DNA from: Eubacteriales bacterium
GTDB lineage: Bacteria; Bacillota; Clostridia; Lachnospirales; Lachnospiraceae
Direction of reading: 5' to 3'
DNA length: 62,614 nt
Assembly: GCA_030524225.1 (NCBI GenBank)
Contig: JAUNGV010000010.1
Coordinates: 1-62,614 of the forward strand
In this document: piece by piece, positions 1 to 62,614 of the stretch
How the letters are laid out: the number at the start of each line of letters is the position of its first letter
How positions within the stretch are numbered: the first letter of the stretch is position 1
Notes under the pieces: model-generated
What the model was told of the DNA's origin: nothing
Database searches by the model: none
The model's input: the letters and a program-made list of their open reading frames with translations, nothing else
Made by a program: the position numbers and the translations under genes

Positions 1-57
1 GCTGCTTTGTATTCTTCTCTGCAGGCTTTGTTTCTCTGGCGTCCATAGCGTCCTCCC

Positions 58-86
58 CCGCCGCATTTGTCTCCGGCGGTTTTCTT
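58..86 (+). terminator. Rho-independent terminator of an upstream gene
   Basis: CCGCCG (58-63) pairs with CGGCGG (74-79) and is followed by a T-rich run (80-89). It would end a plus-strand transcript that starts before the window. Bases 87-169 hold nothing else that I can identify. Confidence 0.55.
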
Positions 87-169
87 TTCTATCCAAGCGT
101 CAAATATCCACGCTCACCAGAATACGGAAGGAATTCGTTTAAATCGTGATAAAGATGTGAAAAAAATGT

Positions 170-212
170 GAAAAAAAGAACGGCTTTGAATGTGATTCCA
201 CATCAAAACCGC
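170..212 (-). terminator. Terminator after galK
   Basis: On the minus strand a 14-bp, slightly imperfect stem (about 199-212 with 181-194) is followed by a run of seven T (plus-strand A run near 170-177). It lies about 175 bases past the galK stop and probably ends the lacZ-galK transcript. Confidence 0.6.
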
Positions 213-386
213 CCTTTTCTGCGTTTTCCTCTGTTTCTATTGTTCTGTTTCCTTGCTCTGTCTCTTTCTTCTATTTCCGAACTGTTCCTATTCCAATTGC
301 GTTCTGCCGCGCTGCGCTATGTATTCTCACGACAGGCACTCGCGGAACGAACGTCCGACACAGCCTGACCGCCTCTGTCCGGCCGC

Positions 387-1628
387 CTATTCCACATGCA
401 CCGCGCCTGTCTGCCGGATGTTCATCGGATGTACGTTTTCCTCTCCGACGAGACGTCCGATGTACGCTTTGTACTCCTCCACGCGTTCCTTCGGCACCGC
501 CGCCATGATCACGCCGGCAAAGCCGCCCCCGTGTATCCGGCACGCGCCGTCTCCGATTTCCTTCAGGAACATCTCTGTGAGCGCCAGCGCCATGCAGATA
601 CTCTGCTCCTCATGCGCCGTCGCCACATGGCAGTTCTGCAGCCACTTCCATGAGGAATTGCCGGACGCGGTCAGAACCGCGAGAATCGCATCCTTGTCGC
701 CCGCTGCGATCGCCGCGTCAATCTCCTCCACTCTCTCGTTCTCCGTGTAGAAATGAAGCGCCCGCAGGATGGCCCTGTCGTTTCCGAGCTTCTTGCGGAT
801 CTCCGGGAGCTTCTCCATCAGAGCCGCCTTGCTGCTCTCGCACAGCAAAGAGACACCCAGCTCCGCGGCCACCGCCTTCATTTCGTTCGGAATTGAGGAG
901 TACTCCGCACTCAGATCCGCATGTCCCTTGCCGGTGTTGACGATCACCAGCTCATATCCATAGTCGGAGAAGGAAAACGCTCGCTTCTCGCACTTCACCC
1001 CGTCGGAGAAATCGAGCAGAATCGCTCCGCCCGCCGCGCACGCCATCTGATCCATCAGCCCCGACGCCTTATTCCAGAAATGATTCTCCGCGTACTGACC
1101 GATCCGGGCATACTCCGCGTAGGTCATCCGGTTCTCGTTGTAAAAGTAATTCAGAATTGCACAGACAAGCATTTCAAAGGATGCAGAAGAACTCACGCCC
1201 GCAGAGGGAATCACCTCCGTCGAGACATACGCGTCGAACCCGCCGACCCGATAGCCCATCGACTGCACCGCCTCCGCCATGCCCGCGACAAGAGAGACGC
1301 TCCCCTGCTCCTTCGGCGCATCCGCGAGATTCTTCAAATCCACGACGATCGGCTTGCTGTATCCCTCGCTGATAATCGTGATCACCCCCGTCGTATTGGA
1401 GGCTGCCGCCCCGATCGTATCCATATCGATACTGGCCGCAAGAATCTTGCCGCCGTTGTGATCCGTGTGATTGCCCACGATCTCCGTACGCCCCGGCGCG
1501 GTGAAAAATTCCGCGTCGTCTCTGTGGAACAGACTCTCAAACTTCTCCGCCAGCTTCTCGTAGCGCGCGCCGCTGACATCAAATTCCCCGTAAATTTTCT
1601 CCAATACTTCTCTTCCCGGTATTTTCAT
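387..1628 (-). CDS. galK: Galactokinase
   Basis: Phosphorylates galactose to galactose-1-phosphate with ATP, the first Leloir step, in the cytoplasm. The 413-residue product has the galactokinase signature GRTEIVGNHTDHNGG near the N-terminus and the GHMP-kinase ATP loop VIPSAGVSSSASFE, with a C-terminal glycine-rich GHMP motif IHGGGFAGVI. The reading frame stays open further upstream to 1883, but GGAGG placed six bases before the ATG at 1628 fixes the start. It follows lacZ on the same strand, so the pair handles lactose-derived galactose. galT and galE are not in the window. The leader holds a copy of the family B hairpin repeat ending at the ribosome site. Confidence 0.95.
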   Translation of the reverse strand: MKIPGREVLEKIYGEFDVSGARYEKLAEKFESLFHRDDAEFFTAPGRTEIVGNHTDHNGGKILAASIDMDTIGAAASNTTGVITIISEGYSKPIVVDLKNLADAPKEQGSVSLVAGMAEAVQSMGYRVGGFDAYVSTEVIPSAGVSSSASFEMLVCAILNYFYNENRMTYAEYARIGQYAENHFWNKASGLMDQMACAAGGAILLDFSDGVKCEKRAFSFSDYGYELVIVNTGKGHADLSAEYSSIPNEMKAVAAELGVSLLCESSKAALMEKLPEIRKKLGNDRAILRALHFYTENERVEEIDAAIAAGDKDAILAVLTASGNSSWKWLQNCHVATAHEEQSICMALALTEMFLKEIGDGACRIHGGGFAGVIMAAVPKERVEEYKAYIGRLVGEENVHPMNIRQTGAVHVE

Positions 1629-1836
1629 TTTTTCCTCCATGCCGGAGCGTTCTTTGCTCAGGCCGCGCCGGAAAATCCACGAAGGTGGTTTTCCGGCTGC
1701 GATGCGGCAGTTTTGTGCGCTCCTCCGCAAAACTGCCAGACTGCACATATGCCATCGGGCATATGCGCGGTCTTTTCCTCCATGCCGCAGCTTGTCTGCG
1801 GCTCTGCAAACTTCAAAATTTGACTGTTCCTCAGGC
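1629..1836 (-). repeat. Family B structured repeat, galK leader
   Basis: The lacZ-galK gap is packed with hairpins. Read on the minus strand: GCATATGCC/GGCATATG; then stem GGCAGTTTTG/CAAAACTGCC with a loop containing CGGAGGAGCG; then GCCGGAAAA/TTTTCCGGC; then AACGCTCCGGCATGGAGG directly before the galK start. Compared with the 7.5 and 52.4 kb copies the stems are different, but the loop GGAGCG, the terminal CGCTCCGG and the Shine-Dalgarno position are kept. A second CGGCATGGAGGAAAA near 1785-1800 suggests two tandem or nested copies. Confidence 0.65.
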
Positions 1837-4800
1837 TCAGATCCCCCGGAACGCGAAGGTGAAGCGCATCGGCTCCGACGCATCGACGAGATACTCCGGC
1901 AGCGTCAGCGCGCCCCACGAATCGTCGCCGCCCACGCCCATCTGTGCCAGCGACAGACGCACCACCGTGTAGTGCACCTTCGGCAGTTCAAACGGATGCA
2001 TCGCGTTTTCGATTTCATGCGGCGTATACGGCAGCGCCGAGAAGTTCATCCCCTCTCCGCTCTGCGCCGCAAAGAGAAGCCCTCTGCCCCGTGCGTCCGT
2101 CACCTTCGCCATACGCACGCCCGCCTTGTTGCCGCACTCCTGCGGCATCAGGTATTTCGCCATCTGCTCCCCGGCCGTGCCCGTCCACAGTCCCAGCTTC
2201 GCTCCCGGCATCCGGTCCGCGTAGCAGTCGTCCGGTCCGTAGCCGTACCATGTCAGACGGTCGTAGTCCGCGCTCATCTTGAGCATCACGCCGAATTCCG
2301 GCATATCGCCCAGCTCCTTCACCGGATCATAGGAAAGCGTCGTCTCCACCGTTCCGTCTCCCCAGACGCGGTAGGAAAGCGCGCACTGCGCCGCCGGTTT
2401 CGTCGGCAGGAAATAGGTATAGGTGATTGTGACCGTCTCCGGCTGCCCGTCCGGCCCGTTTTCCACGTTCACCGTGGGTTCCACGCCTCTGTGATATCCC
2501 GCGTACTCCGGCACCGCCTGCTGCTTGTAGGTGGAGTACAGACTCGCAATCTTCCACTGCGCGTACCGTCCCGGCATATTATTGCCCAGATCGTTGTCGG
2601 TGGGAGCGCGCCAGAAATTCGGTTTCGGCATCGCCGCCAGCATTTCCACTCCGCCGTATCGGTAGGAGTTCATTCCGCCGTAGAGAATCGAGAAAAGAGC
2701 CTCGAAATTTTCTCCCCGCACGCCGATATTGAAATCGCCCCGCACCACGCTCAGCTTCTGCGGCCGTGCGATCCGCAGCCCGCTTCCGTACACCGGACGT
2801 CCCGTCAGGACTGTGCCTGCCGCCTCCGTCTGCTCCCGCACCACAAACGAAGCCTCTCCGAACGCGACTTCGTGGCCGCGGGACGCGTAGCAGCGCTCCT
2901 CTTTTAACAGGAAGCTGAGACGGATCACATACTCTCCCGCTGCCGCGCCGCCCTGCCGCGCAAGCCTCTCTCTCCACGCTTCCAGCCCCAGCGAAACCTG
3001 CTCCCTGCTCTGGGCAGGAACCGAAATTTCCAGATGCCCGCGGTAGATCTCCGCTCCTTCGCGCAGCACTGTCACAAGGGCTTCAAACCGGCTCGTGTCC
3101 GTGAAAAGATACCGGTTGAAGATCTGCGCCGTTCCCGCCTGCGGATCAATCTGCACGTCGATTCCTCTGTAATTGTATCTGACCGCCTGCATCTTGGGCG
3201 ACGGACTTCTGTCTCCGCCGTAAACGATCCCGTTTCCGCTGAAATTATAATCCGTCGGACGGTCGTCGAAATCCCCGCCGTACGCCTGGAATTCCTCGCC
3301 GTAGCGATCCTTTTTGGCAATGCTCTGGTCGATATAATCCCAGATGAATCCGCCCTGATACAGCGGCTCCTCATAGGCGTATTCCGTGTAGAGCTGCATG
3401 CCTCCGTTGGAGTTGCCCATCGCATGTGTGTACTCGCACTCGATCATCGGCTTCTCCCTGTGTTCCTTCAGGAAAGCCCTGAGCTCTCCCGCCTTCATGT
3501 ACATTCGGCTCTCAATATCCGTCGTCTCCGGATAACGCCCGTCGTTGGCGACGCCCTCGTAATGCACCGGCCGCGTCGGATCCGCTTCGTGGAAAAAGCG
3601 CGTCATCTCCAGAATGTCCCGACCTCCGAACGACTCGTTTCCGCAGGACCAGATCAGAATCGACGGATGGTTGCGGTCGCGCATGAAACCGGAGCGCGCT
3701 CTGTCCACCACCAGTTCTCTCCACGCCTCATGATCCCCCGGCAGCACATACTCATACGGCCTGCTGCCCTGCAGATAAGCGCCCCATGTCCCGTGGGTCT
3801 CGAGATTCATCTCCGCGATCAGGTAAATGCCGTACCGGTCGCACAGCGAATAGAAAGCGCTGCTGTTCGGGTAATGGCTCGTGCGCACCGCGTTGATGTT
3901 GTTCTGCTTCATCGTGACGAGATCCCTGACCATATCCTCTTCCGACAGAGCCCGTCCCGCATATGTGCCGAATTCATGACGATCCACGCCGTGGAAGACA
4001 ATGCGCTGTCCGTTCAGGCGCATCACATGATCCTCTCCGATCTCAAACGTCCGGAAACCGACGTACTGCACTGCCGTCTCCTGCAGCGCGCCGCTCTCAC
4101 CGATCGTCTCCATGACAAGCAGATAGAGATTCGGTTCCTCCGCGCTCCACAGCGCCGGACTCTCCACCGCAAAGGTCTCGCGGTTCTCCCCGGACTGCAG
4201 CACCCTCTCCTGCCTGAAAACAAGCGCTCTCTCATCAAAAAGAGGCCTCGTATCCCGCACCATCGTCAGGTCGCCCAGTTCATACAGAGAGTATGCGATC
4301 CTTCCCGCCGCGTCCGCCTTTATTTTAATCTCAAGCTGCGCCCGGTCAAACCGATCCGCCCCGGCTCCTGCACCTTCCACTTTCTCCGCATCCTGCCCCT
4401 GTACCCCGCCGCTCTGCGGAAAATTCGTGCGAACCTCCAGATCCGCGATGTGAACCGCCGGACGCGCTTTCAGCCAGACGCTGCGGAAAATTCCCGAGAA
4501 GCGGAAGAAATCCTGATCCTCGCACCAGCTGCCCGCCGTCCATTTATAGACCTGTGCGGCGAGCTTGTTCTCCCCTTCCCGCACATACGGCGTCAGATCA
4601 AACGACGCCGGTGTGAACGAATCCTCGCTGTATCCCACGTACGCCCCGTTGCACCAGAGCGCAAGACCGCTCTCCGCCCCGTCGAACGTCACCGTCAGTC
4701 CGTCCCGCCCGAATCCCTCCGGAACGGTAAAATATTTCACATAGCTGGCCGTCGGATTAAACCGCTCCGGAATCTGCCCCGGCTCAATCTCCTCATGGCC

Positions 4801-5106
4801 GTCCCATGGATACTCCACGTTCGCGTACTGCGGCCGGTCATATCCCTCCATCTGAATATGCGCCGGCACGCGAATATCCTCCCACGCGCCGCAGTCATAG
4901 TCGTCACGCATGAAATCCTTCGGCGCCTCCGCGATATTGCGCGCATAGGAGAACTTCCAGAGGCCGTCGAGCGAAATCACGAAACTGCTCTCCCCTCTCT
5001 CCGCCTCCTCCCGCGACGCATAATACGCGTGATCCGAGTGCGCCTCCATGCGATTCTGCGCAAAGAATTCCGGTTCCCTGATTCTTCCATAGTCAAATTC
5101 TGCCAT
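1837..5106 (-). CDS. lacZ: Beta-galactosidase, GH2 family (LacZ type)
   Basis: Hydrolyses lactose to glucose and galactose. The 1089-residue length is that of full LacZ with all five domains. The order is a sugar-binding jelly roll with the start of domain 1 near residue 40, a TIM barrel with VFHGVDRHEFG near 370, the acid/base Glu491 in WSCGNES, the nucleophile Glu558 in IECEYTHAMGNSNGG, and the C-terminal beta-gal small-chain domain after residue 760. AGGAGGGGTT precedes the ATG. No signal peptide, so it is cytoplasmic and needs an uptake system that is not in the window. It is followed by galK and preceded by an AraC regulator; an 11-bp palindrome lies in its upstream region. Confidence 0.95.
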   Translation of the reverse strand: MAEFDYGRIREPEFFAQNRMEAHSDHAYYASREEAERGESSFVISLDGLWKFSYARNIAEAPKDFMRDDYDCGAWEDIRVPAHIQMEGYDRPQYANVEYPWDGHEEIEPGQIPERFNPTASYVKYFTVPEGFGRDGLTVTFDGAESGLALWCNGAYVGYSEDSFTPASFDLTPYVREGENKLAAQVYKWTAGSWCEDQDFFRFSGIFRSVWLKARPAVHIADLEVRTNFPQSGGVQGQDAEKVEGAGAGADRFDRAQLEIKIKADAAGRIAYSLYELGDLTMVRDTRPLFDERALVFRQERVLQSGENRETFAVESPALWSAEEPNLYLLVMETIGESGALQETAVQYVGFRTFEIGEDHVMRLNGQRIVFHGVDRHEFGTYAGRALSEEDMVRDLVTMKQNNINAVRTSHYPNSSAFYSLCDRYGIYLIAEMNLETHGTWGAYLQGSRPYEYVLPGDHEAWRELVVDRARSGFMRDRNHPSILIWSCGNESFGGRDILEMTRFFHEADPTRPVHYEGVANDGRYPETTDIESRMYMKAGELRAFLKEHREKPMIECEYTHAMGNSNGGMQLYTEYAYEEPLYQGGFIWDYIDQSIAKKDRYGEEFQAYGGDFDDRPTDYNFSGNGIVYGGDRSPSPKMQAVRYNYRGIDVQIDPQAGTAQIFNRYLFTDTSRFEALVTVLREGAEIYRGHLEISVPAQSREQVSLGLEAWRERLARQGGAAAGEYVIRLSFLLKEERCYASRGHEVAFGEASFVVREQTEAAGTVLTGRPVYGSGLRIARPQKLSVVRGDFNIGVRGENFEALFSILYGGMNSYRYGGVEMLAAMPKPNFWRAPTDNDLGNNMPGRYAQWKIASLYSTYKQQAVPEYAGYHRGVEPTVNVENGPDGQPETVTITYTYFLPTKPAAQCALSYRVWGDGTVETTLSYDPVKELGDMPEFGVMLKMSADYDRLTWYGYGPDDCYADRMPGAKLGLWTGTAGEQMAKYLMPQECGNKAGVRMAKVTDARGRGLLFAAQSGEGMNFSALPYTPHEIENAMHPFELPKVHYTVVRLSLAQMGVGGDDSWGALTLPEYLVDASEPMRFTFAFRGI

Positions 5107-5182
5107 AACCCCTCCTGTATTCTCTAAAATGTCATATCCCCCGCAAAGTCACGCATTTCCCGAGGCAGCTCGGCTGCTTCGT

Positions 5183-5211
5183 ACAGACTTTGTGTATCTT
5201 ACAAAGTCTGT
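5183..5211. promoter_or_regulatory. Palindrome upstream of lacZ, possible operator
   Basis: ACAGACTTTGT (5183-5193) and its exact inverse (5201-5211) are separated by seven bases. On the minus strand it directly follows TGGTATAAA, a plausible -10, so a bound protein would cover the start point of lacZ transcription. There is no T run, so a terminator is unlikely. Confidence 0.5.
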
Positions 5212-5299
5212 TTATACCATACTCTCCCCTCTGATAGTATCGCGCATCGCTCGCCAAAGTATTGCATTTTGAACCTGTTTGGCCGCCGCGCGCTCCCCG

Positions 5300-6235
5300 C
5301 TATCCCTTGTTTCTGGTCTTGTACTGTTTCGGCGTGATTCCCTTTAATTTCCGGAACGTCTTAATCAGGTGCGAACTGTCCGCAAACCCTGTTTCCTGAC
5401 TGATATAGCTTAAATCACAGTCGGTGAAAAGCAGCAGATCCTCCGCCTTGCAGATCCGGATCAGCTCGATATACTCTTTGCAGGACCGTCCGTAGAGACT
5501 GTGAAAGCTCTTGGCAAAATACGAATAGCTCATGCTGCACTTGGCCGCCAGCTGCTCCACCTTCAGATCCTCCCCCGCATGATCGTCAATATAGGCTGTG
5601 ATATTGTGAATGGAAACGCCCTCCGTGTCCGCCGCCATCGCGCTGTCGAGGTTGTATCCCTCCCGTCGCCAGACCCGCAGCACTCCTACGAGAATACTGC
5701 TGATGGAGCTCTGCACCAGAATGTCGTATCCGTACTCTTTGCGCTCCAGCTCTTCGCGGATCCTGCGCATCGTCTCCGCAATCTCCATCCCCCGGATCTT
5801 GGCCTCTTCCAGCAGCATGGGCGCTTTCTGGGCGTTGCGGGCGCTGCGCAGAATGACGCCGAGCTTCGGCGCATAAGTATTGCCTGAATGCAGTTTATTA
5901 ACATCAAATTTGAGCACTTCATAAAGCGCCGGTTCTCTGCCCACCGCATACATCGCGTGCACGGTTTCCGGGAAAACCATGTAAAAATCACCGGCATGCA
6001 GGATGGCCGTCTCCCCGTCGCTCTCGACCTGAATACTGCCCCGTATCATGCACATGATTTCCATATAATAATGCCAGTGCGGCCGCACCGGCAGCGGAAA
6101 AATTTCCGTATCGAACAGCATCGCCTCCTGCGGCTTGTTCAGCACATCTGATATTTCCACCAGACGCTTCCCGCTCAGCGCTTCCTGCTCATCCCCTGCA
6201 CCGACCGGCGCTCTGTCCCTGCTTTCTGCCTTCAT
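5300..6235 (-). CDS. AraC/XylS family transcriptional regulator
   Basis: Likely sugar-responsive activator of lacZ-galK. The N-terminal part carries a cupin sensor domain (GDFYMVFPETVHAMYA, with HWHYYMEIMC before it). The last 100 residues are the double helix-turn-helix typical of AraC proteins, ending in GFADSSHLIKTFRKLKGITP. The frame can begin at a TTG at 6280; I prefer the ATG at 6235 (311 residues), although the ribosome site is weak for both. Same strand as lacZ with 193 bases between. The inducer is not evident; galactosides are an inference from position. Confidence 0.85.
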   Translation of the reverse strand: MKAESRDRAPVGAGDEQEALSGKRLVEISDVLNKPQEAMLFDTEIFPLPVRPHWHYYMEIMCMIRGSIQVESDGETAILHAGDFYMVFPETVHAMYAVGREPALYEVLKFDVNKLHSGNTYAPKLGVILRSARNAQKAPMLLEEAKIRGMEIAETMRRIREELERKEYGYDILVQSSISSILVGVLRVWRREGYNLDSAMAADTEGVSIHNITAYIDDHAGEDLKVEQLAAKCSMSYSYFAKSFHSLYGRSCKEYIELIRICKAEDLLLFTDCDLSYISQETGFADSSHLIKTFRKLKGITPKQYKTRNKG

Positions 6236-6368
6236 CCCTTTACTGCTTCCGTTCCCTTTTGTATCAGTATTTACTGTCAAATCTGTCTTAACACAATCTT
6301 AACACACCGCGCGGATTCTGTGCAGAGCCCGCCGGAATTTATCCGCCATTTTATGAACGATTGGCAGA

Positions 6369-6415
6369 CACAAACCGGACATTTGCGTCGCCCCGTCGCG
6401 AGGCTCGCTCCGTTC
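6369..6415 (+). repeat. Remnant of a family B repeat
   Basis: Matches the core of the 7.5 kb element in the opposite orientation: TTGGCAGAC, a partly decayed palindrome, then TTTGCGTCGCCCCGTCGCG and GCTCCG. No start codon follows it, and the stem arms no longer pair well. It fills much of the 6236-6452 gap; the remainder shows nothing recognisable. Confidence 0.5.
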
Positions 6416-6452
6416 CCGGTTCCGCCCTGCCCGCAGACTGCTGCACTCCGAT

Positions 6453-7541
6453 TCAGAACGCAATCCCCAGCGCCCGCACCGCGAGGCCTCCCAGTACCCC
6501 CAGCACATAGAGCAGGACCGTAATGCCGACGTTCTCTTTCCAGTCCGGATTCACCCGGAACAGGACGAGCAGGCCCACGCCCGCATTGACCAGAAGCCCT
6601 GCAATCAGCTGACTTGCTCCGAAAATACCGTTTAAATAGAGCTGGGTAATCAGCACCGACGACGCGCAGTTCGGAATCAGACCGAGCAGGCTCGCAACCG
6701 CCTCCCCGTATACCGCTCTGTCGCCGAACCAGTGCATCATATTCTCCTCGCCGATAAAATGAAACGCGGCGTTCAGCAGGAATGTAATCAGCAGAATAAA
6801 CAGGAAAATATTCACCGTGTGCTTCAGGGCGGACTTCACAATACTGCCGTCCTCGCAGTGGCAGTGCTCATGTTCGCAGAGACGGCCGATCTGATATTCT
6901 TCCTCATCCTCGCTCATCGCCGGAGCTGCCGCGTGCGTGTGACTGTGGGTGTGCGCGTGGCTGTGAGCGCCCGCATGACCGTGAATGTCCGCGTGGCTGT
7001 GCTCCGCCGCCGCATGGCTGTGCCCGTCCGCGTGGCTGTGACTGTGAACACCTGCCTGCGCCCCGGTGCCTTCCCGCCCGCTTTCATTGCCGGAGGAGAC
7101 GCCCGCCGCTCCCGCTCCGCCGCCGCGCCTTGCTCTGCCTCTCCAGCGATACGCCCGGTATACGGCATCCACCGCAAATCCCGCCACCATCGCGATCAGC
7201 ACCTTGAGACCCAGCACCTTGAGCAGCACCGGCAGCGCCGTTCTCTCCGAAATCATGATCGGCAGCATTTCATCCGAGGTCGAGAGGAAGACGGCAAAGA
7301 GGGTCCCCAGCGTAATCACCCGCCCCGCATAGAGGCTGGACGCCGCCGCCGAGAAGCCGCACTGCGGCACAATCCCGAGTATTCCGCCCCAGAGCGGTCC
7401 CCAGTGTCCCGCTCTCCTGATAAAATGCTTCGTTTTCTCTCCGGTGCGGCTCTCCAGATACTCCATCGCCAGATATGTCACAAAAAGAAATGGCAGCAGC
7501 TTGACTGAATCCATCAGGGAATCCAGAATTACATCTATCAT
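6453..7541 (-). CDS. Putative 10-TM heavy-metal/manganese exporter, ArsP_2-like
   Basis: Integral membrane protein of 362 residues with two homologous halves, each carrying a Pro-Cys motif in a membrane helix (GIVPQCGFS near 57-65 and GLIPNCASS near 285), a hallmark of the arsenic/metal permease group annotated as putative manganese transporter. Between the halves is a cytosolic His-rich stretch (about residues 165-203, many HSH/HAH repeats) followed by CEHEHCHCED, a likely metal-binding loop. The start is the ATG at 7541 with GGAGG five bases before it; the frame's earlier ATGs lie inside the upstream repeat. The substrate metal is unknown. Confidence 0.75.
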   Translation of the reverse strand: MIDVILDSLMDSVKLLPFLFVTYLAMEYLESRTGEKTKHFIRRAGHWGPLWGGILGIVPQCGFSAAASSLYAGRVITLGTLFAVFLSTSDEMLPIMISERTALPVLLKVLGLKVLIAMVAGFAVDAVYRAYRWRGRARRGGGAGAAGVSSGNESGREGTGAQAGVHSHSHADGHSHAAAEHSHADIHGHAGAHSHAHTHSHTHAAAPAMSEDEEEYQIGRLCEHEHCHCEDGSIVKSALKHTVNIFLFILLITFLLNAAFHFIGEENMMHWFGDRAVYGEAVASLLGLIPNCASSVLITQLYLNGIFGASQLIAGLLVNAGVGLLVLFRVNPDWKENVGITVLLYVLGVLGGLAVRALGIAF

Positions 7542-7545
7542 AAAA

Positions 7546-7640
7546 ACCTCCATTCCGGAGCGCTTTACGCGACGGGGCGACGCAAATTTCAAATTTGCGT
7601 CTGCCATCATCGAGATTTGTGACGCTCCGGCACAAATCTC
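7546..7640 (-). repeat. Family B structured repeat, permease leader
   Basis: Best-preserved copy. Minus strand: stem GAGATTTGTG/CACAAATCTC (7640-7612) with loop CCGGAGCGT, linker GATGATGGCA, perfect 11-bp palindrome GACGCAAATTT/AAATTTGCGTC (7601-7579), linker, then GCGCTCCGGAATGGAGG. The last bases are the ribosome site of the permease gene. The loop CCGGAGCG is the exact complement of CGCTCCGG, and CTCC can alternatively pair with GGAG. Confidence 0.75.
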
Positions 7641-7773
7641 TCCGTTTCAACGAGCTCAATCGCTCCTCTTTTACAGGAAATATCTCCAGTCTGTCTCAAA
7701 AAATCGCAGCAGCAGCGGCAGCCAAGACTCCCTCCGGAACATCACCGCGGGACGCCGTCTGCGCGATTCACAT

Positions 7774-7814
7774 AAAAATCCCGGAAGGTCTGCCGCTGCG
7801 GCTTCCTTCCGGGA
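7774..7814 (-). terminator. Terminator after the DUF5684 gene
   Basis: Minus-strand stem TCCCGGAAGG/CCTTCCGGGA (7814-7805 with 7788-7779) followed by TTTTTATG, 70 bases past the stop of the next upstream gene. Confidence 0.8.
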
Positions 7815-7883
7815 CGCAAACATTGTAACCAATGTATCATAAGTATTTCGCTGTAAACAAGTCCTTTTTTACAATCTGCGTCT

Positions 7884-8309
7884 CTACTGCGGCCCCTGAT
7901 AACGGGACGAATCAAAGCCGAGCACAATCGTGAAAATCGGATTGAAGAAAATCAGACCAATCGTAAAGAGCACGCCGTAACCGAACGCTTTCGCCGTCTT
8001 ATAGCAGAAGATCACGCCGATCACCATCGCCGCAAAGGCGAGCAGTCCGCCCAGCGCCGCCAGCACGCCTGTCCCGGCGCTCATCCATGCGCCAACCGCC
8101 GTCAGCGCCAGCATAACCCAGTACATCCATCCCTTCCACGCGATTTTGTAGGCCGTGTAAGTGTTATAGATCGGAATAATGGATTTCCATCCCGGCTCCC
8201 CCGCCTTGTTGAACACCTTCCAGTACCCGATGATGCAGAGAATCCAGTAAATCAGCGCCAGCACCACGAGCGCCGCCCCCAGTCCCAACAGCCATGCCGC
8301 CATACTCAT
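7884..8309 (-). CDS. Small membrane protein, DUF5684 family
   Basis: 141 residues with about four membrane helices. The stretch FNKAGEPGWKSIIPIYNTY is the diagnostic motif of DUF5684 proteins, which often sit next to signal peptidases. GGAGG precedes the ATG by eight bases. Single-gene unit: a strong terminator follows it and an inverted repeat terminator of the neighbour precedes it. Function unknown. Confidence 0.8.
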   Translation of the reverse strand: MSMAAWLLGLGAALVVLALIYWILCIIGYWKVFNKAGEPGWKSIIPIYNTYTAYKIAWKGWMYWVMLALTAVGAWMSAGTGVLAALGGLLAFAAMVIGVIFCYKTAKAFGYGVLFTIGLIFFNPIFTIVLGFDSSRYQGPQ

Positions 8310-8413
8310 TTTTACTTCCTCCTTCTGTGTTCCGCAGCCCTTCCCTGACGCCGCAGAATAAATGTCTTTATTGTCAGAGAATATCCTATCACGGTTCCGC
8401 CCCGTTCACAAGT

Positions 8414-8469
8414 GCAATGCAAAACCGCAGCCGTCGGAGGAATCTCCGTGGCTGCGGTTTTTGCATTGC
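8414..8469. terminator. Long stem terminator downstream of the lipoprotein gene
   Basis: GCAATGCAAAACCGCAGCC (8414-8432) pairs with its near-exact inverse ending at 8469; a second small hairpin (CGGAG/CTCCG) forms the tip. It lies between two minus-strand genes, just past the lipoprotein stop. Confidence 0.75.
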
Positions 8470-8531
8470 ATGTTATTACAGGGTTTCCGGCCGCGGTAAC
8501 CCACCGTCCGGACTCTTCCGATTTTCCCAGC

Positions 8532-8792
8532 TTACTCAGCTGCCGCCTCGGAGGTTGCCTCTGCAGCAGCTTCCTCGGTAGCTGCCTCATCAGCTCCTTC
8601 CTCAGTTGCAGCCTCGGAAGTCGCCTCGTCCGCCGCTTCAGAGGTCGCCTCATCTGCTGCTTCCTCAGCCGCTTCCGTGGTTGCCTCTACTGCAGTCTCG
8701 GTGGTCGTCTCCGTGCTGGAAGAGCCGCAGCCGAACAGGAATGCAGATGCCATGGTGCAAACAACTAACGCTTCAACGATTCTTTTCTTCAT
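8532..8792 (-). CDS. Small Ala/Glu/Thr-rich lipoprotein
   Basis: 86 residues. The N-terminus is a lipoprotein signal peptide ending in AFLFGC, where the cysteine would be acylated, so the mature protein is a membrane-anchored tail of about 65 residues built only from E, A, T, S and D in near-repeats such as EATSEAADEATSEAA. AGAGGAG lies ahead of the ATG at 8792; the frame's earlier ATG has no ribosome site. No fold is evident; it may be a spacer or an orphan surface lipoprotein. Confidence 0.65.
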   Translation of the reverse strand: MKKRIVEALVVCTMASAFLFGCGSSSTETTTETAVEATTEAAEEAADEATSEAADEATSEAATEEGADEAATEEAAAEATSEAAAE

Positions 8793-8949
8793 AATATAAT
8801 CTCCTCTTTTCTGATCCAAGCTTCTGTTCACAGCGCTCTATCCGCGCCAAACCATCTCCGGCGTTTCTGCCTTCACGGCAATTTATGAACAAACTGTAAA
8901 CTGTTTTTGAATACATGAGGTATGATATCATGAAAACAAGAATGTTTTC

Positions 8950-8979
8950 CCACCCATAGCGGGTGGTTTTGTTCTGTTT
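8950..8979 (+). terminator. Hairpin with T-rich tail
   Basis: CCACCC (8950-8955) pairs with GGGTGG (8961-8966), followed by TTTTGTTCTGTTT. No plus-strand gene precedes it, so it may serve another role. The 8793-9108 gap also holds the palindrome ATGATATCAT near 8921 and otherwise nothing I recognise. Confidence 0.4.
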
Positions 8980-9108
8980 ATGTTAATCTTTTGTGAATTT
9001 ATAAAGATTTAGCGCCATTTCCTGACTCTTCCGCGGAATCATTCCCCTGCGTATCGCTCCGCACACTGCCAATCTGTTTGCCCGGCGGCAGAGTTCCGGC
9101 CGCCTCCA

Positions 9109-10017
9109 CTACTGCATCCTCGTCTCCGGATACAGCAATCCGATCAGCTTGCGCCTCGACTCGATTCCCAGCTTGAAAAAGATACTTTTCATCGCTGACT
9201 TTACCGTATTCTCACTGATATACAGCCGCTCGGCAATCTCACGGTTCGTCAGTCCCGAGGAAGCCATCGAGGCAATTTCCTGCTCCCGTCTCGTCAGCTT
9301 CGCCACCGAGCTCTCCGAACGCAGCTGCAGCCGCAGAACATCCGACACCTCCCCGATCGCCCCATCCGAATGGCGGTAAAGCGAGACAACCGCCTCGATC
9401 GTCACCGGAATATGATTCTGCAGGAAATAATCGTAAATATCCTCCGCATGCAGCCGCAGAGACTCCGCCTCCACCACCAGACACCCCGGAAGCCTCTCCC
9501 ATTCCCTGAAAATATTCTGCATCTCCTCGTCCCGCTCCGGATTTTCCCTCTCATTATAGAGCAGATAAAAACGCCAGCCGGGAACCGGCGCAGCGCACAT
9601 CGCCCCGACAAACGCCTTCAATTCCTCCGCGCCCAGCCGCTCCGCACTCTCGATCACAACCGCTGCGCCGTTTTGTCCCTGCCGCCGCGCCTCCCGAGCC
9701 CTCCGGTGCATCTGTTCCGAGATCAGCCGCAGACTCTTTCCGCGCAGGACGAAGCCCGCGTCCCTGACTTCCTGCGGAATCTCCTCCTCATAGAGCAGGC
9801 GCAGAAACCTGTCCCAGATTTCCGCGCCCTCTCCCTCTCTGGCAGACACCACTGCTGTTCGCCGCCCCATCGCCGCCGCACAGTCCTGTGCAAACGTCCG
9901 TTTTCCAAAGGAAACCGGCGCTCTCAGCACTGTAAAATAGGAATGTCTGCTCCGGTTCATCTTCCTCTGTACTTTCTCCGCATAAAAGCGCTCCGCCGTT
10001 TCCCTCTCCACCGGCAT
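9109..10017 (-). CDS. LuxR-family regulator with a degenerate P-loop domain
   Basis: 302 residues. The C-terminus (about 238-300) is a LuxR helix-turn-helix: LTRREQEIASMASSGLTNRE, with ENTVKSAMKSIFFKLG. The N-terminus aligns with the start of MalT-type STAND ATPases, but the P-loop is decayed to APVSFGKRTF (residues 33-42), and the later STAND and repeat domains of the usual 900-residue proteins are missing. Start chosen at the ATG at 10017 behind GAGAGGAG; upstream GTG/ATG codons at 10167 and 10053 are possible. Target genes unknown. Confidence 0.7.
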   Translation of the reverse strand: MPVERETAERFYAEKVQRKMNRSRHSYFTVLRAPVSFGKRTFAQDCAAAMGRRTAVVSAREGEGAEIWDRFLRLLYEEEIPQEVRDAGFVLRGKSLRLISEQMHRRAREARRQGQNGAAVVIESAERLGAEELKAFVGAMCAAPVPGWRFYLLYNERENPERDEEMQNIFREWERLPGCLVVEAESLRLHAEDIYDYFLQNHIPVTIEAVVSLYRHSDGAIGEVSDVLRLQLRSESSVAKLTRREQEIASMASSGLTNREIAERLYISENTVKSAMKSIFFKLGIESRRKLIGLLYPETRMQ

Positions 10018-10228
10018 AGCTCCTCTCTGTTTCGTCTGTCTCATCAGTTTCATCTGATCTGCCCGCACCTGTCCGTCTTCTCTGCCCGTCAGCTGCCGCC
10101 ATCCGCTGCGCCCGCACACGCGGTTACAACCGGCTCTCCGGCCACGTATCCGGCCGACTGTTTCCACCCGAACGCCTCACCTGCACACACGGCTGCAAAT
10201 GACACGCTCTGCCGTATATCCGACCAGC

Positions 10229-11476
10229 TTACGTGCGGTTCAGAGGCTCCTCTTCCTGATAATACGCAAGCAGTTTTTCCACCACCTGATTATAACTCAG
10301 AATTCCCTCGCTGACACCGTTGACTTTCAGCGTGGTATCCGTAAATGTCACCGATGCAGCGCGGGCTGTTTTCGTGGAAATGATCGCCTTCTCCTCCACC
10401 TTTTTCCACGCATCGTCCGTCAGGAAGGTATTGTCCGCCTTGACCAGCGCGGAGATTTCCACATGAGAGGCGTACACCTCCCTGTTCTTCCCAATCGAAT
10501 CATAGAAATCATTGTTCACATAATTGAGCACGCCCAGATAACCGCTGTAGACAAACGCCGGATCGTCCGAACCGATGCACGCCAGAAAACCCAGCATATT
10601 CGCGTCGTCCTCCTTGATGTATCCCTTTAAGTGCGACAGCTCATGACAGAGCGTAAACGGCACGTTCATCTGCGCCATGGTCGTGTTGTAATTCGCCTCC
10701 ATAGAGAACGGGAAATAATATCCCTGCATATAGGACTGGCTCATCAGATCCGAGAACGCCATCCCTTTCGGCTGCGGATAATACCCGCTCAGCTGCGGAT
10801 ACTCCTGCGACAGGCGCTGCATGGCCGCAATCGCCTCCTCCCGCACGTCCGCCTGAAAAACAACTTCCCCCGCCTCGTTTCTCGGCACCTCTCCCGCCAG
10901 TACATTGGCCTGCTCCACAATATAGTCACGCAGCAGAGCCAGCTGTTCTTTGGAGTAAAAAAGCGCTCTCTCCTGCTCGCTCCACTCCTTCGATCCGTCC
11001 GTCAGCCCCGTCGCCTGATAGAGGATAAAGCAGTTCAGCGTCATCACCAGCAGCACGGCCGCCAGCAGCCATGCCGTCGCTTCTGTAAAACGTGCGGAAA
11101 ACCGTCTCCACCGCACCGCGATCAAAACTTTCCCATCTCCGTGCTCTCCGCCCGCAAGGGAAACGTCCACACCTCCGCGCTCTCTTCCCGCCAGCCGCTT
11201 CCCCGCACCGCAGAGAGACAGAACTGCCGTCACCGCCAGCGTCAGCATCAGCGCAATCAGCCACAGCACCCCCAACACAATCATGACCTCTCCGACAGAA
11301 AAGGGCGCCAGCCCCGTCAGCCTCCCGTACGTCTCCGACCACAGCGGAAACACCCGGCGCACATACGCATCCGCAAACGCCTCACTGTTCCACGCTGCCA
11401 GATTCAAAACAGCCGAAGCCCCCAAAAGAACCGCCAGAAAGAACCATCGCCCGCGGCCACCCCGTCGTCTCCCCAT
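10229..11476 (-). CDS. DUF3810 family membrane protein with zinc-protease-like motif
   Basis: 415 residues. Three membrane helices occupy the N-terminal third (LAVLLGASAVLNLAAW; VGEVMIVLGVLWLIALMLTL; TAWLLAAVLLVMTLNCFILY). The soluble rest carries HELSHLKGYIKEDDAN near residue 277, an HExxH site with a downstream acidic pair, as in DUF3810, a family of presumed metallopeptidases. The long open frame upstream runs into the family A repeat, so I place the start at 11476 behind AGGGGTGG. Substrate unknown. Confidence 0.75.
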   Translation of the reverse strand: MGRRRGGRGRWFFLAVLLGASAVLNLAAWNSEAFADAYVRRVFPLWSETYGRLTGLAPFSVGEVMIVLGVLWLIALMLTLAVTAVLSLCGAGKRLAGRERGGVDVSLAGGEHGDGKVLIAVRWRRFSARFTEATAWLLAAVLLVMTLNCFILYQATGLTDGSKEWSEQERALFYSKEQLALLRDYIVEQANVLAGEVPRNEAGEVVFQADVREEAIAAMQRLSQEYPQLSGYYPQPKGMAFSDLMSQSYMQGYYFPFSMEANYNTTMAQMNVPFTLCHELSHLKGYIKEDDANMLGFLACIGSDDPAFVYSGYLGVLNYVNNDFYDSIGKNREVYASHVEISALVKADNTFLTDDAWKKVEEKAIISTKTARAASVTFTDTTLKVNGVSEGILSYNQVVEKLLAYYQEEEPLNRT

Positions 11477-11588
11477 ACGCCACCCCTTCCCAACGCGCCC
11501 CCACGCGTCAAATATCCATTCTTCTTTCAGTATAAGAAAATATTTTTCAGATAATAAGAATGGGATTTGAACACTTTGTAAACAATGA

Positions 11589-11716
11589 GCCGTGCACAGA
11601 ATGAAAAGAACACGCTTACGCCGTGCCTGCACGGAAGTAAGCGTGTTCTTTTCATTCTGTATAGGGCGAAGCCCCACACCGAGCCGCAGCGCAGCGAAGG
11701 CGAGGTGTGGCACGGC
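11589..11716. repeat. Family A cloverleaf repeat, copy 1
   Basis: Outer stem GCCGTGC (11589-11595)/GCACGGC (11710-11716). Hairpin 1: a perfect 24-bp stem, 11596-11619 with 11637-11660, capped by CCGTGC-CT-GCACGG (11621-11634). Hairpin 2: GGGC-GAA-GCCC (11664-11674). Hairpin 3: CCACACC (11674-11680)/GGTGTGG (11704-11710) around GAGCCGCAGCGCAGCG. It lies between the trkA stop and the DUF3810 start. The stem-1 sequence is not shared with the other copies, while the tip and hairpin 2 are. Confidence 0.8.
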
Positions 11717-11758
11717 GGAGTGACTGCAGCCGAGACACGCAGGGCCGCAGTGGCTTCC

Positions 11759-12409
11759 TCACTCCTCCTTCGAGATGCGGAACACATCCGCCGACTTCCC
11801 GATCACCACCACATGATCCCCTTCCCGGAACACATAATCCCCCTCCGGCGTGGGATTCAGATAAGAATCCCTGCGGATTGCGATAATATTGAACTTGCAG
11901 GTCTGCCGGATACGCAGCTCCGCGATGGTCTTTCCGATCCACTCCCGCAGAATCGCAATTTCAAAAATCGAATACTCCGACGTCAGCTCCACGAAATCAA
12001 AAATATTTTCCGAGTTATAGCGAACCGCCAGCTTCTCCGCATTCTCCCTCTCCGGATAGAAGACCTCATCCGCTCCGATCTTCTTCAGGAACTTGGCCTG
12101 CCTGTCCCTCTTGGCCCGGGAAACGACACATTTGGCCCCCATCTCCTTCAGACTCGAGGTGATCTCCAGCGTCGCGTAGAAATCCTCTCCAACCGTGACG
12201 AAGCAGTGATCGAAATTATTGACGCCCAGTGAGCGCAGCACATCCTCATTCGTGCAGTCCCCCGTATACGCGTTGTCAAAATCCGGCAGAAGCGCCTGAA
12301 TCACCGCCTCATCCTTGTCCACAATCATCACATCGTTTCCCAGTTCCTGCATCCTCGTCGCCAGATGCGTCCCGAGTCTCCCCATTCCGATCACCAGTAC
12401 CGATTTCAT
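11759..12409 (-). CDS. TrkA/KtrA family K+ channel regulator
   Basis: 216-residue cytosolic RCK protein that gates a K+ translocating subunit in response to bound nucleotide. The N-terminal Rossmann domain has GMGRLG at residues 8-13 and the acidic end of strand 2 in MIVDKDE; the C-terminal RCK_C domain covers about 135-216. AGGAG precedes the ATG at 12409. The membrane partner (ktrB/trkH) is not adjacent, so it must be elsewhere. An extended -10 promoter lies about 150 bases upstream and a family A repeat follows the stop. Confidence 0.88.
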   Translation of the reverse strand: MKSVLVIGMGRLGTHLATRMQELGNDVMIVDKDEAVIQALLPDFDNAYTGDCTNEDVLRSLGVNNFDHCFVTVGEDFYATLEITSSLKEMGAKCVVSRAKRDRQAKFLKKIGADEVFYPERENAEKLAVRYNSENIFDFVELTSEYSIFEIAILREWIGKTIAELRIRQTCKFNIIAIRRDSYLNPTPEGDYVFREGDHVVVIGKSADVFRISKEE

Positions 12410-12562
12410 AACGCTCTCCTTCTTTTCACGGCTAATTTTCAGCCAATATCTCATCGGATCAAATTTCTGCGGATGCTCCTAACCGATGGCACCGCTCCCC
12501 TCACAGATCGCTTCTTCCCCCGCTTCGCCGACGGGAAGCAGGGACAGGAACGAACACCTCGA

Positions 12563-12572
12563 TTATAGCACA
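12563..12572 (-). promoter_or_regulatory. Extended -10 promoter for trkA
   Basis: Minus strand reads TGTGCTATAATCG: TGC followed by a consensus TATAAT (12568-12563). No good -35 is seen, as is common for extended -10 promoters. Confidence 0.55.
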
Positions 12573-12652
12573 GATTCACGGAGATTACGTCGTCTGCACA
12601 GCGCCTCTTTGCCCTCCTCACTGCAAAAGACGTTGCATGTGTACCGGCTTTG

Positions 12653-13366
12653 CTATTTATCAACTTTATGCAGCAGTATGGCGCATACACAAACAGCCAA
12701 TATAAAAATTACTATCAGCGGCAATAAATTTTCAAACTGAAACGTACTGTCTGCCATCACTTTATATCCCCATGCGGCCGGAAAAATCTTTCCTGCCATT
12801 TCAAAGGCTTTTGGCATCAGTTCAATCGGAAACATAATCCCGGAGAGCACGACAGAGGGCAGAAAAATAATGATAGAAACCATTGAGGTTGTTGCCTGAT
12901 CTTTCACCGCCAAACCGATTATACTGGCAATGCTAAGGGATACCGCAATAAAAACAGCAAGGCAGGCAAAGTACAACACCGGATTTTCCGGTATCCCGGC
13001 ATGGAACACAACCGGCGCAGCAAGGTACAGAATTATGCTCATAATGAACAGATGTATATAGGCGGAAATATTCGTCAGAACAAGACCGAGATATAACGGC
13101 ACACCATTTGCTTTATAAACTTTTTTGATATCACTGCTGTAAATTTCAACAAGCGAGGGCGGCTGGCCAATTAACGCTCCCATCGTCACTCCGAAAACCG
13201 TCATGGACTGAATGAGCGTGTATCTTGTTTCCGGCATGACAGAGGTAAATACCCCACCCATAATTGCAAAGAACAGGAGAGGAACAATATAACAGGTTAT
13301 GAGTAATGTTTTACTCCGTATGTCTAACTTCCATTGCAAAGAAACCCCGTATAAAAATGCCCCCAT
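12653..13366 (-). CDS. ABC-2 type transporter permease
   Basis: 237 residues with six predicted membrane helices and the ABC-2 architecture: one N-terminal helix (LLITCYIVPLLFFAIMGGVF), a loop, then five. It starts immediately after the stop of the ATPase gene (13367), so the two are cotranscribed with the MerR gene ahead of them. Together they form a likely drug or peptide exporter; the substrate cannot be read from the sequence. Confidence 0.88.
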   Translation of the reverse strand: MGAFLYGVSLQWKLDIRSKTLLITCYIVPLLFFAIMGGVFTSVMPETRYTLIQSMTVFGVTMGALIGQPPSLVEIYSSDIKKVYKANGVPLYLGLVLTNISAYIHLFIMSIILYLAAPVVFHAGIPENPVLYFACLAVFIAVSLSIASIIGLAVKDQATTSMVSIIIFLPSVVLSGIMFPIELMPKAFEMAGKIFPAAWGYKVMADSTFQFENLLPLIVIFILAVCVCAILLHKVDK

Positions 13367-14179
13367 CTATGATTCCCCCTTCGCGATTTTCATAAAATGC
13401 TGTTCCAGAGTACCGCGGTTTATCTGTATATCCACAATAGATTCTCCATTTTCTTTATACTGTGTGAGCAGCGACAGCAATGTTTCTCCGATAATCCCAG
13501 ATTCATAGGTTTCGGTGCCGCTTTCCGTTTGAATTGTGATGTTATACTGTTTTCCCACTGTTTCACCCAGTTGCTCAACGGTTCCGGCAAAAGCAATCTT
13601 CCCCTCGGATAAAATGGCAATCCGGTCACACAAACTCTCCACTTCGGCCATGTCATGGCTTGCCAGCAGGATTGTTTTGCCCATTGCCTTTAATTGCCGG
13701 ATCTGTCTGTGTAAAGAAAGCCGGCCTTCCACATCAAGTCCGGCCGTTGGTTCATCAAGAAAAATAATGTCCGGATCCCGCGTCAGGGCAAGCGCCAGAT
13801 GAAGCCGCCGCTTCTGACCTGTTGATAATTGATAATACTGTTTCTCCGCAAATTCATAAATGCCGAGAGCGTCAAGGATTGTTTTGTCAATGGAACTTTT
13901 ATTCCATTTCGCAAACAATCTGACTGCTTCCAATGGTTTAATATGCTCCGGCAAAGAGGCTGACTGCAGCTGGATTCCTATTCTGCCGTTGATGGTAATA
14001 TGTCCGCTGTCGTATTTTCTCAGCCCTTCGATACATTCAAGAGAGGTGGTTTTCCCTGCGCCGTTTACACCGAGCAGCGCAAAAATCTCTCCCTGCCGTA
14101 CACAAAACTCCAAGCCGTTCAGCACAACATGGGTTCCGTAGCTTTTCTTTAAGCCGCTGATTTTCATAGCCTCATTCAT
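13367..14179 (-). CDS. ABC transporter ATP-binding protein
   Basis: 270-residue nucleotide-binding subunit for the following permease. Walker A GVNGAGKTT (about residues 38-46), signature LSTGQKRR, Walker B IIFLDEPTAGLD, and H-loop ASHD are all present; the Q-loop is in GIQLQSASLPE. AGGAGGG precedes the ATG, which overlaps the stop of the MerR gene (ATGA). The C-terminal 60 residues form a small regulatory domain as in CcmA/NatA-type exporters. Confidence 0.92.
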   Translation of the reverse strand: MNEAMKISGLKKSYGTHVVLNGLEFCVRQGEIFALLGVNGAGKTTSLECIEGLRKYDSGHITINGRIGIQLQSASLPEHIKPLEAVRLFAKWNKSSIDKTILDALGIYEFAEKQYYQLSTGQKRRLHLALALTRDPDIIFLDEPTAGLDVEGRLSLHRQIRQLKAMGKTILLASHDMAEVESLCDRIAILSEGKIAFAGTVEQLGETVGKQYNITIQTESGTETYESGIIGETLLSLLTQYKENGESIVDIQINRGTLEQHFMKIAKGES

Positions 14180-14976
14180 CTTGTTCCCTCCTGAAACGGG
14201 TCAACACCTATTCGGGAAAAATAGGAGCCTAATGCCTGCTCCACATAGCCGTTGGCAATCGTCTGTTTTTCTCTCCATTTCTGATTCGCATTTTGAAATT
14301 GCCCTAATTCCATGAGTTTAGGGAGCATACTCATATCTCCGCCGGTGAAATCCGTTATCATATCCCAATAGGCTTTTGCAAACTTCTGTCCCTCATCACT
14401 GTCTGCGGGAACGCCTGCATTTTGAAGTCTGATCGCTTCGTCCTGAAGCTGCATGAAAGTGTCCATAACCGCCCTTCCTCTGTCTTTGTCAAAACGGCTG
14501 CGGATGTGGTCGAGGGTCTGGTCATCAAAATGCTTGATTAACCAGTAGTAATCATTTTTCATCTGCAAATTAACAATAATGTCAGCATATTTTTTGAAGT
14601 CAACAGACTGCATTTGAAGGACTTCCTCGTGCAGCGCTTCCAGCTCCCTTAATGATTCAGACAGACTGTCTATTTTTTGCCTGACAGCGGCAGCCTGTTC
14701 CGTTAGAACAGCAGCAATTTCAGCCGGTGAATCAAGAGGAGTAAGCCGGTTTTTTATATCATCCAGAGAAAAACCCAGGTGTTTGAAGGACAAAATCTGA
14801 TGAAGCTTCACGATGTCTTTATCTGTATATAACCTGCGTCCCCCTTCGCTCACGGCTGAGGGAGAGAGCAAACCTTCTCTGTCGTAATGCTGCAGCGTCC
14901 GTACAGTGACGTCCATTTTCTTTGCGACTTCGCCAACGGTCATATAACCCTGTGGTATAGCCTTATGTTTATCCAT
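14176..14976 (-). CDS. MerR family transcriptional regulator
   Basis: 266 residues; the N-terminal winged helix (MTVGEVAKKMDVTVRTLQHY) and the dimerisation coiled coil (about 75-125) are typical, followed by a TipAS-like effector-binding part (residues about 150-260). AGGAGG lies seven bases before the ATG at 14976; an earlier in-frame ATG at 15006 sits in the promoter. First gene of a three-gene exporter operon that it probably controls, since its own promoter carries ACGTAACGT between -35 and -10. Confidence 0.9.
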   Translation of the reverse strand: MDKHKAIPQGYMTVGEVAKKMDVTVRTLQHYDREGLLSPSAVSEGGRRLYTDKDIVKLHQILSFKHLGFSLDDIKNRLTPLDSPAEIAAVLTEQAAAVRQKIDSLSESLRELEALHEEVLQMQSVDFKKYADIIVNLQMKNDYYWLIKHFDDQTLDHIRSRFDKDRGRAVMDTFMQLQDEAIRLQNAGVPADSDEGQKFAKAYWDMITDFTGGDMSMLPKLMELGQFQNANQKWREKQTIANGYVEQALGSYFSRIGVDPFQEGTR

Positions 14977-14992
14977 ATCGCACCTCCTGCTT

Positions 14993-15021
14993 ATAGTATG
15001 CCTCATTACGTTACGTCACAA
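14993..15021 (-). promoter_or_regulatory. MerR-ABC operon promoter and operator
   Basis: Minus strand: -35 TTGTGA (15021-15016), a 17-base spacer containing ACGTAACGT, and -10 TACTAT (14998-14993). The near-palindrome between the hexamers is where MerR proteins usually bind. Confidence 0.6.
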
Positions 15022-15171
15022 ACAAGTGCTTTTGAAAAGATTTCGAGAAAAAGATGGAACAGCGGACTGCTTCCTGTCAGATGAAGAATTTTGCCGCTTT
15101 GTTTAGATTCGCACAGTAAATCTCAGTTTTTTAACGTAACATTTATTACATACATTCCATTCCTCTCCCGG

Positions 15172-15177
15172 TATAAT
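15172..15177 (+). promoter_or_regulatory. -10 box for the 15.2-18.5 kb module
   Basis: TATAAT, 60 bases before the start of the binding-protein gene; the -35 region (about CATACA) is poor, so activation may be needed. Confidence 0.4.
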
Positions 15178-15236
15178 CAGCCGTGAAAACAGACAGAACC
15201 GGCACCCGTAAATAAACACACAGGAAAGGAGCTCTC

Positions 15237-16490
15237 ATGGCAAATCCCTACTTCTCCCTCTCCGAAAAGGTATTCGACGTCACAGAACGCTATCCGGCGC
15301 TCATCGATCTTCTGGCCGACAATGGCTTTGAACCGCTGCGCAGCGACACGCTGCGCAAAACCCTCGGCAAAACCATCTCTCTGGAAAGCGCCCTTCGCTC
15401 CCGGCATTTTGATCCCGCTCTGTTTGAGCAGCGCATGGTCGATGTCATCGAACAGGATTCCTCCGCTCTTCTCAAAGCGCTCTCTCCCGAGGCCATAGGA
15501 CGCAGTGAAAACGCCGGAATCCGCATAAGCGGCATTCTCCCCTGCCCGATCCGCGTGCAGCTTGTGGAACATCTGCAGCGCTGGATTGATGAACACCAGC
15601 TGTCAGTGGACTGCAATCTGCAGGCGGCCAGCATGGGCGTCGAACATCTGCGGCATGAGATTGCCGCGGCAGAAAACGCCGGTGATCTCTCCGACCTCTA
15701 TCTGTCTGCCGGTTTCAGCGTCTTTTTTGACCGCAGTATCATGGGCCGTTTTACCGATGCCGGCGTGTTCACCGATCTGACCGGGTACGAGCGGCTGAAC
15801 CGGGATTTTGACAACGACCGGATCGACTTCAAAGATCCCCTGCATCGTTTCTCCATCATCGGCGCAGTGCCCGCCGTCTTCATGGTCAATGAGGATCAGC
15901 TCGCAGGCCGCCCGCGCCCGGAGCGCTGGTCGGATCTGCTGCGCCCCGAGTTCGAGAACAGCCTCGCCCTGCCGGTCAGAGACCTCGATCTCTTCAACGC
16001 CGTTCTCCTCGGCATCGCCGCGGCATACGGGGAGGACGGCGTGCGCCGCCTCGGCCGCGCCCTCCACAGCGATATGCACCCCGCCCAGATGATTCAGTCC
16101 GGCAACCGCCGCCAGAACGGCCCCGCCGTCACCGTCATGCCCTATTTCTTCACGCAAATGGCGAAGGAGAGCGGACCGATGAAGACGGTCTGGCCCAAAG
16201 ACGGCGCGATTGCCAGCCCGATTTTTCTCCTGACCAAAGTCGCCTCCGGAGATCGTATTCAGCCTCTCGTGGATTTCCTTACCTCCGAAGCGACCGGAAG
16301 AATCTTCTGCGCGGGCGGCAAATTCCCGACCACCAATCCCGGTATCGATAACGGCCTCTCCGCAGACCAGACCTTCCTCTGGCCCGGCTGGGACTATCTC
16401 CACGCACACGACATCGGCGCGGTACTGGCGCACGCAGAGCGCATATTTGCAGAGGCGGAACACGCAGAGAAAGGGGATTCCCTGTCATGA
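15237..16490 (+). CDS. Solute-binding-like protein with DUF1858-like N-terminus, no signal peptide
   Basis: 417 residues. Residues about 8-60 resemble DUF1858 (VTERYPALIDLLADNGFEPL), a small domain seen in redox and metal proteins. Residues about 90-410 resemble an iron-type periplasmic binding protein (FEDLLRPEFENSLALP-like segment RWSDLLRPEFENSLALPVRD). No signal peptide or lipobox is present, so unlike normal binding proteins it should stay in the cytoplasm. AGGAG precedes the ATG, and its stop overlaps the GTPase start (ATGA), so the two are translationally coupled. Ligand unknown. Confidence 0.75.
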   Translation: MANPYFSLSEKVFDVTERYPALIDLLADNGFEPLRSDTLRKTLGKTISLESALRSRHFDPALFEQRMVDVIEQDSSALLKALSPEAIGRSENAGIRISGILPCPIRVQLVEHLQRWIDEHQLSVDCNLQAASMGVEHLRHEIAAAENAGDLSDLYLSAGFSVFFDRSIMGRFTDAGVFTDLTGYERLNRDFDNDRIDFKDPLHRFSIIGAVPAVFMVNEDQLAGRPRPERWSDLLRPEFENSLALPVRDLDLFNAVLLGIAAAYGEDGVRRLGRALHSDMHPAQMIQSGNRRQNGPAVTVMPYFFTQMAKESGPMKTVWPKDGAIASPIFLLTKVASGDRIQPLVDFLTSEATGRIFCAGGKFPTTNPGIDNGLSADQTFLWPGWDYLHAHDIGAVLAHAERIFAEAEHAEKGDSLS

Positions 16491-17176
16491 ATCTGATTAT
16501 TGTCTCCGGTCCTCCCTCCTCGGGCAAGACCTCCGTGATCCTGAAAACCATCGACGCGTTCCGCGCACAGAATCTCTCTGTCGGCGTCGTGAAATTCGAC
16601 TGTCTGGCTTCCGACGACGACCTGCTCTACGAGCGGGCAGGCGTCAGAGTGAAGAAAGGAATCTCCGGCGCACTCTGCCCCGATCACTTTTTTGCCTCCA
16701 ATATCGAGGACGTGGTGAAATGGGGCATACAGGAGAACTTCGATCTGCTGATCACCGAATCTGCCGGTCTGTGCAATCGCTGCTCTCCCTACCTGACGGA
16801 AATCAAAGGCGTCTGCGTCATCGATAATCTCTCCGGCATCAATACCCCGAAAAAAATCGGCCCGATGCTGCAGGCGGCGGATATCGTCGTCATCACCAAA
16901 GGCGACATCGTCTCGCAGGCGGAGCGTGAAGTCTTTGCCGCCCGCGTCAGCGCGGTCAATCCCCGCGCCATGATCCTGCACGTCAACGGCCTGAGCGGAC
17001 AGGGCGCCTACGAACTGAGCACACTGCTGCAGGAGAACGCCCCCTCTCTCATCACCGTAAAAGATCAGAAACTCCGCTTCCCCATGCCCTCCGCCATGTG
17101 CTCCTACTGCCTCGGCGAGACCCGCATCGGCGAAGCCTACCAACTGGGAAACAGCAAAAAAATGGACTGGCAATGA
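16487..17176 (+). CDS. HypB/CobW-like P-loop GTPase
   Basis: 229 residues. P-loop GPPSSGKT (8-15), an ESAG segment (91-94) in the switch region, and TKGD (137-140) as the guanine-specificity motif. Cysteines in CNRC (96-99), Cys110 and a C-terminal CSYC suggest metal or cluster binding. This is the pattern of SIMIBI metallochaperone GTPases (HypB, CobW, UreG), but it is not one of those. It overlaps the preceding gene by four bases and is separated from the ABC gene by a repeat array. Likely delivers or releases a metal or cofactor; the client is unknown. Confidence 0.75.
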   Translation: MNLIIVSGPPSSGKTSVILKTIDAFRAQNLSVGVVKFDCLASDDDLLYERAGVRVKKGISGALCPDHFFASNIEDVVKWGIQENFDLLITESAGLCNRCSPYLTEIKGVCVIDNLSGINTPKKIGPMLQAADIVVITKGDIVSQAEREVFAARVSAVNPRAMILHVNGLSGQGAYELSTLLQENAPSLITVKDQKLRFPMPSAMCSYCLGETRIGEAYQLGNSKKMDWQ

Positions 17177-17308
17177 GCCGTGCGGAATTATGAAAAAGAA
17201 AGTGGCTGCGCCGTGCTTGCACGGAAGCCGCCGCTTACTTTTTCATAATTCCATAGGGCGAAGCCCTCCACCGAGCCGCAGCGAAGCGCAGGCGAGGTGG
17301 CGCACGGC
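17177..17308. repeat. Family A cloverleaf repeat, copy 2
   Basis: Outer stem GCCGTGCG (17177-17184)/CGCACGGC (17301-17308). Hairpin 1: 26 bp with two mismatches and one G-U, 17184-17209 with 17227-17252, tip CCGTGC-TT-GCACGG. Hairpin 2: GGGC-GAA-GCCC (17256-17266). Hairpin 3: CCACC (17268-17272)/GGTGG (17296-17300). It begins right at the GTPase stop. Confidence 0.8.
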
Positions 17309-17530
17309 GGACTAACAGTTTACGATGAGCCGCAGCGAAGCGCACGGCGGACTAACGGCCTGCAACGATCTGCGCCCAGCCGCAGCGAAGCGCAGGCAAG
17401 GTGGCGTCCGGCGGACTAACGGCCTGCAGCGAACCGCGCCCAGACGCAGCGAAGCGCAGGCGAGGTGGCGCACGGCGGACTAACAGTCTACGATGAACCG
17501 CAGCGAAGCGTCCGGCGGACTAACGCGCCG
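17309..17530 (+). repeat. Tandem array of family A 3' halves
   Basis: After copy 2 come about four further diverged units, each containing CCGCAGCGAAGCG and GGCGGACTAAC, spaced 50-75 bases. Only the hairpin-3 half of the element is repeated, without the long hairpin. The array ends with TCCGGAATGGAG, the ribosome site of the ABC gene. Confidence 0.7.
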
Positions 17531-17554
17531 CGCCAATCCGGAATGGAGATTCCT

Positions 17555-18547
17555 ATGAAAATCAAAGAATTACTGACACAATACCCCTTTGTCGCCGATT
17601 TCTTCGAGCAGAACCGCCTCGAGGTATCGGACGCGCTGGAACTGACCTTCCCGCAATTTCTGGAAAGTCTCAGCGAAGAGGAACGCGAGGAAAAAGCGAT
17701 CGATCCCGCCGTTCTGACCGGAGCGCTCGATCAGTATATGCAGCAGATGAGCGCCTTTCTCGGCCTGGACGACGACCGACGCCTGCGCTCCCTGACGATT
17801 CTGCCCGGACACGACAAAACCGGGAAATCGGAGGGCTTCTCCCGGCTCGACATTTATCCGTCGCAGATCCTCTCCATTGTCGGACCGACCGGTGCGGGCA
17901 AGAGCCGCCTGTTGGCCGATATCGAATGGGCGGCGCAGGGCGACACGCCCACAGGCCGCAGCATCCTGATCAACGACGGCGCTCCCGATCCGAAATGGCG
18001 CTACTCCCCGAACAATAAACTCGTCGCCCAGCTCTCGCAGAATATGAATTTCGTCATGGATCTGCGCGTCGGGGAATTTCTCCAGCTTCACGCCCAGAGC
18101 CGCATGGCTGAGAATGGCGACGAACTGTGCCGCCGTATTCTCAAAGCCGCCAACGAACTGGCCGGAGAGTCTTTTGATCGGAACACGCCCGTGACCAGCC
18201 TCTCCGGCGGCCAGTCCCGCGCGCTGATGATCGCCGACACCGCGATTTTGAGCGCCTCTCCGATTATCCTGATCGATGAGATCGAGAACGCCGGTATCGA
18301 CCGGCAGAAAGCCCTGCAGCTCCTCGTCTCCGAGGAGAAAATCGTCCTGATGGCGACGCACGATCCTCTTCTGGCTCTGCTCGCCGACCGTCGTATCGTG
18401 ATTCGCGGCGGCGGAATCTGTTCCATTTTAGAGACAAGCCCTGAAGAAAAAGAGCTTCTTCAGGACTTTTACCGCATCGACGAGATCATGCAGGACGCGC
18501 GCCGCCGACTGCGCGCCGGAGAACGTCTTTGTGCTCCGACTCAATGA
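17555..18547 (+). CDS. ABC ATPase with DUF1858-like N-terminus, no partner permease
   Basis: 330 residues. Residues 1-45 (MKIKELLTQYPFVADFFEQN) resemble DUF1858 as in the binding protein two genes earlier. The ABC domain has Walker A GPTGAGKS (110-117), signature LSGGQ (216-220), Walker B IILIDE (237-242) followed by IENAGID instead of the usual PTxGLD, and H269. No membrane subunit is encoded nearby, so it is probably not a transporter; soluble ABC proteins also act in cofactor insertion and enzyme activation. Start at 17555 behind GGAG; the upstream open frame is repeat sequence. Confidence 0.75.
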   Translation: MKIKELLTQYPFVADFFEQNRLEVSDALELTFPQFLESLSEEEREEKAIDPAVLTGALDQYMQQMSAFLGLDDDRRLRSLTILPGHDKTGKSEGFSRLDIYPSQILSIVGPTGAGKSRLLADIEWAAQGDTPTGRSILINDGAPDPKWRYSPNNKLVAQLSQNMNFVMDLRVGEFLQLHAQSRMAENGDELCRRILKAANELAGESFDRNTPVTSLSGGQSRALMIADTAILSASPIILIDEIENAGIDRQKALQLLVSEEKIVLMATHDPLLALLADRRIVIRGGGICSILETSPEEKELLQDFYRIDEIMQDARRRLRAGERLCAPTQ

Positions 18548-18630
18548 CGGGCAAAGAAAAAGCAGGAAACCGTTTCTGATCTCCTGCCGGATGGCCCCAC
18601 CGATGGGCGGCTGGTATTCATTTTTTGGTT

Positions 18631-18834
18631 TTATGATGGGATAAATAATTCATCGACCGTAAGATGCAGTTCTTTTGCAAGATTAAAAGCAAGAGATAAT
18701 GTGGGATCGTATTTATTGTTTTCAATCGCATTTACTGTCTGCCGTGACACCCCGCATTTCTTTGCCAATTCTTCTTGTGACAAGCCCAATTCCTTTCGCC
18801 TGTTTCTGATTATATTTTCCATATCAGTCGCCAT
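18631..18834 (-). CDS. Small XRE-type helix-turn-helix regulator
   Basis: 67 residues, nearly all one HTH_3 domain (LGLSQEELAKKCGVSRQTVN, then a C-terminal VDELF cap), typical of short YozG-like regulators. Overlaps the end of the preceding membrane-protein gene by 11 bases, so the two are coupled. The promoter ahead of the pair contains a TGTCAA/TTGACA palindrome, a plausible site for self-repression. Confidence 0.9.
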   Translation of the reverse strand: MATDMENIIRNRRKELGLSQEELAKKCGVSRQTVNAIENNKYDPTLSLAFNLAKELHLTVDELFIPS

Positions 18835-19114
18835 ACCTTTTCTTATAATACAGAAGGGTTAAAAGGTAAATCATTGCGGTAATACTAAGTTTAATGAACG
18901 GATTGATTAACATGGCTTCCTCTCTGACGATGGACTCGACAACATCAACCACTAAGGTTCCAACTGCTACAAGCAGCGTAAATGCGCTTGCCTTCCAAAC
19001 AATAAGCTGCCTTCTTTCATCTCCTGTTTTAAACAAAGAAACAATCATCGCGATATCCAGAACAATCAGTATCAGTAAGAAAAACCCAAAAAGAACCAAT
19101 GCTGCATTTTCCAT
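18824..19114 (-). CDS. Small three-helix membrane protein paired with XRE regulator
   Basis: 96 residues, three membrane helices (LVLFGFFLLILIVLDIAMIV; ASAFTLLVAVGTLVVDVV; LSITAMIYLLTLLYY). Start at 19114 behind AAAGGAG; an ATG 33 bases earlier lacks a ribosome site. Such DUF2178-like membrane/XRE pairs are common in Bacillota; function unknown. AT-richer than its surroundings, which hints at a different origin for 18.6-21.5 kb. Confidence 0.8.
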   Translation of the reverse strand: MENAALVLFGFFLLILIVLDIAMIVSLFKTGDERRQLIVWKASAFTLLVAVGTLVVDVVESIVREEAMLINPFIKLSITAMIYLLTLLYYKKRYGD

Positions 19115-19164
19115 AAATATTCTCCTTTCTACATCCATAAATGTCAAATTCTTTTTACATTTTT

Positions 19165-19205
19165 AACATAACAGAACCAAGCAAAAGTGTCAAGAGTTTT
19201 TGACA
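19165..19205 (-). promoter_or_regulatory. Promoter and operator of the membrane/XRE pair
   Basis: Minus strand -35 TTGACA (19193-19188), 17-base spacer, -10 TATGTT (19170-19165). The -35 is one arm of the perfect palindrome TGTCAA-N6-TTGACA (19188-19205), suited to binding by the XRE protein. Confidence 0.7.
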
Positions 19206-19221
19206 TTTTGACTTTTATGAC

Positions 19222-19340
19222 GTAACAGTTCATCCTGTTGTTCTCGGCCGAGGGAGCACCAGATCATGAGCAAAGGCAGCCGCAAAGCGGCGGAGAGCGC
19301 GACAGCGCGACTTTGCGAATGGCGCGGGCTGAACTGTTAC
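19222..19340. mobile_element. MITE-like element
   Basis: 119 bases bounded by 11-bp perfect inverted repeats GTAACAGTTCA (19222-19232) and TGAACTGTTAC (19330-19340). TTTATG occurs just outside both ends (two bases from the left end), a possible target duplication. The interior is GC-rich and has no open frame. A lone TGAACTGTT copy at 19488 lies nearby. The 19341-19507 stretch shows nothing else. Confidence 0.45.
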
Positions 19341-19507
19341 TTTATGCCCACGAAAACCGCTTGCAGCACAAGATATTTCCGGGCGGCAAGTCCGCCAAAG
19401 GATAGCCGGCGGCAAGCAGCATAGGCATTGAGAAATTCATCTGTTCAATCCTCTATAACCCCTGCATTTTCAAAGCGTATCGCCTATGAACTGTTCAAAC
19501 CTTATGC

Positions 19508-19554
19508 ATTTCCCTTGTTTTTGCCCTTATGAGCCGAAACAAGGGAAATTTTTC
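19508..19554 (+). terminator. Strong terminator upstream of the GntR gene
   Basis: ATTTCCCTTGTTT (19508-19520) pairs perfectly with AAACAAGGGAAAT (19537-19549), followed by TTTTTCT. No intact plus-strand gene lies just before it, so it ends either a lost gene or an untranslated RNA. Confidence 0.75.
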
Positions 19555-19556
19555 TA

Positions 19557-19615
19557 TTGACATTTCTACATAAAATCCCTACACTGTGCTTATCAGACAA
19601 GTACGATTATTATAG
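19557..19615 (+). promoter_or_regulatory. GntR-ABC operon promoter
   Basis: -35 TTGACA (19557-19562), 17 bases, -10 TACACT (19580-19585). Downstream, AAGTACG is repeated twice around a T/A-rich core (about 19600-19625), a plausible operator for the GntR protein. Confidence 0.7.
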
Positions 19616-19640
19616 TAAGTACGCATAGCAAGGAGAGCGA

Positions 19641-20012
19641 ATGGAGATTATCATAAGCAACAGCAGTGATAAGCCTATCTACGAACAAATCTGTATGCAA
19701 ATAAAAAGTTTTATTATGGACGGTACATTATCTGCCGGAGAAGCCCTCCCTTCTATGAGGGCTCTGGCAAGGGATTTGCATATCAGCGTTATTACCGTTC
19801 AGAGAGCATACGAAGATTTGACGAGAGATGGATTTATAGAGACTGTATCCGGAAAAGGCAGTTTTGTAGCATCGCAGAATAGGGAATTCATTCAGGAGGA
19901 ACAGCTGCGAATCGCAGAAGAGCTTTTGCAAAAGGCCGCAGAAATTGGGCGGACGCATGGCATTGGCTTTGAGCAAATGTCGAACATCCTGAAATTATTT
20001 TACGAGGAATAA
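19641..20012 (+). CDS. GntR family regulator, YtrA subfamily
   Basis: 123 residues: a winged helix-turn-helix (about 10-78, with PSMRALARDLHISVITVQRA) and a short C-terminal helix pair for dimerisation, the compact layout of YtrA proteins that repress ABC exporters. AAGGAG precedes the ATG. First gene of a three-gene operon with an ATPase and a permease, which it probably represses. Confidence 0.9.
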   Translation: MEIIISNSSDKPIYEQICMQIKSFIMDGTLSAGEALPSMRALARDLHISVITVQRAYEDLTRDGFIETVSGKGSFVASQNREFIQEEQLRIAEELLQKAAEIGRTHGIGFEQMSNILKLFYEE

Positions 20013-20027
20013 CGAGAGGCGGCAGGC

Positions 20028-20891
20028 ATGGATAACAACATTTTGGTGTGGAATTTATGCAAGAAATTTGAAGATTTTTCTCTGGACAATGTTTCATTCA
20101 ATGTTCCGAAAGGCAGGATTGTAGGTTTTATTGGTGAAAATGGCGCAGGAAAAAGCACTACCATCAATTTGATATTAAATGAATTAAACAAAGACAGCGG
20201 ACAGGTACAGATCTTTGGAATAGACCATACCAGTCCCACTGTCAAAGAAAGGATCGGTATTGTTTTTGATGAATGTAATTTTCATGATGTGTTTACAGCC
20301 GCAGATATTGAAAAAATTTTGAAGGGTATTTATAAGACATGGGACAGTAATCTTTTTTCACAACATTTGAAAAAATTCAAAATCCCGGCTAAGAAGACAA
20401 TTGGTGAATTTTCCAAAGGCATGAAAATGAAGCTGTCTATCATCTGCGCTATGGCACACAGACCCAAACTGTTGATTCTGGACGAAGCAACGACAGGGCT
20501 TGATCCTGTTGCACGGGATGAGGTACTGGATCTGTTTTTGGATTTTATCCAGGATGAAGACTGCTCTATCTTCTTTTCATCACACATCACTTCGGATATA
20601 CAGAAAATTGCAGACTACGTGATTTTGATTCATCAGGGCAAAATTATTTTCGAGGAGCAGAAAGACAATCTTGTTTATAAGTATGGAGTGGCAAAGTGCG
20701 GAAAAGAAAAGTTCTCGTTGCTGTCCTCCGATGATTATATCATACACCGAACTACAAATATGAGTGTGGAGTGTCTGGTGCGCGACAAAAAAGCGTTCCA
20801 GCAGAAATATAAAAACATCATTGTGGACAGCGCCACATTAGAGGATATTATGCTTTTCTACGTGAAGGGAGGAACGCCATGCGAGGATTGA
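20028..20891 (+). CDS. ABC transporter ATP-binding protein, YtrB-like
   Basis: 287 residues with Walker A GENGAGKST (about 38-46), signature FSKGMKMK in place of LSGGQ, as often seen in this subfamily, Walker B LLILDEATTGLD and H-loop SSH. The C-terminal 80 residues are an accessory domain. It starts 16 bases after the GntR stop and overlaps the permease gene by 13 bases. Codon use and AT content differ from the GC-rich neighbours, suggesting acquisition. Confidence 0.92.
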   Translation: MDNNILVWNLCKKFEDFSLDNVSFNVPKGRIVGFIGENGAGKSTTINLILNELNKDSGQVQIFGIDHTSPTVKERIGIVFDECNFHDVFTAADIEKILKGIYKTWDSNLFSQHLKKFKIPAKKTIGEFSKGMKMKLSIICAMAHRPKLLILDEATTGLDPVARDEVLDLFLDFIQDEDCSIFFSSHITSDIQKIADYVILIHQGKIIFEEQKDNLVYKYGVAKCGKEKFSLLSSDDYIIHRTTNMSVECLVRDKKAFQQKYKNIIVDSATLEDIMLFYVKGGTPCED

Positions 20892-21514
20892 TTTATAAAG
20901 ACATATCCATTTTCTTCAAGAGTATTGATAAGAAGCTGATCCTGACTGCGGCAGCGGCTATTGTTCTGCTTATTTTCAACGCCGGAATTTACGCCGGTTT
21001 ATTTGCTTCTGTTATGTTTGCCATGACAGTCGGTATGCAGAACATTATGAGTTTTGCAAGCGACGAAAAGGTGAGTTGGAAAAAATACCAATTAACCATG
21101 CCAGTAAGAAGCTTTGCTGTCGTTGCAAGTAAATATGTTTCTGTTCTCTATACGATAGCAGTCAGCGTTTTGGGCAGTATTGCGTTCAATAGTTTATCCA
21201 GTTTGATTTTCCATAACTTTGATCTACTTATCTGGTTATTTTCGATTACGGCAGCAGTTATTATTCCGTTATTATGGACAGGAATTTGCCTGCCGCTCAC
21301 TTATTGGTTTGGGTTTCGTTCTGCACAGACCATGGGATTACTTGCCGTAATTCCAATATTTTACTTTGTGAAATATTTTGAAGATGGCCCGGGAATATCC
21401 GCAATGCTGAATTCTGCCTACTCCTATATGATCGTTGCCGCCATTGCCGCAGTCATAATTTTCGGAATTTCCTTAGTGGTTAGTACCATCGGATATAGCA
21501 AAAAGAATTTATAG
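20879..21514 (+). CDS. ABC-2 type permease
   Basis: 211 residues with six membrane helices; the segment RSFAVVASKYVSVLY is typical of the ABC2_membrane_2 family. Partner of the preceding ATPase. GntR-ATPase-permease sets of this form act in cell-envelope stress or peptide-antibiotic resistance in Bacillota; the substrate here is not known. A strong hairpin follows the stop. Confidence 0.88.
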   Translation: MRGLIYKDISIFFKSIDKKLILTAAAAIVLLIFNAGIYAGLFASVMFAMTVGMQNIMSFASDEKVSWKKYQLTMPVRSFAVVASKYVSVLYTIAVSVLGSIAFNSLSSLIFHNFDLLIWLFSITAAVIIPLLWTGICLPLTYWFGFRSAQTMGLLAVIPIFYFVKYFEDGPGISAMLNSAYSYMIVAAIAAVIIFGISLVVSTIGYSKKNL

Positions 21515-21520
21515 GAAAAA

Positions 21521-21585
21521 GATTGAAAAATAAGCTCGATGGCTTATTTTTCAATCCCGAGATTTGTACCGGAATGTCATAAATC
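21521..21585. terminator. Bidirectional terminator and shared hairpin repeat
   Basis: Perfect 15-bp stem GATTGAAAAATAAGC (21521-21535)/its inverse (21542-21556), loop TCGATG, between two convergent genes. The same GAAAAATAAGC hairpin recurs at 52469-52496. It is followed by GAGATTTGT, ACCGG and ATAAATC (21559-21585), a diverged relative of the family B first hairpin. Confidence 0.75.
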
Positions 21586-21644
21586 CCGCAACGGTATGTA
21601 AAAAAAAATTTTTAAGTGTTGAAAGCGGCGAAACACCTGCTCCT

Positions 21645-23018
21645 CTACAGCTCCGCGTCCTCCCGCGTGATGTTTTTGACCCAGTTTCTCTTCTTATAGT
21701 GGAAGAAGTTAAACGGCAGCTTGAAGAACTCGTCGCTGCAGATAATGATGTAAACAAGCAGCGGCGGCAGTTTAAAGACAAAGCCGCACAGAAACGCCAG
21801 CGGGACGAATACCACCCACATCGCAATCGTATCGAGAATCAGCCCGAAGCGCGCGTCCCCACCCGCCCGGAAGAGCCCGGCGATCATCACGGTGTTGAGT
21901 CCCATGCCGAGGATATACGGGCAGTTGACGTAGAGCATGACACTCAGATAGCCGTATGCCGTCTCCGACAGGGAGGTGAAACTGAAAATCAGCGGACGGA
22001 TCGCGATCAGCACCAGTCCCGCGGCGAGGGATGACCAGACGACGATCCACAGAATCCGTCTGGCGTCCTGCTTGACCTGCTCCAGCTTCCCCTCTCCGAT
22101 CTCTTTGCCCAGAATAATCGCCGCGCCGTACGCCACACCGAAGACAAAGACCGTACACAGGTTGCGCGCCGCGGAGACGACGGAATTCGCGGCCACAATA
22201 TCGCTTCCCAGATGTCCCAACACAATGGAATAGGCGGAGAATCCCGCGCCCCACAGAAACTCGTTTCCCAGCGCCGGCAGGGAATATTTGCAGAAATCCG
22301 TAAAGAGCGGAGCGCTCCACGCGGTCAGAATTCTTCCGTCGATCACGATCCCCTTCTGCCTCACCGCGTCCGCCACACAGATCACGACCTCCACGATACG
22401 CGCAATCAGCGTCGCGATCGCCACGCCGAGAATCCCGAGTCTGGGCGCGCCGAACAGACCGAAAATAAACGTCGCATTTAACAGAATATTGATACAGAGC
22501 GTCGTGCCTGCGATGGCCGTCGCCGTCTTCACCCGCTCGATGCTCTTGATGATACACTCATAGACCTGCGAGATTCCCATGAAGAAATACGACCAGCCGA
22601 TCACACGCAGGTACACCGCCCCGGTCTCGATTAACTCTGTATCATTTGTAAAAATACGCATCAGTCCCTGCGGGGCGAGGATGGCCGCCAGTCCGAAGAG
22701 GAACGAGACGGCGAGCGAGAGCTTGAGACCCATACCCAGCAGAATCATGATGGCCCGGGAATCCTTCTTCCCCCAGTACTGCGCCGCCATCACCATGATT
22801 CCCGAAGACAGCCCCGTATAGAACAGGAACAGGACGAACTGAATCTGGTTCGCCAGTGAAGCCGCCGCAATGGCCGTCTGCCCCACGTAGCCCAGCATGA
22901 TGACGTCCGCCGAGTTGACCGCCGCACTGATCAGATTCTGCAGAGTCATCGGCAGTACGATTACCAGCAGCGTGCGGTAAAAGTTCTTTGTCTCCGTCTT
23001 ATTCTTCGCTGTGCTCAC
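21645..23018 (-). CDS. MATE family efflux protein
   Basis: 457 residues with twelve membrane helices in two homologous halves (first MatE domain about 18-178, second about 243-405). Likely Na+- or H+-driven export of drugs or metabolites. Start is a GTG with AGGAGG six bases before it. Stands alone between a convergent ABC operon and the trmH gene; substrate unknown. Confidence 0.92.
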   Translation of the reverse strand: MSTAKNKTETKNFYRTLLVIVLPMTLQNLISAAVNSADVIMLGYVGQTAIAAASLANQIQFVLFLFYTGLSSGIMVMAAQYWGKKDSRAIMILLGMGLKLSLAVSFLFGLAAILAPQGLMRIFTNDTELIETGAVYLRVIGWSYFFMGISQVYECIIKSIERVKTATAIAGTTLCINILLNATFIFGLFGAPRLGILGVAIATLIARIVEVVICVADAVRQKGIVIDGRILTAWSAPLFTDFCKYSLPALGNEFLWGAGFSAYSIVLGHLGSDIVAANSVVSAARNLCTVFVFGVAYGAAIILGKEIGEGKLEQVKQDARRILWIVVWSSLAAGLVLIAIRPLIFSFTSLSETAYGYLSVMLYVNCPYILGMGLNTVMIAGLFRAGGDARFGLILDTIAMWVVFVPLAFLCGFVFKLPPLLVYIIICSDEFFKLPFNFFHYKKRNWVKNITREDAEL

Positions 23019-23061
23019 TTTTTACCTCCTGCCGCAGCTTCTCTGTAGTATTTCTCCCAAA

Positions 23062-24018
23062 CTATCTTCTCCCCAGCTCCCAGAACGCGACCGCGCTCGC
23101 CGCCGCGACGTTGAGCGAATCCACGCCGTGCGCCATCGGAATCCGGACAGTGTAGTCGCAGTCCGCGATCGTTCCGTCCGCGAGACCGTCTCCCTCGGTG
23201 CCGAGCACAATCGCCAACTTCTCCTCTCCCAGAAGTTCCGGATCATCCACCGGAACACAGTCCTCCCGCAGCGCCATCGCGGCCGTCTTAAAGCCGAGTC
23301 TTCGCAGCATTTCCAGCGACGCGCCCCGTCTTCCGTCCATATCGGAGAGTCGTCCGCTTCCCTCTGTTTGATCTCCGGCATCAGGCTGTTCCGTCCGCTC
23401 CTCTGCAAGACTTCCCTGCCGCTCCGCACTCTCTGCTTCCGCGCCTTTCCCTTCGTCTGCCCGCGTCTTCTCTCTCGGCAGGAAGGTCCACGGAATCTGG
23501 AACACCGTCCCCATGCTCACCCGGATTGCCCTCCGGTACAGCGGATCGCTGCAGCCCCGCGTCAGCAGCACCGCATCCATGTGCAGAGCGGCGGCCGAGC
23601 GGAAGATCGCACCGACATTCGTCGGATTCACAACGTCCTCCAGCACCGCAATCCGGCGCGCCCCGGCGCACACTTCCTCCACAGAGGGCAGCGTTTTCCG
23701 GTACATCGCGCACAGCAGTCCTCTTGTCAGCTGATAACCGGTCAGCTGCGTCAGGACAGAGAGCTGCGCCGTATAGACTGGCAGCCCCGGACAGCGCTCC
23801 AGCAGAGGAAGCGCCTCTTTTTCAAGACGTTTCTGCTCCGTCAGAAGCGAGATCGGCTCATATCCCGCCGCCAGCGCCCTCTCGATAACCTTCGGACTCT
23901 CCGCAATAAATACGCCGCGTTCCGGCTCATACAGATGCAGCAGTTCCGCCTCGGAGAGGCGGGCATAGACGTCCAGCTCCGGCGCTGTAAAATCCGTAAT
24001 TTCTGTTATGTTGGCCAT
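23062..24018 (-). CDS. TrmH/SpoU family RNA 2'-O-methyltransferase
   Basis: 318 residues. An N-terminal substrate-binding domain is followed by the SpoU knot: motif 1 NPTNVGAIFRSAAAL (near 130), motif 2 IVLGTEGDGL (near 270) and motif 3 IPMAHGVDSLNVAAASAVA (near 292). Between motifs 1 and 2 lies a hydrophilic insertion of about 50 residues (E/A/R/G-rich, about 187-240) not found in the family, matching similar insertions in MurB and FtsH here. GGGGAGGAAGG precedes the ATG. Target is a tRNA or rRNA ribose, not identifiable from sequence. Confidence 0.88.
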   Translation of the reverse strand: MANITEITDFTAPELDVYARLSEAELLHLYEPERGVFIAESPKVIERALAAGYEPISLLTEQKRLEKEALPLLERCPGLPVYTAQLSVLTQLTGYQLTRGLLCAMYRKTLPSVEEVCAGARRIAVLEDVVNPTNVGAIFRSAAALHMDAVLLTRGCSDPLYRRAIRVSMGTVFQIPWTFLPREKTRADEGKGAEAESAERQGSLAEERTEQPDAGDQTEGSGRLSDMDGRRGASLEMLRRLGFKTAAMALREDCVPVDDPELLGEEKLAIVLGTEGDGLADGTIADCDYTVRIPMAHGVDSLNVAAASAVAFWELGRR

Positions 24019-24072
24019 CCTTCCTCCCCGTCAAAGCGCAGACCGCAAAGTCCTCCGCGTCTTCCATTATAA

Positions 24073-24102
24073 AAACCGCCCTGCATCGCGGCAGGACGGT
24101 TT
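24073..24102 (-). terminator. Terminator of the hydrogenase operon
   Basis: Minus strand AAACCGTCCTGC (24102-24091) pairs with GCAGGGCGGTTT (24084-24073, one mismatch) and is followed by TTTATAA, nine bases past the last gene of the operon. T-rich sequence also follows on the plus strand. Confidence 0.8.
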
Positions 24103-24110
24103 CGTTTTTC

Positions 24111-24512
24111 TCACTGTTTTCCGTCTGCCCGCTGCTCCACGTTTTCTTTTCGCAGCTCCGAGAGCGGTGTGACGAGAATCTGTCCCTCGCCCGAGAGCAG
24201 ATTGTCCGGCATAAACAGCCGTTTGGAGGTATCCAGCCCCTCAAAGGTAATATCCATCAGCTCGCTGATCTCCCTCTCCGGCCACTGCGCCGCCAGATCA
24301 TAGACGCTCTCGATACTGGGCAGGCTGCGCTCCCCGCGCACCTCGTAGCTGAGCACCTCGGGGCCGTTGGAGTACTCGTAGGACACCACCGGCGTGCCGT
24401 CGTCGTCAAGCCATGCGTGAATCATAATCAGCATGACACCCGCCGCCCGCTTCTCCTTCGCAACCGGCACAATCTCTTCCTTTGTGATCGCAATTTTCGT
24501 GTTCGTCTGCAT
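24111..24512 (-). CDS. Hydrogenase subunit EchD/MbhK-like (NuoC, 30-kDa family)
   Basis: 133 residues, homologous to the C-terminal part of NuoC: EKRAAGVMLIMIHAWLDDDG, then SLPSIESVYDLAAQWPEREISE and MDITFEGLD, the conserved 30-kDa signature region. It holds the large and small subunits together on the cytoplasmic arm. The frame is open much further upstream, but the ATG at 24512 behind AGGCAGAGG fits the family. Last gene of the operon, followed by a terminator. Confidence 0.85.
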   Translation of the reverse strand: MQTNTKIAITKEEIVPVAKEKRAAGVMLIMIHAWLDDDGTPVVSYEYSNGPEVLSYEVRGERSLPSIESVYDLAAQWPEREISELMDITFEGLDTSKRLFMPDNLLSGEGQILVTPLSELRKENVEQRADGKQ

Positions 24513-24661
24513 ATTGCCTCTGCCTTTCTGCTGCGGGTGCTCCACCGCGCTGCAGGTCTCTCCCGTCCTCGTTTCTCTTTCCGGATACTCCCTCGCTGTG
24601 TCCGTCTGCTTTCCCCCTGCGCTGGATTTGCGCTGCGCAGGCAGCGTTCCAGTGCAGCTCC

Positions 24662-24889
24662 TCAGCTGTCCTTCAGTGCCTGTGCGACCTCCCGGAACGC
24701 CTCCCGGTCCGCCTCGGCCTCTTCTTTCCTCATCACTGTGATCGCAAAGCCCGCATGTACCATCACATAGTCCCCCACACCGGCCTCCGGCACAAAATCC
24801 AGCCGGATTGTGCGGCAGGCTCCGTCGAACTCGCCGATCCCTTCTTTTTCTGTTCTCTCCACTATTTTCAGCGGAACCGCAAGACACAT
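24662..24889 (-). CDS. hypC: Hydrogenase maturation chaperone HypC
   Basis: 75 residues beginning MCLAVPLKIV; Cys2 is the residue that carries the Fe(CN)2CO unit with HypD and hands it to the large subunit. The family motif GDYVMVHAGFAI is present near 39-50. AGGGGACC lies before the ATG at 24889. Sits between EchF- and EchD-like genes. hypD, hypE and hypF are not in the window, so the rest of the pathway must be encoded elsewhere. Confidence 0.93.
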   Translation of the reverse strand: MCLAVPLKIVERTEKEGIGEFDGACRTIRLDFVPEAGVGDYVMVHAGFAITVMRKEEAEADREAFREVAQALKDS

Positions 24890-24915
24890 GGTCCCCTCCC
24901 ATCCAGCCTCAAACC

Positions 24916-25497
24916 TCACCCGGCCGTCTGCTTCTCTTCTTTCTGAACCGGCGCGACCGTCTCCTTCTGCTCTGCCGCCGCTTGTCCGCTGCCAGCCTGC
25001 GCCGTCTCCTTCTGCTCCGCCGCTCCGGCTGCTGCCTGCGCCGCTTTCTTCTTCGCCTCTGCGGCCGCCTTCATCGCCGCCAGCTGCTCCGGCGTGAATT
25101 TCGGCTTGGGCGGCGCTTTTTTGATAAAGGTGCCGCTCACCAGAAAGTCCTCCCTCTGCGTTCCCGTGATCAGATAATCGTCCGTCAGCGTAATCGAGTG
25201 CTGGGAACAGAAATCCGCACACAGACCACAGAAGGTGCAGCTCGTCATATCAAAGGTAAACGTAATCTCCAGATCCCCCGGCTCTCCTCCCGGCGCGGGC
25301 CGCTGGGTGCGCGTCATACAGTGCGGCGCACAGACCCGCTCGCACAGACCGCAGTTGACACATTTTGTCGCGTCATAAGAAATCCGCCCGCGATACCCCG
25401 GCTGCGCCTTCGGCGCCTCTCCCGCCGGAAACGCCTCCGTCACCGGACGCTTAAACAAATTTCCCAATGCCGTACCAAGATAAGGCAACGCTGCCAT
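24916..25497 (-). CDS. 2x[4Fe-4S] ferredoxin-like hydrogenase subunit (EchF/MbhN)
   Basis: 193 residues. Two cluster motifs, CVNCGLCERVC (near 46-56) and CTFCGLCADFC (near 86-96), make the electron entry from reduced ferredoxin toward the small subunit. The last 65 residues are an unusual low-complexity tail (A/E/K/Q-rich with repeated QKET), absent from typical EchF proteins of about 120-140 residues. AGGAGG precedes the ATG, two bases after the small-subunit stop. Confidence 0.9.
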   Translation of the reverse strand: MAALPYLGTALGNLFKRPVTEAFPAGEAPKAQPGYRGRISYDATKCVNCGLCERVCAPHCMTRTQRPAPGGEPGDLEITFTFDMTSCTFCGLCADFCSQHSITLTDDYLITGTQREDFLVSGTFIKKAPPKPKFTPEQLAAMKAAAEAKKKAAQAAAGAAEQKETAQAGSGQAAAEQKETVAPVQKEEKQTAG

Positions 25498-25499
25498 AC

Positions 25500-25955
25500 T
25501 TACCTCCTAACCATCTTCTTTCTCTTTTCCTTCAGAATCGCAGCCGCCTGCGCGATTCCGGCCACAATGGCCTCCGGCTTGGCCGCGCAGCCCGCGACCG
25601 AGACGTCCACATGACAGTATTTGTCCAGCGGCCCGCAGACCGCATAGCTTCCCTTAAACACATTGCCGCTGCAGGGACAGGAGCCGACCGAGACCACGCA
25701 GTAAGGCTCCGGCACCTGCGCCAGCGTCCGGATCAGCCGGTCCCGGCTCTGGAGCGTGATCGGCCCGGAAACCAGTATGATATCCGCCTGCCTCGGAGAT
25801 CCGCACAGCTTACAGCCCAGCCGCTCCGCGTCAAAACGCGGCGTCAGCGTCGCCACAATCTCAATATCACAGCCATTGCAGCTGCCCGCATTGACGTGGA
25901 AAAGCCAGAGACTCTTGCTCATGGCGTCATCGATCATATTCTGTACAAAAGACAT
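25500..25955 (-). CDS. [NiFe] hydrogenase small subunit (EchC/MbhJ, NuoB-like)
   Basis: 151 residues, carrying the proximal [4Fe-4S] cluster ligands Cys26 and Cys29 (GSCNGCD), Cys93 (GSCPCSG) and Cys123 (AGCAAKPE). The short form with one cluster and no signal peptide is that of group 4 energy-converting hydrogenases. Lies between the membrane subunit and the ferredoxin-like subunit in the operon. Confidence 0.92.
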   Translation of the reverse strand: MSFVQNMIDDAMSKSLWLFHVNAGSCNGCDIEIVATLTPRFDAERLGCKLCGSPRQADIILVSGPITLQSRDRLIRTLAQVPEPYCVVSVGSCPCSGNVFKGSYAVCGPLDKYCHVDVSVAGCAAKPEAIVAGIAQAAAILKEKRKKMVRR

Positions 25956-26073
25956 ATCCGTTCCCTCTCTCTGTTGCCGCTCGTCCCGTTCACAGCAGCG
26001 AGCCTGTTCCGCTTGCCTGCAAAATCCCGAACGGCTCCGTACACCGGTCTGTATCAGCAGCCTTTCCCCTGCG

Positions 26074-27075
26074 CTATACCCCGCACCACACCAGAATCAG
26101 GCTGATCAGCGCCAGCGCTGTGACAAACGTCCAGTAAAATTTAAAGACCTGCTCCACCTTCAGTCTCGCCATAATCGCATGCGGAACCGTCATGGAGACA
26201 AACGTCACGAGAGTGCACAGCACGAGATAAATCAGAACGTTCAACACCAGTATTCCCGTCTCAATATGAAGGAACATGGCGACAAACAGACCTGACATCA
26301 CATACATTTTGATCAGATGCATCAGCTTGAAGCGGGCCAGCGGTCTGCCGGAATACTCGGCCAGAACGCCCTCGCAGATCTCCGTCTCCGCCTCATCGAT
26401 GTCGAGGGGCTGCTGCCCCACCTCGCACGGAATCACGAACAGCATCGCAATCGCCGCCGGAATCAGGGAGAGACGCGCGATCAGCGGCAGTCCCGTCAGC
26501 TGCTGGTACGCCGCGATATCCGCCAGGGAAAAGGTCACGCCCATTCCCTCTGCGCCCAGCAGGATCTGCGAAATCTCATTCAGTCCCTGTCCCGCCGCGC
26601 GGCCCACCGCCAGAATCACCAGAACAAACGGCAGCTCATAGCTGATCATCGCCACCATCTCCCGGGAAAGGCCCACGCCCGCAAACGGGGAGCCCGAAGC
26701 CGCCGCGCCCACGATCAGCGTCACGCTCGCAAACGTCAGCAGGTACAGGATCACCACCAGATCCGCCGCGCCCGTCAGTCCGGAAAAGACGCTGATGCCG
26801 CCCACCGGCAGCAGCATCGCCGTCACAAGCACGCTCGCCAGCCCCAGCAGCGGCGCCGCGAGAAATACCCTCTTATTCGCCTTGCGCGGAATAATCGTTT
26901 CCTTGCCGCAGCATTTGAGATAATCGTACCACGGTTGCAGAAGCGGCGGCCCCACACGCCGCTGCATCCGCGCGACGAGTCTCCGGTCAATCCCCGCCAG
27001 CCACAGAGAGACCAGCAGCGTGAAGAGGAGTCCCGGAAACAGAAAGATTTTTACCAGCATCAGGATTACCGTCAT
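26074..27075 (-). CDS. Hydrogenase membrane subunit (EchB/MbhM, NuoH-like)
   Basis: 333 residues, eight membrane helices. Diagnostic NuoH features are QRRVGPPLLQPWYDYLK in the first loop and QQPLDIDEAETEICEG with EYSGRP in the quinone-pocket loop. Anchors the hydrogenase module and links electron transfer to ion movement. Start set at 27075, with AGAAGG six bases before it; the earlier ATG at 27111 lacks a ribosome site. Confidence 0.92.
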   Translation of the reverse strand: MTVILMLVKIFLFPGLLFTLLVSLWLAGIDRRLVARMQRRVGPPLLQPWYDYLKCCGKETIIPRKANKRVFLAAPLLGLASVLVTAMLLPVGGISVFSGLTGAADLVVILYLLTFASVTLIVGAAASGSPFAGVGLSREMVAMISYELPFVLVILAVGRAAGQGLNEISQILLGAEGMGVTFSLADIAAYQQLTGLPLIARLSLIPAAIAMLFVIPCEVGQQPLDIDEAETEICEGVLAEYSGRPLARFKLMHLIKMYVMSGLFVAMFLHIETGILVLNVLIYLVLCTLVTFVSMTVPHAIMARLKVEQVFKFYWTFVTALALISLILVWCGV

Positions 27076-27195
27076 AATGTACCTTCTCTTGTCTATGTGT
27101 TGTTGATTCACGGCCCCGCCCGATACGCCTGCGGCGACTCACCGGCAGGGGCAACGGGCCTGTCCGTCTGTCCGCAGCATCTGCAAATCGCAGTG

Positions 27196-29169
27196 TTATT
27201 TCACAAATGCCGCGCAGTACAGCAGCACAGCCGCCAGACACACCACCGCGTACAGGGCGTAATCGTTGACGACGCCGCTGTGCCATTTGTGCCAGAATGC
27301 AAAATATTTCCTGCAGTTCTCCTTAAAGCCCCAGAACAGATCCGATCCGCCCACCTGGGAATATTCGCTCTCCTCTCCCGAGAAAAACGGCTCGTACTTC
27401 GCCTCCTCCGGCGGTACGCTCTCCGATGCGGATCCGCCCGCCGGCACACCGTCCATTGTAACCGGGACAACAGACTCTGCGCTCTGCGATACGCTTCCCT
27501 CTGCGCACGCCTCCCGCACACGCGGTTTATTCGTAACGCTGACGAGCGCGACCGCACAGGTCGCCAGAACCAGAAGAATCAGCCACACGAGCGGATTCCA
27601 GCTGCCGATCGCCCAGTAGGAGACCGGTTCCGTCAGAACGCTCTCTCCCGTCAGGGCGTTTGCAATATACGCGTCCACGCCGAGCGCAGCGCCGGCCGCC
27701 GGATTCAGGAATCCCGCCGCAAACGCGCGATAGAAGATTCCGAGAAGCGCGCACAGCGCCGCCAGCACCCACATCGGCAGTCTCATGCCGAGGGGGCTCT
27801 CCTTGACCTGCGCGTATTTAGCGCGCCGCTGCCCGAAGAAAACGCTCTGCGCCACCTTGATAAAGGACGCCAGCGTGAGCACGGACGTAATGAGAGCTGT
27901 CAGGCAGGCCAGTACATAGAAGAAATCTCCGCTCTGCGCCGCTTTCTCAAAGAGCGCCTGATAAATCATCCACTTGCTGGCAAATCCGTTGAACGGCGGC
28001 AGTCCGCTGATGGAAGCCGCGCCGATCAGAAACAGAACCGTCGTGCGGGGCATGTTTTTGGACAGGCCGCCCAGATCGTCGAGATCCAGACTCCCGCTCT
28101 GGTGCTGCACCGCGCCCGCCACCAGAAAGAGAAGGCCCTTAAACAGCGTATGATTGACCGCGTGGAAGAGTCCCGCGCTCAGTCCCATCGCGGTTCCCGC
28201 CCCGATCGCCGTGATCACATAGCCCACCTGTGAAATCGAGTGAAAGGCGAGCAGCCGCTTGAAATTATGCTGGTTAAACGCCATCGTCACGCAGATGAAC
28301 ATCGTCACCATGCCGAAGCCCGTGACGAGATATCCGACGCTGCGCTCGTCCATATTCTGAAACAGGCCGTAGCACAGACGGATGATTCCGTACACGCCGC
28401 ACTTCGTCAGAACGCCCGAGATCATCAGGGAGATCGAAGCGGGAGCCACCGCATGCGCATCCGCCGCCAGCGGCTGGAACGGAAACAGGAACGCCTTCGT
28501 CGCAAAGCCCACGAAGAGGAAGGCGAACGCCGCCACCATCGTCATATTCATATTGGCAGGAGCAAGCGCGGCGATCTGCGCCATGTTCAGCGTGTGCAGA
28601 TTCGCGTAGACGAGAATCGTTCCCACCAGAATGCAGGTCGAACCGATGGAGCCCACCACGAGATACTTGAACGCCCCCTCCAGCGCCCCCTCATACTCGT
28701 TGCGGAACGCCGTCAGCGCCACCGCCGAGAAGGTCATGATCTCCACCATGACGAACACATTAAAGAGATCGCCCGAGAGCACCAGTCCCAGCACGGAACC
28801 AGAGAGCATCAGAAACAGGGTGTAGAAATTGACCTGGCTGTCGTCCTCTTTCATATAAGTGAAGCTGTAAATACCGGAGACCAGAACGGCGATCGTCACA
28901 ATCAGTCCGAAGAAGAGACTGAGCGCGTCCACCTCCAGCCCGATGCCGTAGGCCCAGCCGCCGTCCGGCGCCCAGCCGCCCAGCCAGTAGCAGATCGTCT
29001 GCCCGCCGAAGAATACCGCCGGAACCAGCGCCGCCATCATACAAAACGCCGCTCCCATCGCGATCAGGACCACCGCATTGCCGGCCGCCCGGCTGCGCCG
29101 TCCCACAAGGCTGTTCAGAAATGCCCCCATAAACAGGGCCATAATAGACAGAATCGGTAAATTTTCCAT
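27196..29169 (-). CDS. Antiporter-like subunit (MbhH/MrpD, NuoL/M family)
   Basis: 657 residues with about 14-15 membrane helices and the proton-conducting domain: FNVFVMVEIMTFSAVAL (the conserved Glu helix), a Lys in the FATKAFLFPFQ helix, and LLAFHSISQVGYV. It is the main ion-pumping subunit. A hydrophilic segment near 560-620 precedes a final helix, longer than in standard MrpD. TGATG overlaps the preceding mrpC stop, so translation is coupled. Confidence 0.9.
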   Translation of the reverse strand: MENLPILSIMALFMGAFLNSLVGRRSRAAGNAVVLIAMGAAFCMMAALVPAVFFGGQTICYWLGGWAPDGGWAYGIGLEVDALSLFFGLIVTIAVLVSGIYSFTYMKEDDSQVNFYTLFLMLSGSVLGLVLSGDLFNVFVMVEIMTFSAVALTAFRNEYEGALEGAFKYLVVGSIGSTCILVGTILVYANLHTLNMAQIAALAPANMNMTMVAAFAFLFVGFATKAFLFPFQPLAADAHAVAPASISLMISGVLTKCGVYGIIRLCYGLFQNMDERSVGYLVTGFGMVTMFICVTMAFNQHNFKRLLAFHSISQVGYVITAIGAGTAMGLSAGLFHAVNHTLFKGLLFLVAGAVQHQSGSLDLDDLGGLSKNMPRTTVLFLIGAASISGLPPFNGFASKWMIYQALFEKAAQSGDFFYVLACLTALITSVLTLASFIKVAQSVFFGQRRAKYAQVKESPLGMRLPMWVLAALCALLGIFYRAFAAGFLNPAAGAALGVDAYIANALTGESVLTEPVSYWAIGSWNPLVWLILLVLATCAVALVSVTNKPRVREACAEGSVSQSAESVVPVTMDGVPAGGSASESVPPEEAKYEPFFSGEESEYSQVGGSDLFWGFKENCRKYFAFWHKWHSGVVNDYALYAVVCLAAVLLYCAAFVK

Positions 29170-29516
29170 CAGCCGTGCAACCTCCTGATCTCTCTGGTAT
29201 CGAGCGTACCGTACTGCTGGTACAGCTTAATCACGAGCGAGAGGGCCATCGCCGTCACGCAGGCGCCGATGACGATACTCGTCAGCGTCAGTGCCTGCGG
29301 AATCGGATCGACGAACACAGTTCCCGCTCCGATTTCCCCCGCCGTGTAAATCGGGGCCGTTCCTCCGTTCGTCGCGCCGATCGAGACGATCAGCAGGTTC
29401 GCCCCGTAATCCACAACAGACATGCCGATCACGATTTTGAACAGATTATGCTTGGCAACGATACAGTACAGTCCCAGTACGATAAATGCAAAAGCACAGA
29501 TATAGTTAAACGTCAT
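29169..29516 (-). CDS. Mrp antiporter subunit C-like (MbhG, NuoK family)
   Basis: 115 residues, three membrane helices. GLYCIVAKHNLFKIVIGMSV and GANLLIVSIG are the conserved helix 1-2 region; PIPQALTLTSIVIGA is the typical MrpC helix 3 start. Part of the ion-translocating module between the MrpB- and MrpD-like subunits, in the same order as Pyrococcus mbh and bacterial mrp operons. Confidence 0.92.
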   Translation of the reverse strand: MTFNYICAFAFIVLGLYCIVAKHNLFKIVIGMSVVDYGANLLIVSIGATNGGTAPIYTAGEIGAGTVFVDPIPQALTLTSIVIGACVTAMALSLVIKLYQQYGTLDTREIRRLHG

Positions 29517-29647
29517 CCCGCAATTCCCTCTTACGGCGGCCCTCTTTCGTCCGCCCCGTTACGATACAGCGCTTCCGGCCGGAAGCCTTCCCCTCATTGG
29601 CAGCCTGTTTCCGCTTCGCCGCGCCTGCAGCCGCTTTCTTTCCGGTT

Positions 29648-30643
29648 CTACTCCTCCTCCGAGGTGGAGAGCATTCCCAGCATCATGATCAGCAGGCAGC
29701 CGATTCCCGTCATCACATGGTATCCCACCGCATTGTTCATCAGAACCGCCGTCTCCACGCTCAGGGTGTCAATCATAAAGTTCCACGCAAAGTCGAGTCC
29801 CACGAGCACACCGATCAGGCCGATGGCAATGTACAGCAGCTCCGCCACCGTCTCCGAATCGTGCAGAAATCCCATCCGGAAGGTAGTCGAAAGCTTCTTC
29901 GTCCCGTATCCCAGAAAGACGAGCAGCACCGCCGAAGCCACGAGCACACCTCCCTGGAAACCGCCGCCCGGACTCGAATCGCCGTGCAGAATCACATAGC
30001 CGCCGAAGGTAATTGCCAGAGGCAGGAAGAGATTCGCACAGCACCGCACCACGATACTCCGCAGTCTGGGACGGCGCGTCTGCTCCGCCGCCTCCTTCCG
30101 GATCTGCTCCTGCGAAACCTCCCCGGCAGCGCCATGTTCCTGTGCCGGAGCCGATGCCGCCGCAACCTGCTCCTGTGCCCGGATTGCCGCTGCTGTGTTT
30201 TCCGCCTCCGCACTCTGCAGCTGCGCCTTCTGCGTGAGCTCTCCCGCTTTCTTCTGCGCCGCCTTTTTCGGTGTCCGCAGAATACACAGGCTGCCCGCCA
30301 GCGCCGCGATCAGGATGAAGCTCTCGCCCATCGTATCGTATCCTCTGAAGTTAAAGACCACAGAGAAGCAGATATTCTTCGCCGCTGTCTCCGCCAGATT
30401 CTTGGCGACGATCACCGCCGCCGCTCCGTCCGCGCGATCCAGCGTATACGCCGTCGGGTTCTGTTCCAGCGCGGCCACATCCACCGCCCCGTCAAACGTC
30501 GGTGCGAGAGCGCCCAGCCGGACGGCGCACACGATTCCGAACAGCAGAATCGTCCCCAGCGCCAGCAGTCCCCAGAGGCGTCCTTTCGCCCCCTGCTCAT
30601 TCTCCTCTACGGTCAAAAAAGCCGGTTCCTGATAGTTCAGCAC
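29648..30643 (-). CDS. Fused MbhE-MrpB subunit with low-complexity linker
   Basis: 331 residues. Residues 1-112 match MbhE (two helices with FRGYDTMGESFILIAALAGS), residues about 205-331 match MrpB/MbhF (GGYVILHGDSSPGGGFQGGV, then four helices). About 90 residues of A/Q/E-rich sequence join them (about 115-205). In most mbh and mrp operons these are separate genes or part of MrpA, so this is a fusion. The GTG start overlaps the preceding TAG stop; GGGGGAG precedes it. Confidence 0.85.
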   Translation of the reverse strand: MLNYQEPAFLTVEENEQGAKGRLWGLLALGTILLFGIVCAVRLGALAPTFDGAVDVAALEQNPTAYTLDRADGAAAVIVAKNLAETAAKNICFSVVFNFRGYDTMGESFILIAALAGSLCILRTPKKAAQKKAGELTQKAQLQSAEAENTAAAIRAQEQVAAASAPAQEHGAAGEVSQEQIRKEAAEQTRRPRLRSIVVRCCANLFLPLAITFGGYVILHGDSSPGGGFQGGVLVASAVLLVFLGYGTKKLSTTFRMGFLHDSETVAELLYIAIGLIGVLVGLDFAWNFMIDTLSVETAVLMNNAVGYHVMTGIGCLLIMMLGMLSTSEEE

Positions 30644-30903
30644 TATTTGTTCTCCCCCTTTCCGACCACTCTTCGCAGGGCAATCACATACAGGACGGTT
30701 CCCAGCACCGCCCCCACTGCCGCCTCCGCAATCGCCACATCGGGTGCCTGCAGCAACAGAAATTCCACCGCCATAAAGCTCCCCGCCGCCGCCAGAGCGA
30801 TGATGGATTCCAGAACCCGTCTGGCCTGCACCGCCACCACTGCGGAGGCCAGCGCGCCGATGAGCACCAGCACGTTCAGCACGGAAACAAGATCAATTCC
30901 CAT
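30643..30903 (-). CDS. MbhD-like subunit (DUF4040, MrpA C-terminal domain)
   Basis: 86 residues with three helices. VLESIIALAAAGSFMAVEFLL and QAPDVAIAEAAVG are the diagnostic DUF4040/MbhD sequence. I choose the ATG at 30903, nine bases from AAGGAGG, over the ATG at 30912 that touches it. Overlaps the end of the mrpG-like gene by 11 bases. Confidence 0.88.
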   Translation of the reverse strand: MGIDLVSVLNVLVLIGALASAVVAVQARRVLESIIALAAAGSFMAVEFLLLQAPDVAIAEAAVGAVLGTVLYVIALRRVVGKGENK

Positions 30904-31252
30904 CGAAGCCATCCTCCTTGTAATCGTCCTTCACGAATCCCTCGCCGTGGGGACGGTGTCCTCTCTTATAGGTACTCTTGGCCAGCGCGTGTGAGGCGAC
31001 CGCCCCCGAGATCATGATAAGCGCCGCGATGATCACCAGTTTGACATAGGCGATCGCCGCCAGCGAGGAAAGCGCCGCCAGAATAATTCCCGCCGCCACC
31101 GCGCCCACCGTGCCCAGCGTCGTGATGCAGGTCGAGGCCTGCGCCCGCGGATAAAAATCAGAAAACCGAAGCATTCCGATCACGCCCACCGCGGCAAAAA
31201 AGATGCCCCCTATCAGCAGCACAACCGCCGCTATAAACAAAACCACTTCCAT
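30893..31252 (-). CDS. Mrp antiporter subunit G-like (MbhC)
   Basis: 119 residues, three helices; GVIGMLRFSDFYPRAQAST is the MrpG hallmark. Three in-frame ATGs occur as ATGGAG repeats at 31264-31252; the last has GGAG at the right distance. The sequence just before is GCGCTCCGGAATGGAG, the family B ribosome-site motif. Its hydrophilic C-terminus (about 90-119) is longer than usual. Confidence 0.88.
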   Translation of the reverse strand: MEVVLFIAAVVLLIGGIFFAAVGVIGMLRFSDFYPRAQASTCITTLGTVGAVAAGIILAALSSLAAIAYVKLVIIAALIMISGAVASHALAKSTYKRGHRPHGEGFVKDDYKEDGFDGN

Positions 31253-31386
31253 CTCCATCTCCATTCCGGAGCGCCCCGTTTCCGCGCTCGCCTGTCCGCT
31301 CTGTACGGCTTCCCGCCACGTAGTTCCCATCCCGTGCCTTCTCTCCGGACAAAGGCTCCTCCCATTCACAGGCAGCCAGAGCATTC

Positions 31387-31647
31387 TCACTCCAACCGTC
31401 TCTCCAGATAGCGCGCCACAAACGTCGTGCTGATGAATCCGAGCAGAGCCGTCACAATCGCAATGTCCAGATAGATCGTCCGCCCGCTGTAAAGCGCGTA
31501 AAAGACCAGCGCCAGACAGATCAGATTGTCAATCATATCCGCCGCCATACAGCGGTCCGCCGCCGTCGGCCCCTTGATCAGGCGGATGAACAGCAGAATT
31601 CCCAGAATCGTATACGCGATAGCGCCAATCACAATCACCGTATTCAT
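31387..31647 (-). CDS. Mrp antiporter subunit F-like (MbhB)
   Basis: 86 residues with three helices. RLIKGPTAADRCMAADMI is the conserved MrpF cytoplasmic loop. GGGAGG precedes the ATG at 31647, which overlaps the end of the mrpE-like gene. Required for assembly of the Na+/H+ antiporter part. Confidence 0.9.
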   Translation of the reverse strand: MNTVIVIGAIAYTILGILLFIRLIKGPTAADRCMAADMIDNLICLALVFYALYSGRTIYLDIAIVTALLGFISTTFVARYLERRLE

Positions 31648-32177
31648 GCGCAGATCCTCCCAATCCATTTCTCCAGCCTGCCCTTGATGAGCTCTCCCGC
31701 CTGTTCCGGATCCCCGCTCTCCATATCCATCCAGTGCACATAGAAATAGGTGCGGCCGTCCTCCTGCGCGACGTCCATCGTGATCGTGCCGGGCGTCAGC
31801 GTGATGCAGTCCGCCAACATGGCCAGACCGTAATCGCCTTCAATACCCTTCACCTCGACCTTGACGATCGCCTGGTGGAACGGCTTCCCCAGCAGTACGT
31901 ACTTGACCATCGAGCAGTTCGTCTTCCACAGCTCCCACATAAAAACACCGCAGAAAAAGACGAGCATTCTGACAATCCGCAGCGGGCTCAGAAAACGAAA
32001 CGCCCGCGCGCCGTTCTGTGAAAAAAAGTTCGCCGAAAACGCGGCCGCCAGCAGGCAGACCACGAGTCCCATCAGCAGTTCCTTCGCATCCAGCGACATC
32101 GTCAGCAGGAGCCAGAACAGATAGCAGGGAATAAATGTAATCAGAACCGCCTGTAAATACCGTTTGTGTTTCTGCAT
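31644..32177 (-). CDS. Mrp antiporter subunit E-like (MbhA)
   Basis: 177 residues: two N-terminal helices and a cytoplasmic alpha/beta domain with ITLTPGTITMDV, the family signature. AGGAG precedes the ATG at 32177. First gene of the Mrp half of the operon, following hypB by about 120 bases that hold no recognisable gene or signal. Confidence 0.9.
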   Translation of the reverse strand: MQKHKRYLQAVLITFIPCYLFWLLLTMSLDAKELLMGLVVCLLAAAFSANFFSQNGARAFRFLSPLRIVRMLVFFCGVFMWELWKTNCSMVKYVLLGKPFHQAIVKVEVKGIEGDYGLAMLADCITLTPGTITMDVAQEDGRTYFYVHWMDMESGDPEQAGELIKGRLEKWIGRICA

Positions 32178-32297
32178 TCCGTCTCCTCTACCCCTCTCAC
32201 AGGTAATCTTCTCTCTTTTACCGTAAACGCGACGCTCCCCGGATTGCCGGGCGCCCACTTCCCTTCTATTTCTAATCTTATCCCTGTCTTACCGCAC

Positions 32298-32966
32298 CTA
32301 TCGCATTGACGATCCTCTCGCATCGTCGATCCGCGCGCACAGCCACGCCAGCAGCTCCTCCAGCCCCTCGCCGCTGCGGGCGGAGACACGGAAGATCCTC
32401 GCGTCCGGGTTCACGCCCCGCGTGTCCCTCTCCACTCTGGCGTCGTCAAACTCAAAATACGGCAGCATATCGTACTTGTTCATCAGAACCGCATCACTCG
32501 TCGAGAACATCAGCGGATACTTCACCACCTTGTCGTCCCCCTCCGGCACCGAGAGGATCGCCAGCCGGAACGACTCGCCGATATTGAACTCCGCCGGACA
32601 GACGAGATTTCCGATATTTTCCACAAACAGGACGTCCAGATTCCCGAGGTCAAAATGCGGCAGGATATGCCGGACGCTCTCCGCCTCGATATGGCAGGCT
32701 CCGTCCGTGTCGAGCTGCACGACCGGAATCCCCATCGCGTCGATTTTCTCCGCGTCGATCTGTCCCGCGATATCGCCCTCGATCACACCGATCCGGTATT
32801 CTTCCCGCAGTGCCTCGATCAGACGCACGATCAGACTCGTCTTGCCCGCTCCCGGACTTCCCATCACATTGATCAGACAGATCCGGTGCGCGGCCAGCTC
32901 CTCCTTCACCTCGTCCGAGACATCCTCGTTCCACTCCATAATCTGGTGCATGACTTTGATTTCCAT
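32298..32966 (-). CDS. hypB: Hydrogenase nickel-insertion GTPase HypB
   Basis: 222 residues. P-loop GSPGAGKT (36-43), GDIAGQIDAEKI, the metal site region VQLDTDGACHIEA with a Cys-His pair, and NKYDMLPYF as the guanine motif. It lacks the His-rich N-terminus of some HypB proteins, so it probably does not store nickel. AAGGAG precedes the ATG. Sits 15 bases after hypA and serves the large subunit encoded two genes earlier. Confidence 0.95.
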   Translation of the reverse strand: MEIKVMHQIMEWNEDVSDEVKEELAAHRICLINVMGSPGAGKTSLIVRLIEALREEYRIGVIEGDIAGQIDAEKIDAMGIPVVQLDTDGACHIEAESVRHILPHFDLGNLDVLFVENIGNLVCPAEFNIGESFRLAILSVPEGDDKVVKYPLMFSTSDAVLMNKYDMLPYFEFDDARVERDTRGVNPDARIFRVSARSGEGLEELLAWLCARIDDARGSSMR

Positions 32967-32981
32967 GGTACTCCTTATTAT

Positions 32982-33323
32982 TTATTCCGCCTCCAGACTC
33001 TCGACCAGAAATTCCCGGCCGGTCAGAAGCTGTAAATCCGTTCCGCCGCAGTCCCCGCAGGCGATATGGAATTTATCCACCTCACCCTGCCAGCCGCAGC
33101 TCCTGCAGCGCATCGTCACCGGCACGCGGGTCAGCACAATCTCCGCCCCCTCGGCAATCGTCCCGGCCGCCGCGATCCGGAAATACTCCCGCAGCACGGA
33201 CGGCACCACATCGCTGTAGGCTCCCATCCTGATCCGGATTTCCCTGATGCGGCGCGCTCCCGCTTTCTTCCCTTCCGTCAGAGCGATATTCAGAACGCTC
33301 TGGGTCACCGCCATCTCGTGCAT
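32982..33323 (-). CDS. hypA: Hydrogenase nickel chaperone HypA
   Basis: 113 residues starting MHEMAVTQSV; His2 and Glu3 bind nickel, and CRSC with CGDC near the C-terminus form the zinc knuckle. The ATG overlaps the stop of the hydrogenase large subunit gene (TGATG), so its output is tied to that of its client. Confidence 0.95.
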   Translation of the reverse strand: MHEMAVTQSVLNIALTEGKKAGARRIREIRIRMGAYSDVVPSVLREYFRIAAAGTIAEGAEIVLTRVPVTMRCRSCGWQGEVDKFHIACGDCGGTDLQLLTGREFLVESLEAE

Positions 33324-34405
33324 CAGCAATCCATACAGCTGAAACACGGATCGATCGAAGCCACGATCAGACCCGCGTCCGCCACGCTGTTGCCGCGCAG
33401 CATGGTCGGAATGGTCGGCGCGTTGCGGAAGGTGGGCACGTGTACGCTGACGCGCTTGTTGTTCGGGCCTCCGTCTGTCACCACCTTGTAGACGAGGTGT
33501 CCGCGCGGCGCTTCATGCCTCGCGACGAACTCGCCCGCCGGCACCCTCGGAATCCGGTTGCCCGCATTCAGCTTGCCATCCGGCAGATTGGCGAGGGCCT
33601 GCCGGATAATCCGGATACTCTCGAAAATCTCCTCGACACGCACCACGACCCGCGCAAACACATCGCCGCTGTCGCAGACGCATACCTTAAAATCAAAGTC
33701 CTCATAGCTCGAGTACGGCGCGTCCCGGCGCACATCCATCGGCACCCCCGACGCCCGCGCGTGAGGGCCCTCCGCCCCGATCCGGATCGCATCCTGCGTC
33801 GTCAGCACGCCGACGCCCTTCGTGCGCATCGCGATCGTCTTATCATTCACGAGGAAGTCCGCGATGCGGCGCATCCTTTCCTCCAGTTCATCCATACACC
33901 GCAGGCACTGCTGCGACTGCTCCGGCGTAATGTCCCGCCGGACGCCTCCGACGATATTCATCGCGTAGTTGACGCGGTTTCCCGTCAGCAGCTCCAGAAT
34001 ATCCATCGTATCCTCGCGGTCGGCCCAGATCTGCATGAACATACTGTCATGCCCCACAATATGACAGGCCACGCCGAGCCAGAGCAGATGCGAGTGAATC
34101 CGCTCCAGTTCCTCGATCACATCCCGGATGTACTGCGCCCGTTTGGAGATCTCCATTCCCGCGATATGCTCCACGCAGCGGCAGTATGTCCACGCATGCG
34201 AATGAGAGCAGATGCCGCACACCCGCTCTACCAGAGTAATCGTCTGTATGAAATTGCGCTCCTGACAGAGCTTCTCAATGCCCCGGTGATTGTAGCCGAT
34301 AAAGACCTCTGCATCGGTGATTCTCTCGCCGTCCACGATCAGCCTGGCGTGAACCGGCTCCTCCAATGCGGGATGATAAGGACCAACTGGAATAATATAA
34401 CTCAT
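33323..34405 (-). CDS. [NiFe] hydrogenase large subunit, group 4 (EchE/MbhL-like)
   Basis: 360 residues. Nickel ligands are Cys63 and Cys66 (RVCGICSHSHAW) and Cys354 and Cys357 (DPCFSCMDC). The protein ends three residues after the last motif, so no C-terminal peptide has to be removed and no HycI-type protease is needed, as in some Ech enzymes. GAAGG precedes the ATG at 34405; the upstream in-frame ATG at 34480 lies in the promoter region. First gene of a 15-gene operon running to 24111, which couples ferredoxin oxidation to H2 formation and Na+ or H+ pumping. Confidence 0.94.
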   Translation of the reverse strand: MSYIIPVGPYHPALEEPVHARLIVDGERITDAEVFIGYNHRGIEKLCQERNFIQTITLVERVCGICSHSHAWTYCRCVEHIAGMEISKRAQYIRDVIEELERIHSHLLWLGVACHIVGHDSMFMQIWADREDTMDILELLTGNRVNYAMNIVGGVRRDITPEQSQQCLRCMDELEERMRRIADFLVNDKTIAMRTKGVGVLTTQDAIRIGAEGPHARASGVPMDVRRDAPYSSYEDFDFKVCVCDSGDVFARVVVRVEEIFESIRIIRQALANLPDGKLNAGNRIPRVPAGEFVARHEAPRGHLVYKVVTDGGPNNKRVSVHVPTFRNAPTIPTMLRGNSVADAGLIVASIDPCFSCMDC

Positions 34406-34462
34406 AATTACCTTCGCCCGTCGTATAGTGTTGTGCAGTTGCAATAAAGGTATTCTCTCATA

Positions 34463-34480
34463 TTGTTTAAAATAATGCAA
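34463..34480. promoter_or_regulatory. Rex-like inverted repeat before the hydrogenase operon
   Basis: TTGTTTAAAATAATGCAA, inside a wider inverted repeat ATATTG/CAATAT. It resembles the Rex redox-sensor box TTGTTAA-N4-TTAACAA but matches only partly. Rex often controls hydrogenase genes in Clostridia, which is the reason to note it. Confidence 0.35.
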
Positions 34481-34541
34481 TATTTACAACGAAAGAATCT
34501 TTTCGGAGCCAACACCTCCGTCATCCGGGGCGCGCAGTGCA

Positions 34542-35372
34542 TTACGCTTCCTTCCACGGCCCTCTCTGGGGCAGCGGCAGCTTCCCTGTGAGTCTGAGTC
34601 CATCGATGACCGGCCAGAGATGGAGGACCACCATCACCGCCATCAACATCAGAGCGGATGCCACCCCCGCTTCCGGATCGACATAGGTGTGGGAGGTCTG
34701 TTCCCCCATGTACAGCGACGCTCCCAGCATCAGCATATAATCACCGAATCCGTGCAGAATCGACGCCGCCCAGATATTGTTCGTCTTCAGATACACCACA
34801 CCGATCAGCAGTCCCATACCGCCCGTCGTCACCGTTTTGCTCACCATCTGGATCACCGTCGACGCCGTCAGGGTGCCAAACAGCGCACTGTCCACATGGG
34901 CGAACCCGAAGACCAGCGATGAAAAGATCAGCGCCGCGAAGAGCCCTTTGCGGGTGGTTCCCAGCCGGGCCACCAGCCCGCCCATCAGAACGCCCCTAAA
35001 ACACGTCTCCTCGAAGAGACCGACAAAGAAGAACTCCACGGCCAGCAGCGCGATCCGGAATCCCCAGCCCGCCGCCGGTACGCCCTGTGCAGCCTGTGCC
35101 ATCGTGACCAGCGCGAACAGTCCCATGACGATTGTCACCGCCAGCATACTCCTGTACAGACGCACACTGTGCAGGAAGCTCCCCTTTTCCCAGCGAAACG
35201 CCTCCCGGCCTCCCACCACCGCCATAATCGCCATCATCATCGCCGCCACCAGCGCGCGTTTCAAAATTGCCATTCCCTGATTCGGTTCCGGGAGCAGCCG
35301 GAACACCGCATATCCGATCAGAAATCCCACCACTCCCACCACAGCCGGGTGACTCCGCATCCATGTTCTCAT
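34542..35372 (-). CDS. CPBP family intramembrane glutamic protease
   Basis: 276 residues, about eight helices. The three CPBP motifs are present: EETCFRG (catalytic Glu-Glu and Arg), FGFAHVDS, and HGFGD. Related enzymes process prenylated proteins or give bacteriocin self-immunity. GGGAGG precedes the ATG. Stands alone between the hydrogenase operon and a two-component system; substrate unknown. The 35373-35486 gap shows no signal. Confidence 0.9.
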   Translation of the reverse strand: MRTWMRSHPAVVGVVGFLIGYAVFRLLPEPNQGMAILKRALVAAMMMAIMAVVGGREAFRWEKGSFLHSVRLYRSMLAVTIVMGLFALVTMAQAAQGVPAAGWGFRIALLAVEFFFVGLFEETCFRGVLMGGLVARLGTTRKGLFAALIFSSLVFGFAHVDSALFGTLTASTVIQMVSKTVTTGGMGLLIGVVYLKTNNIWAASILHGFGDYMLMLGASLYMGEQTSHTYVDPEAGVASALMLMAVMVVLHLWPVIDGLRLTGKLPLPQRGPWKEA

Positions 35373-35486
35373 TATTCTCCCTCCCGGACAGACCTTTCTC
35401 TCATATGATCTGTTCTCTCGTTACACCAGTTTCTCTGAATTGTATGTCGTGAGGTACTACAAAAGTGCAACAAGCCGGGAACGGCC

Positions 35487-36335
35487 TCAGGAGTACGTCT
35501 CGCCCCTGCGCCTCTCCTCCATCGCACCCATTGAGTATTCCGACCAGCTGTAACAGATCATATAGTCGTTGCGGTAGTTATTGATCGCCATCAGATCGCC
35601 GTTTAAATACCGGTAGCTGTCGCAGTCAAACGCCTTGGGGTCCACCGCATAGCTGTTGTGCTGCTTACGCAGCATCCGCTCCGCTCCGACCGCCGCCAGC
35701 GCGCTGCGCAGTTCCGCATAAATCGTCTGCATATAGCTCCGGCGTCCCGCATGATAAATTCCATCCTCAAAGAGAATATTCGCCGCTTCCCGCAGCGTGA
35801 CGCTGCTGCCGCGCCGGTCCACAAGGTAAGCCAGCAGCTCCTTTGATTTGGCCCGCTTAAAGGTCAGCGGCACACCGTCCACATAGACCTCAAAGCCGCC
35901 GAAGGTGCGCACCCTGATCTCCCCGCGCACAGCTGTCCCCTGCGCCCGTCCCCCGTCTTCCCGCGCAGCGCGCTCCTCCCCATTCCCGCGCAGGAACTCC
36001 CATTCCCGCCGGATATCCTCCGGCGCAACCGGTTTGAGCAGATACCCGTTCGCGTGGATATGGAAGGCGTCAAGGGCGTATCTCTCATAGCTCGTCACGA
36101 AAATCACGCGCAGGGACGGCTGCAGCTCCCTGAGCTCCCCCGCCAGCACCACGCCGTTCATCGTTCCCAGTTCAATGTCGAGAAACGCCACATCGATAGG
36201 CTGGGTGCGCGCGAATTCCAGCGCCTCCCTCGGACTTGTGAAATCAAAATACTCCTGCTCCGGCTCCGCTTCCCGCAGGATCTCCATCAGATCCCGCAGC
36301 ACAAGCGGCTCATCATCCAGCACCATTACTCTCAT
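35487..36335 (-). CDS. Response regulator with winged-helix (SARP/BTAD-like) output
   Basis: 282 residues. Receiver domain 1-120 with acidic pair Asp7-Asp8, phosphorylated Asp53 (VAFLDIELG) and Lys in LLKPV. After a charged linker comes a winged DNA-binding domain starting VRTFGGFEVYVDG, as in SARP-type regulators, with a short C-terminal helical part. GGAG lies before the ATG at 36335, two bases after the kinase stop, so the pair is coupled. Target genes unknown. Confidence 0.88.
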   Translation of the reverse strand: MRVMVLDDEPLVLRDLMEILREAEPEQEYFDFTSPREALEFARTQPIDVAFLDIELGTMNGVVLAGELRELQPSLRVIFVTSYERYALDAFHIHANGYLLKPVAPEDIRREWEFLRGNGEERAAREDGGRAQGTAVRGEIRVRTFGGFEVYVDGVPLTFKRAKSKELLAYLVDRRGSSVTLREAANILFEDGIYHAGRRSYMQTIYAELRSALAAVGAERMLRKQHNSYAVDPKAFDCDSYRYLNGDLMAINNYRNDYMICYSWSEYSMGAMEERRRGETYS

Positions 36336-36336
36336 T

Positions 36337-37638
36337 TTACTCTCCATTCCGAAGCTCTTCCGCGCCCCTTGGAATCCACAGACAGACCTGCGCCCCCGCC
36401 GCACTGCTGCTGACTCTCAGCGCTCCGCCGCACTGCAGCTCCAGACGGCGGCGCACATTTTCGATTCCGATCCCGGAGCGCTCCGGCAGACGCGCCGCCT
36501 CTATGCCGATTCCATCGTCCGAGACGGTCACCAGAAAGCCGTCTTTTCTCTCCTCGGAGCGAATACGGACGGTTCCCCCCTCCTCCCGCCTCCTGATTCC
36601 GTGACGCACCGCGTTTTCCACCAATGGCTGCAGCGTCAACGTCGGCAGACAGAAGCCGTCCGACTCAATCTCGTAGACAACCCGCAGCTTGTCTCCGAAA
36701 CGCTGCTGCTCGAGATTCAGATAGCTGCGGGCGTGCTCCAGCTCCCTCGCAAACGGAATCGGACGCTTCGCGTTGAGCGAGTTCATGTTGGCCCGCAGAA
36801 AACGCGAAAAGTCAAGCAGGGAGCGCTTGGCCTGCGCGGGATCGATGTCGCAGAGTTGCCGGATCACCGTCAGGGAATTATAGAGAAAATGCGGCTTGAT
36901 CTGGCTCAGCATAATATCAAACTGCAGATCATGCAGTTCCCGCTCCACCGCCTCGGCCGCCTGCTCCAGTTCTCTCTGCACGCTGATGTTGACAAGCAGC
37001 AGAGCGATCGTATTCGCCATGCTCAGATACGCGCCCCCGTAAAAGAGCGTCTGCAGGATCTGCGCCGCGACCGGCAGAATGATATAGCTGGCCAGAAACA
37101 CTCCCAGCCGTACCCCCAGCCGCCTGCGCCCCAGATACAGAAACGCGGCGTTAACCGCAAACAACAGAATCGGAATCCCCTGCGAGAGCGCGAACAGCGG
37201 CCCGCGCACGTACACATTATCCGGCGTATGATGAAAGTACAGTCCGAAGGGAAGCGAGAGCAGCGAGAAGAGCACCTGCAGCAGAGACAGAACGAGGGCA
37301 AAACGCCACAGCAGCTCGATCGTCTTCGTCCTGATCTGGATAAAGGCCAGCAGATAGCCCGCAAGGCTCAGCAGCAGAACACCGGAAAAGGCATAGAACA
37401 CGCTCATGCCGACAGGAGCGATCCACTCCGCCGCCGCACCCCGTACCCCGTTGAACAGCCAGTCCGTCAGATCCCCCAGCATCATGCCCACATTGCACAG
37501 GAGCATGGCGATCAGCCACAGCCTCTCCCTCCGATATTTTTTCAGACTCCGCATATGATGGCCCGCCAGAATCAGGCAGATCACTATACCGAACACATCG
37601 ATCGCCACATTGGCCGACCGCAGAGAAAATTCCTGCAT
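36337..37638 (-). CDS. LytS-like sensor histidine kinase
   Basis: 433 residues. About seven membrane helices (residues 10-215) form the sensor. The kinase core has the LytS-type histidine in QIKPHFLYNSL (near 253), and ATP-lid motifs LQPLVENAVRHGI, VSDDGIGIE and SGIGIENVRRRLEL. Start is the ATG at 37638 with GGAGG seven bases before it; the longer open frame upstream is repeat sequence. The signal is not evident; membrane-embedded sensors of this type often detect cell-envelope or small-molecule cues. Confidence 0.9.
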   Translation of the reverse strand: MQEFSLRSANVAIDVFGIVICLILAGHHMRSLKKYRRERLWLIAMLLCNVGMMLGDLTDWLFNGVRGAAAEWIAPVGMSVFYAFSGVLLLSLAGYLLAFIQIRTKTIELLWRFALVLSLLQVLFSLLSLPFGLYFHHTPDNVYVRGPLFALSQGIPILLFAVNAAFLYLGRRRLGVRLGVFLASYIILPVAAQILQTLFYGGAYLSMANTIALLLVNISVQRELEQAAEAVERELHDLQFDIMLSQIKPHFLYNSLTVIRQLCDIDPAQAKRSLLDFSRFLRANMNSLNAKRPIPFARELEHARSYLNLEQQRFGDKLRVVYEIESDGFCLPTLTLQPLVENAVRHGIRRREEGGTVRIRSEERKDGFLVTVSDDGIGIEAARLPERSGIGIENVRRRLELQCGGALRVSSSAAGAQVCLWIPRGAEELRNGE

Positions 37639-37655
37639 CGCTACCTCCATTCCGT

Positions 37656-37764
37656 ATTCCTTCCCGCGCACGCCGGAGAAAGCCGCACGGCGCCATCGGC
37701 CGCATTCCTCCTCCCGCATTCCTTCCCGCGCACGCCGGGGGAAGCCGCGCGGCGCCATCGGCCG
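37656..37764. repeat. Two-copy tandem repeat in the kinase leader
   Basis: A 47-base unit starting ATTCCTTCCCGCGCACGCCG occurs at 37656-37702 and 37718-37764 with three to four changes. Each contains GCCGCRCGGC, a small palindrome. It lies just upstream of the ribosome site CGGAATGGAGG. Confidence 0.75.
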
Positions 37765-37853
37765 TATTCCTTCCGCACTCCGGCCACGCCGGACAGGCAT
37801 CTGCGTTCTATTATACCGCGATTTCCTGCCCGTGTCCCCTCTCGAAAAACTTC

Positions 37854-37882
37854 TTGACATCCCCCGCAAACGGGTTTATGAT
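37854..37882 (+). promoter_or_regulatory. Promoter of the T-box/Trp transporter operon
   Basis: Consensus -35 TTGACA (37854-37859), 17-base spacer, -10 TATGAT (37877-37882); transcription should start near 37889, at the beginning of the T-box leader. Confidence 0.85.
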
Positions 37883-37889
37883 TGGGTCA

Positions 37890-38180
37890 ATTTCACAGAC
37901 AAGCCGATGAAAAAGAAGAGTACGCATTTTGTGAAGGCACAGAGAGCCGCCGGTGGTGGGAAGGCGGCGCGGAACGAATTGCCGAATGGACTTTGGAGGC
38001 GAACCGGGAACGGAACCCGTTATCAATCGCGAGCGCATGATAGTGCGTGCAGAGTGGCCAGCGGCAGGACGCGCAGGAGTTTCCCGTGCGGAATGCGGAC
38101 GGCAAATTGAGTGGTACCGCGGTAATAAGAACGATTATTAACGTCTCAAAAGCAGAAATGTTTTTGAGACTTTTTTTATT
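37890..38180 (+). promoter_or_regulatory. T-box riboswitch, probable tRNA-Trp specificity
   Basis: The T-box sequence AATTGAGTGGTACCGCGG (38105-38122) is followed by terminator stem GTCTCAAAA/TTTTTGAGAC (38143-38170) and a T tract. Stem I features: AGAGAG bulge (37941-37946), apical stem GCCGCC/GGCGGC with GGTGGTGGG loop, and GGCA/TGCC closing the specifier loop GAATGGACT, where TGG (37987-37989) plus a following A is the likely specifier codon. Uncharged tRNA-Trp would then turn on the downstream importer. Confidence 0.92.
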
Positions 38181-38277
38181 GTCTGTGAGCAGCAATGACA
38201 AAACAAAAACAAAAGCTTGCCGCCATGCCTGACGGCATAGGCCCGGGCAGCAAACACATCAACAGGGAGGACACATT

Positions 38278-39417
38278 ATGAAAAAGAAACTCTTAGCCAT
38301 CTTACTGGGAACCTGCCTCGGCGCAGCCATGCTGACCGGCTGCAACTCTTCATCCGCAGCGTCCGGCTCGGAGACCGCAGCGGAAACCGACGGCGCAGAC
38401 CAGAGCAGCGCAGCCGCACAGGACGCAGCGGAAGAATCTGACGCCCCGGACTCCGGAACAGCGACAGAGGAAGGCGCGGCTGCCGATTCCGCCGCAGACG
38501 TCTCCTACACCATCGGCATCAACCAGTTTGCCGAGCACGGCTCCCTCGACAACTGCCGTGAGGGCTTTCTGGAAGGACTGCGTCAGGAGGGTATCGAGGA
38601 GGGCGTAAACCTCACCGTGATCTACAACAACGCGGCGACGGATATGTCCACCGTACAGCAGATTTCCGATAATTTCGTCACCGACGGCGTCGATCTGATC
38701 TGCGCCATCGCCACCCCCTCCGCGCAGGCCTCCTACAACGCCGCGATGGACACCGATATTCCCGTGATCTACACCGCGGTGACCGATCCCGCCACGGCAG
38801 AGCTGGCCAGCGAGGACGGCACGCCGGTCGGCAACATCACCGGCACCAGCGATGTGCTTCCGGTCGAAGCGCAGCTCCAGATGATCCGTGAGATGCTCCC
38901 CGAGGCAGAGACCATCGGCATCCTCTACACCCTGAGCGAAGCCAACTCCGAGTACAGTATCTCCGTCTACGAGAGTCTCGCCGACCAGTACGGCTTCACC
39001 ATTAAAACCATGGGCGTCACGAACACCTCCGAAGTACAGCTCGCCGCTTCGAGCCTGCTGGAAGAAGTGGACTGCATCTCGAACCTGACCGACAACACCG
39101 TCGTGAGCGCTCTGCCGACGATCCTCTCCCTCGCCAATGAAAAGGGGATTCCGGTCTTCGGCAGCGAAATCGAACAGGTCAAGCTCGGCTGCCTCGCCGC
39201 AGAGGGTCTCGACTATGTGCAGCTCGGCATCGACACCGGCAAGATGGCGGCCAAGGTGTTAAAGGGAGAAGCTGCCGCATCCGAACTGCCGTTTGAAACG
39301 GTCTCCGGCAGCAGCCTCTATCTCAACACGGAGGCGGCGGCCACCCTCGGCATCACGATCCCTGATGCTCTGACAGAAAGAGCGGCGGAGGTCTTTGATA
39401 CCATTTCCGCCGAATAA
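38278..39417 (+). CDS. trpX: Tryptophan-type ABC importer, substrate-binding lipoprotein
   Basis: 379 residues. Lipoprotein signal with LTGC (Cys22), a 50-residue A/S/E/D-rich tether, then an ABC_sub_bind domain (about 75-375, starting YTIGINQFAEHGSLDNCREG). GGGAGG precedes the ATG. The family is used for tryptophan, tyrosine and other substrates; the upstream T-box with a TGG specifier supports tryptophan. The gene name is given by this inference. Followed by permease and ATPase genes. Confidence 0.85.
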   Translation: MKKKLLAILLGTCLGAAMLTGCNSSSAASGSETAAETDGADQSSAAAQDAAEESDAPDSGTATEEGAAADSAADVSYTIGINQFAEHGSLDNCREGFLEGLRQEGIEEGVNLTVIYNNAATDMSTVQQISDNFVTDGVDLICAIATPSAQASYNAAMDTDIPVIYTAVTDPATAELASEDGTPVGNITGTSDVLPVEAQLQMIREMLPEAETIGILYTLSEANSEYSISVYESLADQYGFTIKTMGVTNTSEVQLAASSLLEEVDCISNLTDNTVVSALPTILSLANEKGIPVFGSEIEQVKLGCLAAEGLDYVQLGIDTGKMAAKVLKGEAAASELPFETVSGSSLYLNTEAAATLGITIPDALTERAAEVFDTISAE

Positions 39418-39584
39418 GACCGCCGAAAGATAGCTGCCGGAATACAGTTGGCGGAATACAATTGCTGGAATACAGCCGCCGGATCACAGCTGTCCTGTCA
39501 CAAAAGAAACAATTCCTCCGGGAAACCGCCACCGCGGTTCTCCCGGCGCAGCCGGAGCCGGAGTGCTCCGACACGGAGGCAACC

Positions 39585-40499
39585 ATGGACTTCCTATTAA
39601 ATATCATCGAGCAGGGGCTGATCTACGGCATCCTCGCGCTCGGCGTCTATATCACCTACAAGATTCTCGACTTTCCGGATCTGAGCGTGGACGGTTCCTT
39701 CCCTCTGGGAGGAGCCGTCGCCGCCGTCTGCATCACCAACGGCATGAATCCCTACCTGACGCTCCCGGTGACCTTCCTCGCCGGCATGGCGGCGGGCGCG
39801 TTTACCGGACTCGTCCACGTCAAGTGCCGCGTCCGGGATCTGCTCTCCGGTATCGTGACGATGACCGCTCTCTACTCGGTCAATCTCCTCGTCGCCGGTT
39901 CGAACAACGTCCCGCTCTTTTCCCAGGACACCATTTTCCGGAACAGCGCTCTGTCCGCCCTCTTCGGAGAGAAAATCCCGACCTGGTTCGAGATCGCCCT
40001 GCTTCTCGTGATCGTCCTGATCCTCAAGATCCTGCTCGATCTCTACCTGCAGACCAAGTCCGGCTATCTGCTGCGCGCCGTGGGCGACAATCCCGCCCTT
40101 GTCACCGCCCTCGCAAAGGACAAGGGCAACGTCAAGATTCTGGGGCTTGCGATCTCCAACGGTCTCGTGGCCTTAAGCGGCTGTATCTTCGCACAACAGG
40201 CGCGCGTCTTTGACATCTCCTCCGGTACCGGCACCCTCGTGATCGGTCTGGCCAGCGTCATCATCGGATTCAGCTTTTTCGGCAAATTCGGCCTGCTGAA
40301 AACGTCGACCGCCGTCATTCTCGGCTCGATTTTCTACAAAGCCTGCGTGGCCCTCGCCCTGCGCTTTACCGGCAATTCCACATTCGGAACGAAAGCGACC
40401 AAGCTCGTGACCGCCGCCCTGTTTCTGATCATCCTGATCATTGGCATCGAAAGAAAGAAGAAGGTGAAGATTCATGCTGGAACTGAAACACATTCATAA
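39585..40499 (+). CDS. trpY: Tryptophan-type ABC importer, permease
   Basis: 304 residues, about eight to nine helices of the BPD_transp_2 (LivH/RbsC) fold; GVYITYKILDFPDLSVDGSF is characteristic of this transporter group. Start at 39585 with GGAGG five bases before; the frame is open to 39462 without a ribosome site. Overlaps the ATPase gene by 26 bases. Confidence 0.86.
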   Translation: MDFLLNIIEQGLIYGILALGVYITYKILDFPDLSVDGSFPLGGAVAAVCITNGMNPYLTLPVTFLAGMAAGAFTGLVHVKCRVRDLLSGIVTMTALYSVNLLVAGSNNVPLFSQDTIFRNSALSALFGEKIPTWFEIALLLVIVLILKILLDLYLQTKSGYLLRAVGDNPALVTALAKDKGNVKILGLAISNGLVALSGCIFAQQARVFDISSGTGTLVIGLASVIIGFSFFGKFGLLKTSTAVILGSIFYKACVALALRFTGNSTFGTKATKLVTAALFLIILIIGIERKKKVKIHAGTETHS

Positions 40500-41247
40500 A
40501 TACTACAATCCCGGCACAATCAACGAGATGTGTCTGTTCGAAGATTTCAACCTGACCGTAGAGGACGGCCAGTTCGTCTCGATCATCGGCAGCAACGGCT
40601 CCGGAAAAACCTCGATGCTCAACCTGATCTGCGGCAGCATCGATCCCGAAGCCGGAGAAATCCTCCTCGACGGCAAGGACATCTCCCGCCAGAAGGAATA
40701 TATGCGCAACCGCTACATCGGCCGCGTCTATCAGAATCCCGCGATGGGCACCTGCCCCGACATGACGATCGCGGAGAATATGTCGATCGCCGACAACAAG
40801 GGAAAGCGCTACGGTCTTGCCCCCGGCCGCAACAAAGCCCGGATGGACTTCTACCGGGAATCGCTCCGCGAACTCGGCCTCGGACTCGAGGATAAAATGG
40901 ATACGAAAGTCGGCGTCCTCTCCGGCGGGCAGCGTCAGGCTCTCGCCCTGGAAATGACCACCCTCACACCGATCCGCTTCCTGATTCTGGACGAGCACAC
41001 CGCCGCCCTCGATCCCAAAACCGCCGAGATCATCATGCACCTGACCGACCGCCTCGTCCGGGAAAAGAAACTGACCACCATCATGGTCACCCACAACCTC
41101 CGCTACGCCGTAGAATACGGCGACCGCCTCCTCATGATGCACCAGGGCCGCGCCATCCTCGACCTGCAAGGCGAAGAAAAGCAAAACACAAAAGTCAAAG
41201 ACCTCCTGGACCAATTCAACGCAATAAGCATTGAGAGTGGAAACTGA
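40474..41247 (+). CDS. trpZ: Tryptophan-type ABC importer, ATPase
   Basis: 257 residues. Walker A GSNGSGKT (about 37-44), signature LSGGQRQAL, Walker B FLILDEHTAALD (His in place of the usual Pro, common in this group) and H-loop VTHN. Its start lies within the end of the permease gene. A family A repeat follows ten bases after the stop and probably also ends transcription. Confidence 0.88.
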   Translation: MLELKHIHKYYNPGTINEMCLFEDFNLTVEDGQFVSIIGSNGSGKTSMLNLICGSIDPEAGEILLDGKDISRQKEYMRNRYIGRVYQNPAMGTCPDMTIAENMSIADNKGKRYGLAPGRNKARMDFYRESLRELGLGLEDKMDTKVGVLSGGQRQALALEMTTLTPIRFLILDEHTAALDPKTAEIIMHLTDRLVREKKLTTIMVTHNLRYAVEYGDRLLMMHQGRAILDLQGEEKQNTKVKDLLDQFNAISIESGN

Positions 41248-41256
41248 CGCGAAAGC

Positions 41257-41390
41257 ATGAGCCATGCGTCACACAATAAAAAACTCCTGTGCCGTGTTTA
41301 CACGGAAACAGGAGTTTTTTAATTGTGTGACATAGGGCGAAGCCCGCGCCCGAGCTGCAGCGAAGCGAAAGCGAGGGACGCATGGCTCAT
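41257..41390. repeat. Family A cloverleaf repeat, copy 3
   Basis: Outer stem ATGAGCCATGCGTC (41257-41270)/its exact inverse (41377-41390). Hairpin 1: 23/24 bp with one bulge, 41268-41290 with 41308-41331, tip CCGTGT-TT-ACACGG. Hairpin 2: GGGC-GAA-GCCC (41335-41345). Hairpin 3: GCGCCC/GGG(A)CGC. The tip pair changed from C-G to T-A relative to copies 1 and 2, and the outer stem from G-C to A-T, so pairing is kept. Confidence 0.8.
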
Positions 41391-41566
41391 CCCCCGGCAG
41401 TGAACTGCCGTGTTTACACGGATGCAAACGCTTTTTGTTGTATCTGCATAGGGCGAAGCCCTTCGTCGAACCGCAGCGAAGCGAAAGCGAGGGACGCATG
41501 GCTCATCCCCCGGCAGCGAAGCCCTTCATCGAGCCGCAGCGAAGCGCAGGCGAGATGAAGCATGGC
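41391..41566. repeat. Partial family A repeats, copies 4 and 5
   Basis: Copy 4 has the tip CCGTGT-TT-ACACGG (41408-41421), a right hairpin-1 arm (41423-41447) but no matching left arm, then GGGC-GAA-GCCC and hairpin 3. Copy 5 is only a half GCGAAGCCC and hairpin 3 CTTCATC (41524-41530)/GATGAAG (41554-41560), again with arms of its own. Both end in GCATGGCTCAT. Confidence 0.7.
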
Positions 41567-42523
41567 TCATACCCCCACCGCGATTCCCGCCCCGAGCCGC
41601 CCGTTTCTCCACTCCTGCGCGGTCAGCACGAACAAAAGCGAACGGTCAGTATCCAGCACCCGCTTTCCGACCCCGATATTGGAATTGACACGGTGAAAGC
41701 CCAGCTTGTTCAGCAGGCTGATCGATGCCTCGTTCTCCCTGACGGCCAGCGCCTGTATATTCGTAAATTCCAGCGTCTCAAAGCCATAACGCAGCAGTGC
41801 GCTGCAGACCTCCTGCGCCACTCCCCTGTGACGGTAAGGCGCTGCCAGCAGATATCCCAGCTCCGCCCCGTTCTGCTCCCCGACAGCCGGTCGCGTGCAC
41901 AGTTCAAAACCGGCTCTGCCGATCAGGCGTCCGTTCTCCCTGTCCACCACCGCCCAGAGCCCGTACCCGAAAAAGCCGTACATCTTCCTGATATACGCGC
42001 GCAGCGTAGAGCGCTCCTCCTCCCGGTCGCTCGCGAGCGGCTCGACAAACCGCTTCGTCTCCGGATCGTCATAAACGGTGTAGAGCACCTCGAGATCCTG
42101 CTCCGTCATCTCCCGCACCAGACAGCGCTTTGTCTTGAGAATGGTCCACGGAATCCCCGCCAGGCGCTCGTAAATTTTCTCATAGGAATCCCCATCCACC
42201 AGCTGCGGCTCCTCGACGACATACATCGCCGCCGACAGGTTCTCCTCCGCGTTGTCCCCGTGATAGTACCCCGCCGCGTAGAGCCCCATCTCCTGCAGCG
42301 CCCTCAGAAGCCGCTCGCTGTCCGCCAGAAAAAGCGTATTCCTGTGCATCTCCGCATGCGCCCTTCCGGAGAACGGCAGAGCGCCCGGAGCCAGAACCGT
42401 CACCTCCCCCTGCAGACGACGCTGACGCCCCTCCCGCACCGTCGCCTCCGCTTCCAGACGCGCACAGTTATGTCCCGTCCAATTGTAGCTCTGTTCCAGA
42501 AAAAAGTGAATTTTTGACAGCAT
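41567..42523 (-). CDS. GNAT family N-acetyltransferase with N-terminal extension
   Basis: 318 residues. The GNAT domain occupies about 132-300 (acetyl-CoA loop YRHRGVAQEV, then ASISLLNKLGFHRV), like RimJ/RimL-type enzymes. The first 125 residues resemble no domain I know but include a segment VREGRQRRLQGEVTVLAPGA. AGGAGG precedes the ATG. Convergent with the Trp transporter operon. Substrate unknown. Confidence 0.82.
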   Translation of the reverse strand: MLSKIHFFLEQSYNWTGHNCARLEAEATVREGRQRRLQGEVTVLAPGALPFSGRAHAEMHRNTLFLADSERLLRALQEMGLYAAGYYHGDNAEENLSAAMYVVEEPQLVDGDSYEKIYERLAGIPWTILKTKRCLVREMTEQDLEVLYTVYDDPETKRFVEPLASDREEERSTLRAYIRKMYGFFGYGLWAVVDRENGRLIGRAGFELCTRPAVGEQNGAELGYLLAAPYRHRGVAQEVCSALLRYGFETLEFTNIQALAVRENEASISLLNKLGFHRVNSNIGVGKRVLDTDRSLLFVLTAQEWRNGRLGAGIAVGV

Positions 42524-42908
42524 TTCTCCTCCTGCGCCGCATAATTAAGGTAAAAAATGATTCCGACGTTATAAAAGTCATCCGCCGACAGGCGGGACTT
42601 TCCTGTGAAAATATGCTATGATACTCGCAAATGCAAATTCGCGAGTGAATGAAAAGAGAACCCGCAGAAGCGGTCCCCTCTCCGCGCCGCTGCCGCAGTA
42701 CCCTCGTCAGAGAGCGGAATAAGAAGGAAAAGAATACTATTTCCGACAACATTGTATCACAGATTTCTGACATTTTACAAGTATATTGTTTGAATCTTCT
42801 GGCAATTTTTCTTTTTCTTCAAACACAAAGCGTTGTTTTCTGCGCCGCAGACAAAAAGGCCGGGCATTTTCCGGATTTTGCATCTCACATTCAAGGAGGA
42901 AACAGAAC
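42524..42908 (+). other. Intergenic leader of the cyclophilin gene
   Basis: 385 bases without a gene. It has an extended -10 (TGCTATGAT near 42612-42620), a small hairpin CTCGC/GCGAG just after it, and a long AT-rich stretch before AAGGAGG of the next gene. No riboswitch was recognised. Confidence 0.35.
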
Positions 42909-43406
42909 ATGGCAAACGCAAGCGTAACCATCACCATGAAAGACGGCAGCGTCATGAAGGGAGAGCTCTATCCCGATATCGCTCCCATCACGGTGGAGAA
43001 TTTCACCAAACTCGCAAACAAGGGCTTCTACGACGGCCTTATCTTCCACCGCGTCATTCAGGGCTTCATGATCCAGGGCGGCGATCCGGAGGGAACCGGC
43101 ATGGGCGGCCCCGGCTACACGATCAAGGGCGAATTCGCGCAGAACGGCGTTCCGAACAGTTTAAAGCACACCGCAGGCGTCCTCTCCATGGCGCGGGCGA
43201 TGGATCCGGATTCCGCAGGCTCCCAGTTCTTTATCATGCACAAGGACTCTCCGCACCTTGACGGCGCCTACGCGGCATTCGGCAAAATCACCGAGGGACT
43301 TGACGTCGTGGATAAAATCGCCGCAACCCGCACCGACTATTCCGACCGTCCGGTGGAGCCGCAGGTCATCGATACCATCCGCGTGGAGGAAGCGCCGCAG
43401 GCATAA
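42909..43406 (+). CDS. Peptidyl-prolyl cis-trans isomerase, cyclophilin type
   Basis: 165 residues, the compact single-domain bacterial form without a signal peptide, so cytoplasmic. Catalytic region [19 protein letters not shown] (Arg and Phe of the active site), and [18 protein letters not shown] lies eight bases before the ATG at 42909; upstream in-frame ATGs are in the leader. Helps protein folding. A GC-rich hairpin terminator follows. Confidence 0.94.
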
Positions 43407-43505
43407 CAGGCCCGGCCGCAAGGACGGCGGCAGCTCCAGACACGGACGTCAGATCCGGATACGAACAGCAAGTCCGAATATGAACGGCGCCCGGCCGCCG
43501 ACAGC

Positions 43506-43528
43506 GCGCACAGGCCCCGCCTGTGCGC
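43506..43528 (+). terminator. Terminator after the cyclophilin gene
   Basis: GCGCACAGGC/GCCTGTGCGC, 10 bp perfect with a CCC loop, followed by GTTTAC. The T tail is short. Confidence 0.6.
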
Positions 43529-43599
43529 GTTTACATTCTGTTCACATTTAATTTAACAAAACTTCAATCCCTTCTCATTCTTTGGACACGATTCCTTCT

Positions 43600-43765
43600 T
43601 ATAATGAGTACATAAGTTGAAGAAAGAAAACCCCAACCACTTCTTCAGCTTGGTAATCGCCAAAGGCAGCTTGCCTCAACAGTTTGATTACTGATAACTT
43701 TTTCATAATGTGCCGGGTAAACAGCAGTTTACCCGGCATCCTCCCTGTTACGGGACTTTTTTTCC
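43600..43765 (+). ncRNA. Candidate structured small RNA
   Basis: A TATAAT (43600-43605, poor -35) precedes about 150 bases with hairpins one after another: AAGTTGAAGAA/TTCTTCAGCTT (from 43613), GTAATC/GATTAC enclosing GGCA/TGCC, GCCGGGTAAAC/GTTTACCCGGC (about 43712-43738), and a terminal TCCC/GGGA with seven T. The opposite strand has a 63-codon open frame with no convincing ribosome site. I know no RNA family that fits. Confidence 0.5.
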
Positions 43766-43772
43766 AATTCAC

Positions 43773-43855
43773 TTGACACGCTTCCTTCATCGTGTATAAT
43801 ATTGCTCAGAAAGAACGAAGGCGTTCCCAGACGGGAGTGCCTTCGTTCTTTTTGC
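43773..43855 (+). ncRNA. Candidate very short RNA: promoter followed at once by a terminator
   Basis: Consensus TTGACA (43773-43778), 16 bases, TATAAT (43795-43800). Starting near 43807 the RNA would be about 50 bases, nearly all one hairpin: AAGAACGAAGGC (43811-43822)/its inverse (43839-43850), with inner TCCC/GGGA, then TTTTTG. Confidence 0.55.
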
Positions 43856-43882
43856 TTTCATCCTAATCCCTTAAATTTTTTT

Positions 43883-43956
43883 GTGAAACGGGTTTTCTGC
43901 CCGCAGACCGGCACGCGCTTCCACCGCGGCCCTTCCTGCCGGCAGGGAACCCGTTT
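43883..43956. terminator. Inverted repeat at the end of the dgk gene
   Basis: GAAACGGGTTTTCTGCC (from 43885) and GGCAGGGAACCCGTTTC (ending 43956) form a long imperfect stem with a 37-base loop. It abuts the stop codon of the next gene on the minus strand and may end its transcript; the T run is absent. Confidence 0.45.
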
Positions 43957-44871
43957 CTACTCTGTTTCCAGCCCGCTCCGGGGCGCGATCAGTGTCAGCG
44001 CCCGGTTTCTGTTCTCCAGAACAACCTCCCGGTGCGCACCGCCGTATTCCCCGTCTCTCGTCCAGTGAATCTCCTCCTGTGAGCTCACCCGCAGCCGCGA
44101 CGTCTGGAAATGGTACAGAAAACGGCTGTCAAAATCCTGACTCGTGAGCGCCGCGATGATCTGATTCAGCTCCACCGGATTGGCGGGCATTTTGATGAAC
44201 GTCGCCTCGAATAAGCCGTCGCTCAGATCCACATATTTTCCGGTAATGTTCTTAAATCCGCCGACTGAACGGGAATTCGTAATCATCCCGATCGCGAAAT
44301 CATCCTCAAACGTCATCTCCTCCGACTCCACCCGGACGTGATAGGTATGGAGATTGCTCAGGCTCTGCAGTCCCTTCAGAATATACGCCATATGTCCCAG
44401 CGCATTCTTCATATCCTGCGGCGTCTCATAGGAAACCTCGGTAAAAATACCGAACGCCGCCACATAAACGAAATAGTCCTCTCCGTTCATGCAGCCGATA
44501 TCGCAGGAAAGCGGGCTGCCGCTCACCACCGCCGCAGCCGCCTCCGTCAGATCCGTCGGAATCAGAAGACTTCTCGCGAAGTCATTGGTGGAACCCGCCG
44601 GCAGATAACCGACCGGTACAGGGGGCAGATTTCCCGCCATCATCCCGCTTGCCACCTCATCCAGCGTGCCGTCCCCTCCGCAGCAGACGACGAGAGAGTA
44701 TGCCGCGTCTCTCTCCTGCGTCCATCGCTTCGCGTCCTCCGGTCCCTGAGTGGGCAGGACAACCGTATCCCATCCCGCCCTCGCAAAAATACCGAGAATC
44801 TCTGTCAGCGCCTCCTGTATCTGCGCCTTCCCGGCAATCGGATTGAAAATAAACAGTACCTTTTTCCTCAT
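43957..44871 (-). CDS. Diacylglycerol/lipid kinase (DagK/YegS family)
   Basis: 304 residues. The catalytic domain contains NPIAGKAQ at the N-terminus, CGGDGTLDEVASGM (nucleotide loop, about 63-76) and LPAGSTNDFARSL (about 93-105). Probably recycles diacylglycerol to phosphatidic acid at the membrane. Start set at the ATG at 44871 behind GGGTGAG; a GTG nine bases earlier is possible. Last gene of the uvrC-to-dgk minus-strand series. Confidence 0.9.
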   Translation of the reverse strand: MRKKVLFIFNPIAGKAQIQEALTEILGIFARAGWDTVVLPTQGPEDAKRWTQERDAAYSLVVCCGGDGTLDEVASGMMAGNLPPVPVGYLPAGSTNDFARSLLIPTDLTEAAAAVVSGSPLSCDIGCMNGEDYFVYVAAFGIFTEVSYETPQDMKNALGHMAYILKGLQSLSNLHTYHVRVESEEMTFEDDFAIGMITNSRSVGGFKNITGKYVDLSDGLFEATFIKMPANPVELNQIIAALTSQDFDSRFLYHFQTSRLRVSSQEEIHWTRDGEYGGAHREVVLENRNRALTLIAPRSGLETE

Positions 44872-44955
44872 CGCACTCACCCGCCGTACCAGAAAAAGGG
44901 ATTCCTCCTTTTCAGAAAGAACCCCTCCCGTATGTCATCGTTCCGCCAAGCAGAT

Positions 44956-45222
44956 TTAATCCAAAACCTTATCGCCCTTTAAGAAGCTCTCCACTTCCTG
45001 CAGCGCGCTGACCTCGTCCTCGCCGTCTGCCGAAACCATGATCGCCTCTCCGCTGTCCAGTTCCAGCGTCATCATTCCCATGATGCTCTTGGCGTTGACG
45101 CGTTTGGAATCCACCTCGATGTAAATATTGCTGTCATACTTGCTGGCCACCTGCACGAGCTCCGCAACCGGTCTTGCCTCCAGTCCGTTCGGCAGCGCAA
45201 CCCTTACTGACTTTTTAATCAT
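44956..45222 (-). CDS. crh: Crh-like HPr paralogue with Glu at position 15
   Basis: 88 residues with the HPr fold. Position 15, the PTS phosphorylation His in HPr, is Glu (GLEARPV), while Ser46 (AKSIMGMM), the target of HPr kinase, is kept. This is the situation in Bacillus Crh (Gln15), which works only in regulation. So it should be phosphorylated on Ser46 by the HprK encoded at 49301-50242 and act with CcpA. It follows whiA, as crh does in Bacillus. The gene name rests on these features. Confidence 0.88.
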   Translation of the reverse strand: MIKKSVRVALPNGLEARPVAELVQVASKYDSNIYIEVDSKRVNAKSIMGMMTLELDSGEAIMVSADGEDEVSALQEVESFLKGDKVLD

Positions 45223-45293
45223 TGTTCATCCTCCTTACAACAACTACGGTCTGCCCATCCCCCAACACACCCCAATCATCATAAGAGAGAATT

Positions 45294-46244
45294 TCATGGC
45301 TGTTCTCTTAAGCTATCGGCGAGTTCTGACAATTTCCGGAGTCTGTGATTGACGCCGGATTTTCCGATCGGCGGATCTAAAAGGTTCCCCAATTCCTTTA
45401 AGGTCGCGTCCGGATATTGCAGACGCAGCTCCGCCATCTGCCTCAGATTTTCCGGCAGCAGACGATCTCTGCGGCTCGACCGGATTAACTGGATATCCTC
45501 AATCTGCTTCTGAGAAGCAGTCACGGTCTTTTCAATATTTGCAGTCTCGCAGTTCACTCTTCGGTTGATGGAATTTCGCATTTCCTTCAGGATTCGTGAA
45601 TTTTCCATATTCATGAGAGCCACATGCGCGCCCATCAGATTCAGAAGCGTCACGATTCCCGTCGAATCCTTCAGATATACGACATAATACTTCTTGCGCC
45701 GGATCTGCCGCGCCGAGGCTCCCTGCTCCCGCAGCAGCGTCTCTATCTGCTCTGCCTGCGCCTGCGCTGTGCAGACATATTCCAGATGGTACTCCTTGCC
45801 CGGATCACTCATAGAACCGATGCACAGAAACGTCTCCCGCAAAAACGCTCTCTGGCAGCACGCGTTTTTCAGCAGAAGAGCCGACACGCTCTTGTTCCGC
45901 GTCCGCAGACTCCCGTCCGCCTCCATCAGCTTGAGCATTCCCAGAAGCTGCAACCCCCGCTCCTTATCCAGCGTGATTGTCCGCACTGTACGCCCCGCAT
46001 GCGGCGTCCCATCTCCTGCGGCAAAGAACTTGTCATTAATATTAATTGTTTTTTGTAATAATGTAAAGCACTTTCTCGCCGCTTCCTCATTTTCCGTATT
46101 AATTTCAATTTGTATACTTTTATCTTTTTTTTCGTTTATTTCTCCGATGCACTGCAGCAGAGCCGCCAATCCGGCGATCCGGCAGTGCCTGCTGGAGGGA
46201 ACGATCTGTGCCAGTTCCTTTTTCACTTCTCCTGAAAAAGACAT
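45294..46244 (-). CDS. whiA: DNA-binding protein WhiA
   Basis: 316 residues. N-terminal half is a degenerate LAGLIDADG fold, beginning MSFSGEVKKELAQI; the C-terminal helix-turn-helix contains LPENLRQMAELRLQYPDATL and GKSGVNHRLRKL. Involved in cell division and chromosome segregation in Bacillota. The ATG at 46244 lies behind AGAGG, in the sequence GCTCCGGTATAGAGG, a variant of the family B ribosome-site motif. Placed between rapZ and crh. Confidence 0.95.
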   Translation of the reverse strand: MSFSGEVKKELAQIVPSSRHCRIAGLAALLQCIGEINEKKDKSIQIEINTENEEAARKCFTLLQKTININDKFFAAGDGTPHAGRTVRTITLDKERGLQLLGMLKLMEADGSLRTRNKSVSALLLKNACCQRAFLRETFLCIGSMSDPGKEYHLEYVCTAQAQAEQIETLLREQGASARQIRRKKYYVVYLKDSTGIVTLLNLMGAHVALMNMENSRILKEMRNSINRRVNCETANIEKTVTASQKQIEDIQLIRSSRRDRLLPENLRQMAELRLQYPDATLKELGNLLDPPIGKSGVNHRLRKLSELADSLREQP

Positions 46245-46312
46245 CTTCACCTCTATACCGGAGCATTCTCCGCTCCGCCTTCACCGCGCCCGTGCCCTGT
46301 GCCGCCTGCCGG

Positions 46313-47170
46313 CTACTGCTTGATGTCGCGGTGATACAGCTTCAATCCGTAATCGCCCCGGTCCTTCAGCCTCCCGTACAGTTCATTGGCCAGCGTCACG
46401 CTCCTGTGGCGTCCTCCTGTGCAGCCGATGGCGATCACCAGCTGGTTCTTGCCCTCTTTGACATAGAAGGGGATCAGGAACGAGATCATATCCTGGAGCT
46501 TGTCCATAAAGAGCTGCGTCTGCGGGAAGGATTTGACGTACTCCTGCACCGGCGCATCGTTCCCGGTCTGTCTCTTAAGTTCGTCGATATAAAACGGATT
46601 CGGCAGGAAGCGAACGTCAAAGACAAGATCAGCATCCGAGGGAATTCCGTACTTAAAGCCAAACGACATCACGGAAACCATCAGTGAATTGTATTTCTTG
46701 TTGTCGAGGAAGATCTTGATGAGCTCTTCCTTGAGCTCCCGCGTCAGCAGATGCGAGGTATCGATCACATAATCCGCTTTCTGCTTGATCTGCCGCAGGA
46801 TGTCCCTCTCTCTGGATATCCCGTCCTCCACCCGTCCCTCCGGCGCAAGCGGATGCGCGCGGCGCGTCTCCTTGTATCTCCTGATAATCGTCGCGTCGGA
46901 AGCGTCCATGAAGAGAATCTCGTACTGATATCCCTTCTCCCGCAGCGCCTCCAGAACCTGTTCCACATATTCAAACGGTTTGTCCGAGCGCACATCAAGT
47001 CCCAGCACAACCTTACTGATCTCACTGCCGGGCGTACTCAGCAGTTCCATGAACTTGCCGATCAGGCGTACCGGCAGATTATCCACACAGTAATACCCCT
47101 CGTCCTCCAGCATCTTGATCGCTGTATTTTTGCCCGAGCCGCTCATGCCCGTCACCACTACAAATCTCAT
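46313..47170 (-). CDS. rapZ: RapZ/YvcJ family nucleotide-binding protein
   Basis: 285 residues. N-terminal P-loop GMSGSGKN (8-15), Walker B-like VVLGLDVRSD, C-terminal domain with IAIGCTGGRHRSVTLANELY. In enterobacteria it tunes GlmS through small RNAs; in Bacillus it is a GTP/ATPase linked to cell-wall metabolism. Residue 15 is Asn where Ser or Thr normally binds Mg2+, so hydrolysis may be altered. GGAGG precedes the ATG at 47170. The usual next gene yvcK (glmR) is missing; whiA follows directly. Confidence 0.93.
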   Translation of the reverse strand: MRFVVVTGMSGSGKNTAIKMLEDEGYYCVDNLPVRLIGKFMELLSTPGSEISKVVLGLDVRSDKPFEYVEQVLEALREKGYQYEILFMDASDATIIRRYKETRRAHPLAPEGRVEDGISRERDILRQIKQKADYVIDTSHLLTRELKEELIKIFLDNKKYNSLMVSVMSFGFKYGIPSDADLVFDVRFLPNPFYIDELKRQTGNDAPVQEYVKSFPQTQLFMDKLQDMISFLIPFYVKEGKNQLVIAIGCTGGRHRSVTLANELYGRLKDRGDYGLKLYHRDIKQ

Positions 47171-47223
47171 CTCTACCTCCGGCGGCAAAGCCCTGTTCAC
47201 ACTTCTGTCTGTCCGCGCCTGTC

Positions 47224-48282
47224 TCAGCTCTCTCCCAGCCAGATCACTTCCCGCTCAAGGGCAACGCCGCTATGGGCGCGCACCCGCTCCTGCACCGTCT
47301 CGATCACCTGACGGATCTGCGCCGCGCTCGCGCCTCCCCGATTGACCACAAACCCGCAGTGCTTCTCCGAAACAGCCGCGTCCCCGACGCAAAAGCCCGA
47401 AAGACCGGCCTCCATAATCAGCTTGCCCGCAAAATATCCCTCCGGCCGCTTAAACGTAGAGCCCGCGCTCCCGTATTCCAGCGGCTGTCTGGCCCTTCTG
47501 CGCTGCGCCAGTTCCTCCATCCGCTCCGAAATCACCGCCGGATCCATCGGCGTCAGGACGAATTCCGCCTGCACCGCCACGGCGGGACACTCCTTCAGCA
47601 CGCTTGTCCGATAACCGAAGTGCATCTCCTCTCTGGAAAAAGCGCGAATCTCCCCGTTTTCCATAAGCAGAAAAGCGGAGGCGACGACCTGACGCATTTC
47701 TCCGTCATACGCCCCTGCGTTCATCACCAGCGCGCCGCCCACCGATCCGGGAATACCCGCCGCAAATTCCAGTCCGCCAAGACCCGCGTCCCGCGCAGCC
47801 GCTGCCACACGGCTCAGCCGCGCCCCCGCTCCCGCCAGAATGCGGTTCCCCTCGACCCGGATTGCGTCCAGTCTCCCCAGAAGGGACGGCACGCCGTCGC
47901 TCTCTTTCTCCGCACAGACCACGCCATCCTCTGCCGCAGCCTCTTCAGCCGCCTCTTTCTCTGCCCGCGAGGGATAGGGCGCCCCGGCCTCCTTCGCCGT
48001 ATCCGTTTCCGATGTCAGCGCCGCATCCGTCATTGAGATCACAACGCCCCGGTATCCGCCGTCTCCGACGAGGAGATTGCTGCCTCTTCCCAGAATAAAG
48101 TACGGTACCTTTCCGGCCCGCAGAAGCGCCAGTGTCTCCTGCAGCTGCCGCACTGTTCTGACGCTCACGAACAGATCCGCCGGCCCTCCCGTCCGGAAAG
48201 AGCAGTGCGCCGCCATCGGCTCCCCGGCGCGGATCTGCTCCGGCGGCAGTACAGCCCGCAATTCCTGTTCCCATTCCTTCAT
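47224..48282 (-). CDS. murB: UDP-N-acetylenolpyruvoylglucosamine reductase MurB
   Basis: 352 residues. FAD-binding part with TGGPADLFV and LGRGSNLLVGDGGYRG, catalytic region AGIPGSVGGALVMNAGAYDGEM, and FKRPEGYFAGKLIMEAGL. Makes UDP-MurNAc for the cell wall. A hydrophilic insertion of about 45 residues (about 87-133, rich in A and E) lies after GVVISMTDA, where other MurB proteins have only a short loop. Start put at 48282 behind GGAG; the ATG at 48294 is an alternative. Confidence 0.94.
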   Translation of the reverse strand: MKEWEQELRAVLPPEQIRAGEPMAAHCSFRTGGPADLFVSVRTVRQLQETLALLRAGKVPYFILGRGSNLLVGDGGYRGVVISMTDAALTSETDTAKEAGAPYPSRAEKEAAEEAAAEDGVVCAEKESDGVPSLLGRLDAIRVEGNRILAGAGARLSRVAAAARDAGLGGLEFAAGIPGSVGGALVMNAGAYDGEMRQVVASAFLLMENGEIRAFSREEMHFGYRTSVLKECPAVAVQAEFVLTPMDPAVISERMEELAQRRRARQPLEYGSAGSTFKRPEGYFAGKLIMEAGLSGFCVGDAAVSEKHCGFVVNRGGASAAQIRQVIETVQERVRAHSGVALEREVIWLGES

Positions 48283-48326
48283 GCCGGTCTCCATCCTTCT
48301 GCTTCCCTGCTGAATCCGATTTGCTC

Positions 48327-49262
48327 TTACTGAAGCACCAGTCTGGCCGCTCCGTACATCCCCGCGTCATTGCCGAGAGTCGCCAGCGCAAATTTGCAGT
48401 CGCCCGCTCCCGGGAACACATACTTCTCAAACGAGGGCTTTAACAGCTGCAGGAGCGTATCCCCCGCCTTCGTCACGCCGCCTCCGAGCACGAAAATCTC
48501 CGGATTGACAACGCTCGCGATAATCGCCAGTCCCTTGCCCAGATAATAGCCGTACTTCTCAACCGCCTGCTGCGCCACCGCGTCGCCGCCGGCCGCCGCG
48601 TCAAAAATGTCTTTACAGGTAAACTCTCTGCCGCGCAGAACGCTCTCCTGCTCCGTCGCCTCCAGCACTCTCGTCGCCACGCGCACCGCACCGGTCGCGG
48701 AGGCGTACTCCTCAAAGCAGCCAAAGCAGCCGCAGTTGCACTGCACCGGCTCGTCGTCCTCCAGATGCATGTGACCGATCTCTCCGCCCGCGCCGCTTGC
48801 GCCGACAAGGAGACGCCCGCCGCTGATAATACCGCCGCCGATTCCGGTTCCGAGGGTCACCAGCACCATGTCGTCAAAACCGCGGCCGCCGCCCTTCCAC
48901 ATTTCTCCGAGGGCCGCGACGTTCGCATCATTTCCCGCCTCGCAGCGGATTCCCGTCAGATCCTCCACCGTCGCCTTGACGTTGAACGCGCCCCATCCAA
49001 GGTTGACCGCCTGCAACACCGTTCCCTTGCTGTCAACCGGTCCCGGCACACCGATGCCGATGCCGATGATATCGCTCTTTTTCAGCTCCTTTTCTTCCAT
49101 CCGCTTCTCGATCGACGCCGCCACGTCCGGCAGGATATTCACGCCGTGATCCTCCGTCCGTGTCCGCAGCTCCCAGAAATCCTCTTTGCCGCCCTCGCGG
49201 TCAAACATTCCGATTTTTACGCTCGTGCCGCCGATGTCCACACCATATGCATATTTTCCCAT
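48327..49262 (-). CDS. glcK: ROK family glucokinase
   Basis: 311 residues. ATP motif DIGGTSVKIGMFD at the N-terminus, catalytic Asp in EAGNDANVAALGE, and the ROK zinc site HMHLEDDEPVQCNCGCFGCFE. Phosphorylates glucose released inside the cell, e.g. by lacZ. AAGGAGG precedes the ATG. Between hprK and murB in one series of minus-strand genes. Confidence 0.93.
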   Translation of the reverse strand: MGKYAYGVDIGGTSVKIGMFDREGGKEDFWELRTRTEDHGVNILPDVAASIEKRMEEKELKKSDIIGIGIGVPGPVDSKGTVLQAVNLGWGAFNVKATVEDLTGIRCEAGNDANVAALGEMWKGGGRGFDDMVLVTLGTGIGGGIISGGRLLVGASGAGGEIGHMHLEDDEPVQCNCGCFGCFEEYASATGAVRVATRVLEATEQESVLRGREFTCKDIFDAAAGGDAVAQQAVEKYGYYLGKGLAIIASVVNPEIFVLGGGVTKAGDTLLQLLKPSFEKYVFPGAGDCKFALATLGNDAGMYGAARLVLQ

Positions 49263-49300
49263 TGTTTTCCTCCTTGTCAGCGTCCTGTCCGCCCTGCCTG

Positions 49301-50242
49301 TTACTCGTCGTCCTCGTCGTGTTTGCGCGTCAGGGACTCCTGCACTCTCGTGTACAGCTCCTGCGCCGCGTTGTATCCCATCTTCTTCTGTCTGTGATTG
49401 ACCGCCGCGGATTCGCAGATGATCGCCAGATTTCTGCCCGGACGGATCGGAATCCGGTGGCAGACAATGCGGTTGCCGAGATACTCCGTGTACTCCTCCT
49501 CGAGGCCGAGCCGGTCGTACTCCTTGTCCTTGTCCCAGTCCTCCAGCTGAATCACCAGATCAATGTTCTGGGTGTCACGGACACTGGAAATACCGAACAG
49601 CGCCTTGACGTCGATGATGCCGATACCCCGCAGCTCGATAAAATGCTTTGTGATGCCCGGTGCCGAGCCGATCAGCGTCTCTTCGCTGACTTTGCGGATC
49701 TCCACGACGTCGTCCGAGACGAGACGGTGTCCTCTCTTGATCAGTTCCAGCGCCGCCTCCGATTTGCCGATGCCACTCTCGCCCGTGATCAGCACACCCT
49801 CGCCGTAGACATCCACCAGAACGCCGTGAATCGAGATGCAGGGCGCCAGCCTGACATTGAGCCAGCGAATCAGCTCCGCCGTAAACGCGCTCGTCGCCTT
49901 CTTCGTCAGCAGGAGCGGCACCTTATAGCGCACCGCGTATTTGCGGAACGTCTCATCCGGCAGCAGCTCGCGGCAGAAAATTACGCACGGAATTCCCATG
50001 GAGAGCAGCTGATCGTAGATCTCCTCTCTCTTGCGCTGCGGCATTCCCTGCATGTAAGTGTATTCCACAAAGCCGATGACCTGAATCCGCGTCGTCTCGA
50101 AATGTTCAAAATACCCCGTCATCTGCAGGGCAGGCCGGTTGATATCCGGCTGCAGAATCTTGATTTTGGAGACATCCACCTCCGGCGTCAGGTTCTCGAG
50201 TTTCATCTTGTCGATCACATCACTTAAATGTACGCTTCCCAT
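49301..50242 (-). CDS. hprK: HPr kinase/phosphorylase
   Basis: 313 residues. N-terminal domain to about 130; catalytic domain with His139 (SIHGVLVDV), P-loop GESGIGKS (154-161) and GHRLVSDDVVEI. It phosphorylates Ser46 of HPr and of the Crh-like protein encoded at 44956-45222, setting carbon catabolite control. Start at the ATG at 50242 (GGAG nine bases before); the open frame upstream lacks a ribosome site. Confidence 0.95.
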   Translation of the reverse strand: MGSVHLSDVIDKMKLENLTPEVDVSKIKILQPDINRPALQMTGYFEHFETTRIQVIGFVEYTYMQGMPQRKREEIYDQLLSMGIPCVIFCRELLPDETFRKYAVRYKVPLLLTKKATSAFTAELIRWLNVRLAPCISIHGVLVDVYGEGVLITGESGIGKSEAALELIKRGHRLVSDDVVEIRKVSEETLIGSAPGITKHFIELRGIGIIDVKALFGISSVRDTQNIDLVIQLEDWDKDKEYDRLGLEEEYTEYLGNRIVCHRIPIRPGRNLAIICESAAVNHRQKKMGYNAAQELYTRVQESLTRKHDEDDE

Positions 50243-50395
50243 CCCGTATCGCTCCGTTTCCGCGCCGATAAACGCTTTTTTTGATTGTAAGTTGAGTGTA
50301 TCACACTGACAAAATATTGTACACGCAAAATCTCTCTGCAAGCGGGCTGTCCTGCTGCCTGCCCGTCCGCTTCCGGGGTTCTCGTCCGTTTTGCG

Positions 50396-50433
50396 GCGGC
50401 ATGCGGTCCCGGAAGACTTCCGGGACGTGCCGC
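50396..50433 (-). terminator. Strong hairpin after uvrC
   Basis: GTCCCGGAAG/CTTCCGGGAC with a one-base loop center, enclosed by GCGGCA/TGCCGC. It follows the uvrC stop by 17 bases on the minus strand. T run absent; it could end or stabilise the transcript. Confidence 0.55.
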
Positions 50434-50449
50434 TCGTCTGCCACTCTGT

Positions 50450-52363
50450 CTATGCCTCTGCCTCCGTCTCTTCCGGCGTCTCCGCATGGAAGTAGGCGTA
50501 GATCGCCTCCGCCTCCCGCAGCGGAATCTCCGGAATCGCGGCCAGCGTCTCCACATCCGCCTCCATCACCTCCCGGATCGAGGAGAACGAGCGCATCAGC
50601 GCCTTCCTGCGCGCCGGTCCCACCCCCGGAATCGAATCGAGGGAGGAGGAGACCTGCGCTTTGCTGCGCAGCGAGCGGTGGTACTCGATTGCAAAGCGGT
50701 GCGCCTCGTCCTGAATCCTCGTAATCAGCTTGAATCCCTCCGAGGTGTGCTCGATCGGAATCTCTTCATTATGATAATAGAGCCCCCTCGTCCGGTGATT
50801 GTCGTCCTTGACCATGCCCGCCACCGGAATCCGCAGCCCCAGCTCCTCCAGTACGGAGAGAGCGATATTGACCTGTCCCCGGCCGCCGTCCATCAGGATC
50901 AGATCCGGAAACTTGGTAAAGCTGCCGAATTCCTGCCCCAGTTCCTTCTCCTCCAGTTCCCGCTGCTCCTCCACACCGTGCCGGAAGCGGCGCGTGAGCA
51001 CCTCCCGCATGCAGGCGTAATCGTCCGGCCCCGCGACGCTTTTGATCCGGAACTTGCGGTAGTCGCTGCGCTTGGGCTTCCCCTTTTCATACACGACCAT
51101 CGAGCCGACATTCGCGAATCCACTGATGTTGGAAATATCGTAGGCCTCCATCCGCGAGACATTCCTGAGCTGCAGGAGAGAGCCGATCTCCCGAACTGCT
51201 CCGATCGTCCGCCCTTCTTCCCGTTTCAGACGCTCCCTGTCCTTCGAGAGAATCAGCGCTGCGTTCTCTCCCGCCAGTTCCACGAGCTTCTCCTTGCGTC
51301 CCTTCTGCGGAACGCGCAGCGCCACTTTGCCCCCGCGGCGCATCGTGAGCCACTCCTCCAGAACCGCCCGGTCCTCCAGTTCCTCCGGCAGCATGATCTC
51401 TCTCGGGATAAACGGCGTTCCCGCATAGAACTGCTTGACAAAATCGGAGAGAATTCCCGCCGTCGTTCTCCCTCCCACATGCGTCATATAGAAGTGCTCC
51501 CGTCCGATCAGGCGTCCGTCCCGGATAAAGAAGGTCTGCACGACAGCGTCCGCATCCGCATTTTCCTTTTCCATCGCGACCGCAAGAATGTCCTTGTCCT
51601 CGCCGACGTTCTCCGACATCTTCTGCTTCTGAGCGATCTTTTTCACGCTCTCAATCAGATCCCGGTAACGAATCGCCTCCTCATACGCCATCGCCTCCGA
51701 CGCGGCCGTCATCTTGTCCGTCAGATCGCGCAGCACCGGCGCGTAATTGCCCGAGAGAAAATCGAGAGCGAATCCGATCCTCCTGCGGTACTCCTCCTCA
51801 GAAACCTGTCCCGTACACGGGGCGCAGCACCGCCCCATGTGGTAATTCAGGCACGGCCTCTCCTTCCCGCAGTCCCGGGGCAGCACCCTGTGACAGGAGC
51901 GCAGGCCGTACATCCGGTTGATCAGCTTGATGGTATCCTTGAGGGCGGCGGCCGAGGTAAACGGTCCGAAGTAGCGCGCCTTATCCTTTTTCATCGTCCG
52001 GGAAAAGAGCAGACGCGGATACATCTCCCCCACCGTCACCTTGATGTAGGGATACGTCTTGTCATCCTTCAGCATGGTATTGTATTTCGGTCGGTTTTCC
52101 TTGATCAGGTTATTCTCCAGAACAAGGGCCTCCAGCTCGGAGTCCGTCACGATATACTCAAACCGGGCGATCTGCTCCACCATCCGGTCAATCTGTGGCC
52201 CGCGCCCTTCTATCTTGCGAAAGTAGGATCGCACGCGGTTGTGCAGATTCACCGCCTTGCCCACATACAGGATCGTATCCTGCTCGTCGTGCATAATGTA
52301 AACGCCCGGCTTATGCGGGAGCTTCTTTAATTCTTCTTCCACATGAAAAATCGGTTTTTCCAT
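50450..52363 (-). CDS. uvrC: Excinuclease ABC subunit UvrC
   Basis: 637 residues, standard length. GIY-YIG nuclease (about 15-95, [20 protein letters not shown]), a Cys-rich [22 protein letters not shown] motif (about 200-235), RNase H-like nuclease (about 380-530, [11 protein letters not shown] and [11 protein letters not shown]) and C-terminal helix-hairpin-helix [14 protein letters not shown]. Cuts on both sides of DNA damage bound by UvrB. Start at 52363: ATGAGGATGAGGATG places GAGG six bases ahead of the third ATG. A family B element ends at this point. Confidence 0.96.
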
Positions 52364-52369
52364 CCTCAT

Positions 52370-52500
52370 CCTCATTTCGGAGCGCTCTGCGCGACGGGAC
52401 GACGCAAATCTGAAATTTGCGTCCGCCATAATCGGGATTTGTGATGCTCCGGCACAAATCCCGGAATTGAAAAATAAGCTATCGAGCTTATTTTTCGATC
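52370..52500 (-). repeat. Family B structured repeat plus shared hairpin, uvrC leader
   Basis: Minus strand: hairpin GAAAAATAAGCT/AGCTTATTTTTC (52496-52469), then stem GGGATTTGTG/CACAAATCCC (52462-52434) with loop CCGGAGCAT, linker GATTATGGCG, GACGCAAAT/ATTTGCGTC (52423-52401), then GCGCTCCGAAATGAGG at the uvrC start. Compared with 7546-7640, the stem base pair A-T became G-C on both sides. A third small palindrome GGAGCGCAGAGCGCTCC lies at about 52513-52529. Confidence 0.75.
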
Positions 52501-52639
52501 TATTCCCTATTTTGGAGCGCTCTGCGCTCCGGATGTTGCAAAAGGAGAGAAGCCACGGTTTCCCCGCCGGCTTCTCTCCTGCTGTGTTCTGTCCTCTTCG
52601 TGCGGCACTCCTGTTCCGGCGCGCCGTCTCCGCAACTGC

Positions 52640-55000
52640 CTATTCTCTGCCGTCGTTCTCAAGAGACTCCAGCGGCACATGGGAGAAGCGTCCCACCGGA
52701 CCGGTTGGCTGCTGCGGGGCAGGCGCTTCAGGCTGCGGCGCGGGCGCAGGCTCCGCTGCCGGAGCGGACTCCGACGGCGCTGCCGCACGCTCTTCTGCCG
52801 GAGCGGACTCCGACGGTGCCGCCGCATGCTCTTCTGCCGCCGCATTTTCCGATGCTGCGCCGGGCTGCGCCGGTGCTGCCACCGCGTTTGCTGCCGATGA
52901 CGCTGCATTCGCCGCCGCTGACTCTGTCTGCCCACCGCCTGCCGGTGCTGCCGGAGATTCCGACGGCGCAGCGTTTGCCGCAGGCGTTTCCTGCGCCCCC
53001 TTGGCCTCGCGGTAAATCCGCATAAACTCCTTGCCGGTGATCGTCTCTTTCTCGATCAGATGTTCCGCCAGCTTATCCATGACGTCAAGGTTCTCCGAGA
53101 GGATCGCCTTGGCCTCTCCGTAGCACTGTTCCAGAATCTTGCGCACTTCCTCATCCACAGCCGCCGCCGTGACGTCACTGCAATTCAGGACAGAGCGGCC
53201 TTCCAGATACTGGCTCTCCACCGTCGCCAGTCCCATCAGGCCGAACTTGTCGCTCATGCCGTACTGGGTCACCATGTTCCTCGCGATAGAGGTCGCTTTT
53301 TCAATATCGTTGGAGGCGCCTGTCGTCACGGTGTCGAACTTCAGCTCCTCCGCCGCACGGCCGCCCAGCAGGCCGACGATCATCGCATGCAGTTCCGCCT
53401 TGGTGTTCAGGAATTTCTCCTCCTCCGGCACCTGCATCACATAACCGAGCGCCCCCATGGTGCGCGGCACAATCGTAATCTTCTGTACCGGCTCGGAGTT
53501 CTTCTGCACTGCACTGATCAGCGCATGTCCCACCTCGTGATAGGAGACGATTCTGCGCTCCTCGCGGTTCATCACGCGGTCCTTCTTCTCCTTGCCGACG
53601 AGCACCTGCTCCACGGCTTCAAAGAGATCCTTCTGATTGACGTACTCGCGGTGTTCCTTGACGGCGTTGATCGCCGCCTCGTTGATCATATTCGCCAGAT
53701 CCGAGCCGACCGCTCCGCTCGTTGCGAGCGCGATCGCATCCAGATCCACCGACTCGTCCATCTTGACATCCTTGGCGTGCACCTTGAGAATCGCGACGCG
53801 CCCCTTTAAATCAGGGCGGTCCACGATAATGCGCCGGTCAAACCGCCCCGGACGCAGCAGCGCCTTGTCCAGAATCTCAGGACGGTTCGTCGCGCCGAGC
53901 ACGAGAATTCCCTTGGAGGTATCGAAGCCATCCATCTCGGAGAGGAGCTGATTCAGCGTCTGTTCCCGCTCCTCATTGCCTCCGCCGTATTTCGAATCAC
54001 GGCTGCGGCCGATGGCGTCAATCTCATCGATAAAAATGATACAGGGCGCATTCTTTGTCGCCTCTTTGAACAGATCGCGGACACGCGATGCGCCGACGCC
54101 GACATACAGCTCGATAAAATCCGAACCCGTCAGGGAAAAGAACGGTACATGCGCCTCTCCGGCCACCGCTTTGGCGAGCAGCGTCTTGCCGGTACCGGGC
54201 GGTCCCACGAGAAGAGCTCCCTTGGGAAGCTTTGCACCGATTTTGGCATAGCGTCCCGGATTATGCAGGAAATCCACGACCTCCTGCAGAGACTCCTTCG
54301 CCTCGTCCTCGCCCGCAACGTCCTTGAACGTAATGCCGGTATCCTTCTGCACGTACTCCTTGGCATTGCTCTTGCTGAAGCCGCCCATAATACCGCCGCC
54401 CTTGTTCATACGGCGGAACAGGAACATCAGAAGTCCCCAGAAGAGTACGATCGGCAGAATATAGGTCAGTACAATCGAGAGAATCATGCTGGAGCTGTCC
54501 GGCACGGTTCCCGCCACCTCCACGCCGTACTCCAAAAGCCTCGCCGTCAGAGTGTCGTCATCCTCCACCTTGCCGGTGTAATAAGTGATGACCGGCTGAC
54601 TCGCCGCTCCTCCGCCGAACAGATAATAACTGCCCGGATCATAGGCGGAGGCCCCGCCGGAAGCCGTGCCGTCCGTTCCGTTCTGCTGAGCGGGCTTCGG
54701 GTAAATCGTGATCTGATCCGATCCGATCGTCACGCTCTCCACCTCGCCGGCTTCCACCATTTCAATAAATCTGTTGTAGGAGATCTCCTGCGTCGTGCTG
54801 TTCGACATACTGCGCATGAAATAACTCACGCACAGAAGCGTCACAAGAGCCGCCACGAACAGCAGAAAGAAGCTCTGTCTCGGCGGCTGGGAATTCCCGC
54901 CGGATCCGCCGTTTCCGCCGTTCCCTGAATTGTTGTTCTGGTTATTGTTTCCGCCGCCGGAGGGTCCTCCTCCGTAACGGTTTACATCGTTGTCTGCCAT
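52640..55000 (-). CDS. ftsH: ATP-dependent zinc metalloprotease FtsH
   Basis: 786 residues. Two membrane helices (about 44-62 and 172-195), AAA+ domain with Walker A GPPGTGKT (266-273) and Walker [10 protein letters not shown] (321-329), and the zinc site HEVGH (488-492). Degrades misfolded and regulatory membrane proteins. Additions to the standard form are an N-terminal G/N-rich stretch (residues 10-38) and an acidic, Ala/Pro-rich tail of about 115 residues (from about 670). GGAGG lies six bases before the ATG at 55000, and a promoter lies near 55293-55321. Confidence 0.96.
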
Positions 55001-55099
55001 TTTTTCCTCCATCTCATCTATCCTGAAGCGCTGCCGATACGAGGCGGCTCTTCCAGCCGAACTCTGTCTGCGCCGCGCGTCCGGCCCTGTATTCTGCTG

Positions 55100-55171
55100 T
55101 CCGGTCGAAGCGTCTGTGTGCCGGACTCTGTAATCCGTCATCCGGTCAAGGCGTCTGTGTGCCGGACTCTG
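55100..55171. repeat. Tandem repeat in the ftsH leader
   Basis: A 31-base unit starting TCCGGTCGAAGCGTCTGTGT occurs at 55100-55130 and 55141-55171 with two changes; a third partial copy (GTTCGATCGAACCGG) follows. It lies in the 290-base untranslated leader of ftsH. Confidence 0.7.
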
Positions 55172-55292
55172 CAGTCCGCCGTTCGATCGAACCGGTGAAA
55201 CGCCCGCATTGCCGCGCCCGGACTCCTCCTCCGCTTCTTCGGACTGCTCCCCTATTTTATATAGAGGGCATACTTGTGCAAAATATATCCTC

Positions 55293-55321
55293 ATTATAAG
55301 CACGGAAAAACCCGTCTGCAA
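55293..55321 (-). promoter_or_regulatory. ftsH promoter
   Basis: Minus strand -35 TTGCAG (55321-55316), 17 bases, -10 TATAAT (55298-55293). Confidence 0.75.
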
Positions 55322-55398
55322 TGATTTTATTATGAAAAAACAGTGACAACCGTGAAATTTGCGTAAACTGCCCGGTGGAATTTCCCCGGGGAATATTG

Positions 55399-55404
55399 TA
55401 TAAT
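55399..55404 (+). promoter_or_regulatory. -10 box of pyrG
   Basis: TTGTATAAT about 105 bases before the pyrG start; the -35 is weak (TGGAAT). Divergent from the ftsH promoter. Confidence 0.55.
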
Positions 55405-55508
55405 GACATAGTTTTGAAGCACCGTATCGCGCTCCGGATCTGAAACGACATCTTGGCAGGCCGCGACGGGTTGTGTCATCATCGACTTCGTTTGAGGGAG
55501 GAAAACCA

Positions 55509-57122
55509 ATGGCAGTAAAATATGTATTCGTAACCGGCGGTGTCGTATCGGGGCTCGGAAAGGGAATCACAGCGGCTTCTCTGGGGCGGCTGCTCAAAGC
55601 GCGCGGCTACAAGGTCACGATGCAGAAATTTGATCCCTATATCAATATTGATCCCGGAACCATGAACCCGACCCAGCACGGAGAAGTGTTCGTCACCGAC
55701 GACGGCACGGAGACCGATCTGGATCTGGGACACTATGAGCGTTTTATCGACGAAAATCTGGACAAGAATTCCAATGTGACGACCGGCAAAATCTACTGGT
55801 CTGTCCTGCAGAAGGAACGCCGCGGCGATTACGGCGGCGGCACTGTGCAGGTCATTCCGCACATCACAAATGAGATCAAGAGCCGTTTTTACCGCAACTA
55901 CACCGATCCCGACACGCGCATCGCGATCATCGAGGTCGGCGGCACGGTCGGCGATATTGAGAGCCAACCCTTCCTCGAGGCGATCCGTCAGTTCCAGCAC
56001 GAGGTGGGCAAGGAAAACGCAATGCTCATTCTGGTCACCCTTCTGCCCTATCTGCGCTGTTCGCAGGAGATGAAGACGAAGCCCACCCAGATGGCCGTCA
56101 AGTCGATGCAGGGCATGGGACTGCAGCCCGATGTCATCGTCTGCCGCAGCGAATACCCGGTTGACCAGCAGATGAAAGACAAGATCGCCCTGTTCTGCAA
56201 TGTGCCGAGCGCGCATGTTCTGCAGAATCTCGATGTCGATTATCTCTATGAGGCTCCGCTCGCAATGGAGAAGGAGCGTCTCGCAGAAGTGGCCTGTGAG
56301 TGTCTCGAGCTCAACTGTCCGACACCGGATCTGACTGAGTGGAATGCGATGGTCGGTAATCTGCGCAATCCCCAGCACGAAGTCACCGTCGCTCTCGTGG
56401 GAAAATATATCTCCCTGCACGACGCCTACCTGAGCGTAGTGGAGGCGCTCAAGCACGGCGGCATTTCCAATCTGGCCGACGTCACGATCAAGTGGGTGGA
56501 TTCCGAGCAGGTAACGCCTGAGAATGTCTCTGAGGTACTTGGCGATGTGGACGGTATTCTCGTTCCCGGCGGCTTCGGCGACCGCGGCATCGAGGGCATG
56601 ATCACCGCAATCCGCTACGCCCGTGAGAATAACGTACCTTACCTCGGTCTCTGCCTCGGTATGCAGCTGGCGATCATCGAATATGCGAGAAACGTCGCAG
56701 GTCTGAACGACGCCCACAGCATCGAGTTCAATCCTGACACCCTTCATCCCGTCATCGCTCTGATGCCGGATCAGAACGGCGTCGAGGATATCGGCGGCAC
56801 GCTCCGTCTCGGCTCCTATCCCTGCGATCTGACCGAAGGATCTCTCGCGGCAGGACTGTACGGCGCGACGGAAATCCATGAGCGCCACCGCCACCGCTAT
56901 GAGGTCAACAACGATTTCCGCGCGCTCCTGACCGAAAAGGGAATGTCCCTCTCCGGCCTGTCTCCGGACGGACGCATCGTCGAGATGTGCGAGCTGCCGA
57001 CGCACCCGTTCTTCATCGCGACGCAGGCGCATCCGGAACTCAAATCCCGCCCGAACCGCCCGGCTCCGCTCTTCAAGGGCTTCGTCGAAGCGGCTCTGCG
57101 GCACCAGGAAACAAAAGCATAA
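55509..57122 (+). CDS. pyrG: CTP synthase
   Basis: 537 residues. N-terminal synthetase domain ([19 protein letters not shown], and [19 protein letters not shown]) and C-terminal class I glutaminase with [12 protein letters not shown] and the His/Glu in [14 protein letters not shown]. Converts UTP to CTP with glutamine as the nitrogen source. GGAGG precedes the ATG at 55509 by seven bases. Single gene with its own promoter and a strong terminator. Confidence 0.97.
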
Positions 57123-57133
57123 GCGTACCTTAC

Positions 57134-57180
57134 AAAATCCCGGAGAAACAAGCGGCAGCGTTTGTTTCCCCGGGATTTTT
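57134..57180 (+). terminator. pyrG terminator
   Basis: AAAATCCCGG (57134-57143) with CCGGGATTTTT (57169-57180), extended by GAAACAA/TTTGTTTC, followed by T's; 12 bases after the stop. Confidence 0.88.
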
Positions 57181-57265
57181 CTATGAGTTTTTTCTGGGCG
57201 TCTGCTTCACGATTTCTTAATAAAAAACGAAGAAATCTTTTCTTCCCTAACGGAGCGATTCCTTA

Positions 57266-57271
57266 TATAAT
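57266..57271 (+). promoter_or_regulatory. -10 box of the 57.4 kb gene
   Basis: TATAAT preceded by TTCCCT 17 bases upstream; about 135 bases ahead of the start codon. Confidence 0.5.
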
Positions 57272-57406
57272 GAAGCAACCTTCTCCGCGATCCGCCGCAG
57301 GGAAGTCGCAGGAATGGCAGCGGTGACATTTTACTATTCCGGGCACGAACCGTTCACTCCATAAACAACAGACGCCGCAGAAAATCTGCGGCAGAAAGAG
57401 GGACTT

Positions 57407-58294
57407 ATGAATCAGAGAAAAAATCCGCTTTTTATTATTTTAGGCGTTATTCTGGTATGTCTGCTTCTTGTAGCGGGCGTATCCTATTTCACGAAAGGAG
57501 GCGGCTCCGACACAGAGGACGGCAGTCAGAACACGACATCGACCGACACAGCGGTCTCCGGCACCTCTTCGGAGTCTTCCGATCCGGAGACGTCCGGCTC
57601 CGGCATTTCCGCCAACAGCAGTGCGGAAAGCAATACCAATACGACAGACAGCACCACAGCATCCACGGACGATTCTACGGCGACCGCAGGGGATTCCGCC
57701 ACCACCGGGAACAGCAGTGATTCCTCTGTCACCTCCACAGAACAGCAGGCAGATTCCGTTCTCGTATACGGCACCGTCACCGAGATCTCCGACGGCCAGA
57801 TTCTGCTGGAAAATGACGACGAGAGCGATCCGTACTCCAGCATCCGTCTGAACATCACGGAGACCACCGGCATTCTGGATGCCTCCGATTATTCGGAAAA
57901 ATCTCCGGAAGACATTCAGGTCGGCGATACCCTTTACGCCTATGCGAGCCTCGCGATGACCCGGAGTCTGCCCCCGATCTCCAACGCGCTTGTGATCTTC
58001 TGCAGCGTTCCCCAGGATGCGTCGGCTCCCACCTACGCGCAGATCACGGAAATCACCACCGGCGAGGACGGCAATCTCTATCTGACCACCGACCGCGATC
58101 TGATTCTGATTCCGTCCGATGAGACGCAAATCCTCTCCCTGGACGGTGCAGAGACACTTTCCGCCTCGGATCTGCAGGTCGGCGACCGGATCTTTGTCCG
58201 CTATTCCGTCGCCACCCTGAGCCTTCCGGCGCAGACGAACCCCGAGGAGATCCGTCTGATTCCTGACGGACTGTTTACGGAGAACAATTCCTGA
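57407..58294 (+). CDS. Membrane-anchored protein with two related beta domains
   Basis: 295 residues. One N-terminal helix (FIILGVILVCLLLVAGVSYF), a Ser/Thr/Asp-rich extracytoplasmic linker of about 85 residues (36-120), then two similar units of about 75-80 residues: VYGTVTEISDGQILLENDDE...IQVGDTLYAY and AQITEITTGEDGNLYLTTDR...LQVGDRIFVR. Each looks like a small beta barrel of the DUF3221 kind. AGAGGG precedes the ATG. Function unknown. Confidence 0.75.
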   Translation: MNQRKNPLFIILGVILVCLLLVAGVSYFTKGGGSDTEDGSQNTTSTDTAVSGTSSESSDPETSGSGISANSSAESNTNTTDSTTASTDDSTATAGDSATTGNSSDSSVTSTEQQADSVLVYGTVTEISDGQILLENDDESDPYSSIRLNITETTGILDASDYSEKSPEDIQVGDTLYAYASLAMTRSLPPISNALVIFCSVPQDASAPTYAQITEITTGEDGNLYLTTDRDLILIPSDETQILSLDGAETLSASDLQVGDRIFVRYSVATLSLPAQTNPEEIRLIPDGLFTENNS

Positions 58295-58301
58295 TCCCGG
58301 G

Positions 58302-58805
58302 CTAATAGTTCCGCAGCCTCGCCTGTTCAGCTTCGCCGCTCTCCTCGATCTTACGGATTTCCGCCTCATAGCTGTAACTGTCGCTGACCACGATTGTCAC
58401 GGTATCGCCTACCTTATGGCCGAGCAGCGCTTTTCCCATCGGAGACTCCACGCTGACCAGCCCGTGCAGGGAATCCTCCCGGACGGTCGTCACGAGAGAA
58501 TACGTCTCCTCCACCTTGTCTTCCTTAATATAAAGTGTCACCGTCTTGTTGATTCCAACTTCGTCTGCCGCCGTATGATCCCGGAGAACGACGGCCGTTT
58601 TAATCATCCGTTCCAGATATCGGATCCGGCTCTCATTCTGATTCTTGACCTTTTTCGCCGCATGGTATTCGAAGTTCTCGCTCAAATCCCCGTGGGCGCG
58701 GGCCTCTTTGACGTCCTCAAGCGCCTTGGGACGCACCACCAGTTTGCGGTATTCAATTTCTTTTTCCATCTCCCGGATATCCTGCGGAGTTAGTTCATTG
58801 TGCAT
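58302..58805 (-). CDS. greA: Transcription elongation factor GreA
   Basis: 167 residues. N-terminal coiled coil with the acidic tip region HGDLSENFEYHAAKK, C-terminal FKBP-like domain with SPMGKALLGHKVGDTV. Rescues backtracked RNA polymerase by stimulating transcript cleavage. Start set at the ATG at 58805 (AAAGGG five bases before); an earlier in-frame start at 58838 has no ribosome site. Converges with the preceding gene, seven bases apart. Confidence 0.93.
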   Translation of the reverse strand: MHNELTPQDIREMEKEIEYRKLVVRPKALEDVKEARAHGDLSENFEYHAAKKVKNQNESRIRYLERMIKTAVVLRDHTAADEVGINKTVTLYIKEDKVEETYSLVTTVREDSLHGLVSVESPMGKALLGHKVGDTVTIVVSDSYSYEAEIRKIEESGEAEQARLRNY

Positions 58806-58911
58806 GATGACCCTTTCCGCCGCAGCCCGCTGCGGCACTGCGGGCAGAACTCCGTACAGCCAGCTTCTGACCCGCTCTCAGATAATTTTATCTATATATA
58901 CTCCGACCTAT

Positions 58912-59023
58912 GGGTATAAAAAATACCCTCCGGCGGCCAAGCATAGCAACGGGCTTCTCTATGTTTGCACTGCATGCTGGCCGGACAGCTTACCGCCGCC
59001 CTCATCCCTGAACCGGAGGGTAT
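58912..59023 (-). ncRNA. Candidate structured leader RNA upstream of greA
   Basis: On the minus strand an 11-bp stem ATACCCTCCGG (59023-59013)/CCGGAGGGTAT (58933-58923) encloses about 80 bases with an inner stem CGGCC-GCAT/ATGC-GGCCG, and is followed by TTTTT. The 3' arm can instead pair with ATACCC just downstream (58917-58912). Two mutually exclusive pairings look like an attenuator or riboswitch. I know no matching class. Confidence 0.5.
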
Positions 59024-59044
59024 GCGCCCGAGAGCGCACTGCTA

Positions 59045-59328
59045 TTATACCTCTTCTTTTCTCCGGAGAACAAGCACCAATTCCTGCACCACAGGCATTA
59101 CAAAGACCTGTTCCATCAAAGAATAGATTTCTACTCGTGACAGAGAACCTGCTTCCTTGGAAATGCTCTGGATCGCCCCATATTGCAAAGATGGTGTGTT
59201 CGTCGGCGGTCCGCTTTCTTCTCCAGATGCTGCTTACGATTTTCCAAAAGCTGAATTTTGTGTTGATATTGCTGTACCTTTAATTGAGCAGCTTCCAGTT
59301 CTTCCAAAATGCTTTCTTTGGTTTCCAT
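59045..59328 (-). pseudogene. Frameshifted DUF3847 mobilization-associated gene
   Basis: The first part (KESILEELEAAQLKVQQYQH, RKQHLEKKADRRRTHHLCN) is the coiled-coil start of DUF3847 proteins, small genes found ahead of relaxases in integrative elements. After about 50 codons the frame breaks; shifting by one base restores AIQSISKEAGSLSRVEIYSL and MEQVFVMPVVQELVLVLRR to a stop at 59045. One lost base near 59180 explains this. The relaxase gene that normally follows is absent. Confidence 0.75.
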
Positions 59329-59484
59329 TTCTTTTTGCTCCTTGTCTTTTATTCATCCTCGCCCAAGGCAAGATATGTAAAAGAGATAGGTGTTAGCCGC
59401 AAGAGTTTACTCTTGACCGAAATGTAATTCCGCAATATGTGAATGCGTTCAGACACAGGGACATCTACCTTCGAAAAACGCACA

Positions 59485-59533
59485 TACCGTAATGGAATAA
59501 CCGGTATAGAAGTGCGCCCTTAGCTACTAAGGG
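59485..59533. other. oriT-like site
   Basis: TACCG (59485-59489) and CGGTA (59502-59506) flank a short spacer, followed five bases on by AGTGCGCCCTTA (59511-59522), which closely matches the nick region of IncQ/MobP-type transfer origins. CCCTTAG/CTAAGGG (59517-59533) forms a hairpin over the nick. It lies about 160 bases upstream of the DUF3847 remnant, the arrangement of a mobilization region. The rest of 59329-59602 shows no gene. Confidence 0.6.
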
Positions 59534-59602
59534 AAATTAGCTTATTTCAGCTTTTGAGAAAATTATATCATGTTCACAGATTGGTTTTTATTCCTTCAAT
59601 AG

Positions 59603-61426
59603 TTACAATAAACTTGCACCAAACTGTTCAATCGTAATTTCCGCATCACGATCCGAAACAGGTTTTCCCATTGCTTTTTCAATCAGTCCCAACAACTTCT
59701 TCGCTCTGTCAACAAAGTAGGCATCAAAATCATCTCGAACTAGTGCAGCATAATCCACACAGTGGGATTCGATACGTTCTTTGAGTTCTGCTTCTGTCAA
59801 TCCGATTACTTTTTTAAGAATTGTTTTTGTATATTCACTCGGAGCATTACCGCCTATCGAACGATTGGTCGCAGGAAGAATCGGTGTTTTATTAACAATG
59901 GAATTATATCGCTGGCGTTTAATTCCTTGTTTCACGCAGTATGCTTCTGGAAAAATGTGATGAATATCAGGGGATTCCAACATACTGTTCACAATGTCGA
60001 TGGTTGTATCGTTCATAAAGTCTCTGCACTTTTCCTTATATAACAATGCCATAATTCCCTTATATGCAGCACTCAATCGGGTCTGTAATGTAAGCAATCT
60101 GGTTGATGCAAAGAAAGCACTGTTTACAGTTCTTGCCGGATTAGATCTTCCAAACACTTCGTCAACAACATCTTCAATATCATTTGCATACCTTGTTTCA
60201 TTGGCGCCGCCATACATTTCACCCAAAATTCCACACCAATACCATTTGGACAGTACCGAAATAGTGTTGGCCTCATTACACTTGCTTTTGCCTAAAAAGG
60301 CACAAATTGCAGCAAGCGGAATCAGCTGTGTTGTATACGGCAAATCTCTCTGGCGAAAAACATACTGATATTTCAGCAAGAAATCACGGGCGATTCTATA
60401 CCCATTCAATACTTGATCACGATTGGCAACATACGACTCATAGGACAGATTTAAAACATCTTTTTTCTTACAGCTTATCGTACCAACCTTACCGGACTGT
60501 TTGTCAATATAGCTGGTGTATAAAGCCACAGTAGTTAAAAAAGTAGTTTCATCAATCCCATCCAACAAATCCGTTCTCAATGTATCGTTGATTCCTCGAA
60601 TCTGCTTTTTGCAGTCCTGCCAATCTTTTCGCAAATCAAATTCCTGCGTTGCATAGGTTGCGGTCACCAACTCAAAAACAGTCAGCGGAACGCCACCAGT
60701 ATTTACATTTTCAAACACCTTGCAGACAGCTTCTCTCGGCGTCGTTTTGTCCAGCGTGATAACAGGCAATTTATAGCTTACAATCGTATTGATAACTTCG
60801 CTTTGAAAATCTTCAAGCAATTTGAGTGCATCTGTCTGTCCAGTGTAATACATCATGTATCCAAATTGCCACTTCATCAAAGCATTGCTATCAAAAACGA
60901 TATTTACCGGGAACATTTTATGTTCGTATTCCTTCTGCTGATCAGAAAGATCCAACTTAATATCTCTATCAAAGTTTTCCTTAATTTTTCTGTCTGCTGG
61001 AACCGGCAACACCGCATCATAACGATCCTCATTTTCATCCATGCACTTTTCCATGGAAAGGTAATAGTATCGTTCAATTTCCTTGCCTTTATCGGTTTTA
61101 GTAGCAACAGAATTTTGGGAATATGTAGCCTGATAAATAGAAGTCAGACGTTGCTGTCCATCAAGCACCAAAAAGTCCGGAGTTAAGTCTCGTTGTCCCA
61201 CACCCTTGATGGTTCTGTACTTAAATTTAATATCAGGATTTCCATATTGTAAACGCATGATGGCCCCCATAGGGTAGCCTTGCGATAAACTGGCTATAAT
61301 GCCACGTATTCTGTTATCGTCCCATGTCCAGTCTCGCTGAAACTCTGGGAGCTGTGTTTTCCCTGAGTTTACTTCGTCAAGAAGCTGACTCAGGTTTGTG
61401 TCTAATGATGAAGGGGAAATAATCAT
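59603..61426 (-). CDS. DUF262/DUF1524 (GmrSD-type) restriction-like nuclease
   Basis: 607 residues. N-terminal DUF262 domain, a ParB/Srx-like NTPase, with QLPEFQRDWTWDDNRI and VLDGQQRLTSIY (DGQQR at 89-93). C-terminal His-Me finger nuclease of DUF1524 type with DIHHIFPEAY (near 486-495) and NKTPILPATNRSIGG. Single-chain GmrSD proteins are type IV restriction enzymes that attack modified phage DNA. AAGGAG precedes the ATG at 61426. AT-rich, next to an hsdM remnant and a Fic gene, consistent with a transferred defence segment. Confidence 0.85.
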   Translation of the reverse strand: MIISPSSLDTNLSQLLDEVNSGKTQLPEFQRDWTWDDNRIRGIIASLSQGYPMGAIMRLQYGNPDIKFKYRTIKGVGQRDLTPDFLVLDGQQRLTSIYQATYSQNSVATKTDKGKEIERYYYLSMEKCMDENEDRYDAVLPVPADRKIKENFDRDIKLDLSDQQKEYEHKMFPVNIVFDSNALMKWQFGYMMYYTGQTDALKLLEDFQSEVINTIVSYKLPVITLDKTTPREAVCKVFENVNTGGVPLTVFELVTATYATQEFDLRKDWQDCKKQIRGINDTLRTDLLDGIDETTFLTTVALYTSYIDKQSGKVGTISCKKKDVLNLSYESYVANRDQVLNGYRIARDFLLKYQYVFRQRDLPYTTQLIPLAAICAFLGKSKCNEANTISVLSKWYWCGILGEMYGGANETRYANDIEDVVDEVFGRSNPARTVNSAFFASTRLLTLQTRLSAAYKGIMALLYKEKCRDFMNDTTIDIVNSMLESPDIHHIFPEAYCVKQGIKRQRYNSIVNKTPILPATNRSIGGNAPSEYTKTILKKVIGLTEAELKERIESHCVDYAALVRDDFDAYFVDRAKKLLGLIEKAMGKPVSDRDAEITIEQFGASLL

Positions 61427-61488
61427 TTTGGTCTCCTTGGTAAAGCGGGGATTCATTGCGAAATTTATTTTAAGGAAACGCTGAACAA

Positions 61489-61788
61489 TTAATGATTCAG
61501 CGTTTCCTTAACCTTTTTAGCAAGATCTTCGTTTTCAGGTAAATTCAGCAGCCAATCATATAGAGCTCCTTCAAGCAAATAGAAACCGCATTTTTCGATA
61601 GCGATTTCGTGGATAGGGCGTTCCATACGAGTCCCCTTGACAAAATCATACTTTGCCTTAATCTCAAGTTCGAACTTGCTATATTTTACATCTGCAAAGC
61701 GTAGGAAAATCAAGCCGAGAATAGACTCGGCATATTCAGTAGACTTCACCCCGGAATTAGCACATAACTGATCGACAGTCGTCCACAA
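61489..61788 (-). pseudogene. Type I restriction methylase (HsdM) N-terminal fragment
   Basis: About 99 codons match the HsdM N-terminal helical domain (VDQLCANSGVKSTEYAESIL, then GLIFLRFADVKY, and LPENEDLAKKV). The catalytic SAM-binding part (NPPF motif) is missing: the frame stops at 61489. At the 5' end a TGA lies just ahead and only a TTG is available. So both ends are lost; it is a remnant cut off by the GmrSD gene side. Confidence 0.75.
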
Positions 61789-61834
61789 TATATCTTTTCA
61801 GTTCCATATCGAATATTCTTAAATCAGCTCTTCC

Positions 61835-62614
61835 TTAATACGCAATTCTAAAATAATCCAAATATGCTTTATATTTATCCTGTGCTGTCAGACAGGTATC
61901 TGTCAAATAGCCTTTCTCATTATTCCACTCTTTCAGACCGCGGTAATAAAACATCTTCAGGTTATCCTCAATGATAAAAGGAACAATATTATATTTTAAA
62001 CACTCCTTAAACATAATCAATCTGCCCACGCGGCCATTCCCATCTTGAAACGGATGAATTCGCTCAAACTTCACATGGAAATCAAGAATGTCTTCAAAGA
62101 ACTTTTCTTCCTTGGCGTTGTATTCCATCAGCAACGCTTTCATCCTATCGGCAACTTCTTCCGGAAGGGCGGTATCCATGCCACCAACTTCATTCGGTAA
62201 TTTCTTATAATCGCCAACAGCGAACCAATCTTTTCTGGAATCACTGGTACCGTTCTTCAAAATCAAATGAAGTTCTTTAATAAACTTCTCAGTCAATGCA
62301 GTTTTTGCATTCTCAATGATCCTGTCGATACAACGGAAATGGTTCGCCGTTTCAATCACATCATCCACATTGATCACTTCATTTTCTACACCGATGGTGT
62401 TGGTTTCAAAAATATATCTGGTCTGATCGTGGGTCAGACGGCTTCCTTCCATGTGGTTTGAATTATATGTCAGATCAATCTGTGTTTTGTGGTAAATACC
62501 ACCGGAGTATTTGCTTGCTTTCTGCTCTTTCAGAATATCCAGCAGAGTAATTGCTTTCTCTTTTCTCTTGTTGGTACGCTCCGGTTTTTCTGCATTTTCA
62601 GGAATGTTCCAGGT
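61835..62614 (-). CDS. Fic family protein (5' end beyond the window)
   Basis: At least 259 residues; the frame stays open to the window edge, so the start lies outside. Fic core motif HPFQDGNGRVGR transfers AMP or a related group from a nucleotide to a target protein. Near the visible N-terminus SNHMEG matches the inhibitory helix motif [S/T]xxxE[G/N], so it is self-inhibited. Similar Fic proteins are often carried next to type I restriction genes, as here. Confidence 0.88.
   Translation of the reverse strand, partial: TWNIPENAEKPERTNKRKEKAITLLDILKEQKASKYSGGIYHKTQIDLTYNSNHMEGSRLTHDQTRYIFETNTIGVENEVINVDDVIETANHFRCIDRIIENAKTALTEKFIKELHLILKNGTSDSRKDWFAVGDYKKLPNEVGGMDTALPEEVADRMKALLMEYNAKEEKFFEDILDFHVKFERIHPFQDGNGRVGRLIMFKECLKYNIVPFIIEDNLKMFYYRGLKEWNNEKGYLTDTCLTAQDKYKAYLDYFRIAY

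Follow-up and report, generated by a model that had tools for sequence, protein, structure and literature searches.

A dispersed cloverleaf repeat of clostridia, a putative short form of the Clostridiales-1 motif, whose drifting long hairpin may serve as a transcription terminator

Bacterial repeat families such as REP/BIME, bcr and RUP/BOX keep the sequence of their stems, and by their general description they are, like the element presented here, dispersed, structured and intergenic. The layout also brings to mind retron msr-msd, integron attC and RAYT-REP elements, families marked by a companion reverse transcriptase, integrase or Y1 transposase and by GTTRRRY or GTAG motifs. The closest described system is the Clostridiales-1 motif (Rfam RF01699), which came from Clostridiales and human gut sequences and is entered in the 2010 motif table as probably an RNA, probably not cis-regulatory and probably not a riboswitch (Weinberg et al. 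2010, PMC2864571). The motif family is thus already catalogued, Clostridiales-1 having been listed without a function since 2010, and its name or accession also turns up in papers on elephant-shark cDNA, human tandem repeats and deep-learning RNA classes. Clostridiales-1 consists of an outer 7-bp stem, a long hairpin with a GC-TT-GC (GCUUGC) tip and two more hairpins, and our element has the same parts in the same order, in clostridial hosts, with several related copies matching as whole elements on the same strand. It differs in its second hairpin, which in Clostridiales-1 is about 50 nt long (UGAG..GAAG/CGGA..CGAA, with internal loops) and in the window copies 11 nt, and in length, with 166 model positions against about 130 in the short form; furthermore, the long-hairpin arms of the genome studied here are mutually unrelated. 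A literature search outside supplementary files and most subscription papers found no earlier description of the short form, of its strand signature and gene-end placement, or of the IS66-type ends of its sister subfamily B, although an earlier description may exist.

The element was studied in a window of 62,614 nt, the whole stretch of lachnospiraceal DNA that was analysed, where the following features were recognised:

11589..11716, plus strand: copy 1, full element; outer stem GCCGTGC (11589-11595) / GCACGGC (11710-11716)
11596..11661, plus strand: hairpin 1 of copy 1; arms 11596-11619 and 11637-11660, tip GCCGTGCCTGCACGG at 11620-11634
11664..11674, plus strand: hairpin 2 of copy 1, GGGC-GAA-GCCC
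11675..11709, plus strand: hairpin 3 of copy 1, CACACC/GGTGTG, tip GAGCCGCAGCGCAGCGAAGGCGAG
17177..17308, plus strand: copy 2, full element; TTTTT at 17239-17243
17309..17535, plus strand: degenerate 3'-module tandem copies (GCAGCGAAGCGCAGGCGAGGTGGCGCACGGCGGACTAAC) between copy 2 and the next gene
41257..41390, plus strand: copy 3, full element (41261-41386 without the longer outer stem); TTTTTT at 41315-41320 in the 3' arm
41405..41504, plus strand: copy 4, broken; tip, right arm, hairpins 2 and 3 and 3' outer arm present, left arm missing
41512..41559, plus strand: fragment, 3' module alone, containing the CTTCATC/GATGAAG pair

As proposed in the preliminary description of the window, the three full copies have one layout in common, consisting of an outer stem, the long hairpin 1, the GGGC-GAA-GCCC hairpin 2 and hairpin 3, and this was borne out by the folding energies of copies 1, 2 and 3 (-84.6, -79.9 and -76.6 kcal/mol; z-scores -11.6, -7.7 and -10.7), which were equalled by 0/200 dinucleotide shuffles. 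The fold of copy 4 barely beats its shuffles (z -0.95). The hairpin-3 arms reported to differ between copies do pair, but the CTTCATC/GATGAAG pair that had been assigned to copy 3 belongs to the fragment at 41512-41559, the hairpin-3 pairing of copy 3 being just CCC/GGG. The position of the element had been given as always just after a gene, and this holds for copy 2, which adjoins with no gap the stop codon (TGA) of a gene for a CobW/HypB-type NTPase (16487-17176, plus strand), and for copy 3, which starts 9 nt past the stop codon of an ABC transporter ATPase gene (40474-41247, plus strand). Copy 1, which has TTTT at 11649-11652 in the 3' arm of hairpin 1, does lie behind a TrkA-type gene (11762-12454, minus strand) but is antisense to it, and also to its other Pfam-matched neighbour, a DUF3810 gene on the minus strand (start at or below 11713). 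A scan of the window copies found no promoter-like site beside them. Behind full copies there are decaying 3'-module tandems (GCAGCGAAGCG..GGCGAGG..GCACGGC; 17309-17535 and 41388-41560 in the window), which look as if they multiply independently, and a similar tail stands behind the copy next to purH in the same genome. The window also holds a second palindromic repeat family (..CGGAGCGC..GACGCAAATTTCAAATTTGCGTC..) at 7551-7638, at 52373-52460 and, inverted, at 21511-21588, with copies 86-89% alike and unrelated to the cloverleaf.

The arms of hairpin 1 had been described as unrelated between copies while self-complementary within each. Within the genome of the window this stood, as the median identity among the arms was 0.48, against 0.45 in shuffled arms and 0.67 in the remainder of the element (21 copies), but in G011 and G041, two other genomes with 5 copies compared in each, the arms show some relatedness, with median identities of 0.83 and 0.73, respectively, and the wording "different in every copy" is therefore best suited to the genome of the window. 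In a MAFFT alignment of seven copies from this genome, three of them from the window, standard pairs filled 92.6% of 349 cells and 33 of the 51 pairs had changed on both sides, compared with 34-46% standard pairs and 8-16 such changed pairs in controls where the partners were slid by 1-3 columns. Both-side changes were seen in 49/51 pairs of a model-fitted alignment, and the helices containing them numbered 5/7 in the seven copies and 6/6 in the model-fitted set. Hairpin 2, reported as constant, is so in the window copies but varies outside the window (GGGCGCAAGCCC, CGGCGAATGCCG and others) with its pairing kept, and the distance from the tip to the end of hairpin 2 was 55-57 nt in 6/6 matches from the window's genome. 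Comparison of 27 pairs of related copies, with each copy used once, gave 20 two-sided changes that stayed paired and 17 changes to or from G.U, together with 38 one-sided breaks (8 to A.C and 30 otherwise) and 8 two-sided changes with one unpaired. These changes look like ordinary drift with compensation and decay, and not like copying of both arms. An origin of the arms from other genomic loci was also considered, and was dropped after a search for 13-letter words from eight arms; apart from copies of the element, the minor part of the genome that was searched held no more than stray words of copy 2, in three places.

The covariance model suggested in the preliminary description was built from the seven copies (R1), and matched at least 35/62 genomes of the genus (at least 14/26 among the good ones) and at least 23 places in the genome of the window, several of these being fragments or sister types. 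A second model (R2), made from 51 genus matches, matched at least 57/246 genomes across the order, the window's genome included, in at least 34/117 genera and 7 families; the genome counts for both models are lower bounds, since a limited number of candidates was scored per genome. An exact spaced pattern gave 30 stretches in 84,980 named species genomes, with a model match in 25 of them (28 matches; Roseburia, Eisenbergiella, Clostridium sp. and Lachnospiraceae records). The stretches from Opitutae (L094), Rhodospirillaceae (L107) and Chloroflexi (L115) were without model match and taken as chance, and those from Clostridia (L111) and Lachnospiraceae (L116, where the pattern lies at a contig end) were likewise without model match. 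Thirty control loci, made up of 16 with the 12-letter hairpin-2 word, 13 purH loci free of the element by eye, and L040, gave a single R1 match, at L040 (G057:C1:1798666-1800642; E 8.6e-10), which is a look-alike tandem array with a 133-nt period, made of an element of this layout, in a genome of another family. Carriage by phages was rejected, as viral contigs gave 0 and 1 matches and the sole match (L303), which resembles coding DNA by eye, was dropped. Another dispersed palindrome (CAAGGGCTTCGCCCTTGACCC..GGGTCAAGGGCGAAGCCCTTG) was seen at L042, L048, L052 and L055 (G058, same order).

For the counts given below, 22, 49, 27 and 63 of 29, 51, 28 and 64 model matches were kept, after removal of matches that were antisense, partial or cut by a contig end, and of one surplus tandem copy in L079 and another in L173; some of the rows kept are sister types (e.g. 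L129, L183 and L120:3063), and copies sharing an identical core entered as one. The mismatch count required at least 14 matched arm positions and covered 153 distinct copies of the 161 rows. A further set drew a single copy from each of 29 additional genomes, all of them outside the genus and 12 outside the family, and is not fully independent, as L310 and L311 are the same element and several copies come from genus g26.

The preliminary description knew of no named family with this layout, and held that identification as a known repeat would speak against its reading. RF01699 is a named family that shares this layout and is matched by several related copies, which largely makes the element a known repeat, although the window copies tested were without a match: an Rfam scan of the window at the gathering threshold gave none, the copies within 11000-18000 had no RF01699 match up to E 10 (a MIR535 match there, with 29.5 of 64 bits, and similar ones were taken as long-hairpin noise), and the curated cut-off of 48 bits was not reached by the window copies tested. 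In a permissive scan, 2/8 related loci matched, L070 with 51.7 bits over the whole element, as the sole scanned short-form copy above the cut-off of 48, and L149 with 31.9 bits, below it. Among 13 loci of the window's genome, L120 (1535-1660, 42.8 bits) and L125 (33.4 bits) matched RF01699 below the cut-off, both being matched strongly by R1 at that place too (115.6 bits at L120:1534), and the alignment of L120 to RF01699 has the second hairpin mostly deleted. Six of 20 order-level loci matched below the cut-off (E 6e-5 to 5e-3), with the same extent and strand as their R2 match, compared with 0/20 control loci and 0/20 further genus loci (E up to 5). RF01699 itself matched 31/62 genus genomes, 27 of these above the cut-off, and 19 places in the window's genome at E <=0.01, one of them above the cut-off. 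Some copies are thus homologous to RF01699 via intermediate sequences, L120 being matched by both R1 and RF01699; the reverse test is weaker, with R1 finding 0/10 genus RF01699 loci at the RF01699 place, though it does find subfamily B. As the RF01699 alignments have the same helix order and tip and a shortened second hairpin, we consider the element a short variant form of Clostridiales-1, which by the curated score falls outside the family.

Pairing maintained at the level of double-stranded DNA predicts equal frequencies of G.U and A.C mismatches, since a G.U mismatch on one strand reads as A.C on the other. The mismatches of hairpin 1 were G.U in 88 cases versus A.C in 28 among the 153 distinct copies (14:5 in the window's genome, 40:17 in the genus and 34:6 in the named genomes), with 58 copies having more G.U versus 15 having more A.C, and the 29 further genomes gave 26 versus 5, a set in which choice by model score slightly favours G.U. 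The excess of G.U indicates that the plus strand as drawn is the strand whose fold matters. Of the two causes offered earlier for pairing kept through sequence change, selection on the pairing is backed by the two-sided changes and by this asymmetry, while a mechanism that writes both arms together is disfavoured, because the mismatches depend on the strand and the differences between related copies consist of G.U steps, changes on both sides and breaks. The ratio of G.U to A.C was 26:33 in the outer stem and 21:16 in hairpin 3 in the first set, which hinted at hairpin 1 acting as RNA and the remainder as DNA, but this was not borne out by the 29 further copies (7:3 and 7:0, respectively). Oppositions of G and A are frequent in hairpins 1 and 3, and are conserved and purine-rich.

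The 3' arm of hairpin 1 contained T-runs of at least 4 nt in 57 copies versus A-runs of that length in 7 (153 copies, a slightly different set from that of the mismatch count), and in 24 versus 3 of the 29 further genomes. An A-run in the 5' arm, a GC-rich top, a tight tip and a T-run are the make-up of a two-way intrinsic terminator, as judged from sequence, and copy 3 (AAAAAACTCCTGT..ACAGGAGTTTTTT) is a clear case. Like intrinsic bidirectional terminators, the element combines A-run, GC-rich stem, short loop and T-run, often right behind stop codons, and unlike them it has its T-run paired within a longer stem, inside a larger repeated element. A generic terminator scan gave no clear excess over shuffles (6 versus 6.1, two of the six at hairpin 1 of copy 1; in a second scan 3 versus 1.2, none at hairpin 1), which is explained by the U-run lying inside the stem, where the scan wants a T-run after it. 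The terminator role considered possible in the preliminary description is backed by the polarity of the T-runs and by the placement of the copies.

By mechanical placement rules, which are wrong for at least window copy 1, 46 of the 153 copies stand close behind the stop codon of a long reading frame, 48 follow a T-run, 5 both (99 in these three groups) and 11 a TATAATG box, with 43 in no class. The T-runs of hairpin 1 merely tended to be commoner in copies behind stop codons than in those behind upstream T-runs (at least 4 nt, 20/46 versus 14/48, p 0.20; at least 5 nt, 13/46 versus 4/48, p 0.016). In the window's genome, 16/22 copies are in the sense orientation right behind the stop codon of a reading frame, 2 are antisense only (both secondary tandem copies), 2 have both (including window copy 1, which is really antisense), 1 has neither and 1 was too short. 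The genes in front presumably encode GroEL, EF-Tu, GAPDH, ribosomal protein S9 and ABC exporters, as named from their C-termini; those read as GroEL, EF-Tu, GAPDH and ABC exporters precede the element in more than one genome, with unrelated arms. In many genus copies the upstream T-run ends a native hairpin terminator (by eye), and a T-box match below the cut-off lies directly upstream in L149 and L074. A tRNA is present at most 15 nt upstream in 3/20 order-level loci (L315, L319 and L328), and in one lineage the copies are preceded by a TATAATG box. A TPP riboswitch lies near one copy of the window's genome (L122, 539-659, minus strand). Behind purH, there is presence/absence variation at one site: among 30 loci, 29 of them readable, the element is present in 3/29, as a short form in the window's genome, as a short form in G064 (by eye) and as an RF01699 match above the cut-off in G045, and the other 26 have no element within 210 nt (by eye).

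The same genome contains a sister subfamily, B (L224, L226-L236 and L238-L241), which has the same fold type and ends in GTAACAGTTCAGCC, and is matched by RF01699 and, partly over hairpin 1 alone, by R1; unlike in the window's subfamily, its arms are nearly identical between copies (by eye). Direct repeats of 8 bp were seen outside the ends of subfamily B at 3/12 places (by eye), two of them perfect (TTAGTTGT and AACAAATA) and one with a mismatch. The ends of IS66 elements typically start with GTAA. The single trace of an IS66 transposase found in the window's genome is a fragment at L272 (G000:C52; 21.9 bits against a cut-off of 23.1), and a subfamily B end, identical in 14/14 letters, lies about 70 nt upstream of this remnant. 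In the genus, 2/30 IS66 loci had ends of the type GTAACTGTTCAG.. with perfect 8-bp duplications, in a search where ends were sought only as GTAA starts and loci may not reach both ends. The ends of subfamily B thus equal that at L272 and resemble those of two genus IS66 copies, and given these shared ends and the 8-bp duplications, subfamily B looks like a miniature element moved by IS66 transposases. A further genome of the genus (G069) has 35 IS66 transposase-family matches, many near-identical and some in two pieces.

Unlike IS66 and its miniature derivatives, the subfamily found in the window ends in GCAATGAGCC../..GGCTCATTGC, not in GTAAC[AT]GTTCAG, and no direct repeat at one fixed distance occurred in more than 2 of its 156 flank pairs. 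Its flanks contained 37 repeats of 8 letters versus 17 in shuffled flanks, a surplus largely accounted for by tandem copies and by three copies in which the TATAATG box occurs a second time. In L092, L103 and L106 (Lachnospiraceae, Clostridium sp. and Roseburia) a TATAAT-bearing repeat of 8 or 9 letters is found on both sides at similar distance, which represents either a target duplication or a second promoter-like box. The dispersal of the window's subfamily suggests that it too may be, or have been, mobile.

We regard it as somewhat more probable than otherwise that the element is a repeat of mobile type and that its hairpin 1 provides the preceding gene with an intrinsic terminator, the arms being free to drift. 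It would be a dispersed unit of about 130 nt with terminal inverted repeats forming the outer stem, many of its copies residing at the ends of transcription units. Hairpin 1 would act as an intrinsic and often two-way terminator, its upper stem being rich in GC and its tip short, with a U-run of the 3' arm facing an A-run of the 5' arm. As a terminator needs only pairing and the U-run, the arms could drift freely with pairing kept, maintained by one-sided G.U steps and two-sided changes. The tip, hairpin 2 and the hairpin-3 loop may have stayed recognisable through spread of the element as one unit, or through binding of some partner. We infer from the make-up of hairpin 1 that transcription may end there; such transcripts would lack hairpins 2 and 3, although the pairing of these hairpins varies with compensation, which must then be explained by read-through molecules or a DNA-level role.

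An alternative is a stand-alone or processed structured RNA, in which the whole cloverleaf is functional, acting in trans or binding a protein, and the arms are a mere spacer helix. Both-side changes in 5/7 and 6/6 helices, the conservation of purine-rich G.A oppositions in hairpins 1 and 3 and the TATAATG box in front of one lineage's copies all agree with such an RNA, as does the entry of Clostridiales-1 in the 2010 table as probably an RNA and probably neither cis-regulatory nor a switch (PMC2864571). We nevertheless consider it unlikely, since the window copies have no adjacent promoter-like site and two of them, copies 2 and 3, are found directly 3' of a gene, since a stand-alone RNA does not call for T-run polarity or for many gene-end positions, and since many diverged or broken copies per genome contrast with one defined RNA gene.

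A role in DNA, where the outer repeats and hairpins 2 and 3 fold in single strands for transposition or replication and template-switch correction of the quasi-palindrome keeps the arms complementary, would fit the transposon-type ends of subfamily B with its 8-bp direct repeats at 3/12 places, the first-set outer stem without G.U excess (26:33) and the near-perfect arms of many copies; hairpin 2 would in that case be a mini-hairpin of the d(GCGAAGC) type. We hold this to be quite improbable, as the hairpin-1 mismatches are strongly strand-asymmetric, the G.A oppositions persist where copy-correction would erase them, and one-sided breaks are common between related copies. Hairpin 1 might finally be the gene's own old terminator, an ordinary local structure around which a small repeat has inserted, and the arms do resemble intrinsic terminators and differ from gene to gene. 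They are, however, enclosed by constant sequence on both sides at nearly constant spacing (the 55-57 nt above), the same arrangement is also seen behind native terminators, tRNAs and promoter-like boxes, positions that do not require such a terminator, and the element-free purH loci have no hairpin with the arm sequence of the window genome's own copy (by eye), so that we rejected this origin of the arms as very improbable.

With a mobile-type repeat carrying its own terminator as the preferred reading, a wider possibility, which we put forward tentatively and regard as rather doubtful, is that the Clostridiales-1 "RNA" as a whole is a superfamily of mobile terminators. These would be small transposon-type elements, with at least one subfamily moved by IS66 transposases, each bringing along an intrinsic terminator whose sequence drifts fast. 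Inserted at stop codons, terminators and tRNAs, or behind them, they would come to form the 3' end of the host gene, and the hypervariable arm would be the trace of selection for pairing alone. If the proposed explanation is true, a motif catalogued as a probable non-coding RNA would for the most part be a dispersed repeat and a source of transcription terminators, which by spreading shapes the ends of genes in many clostridia. It would also provide a natural case of a helix selected for pairing, with little selection on its sequence.
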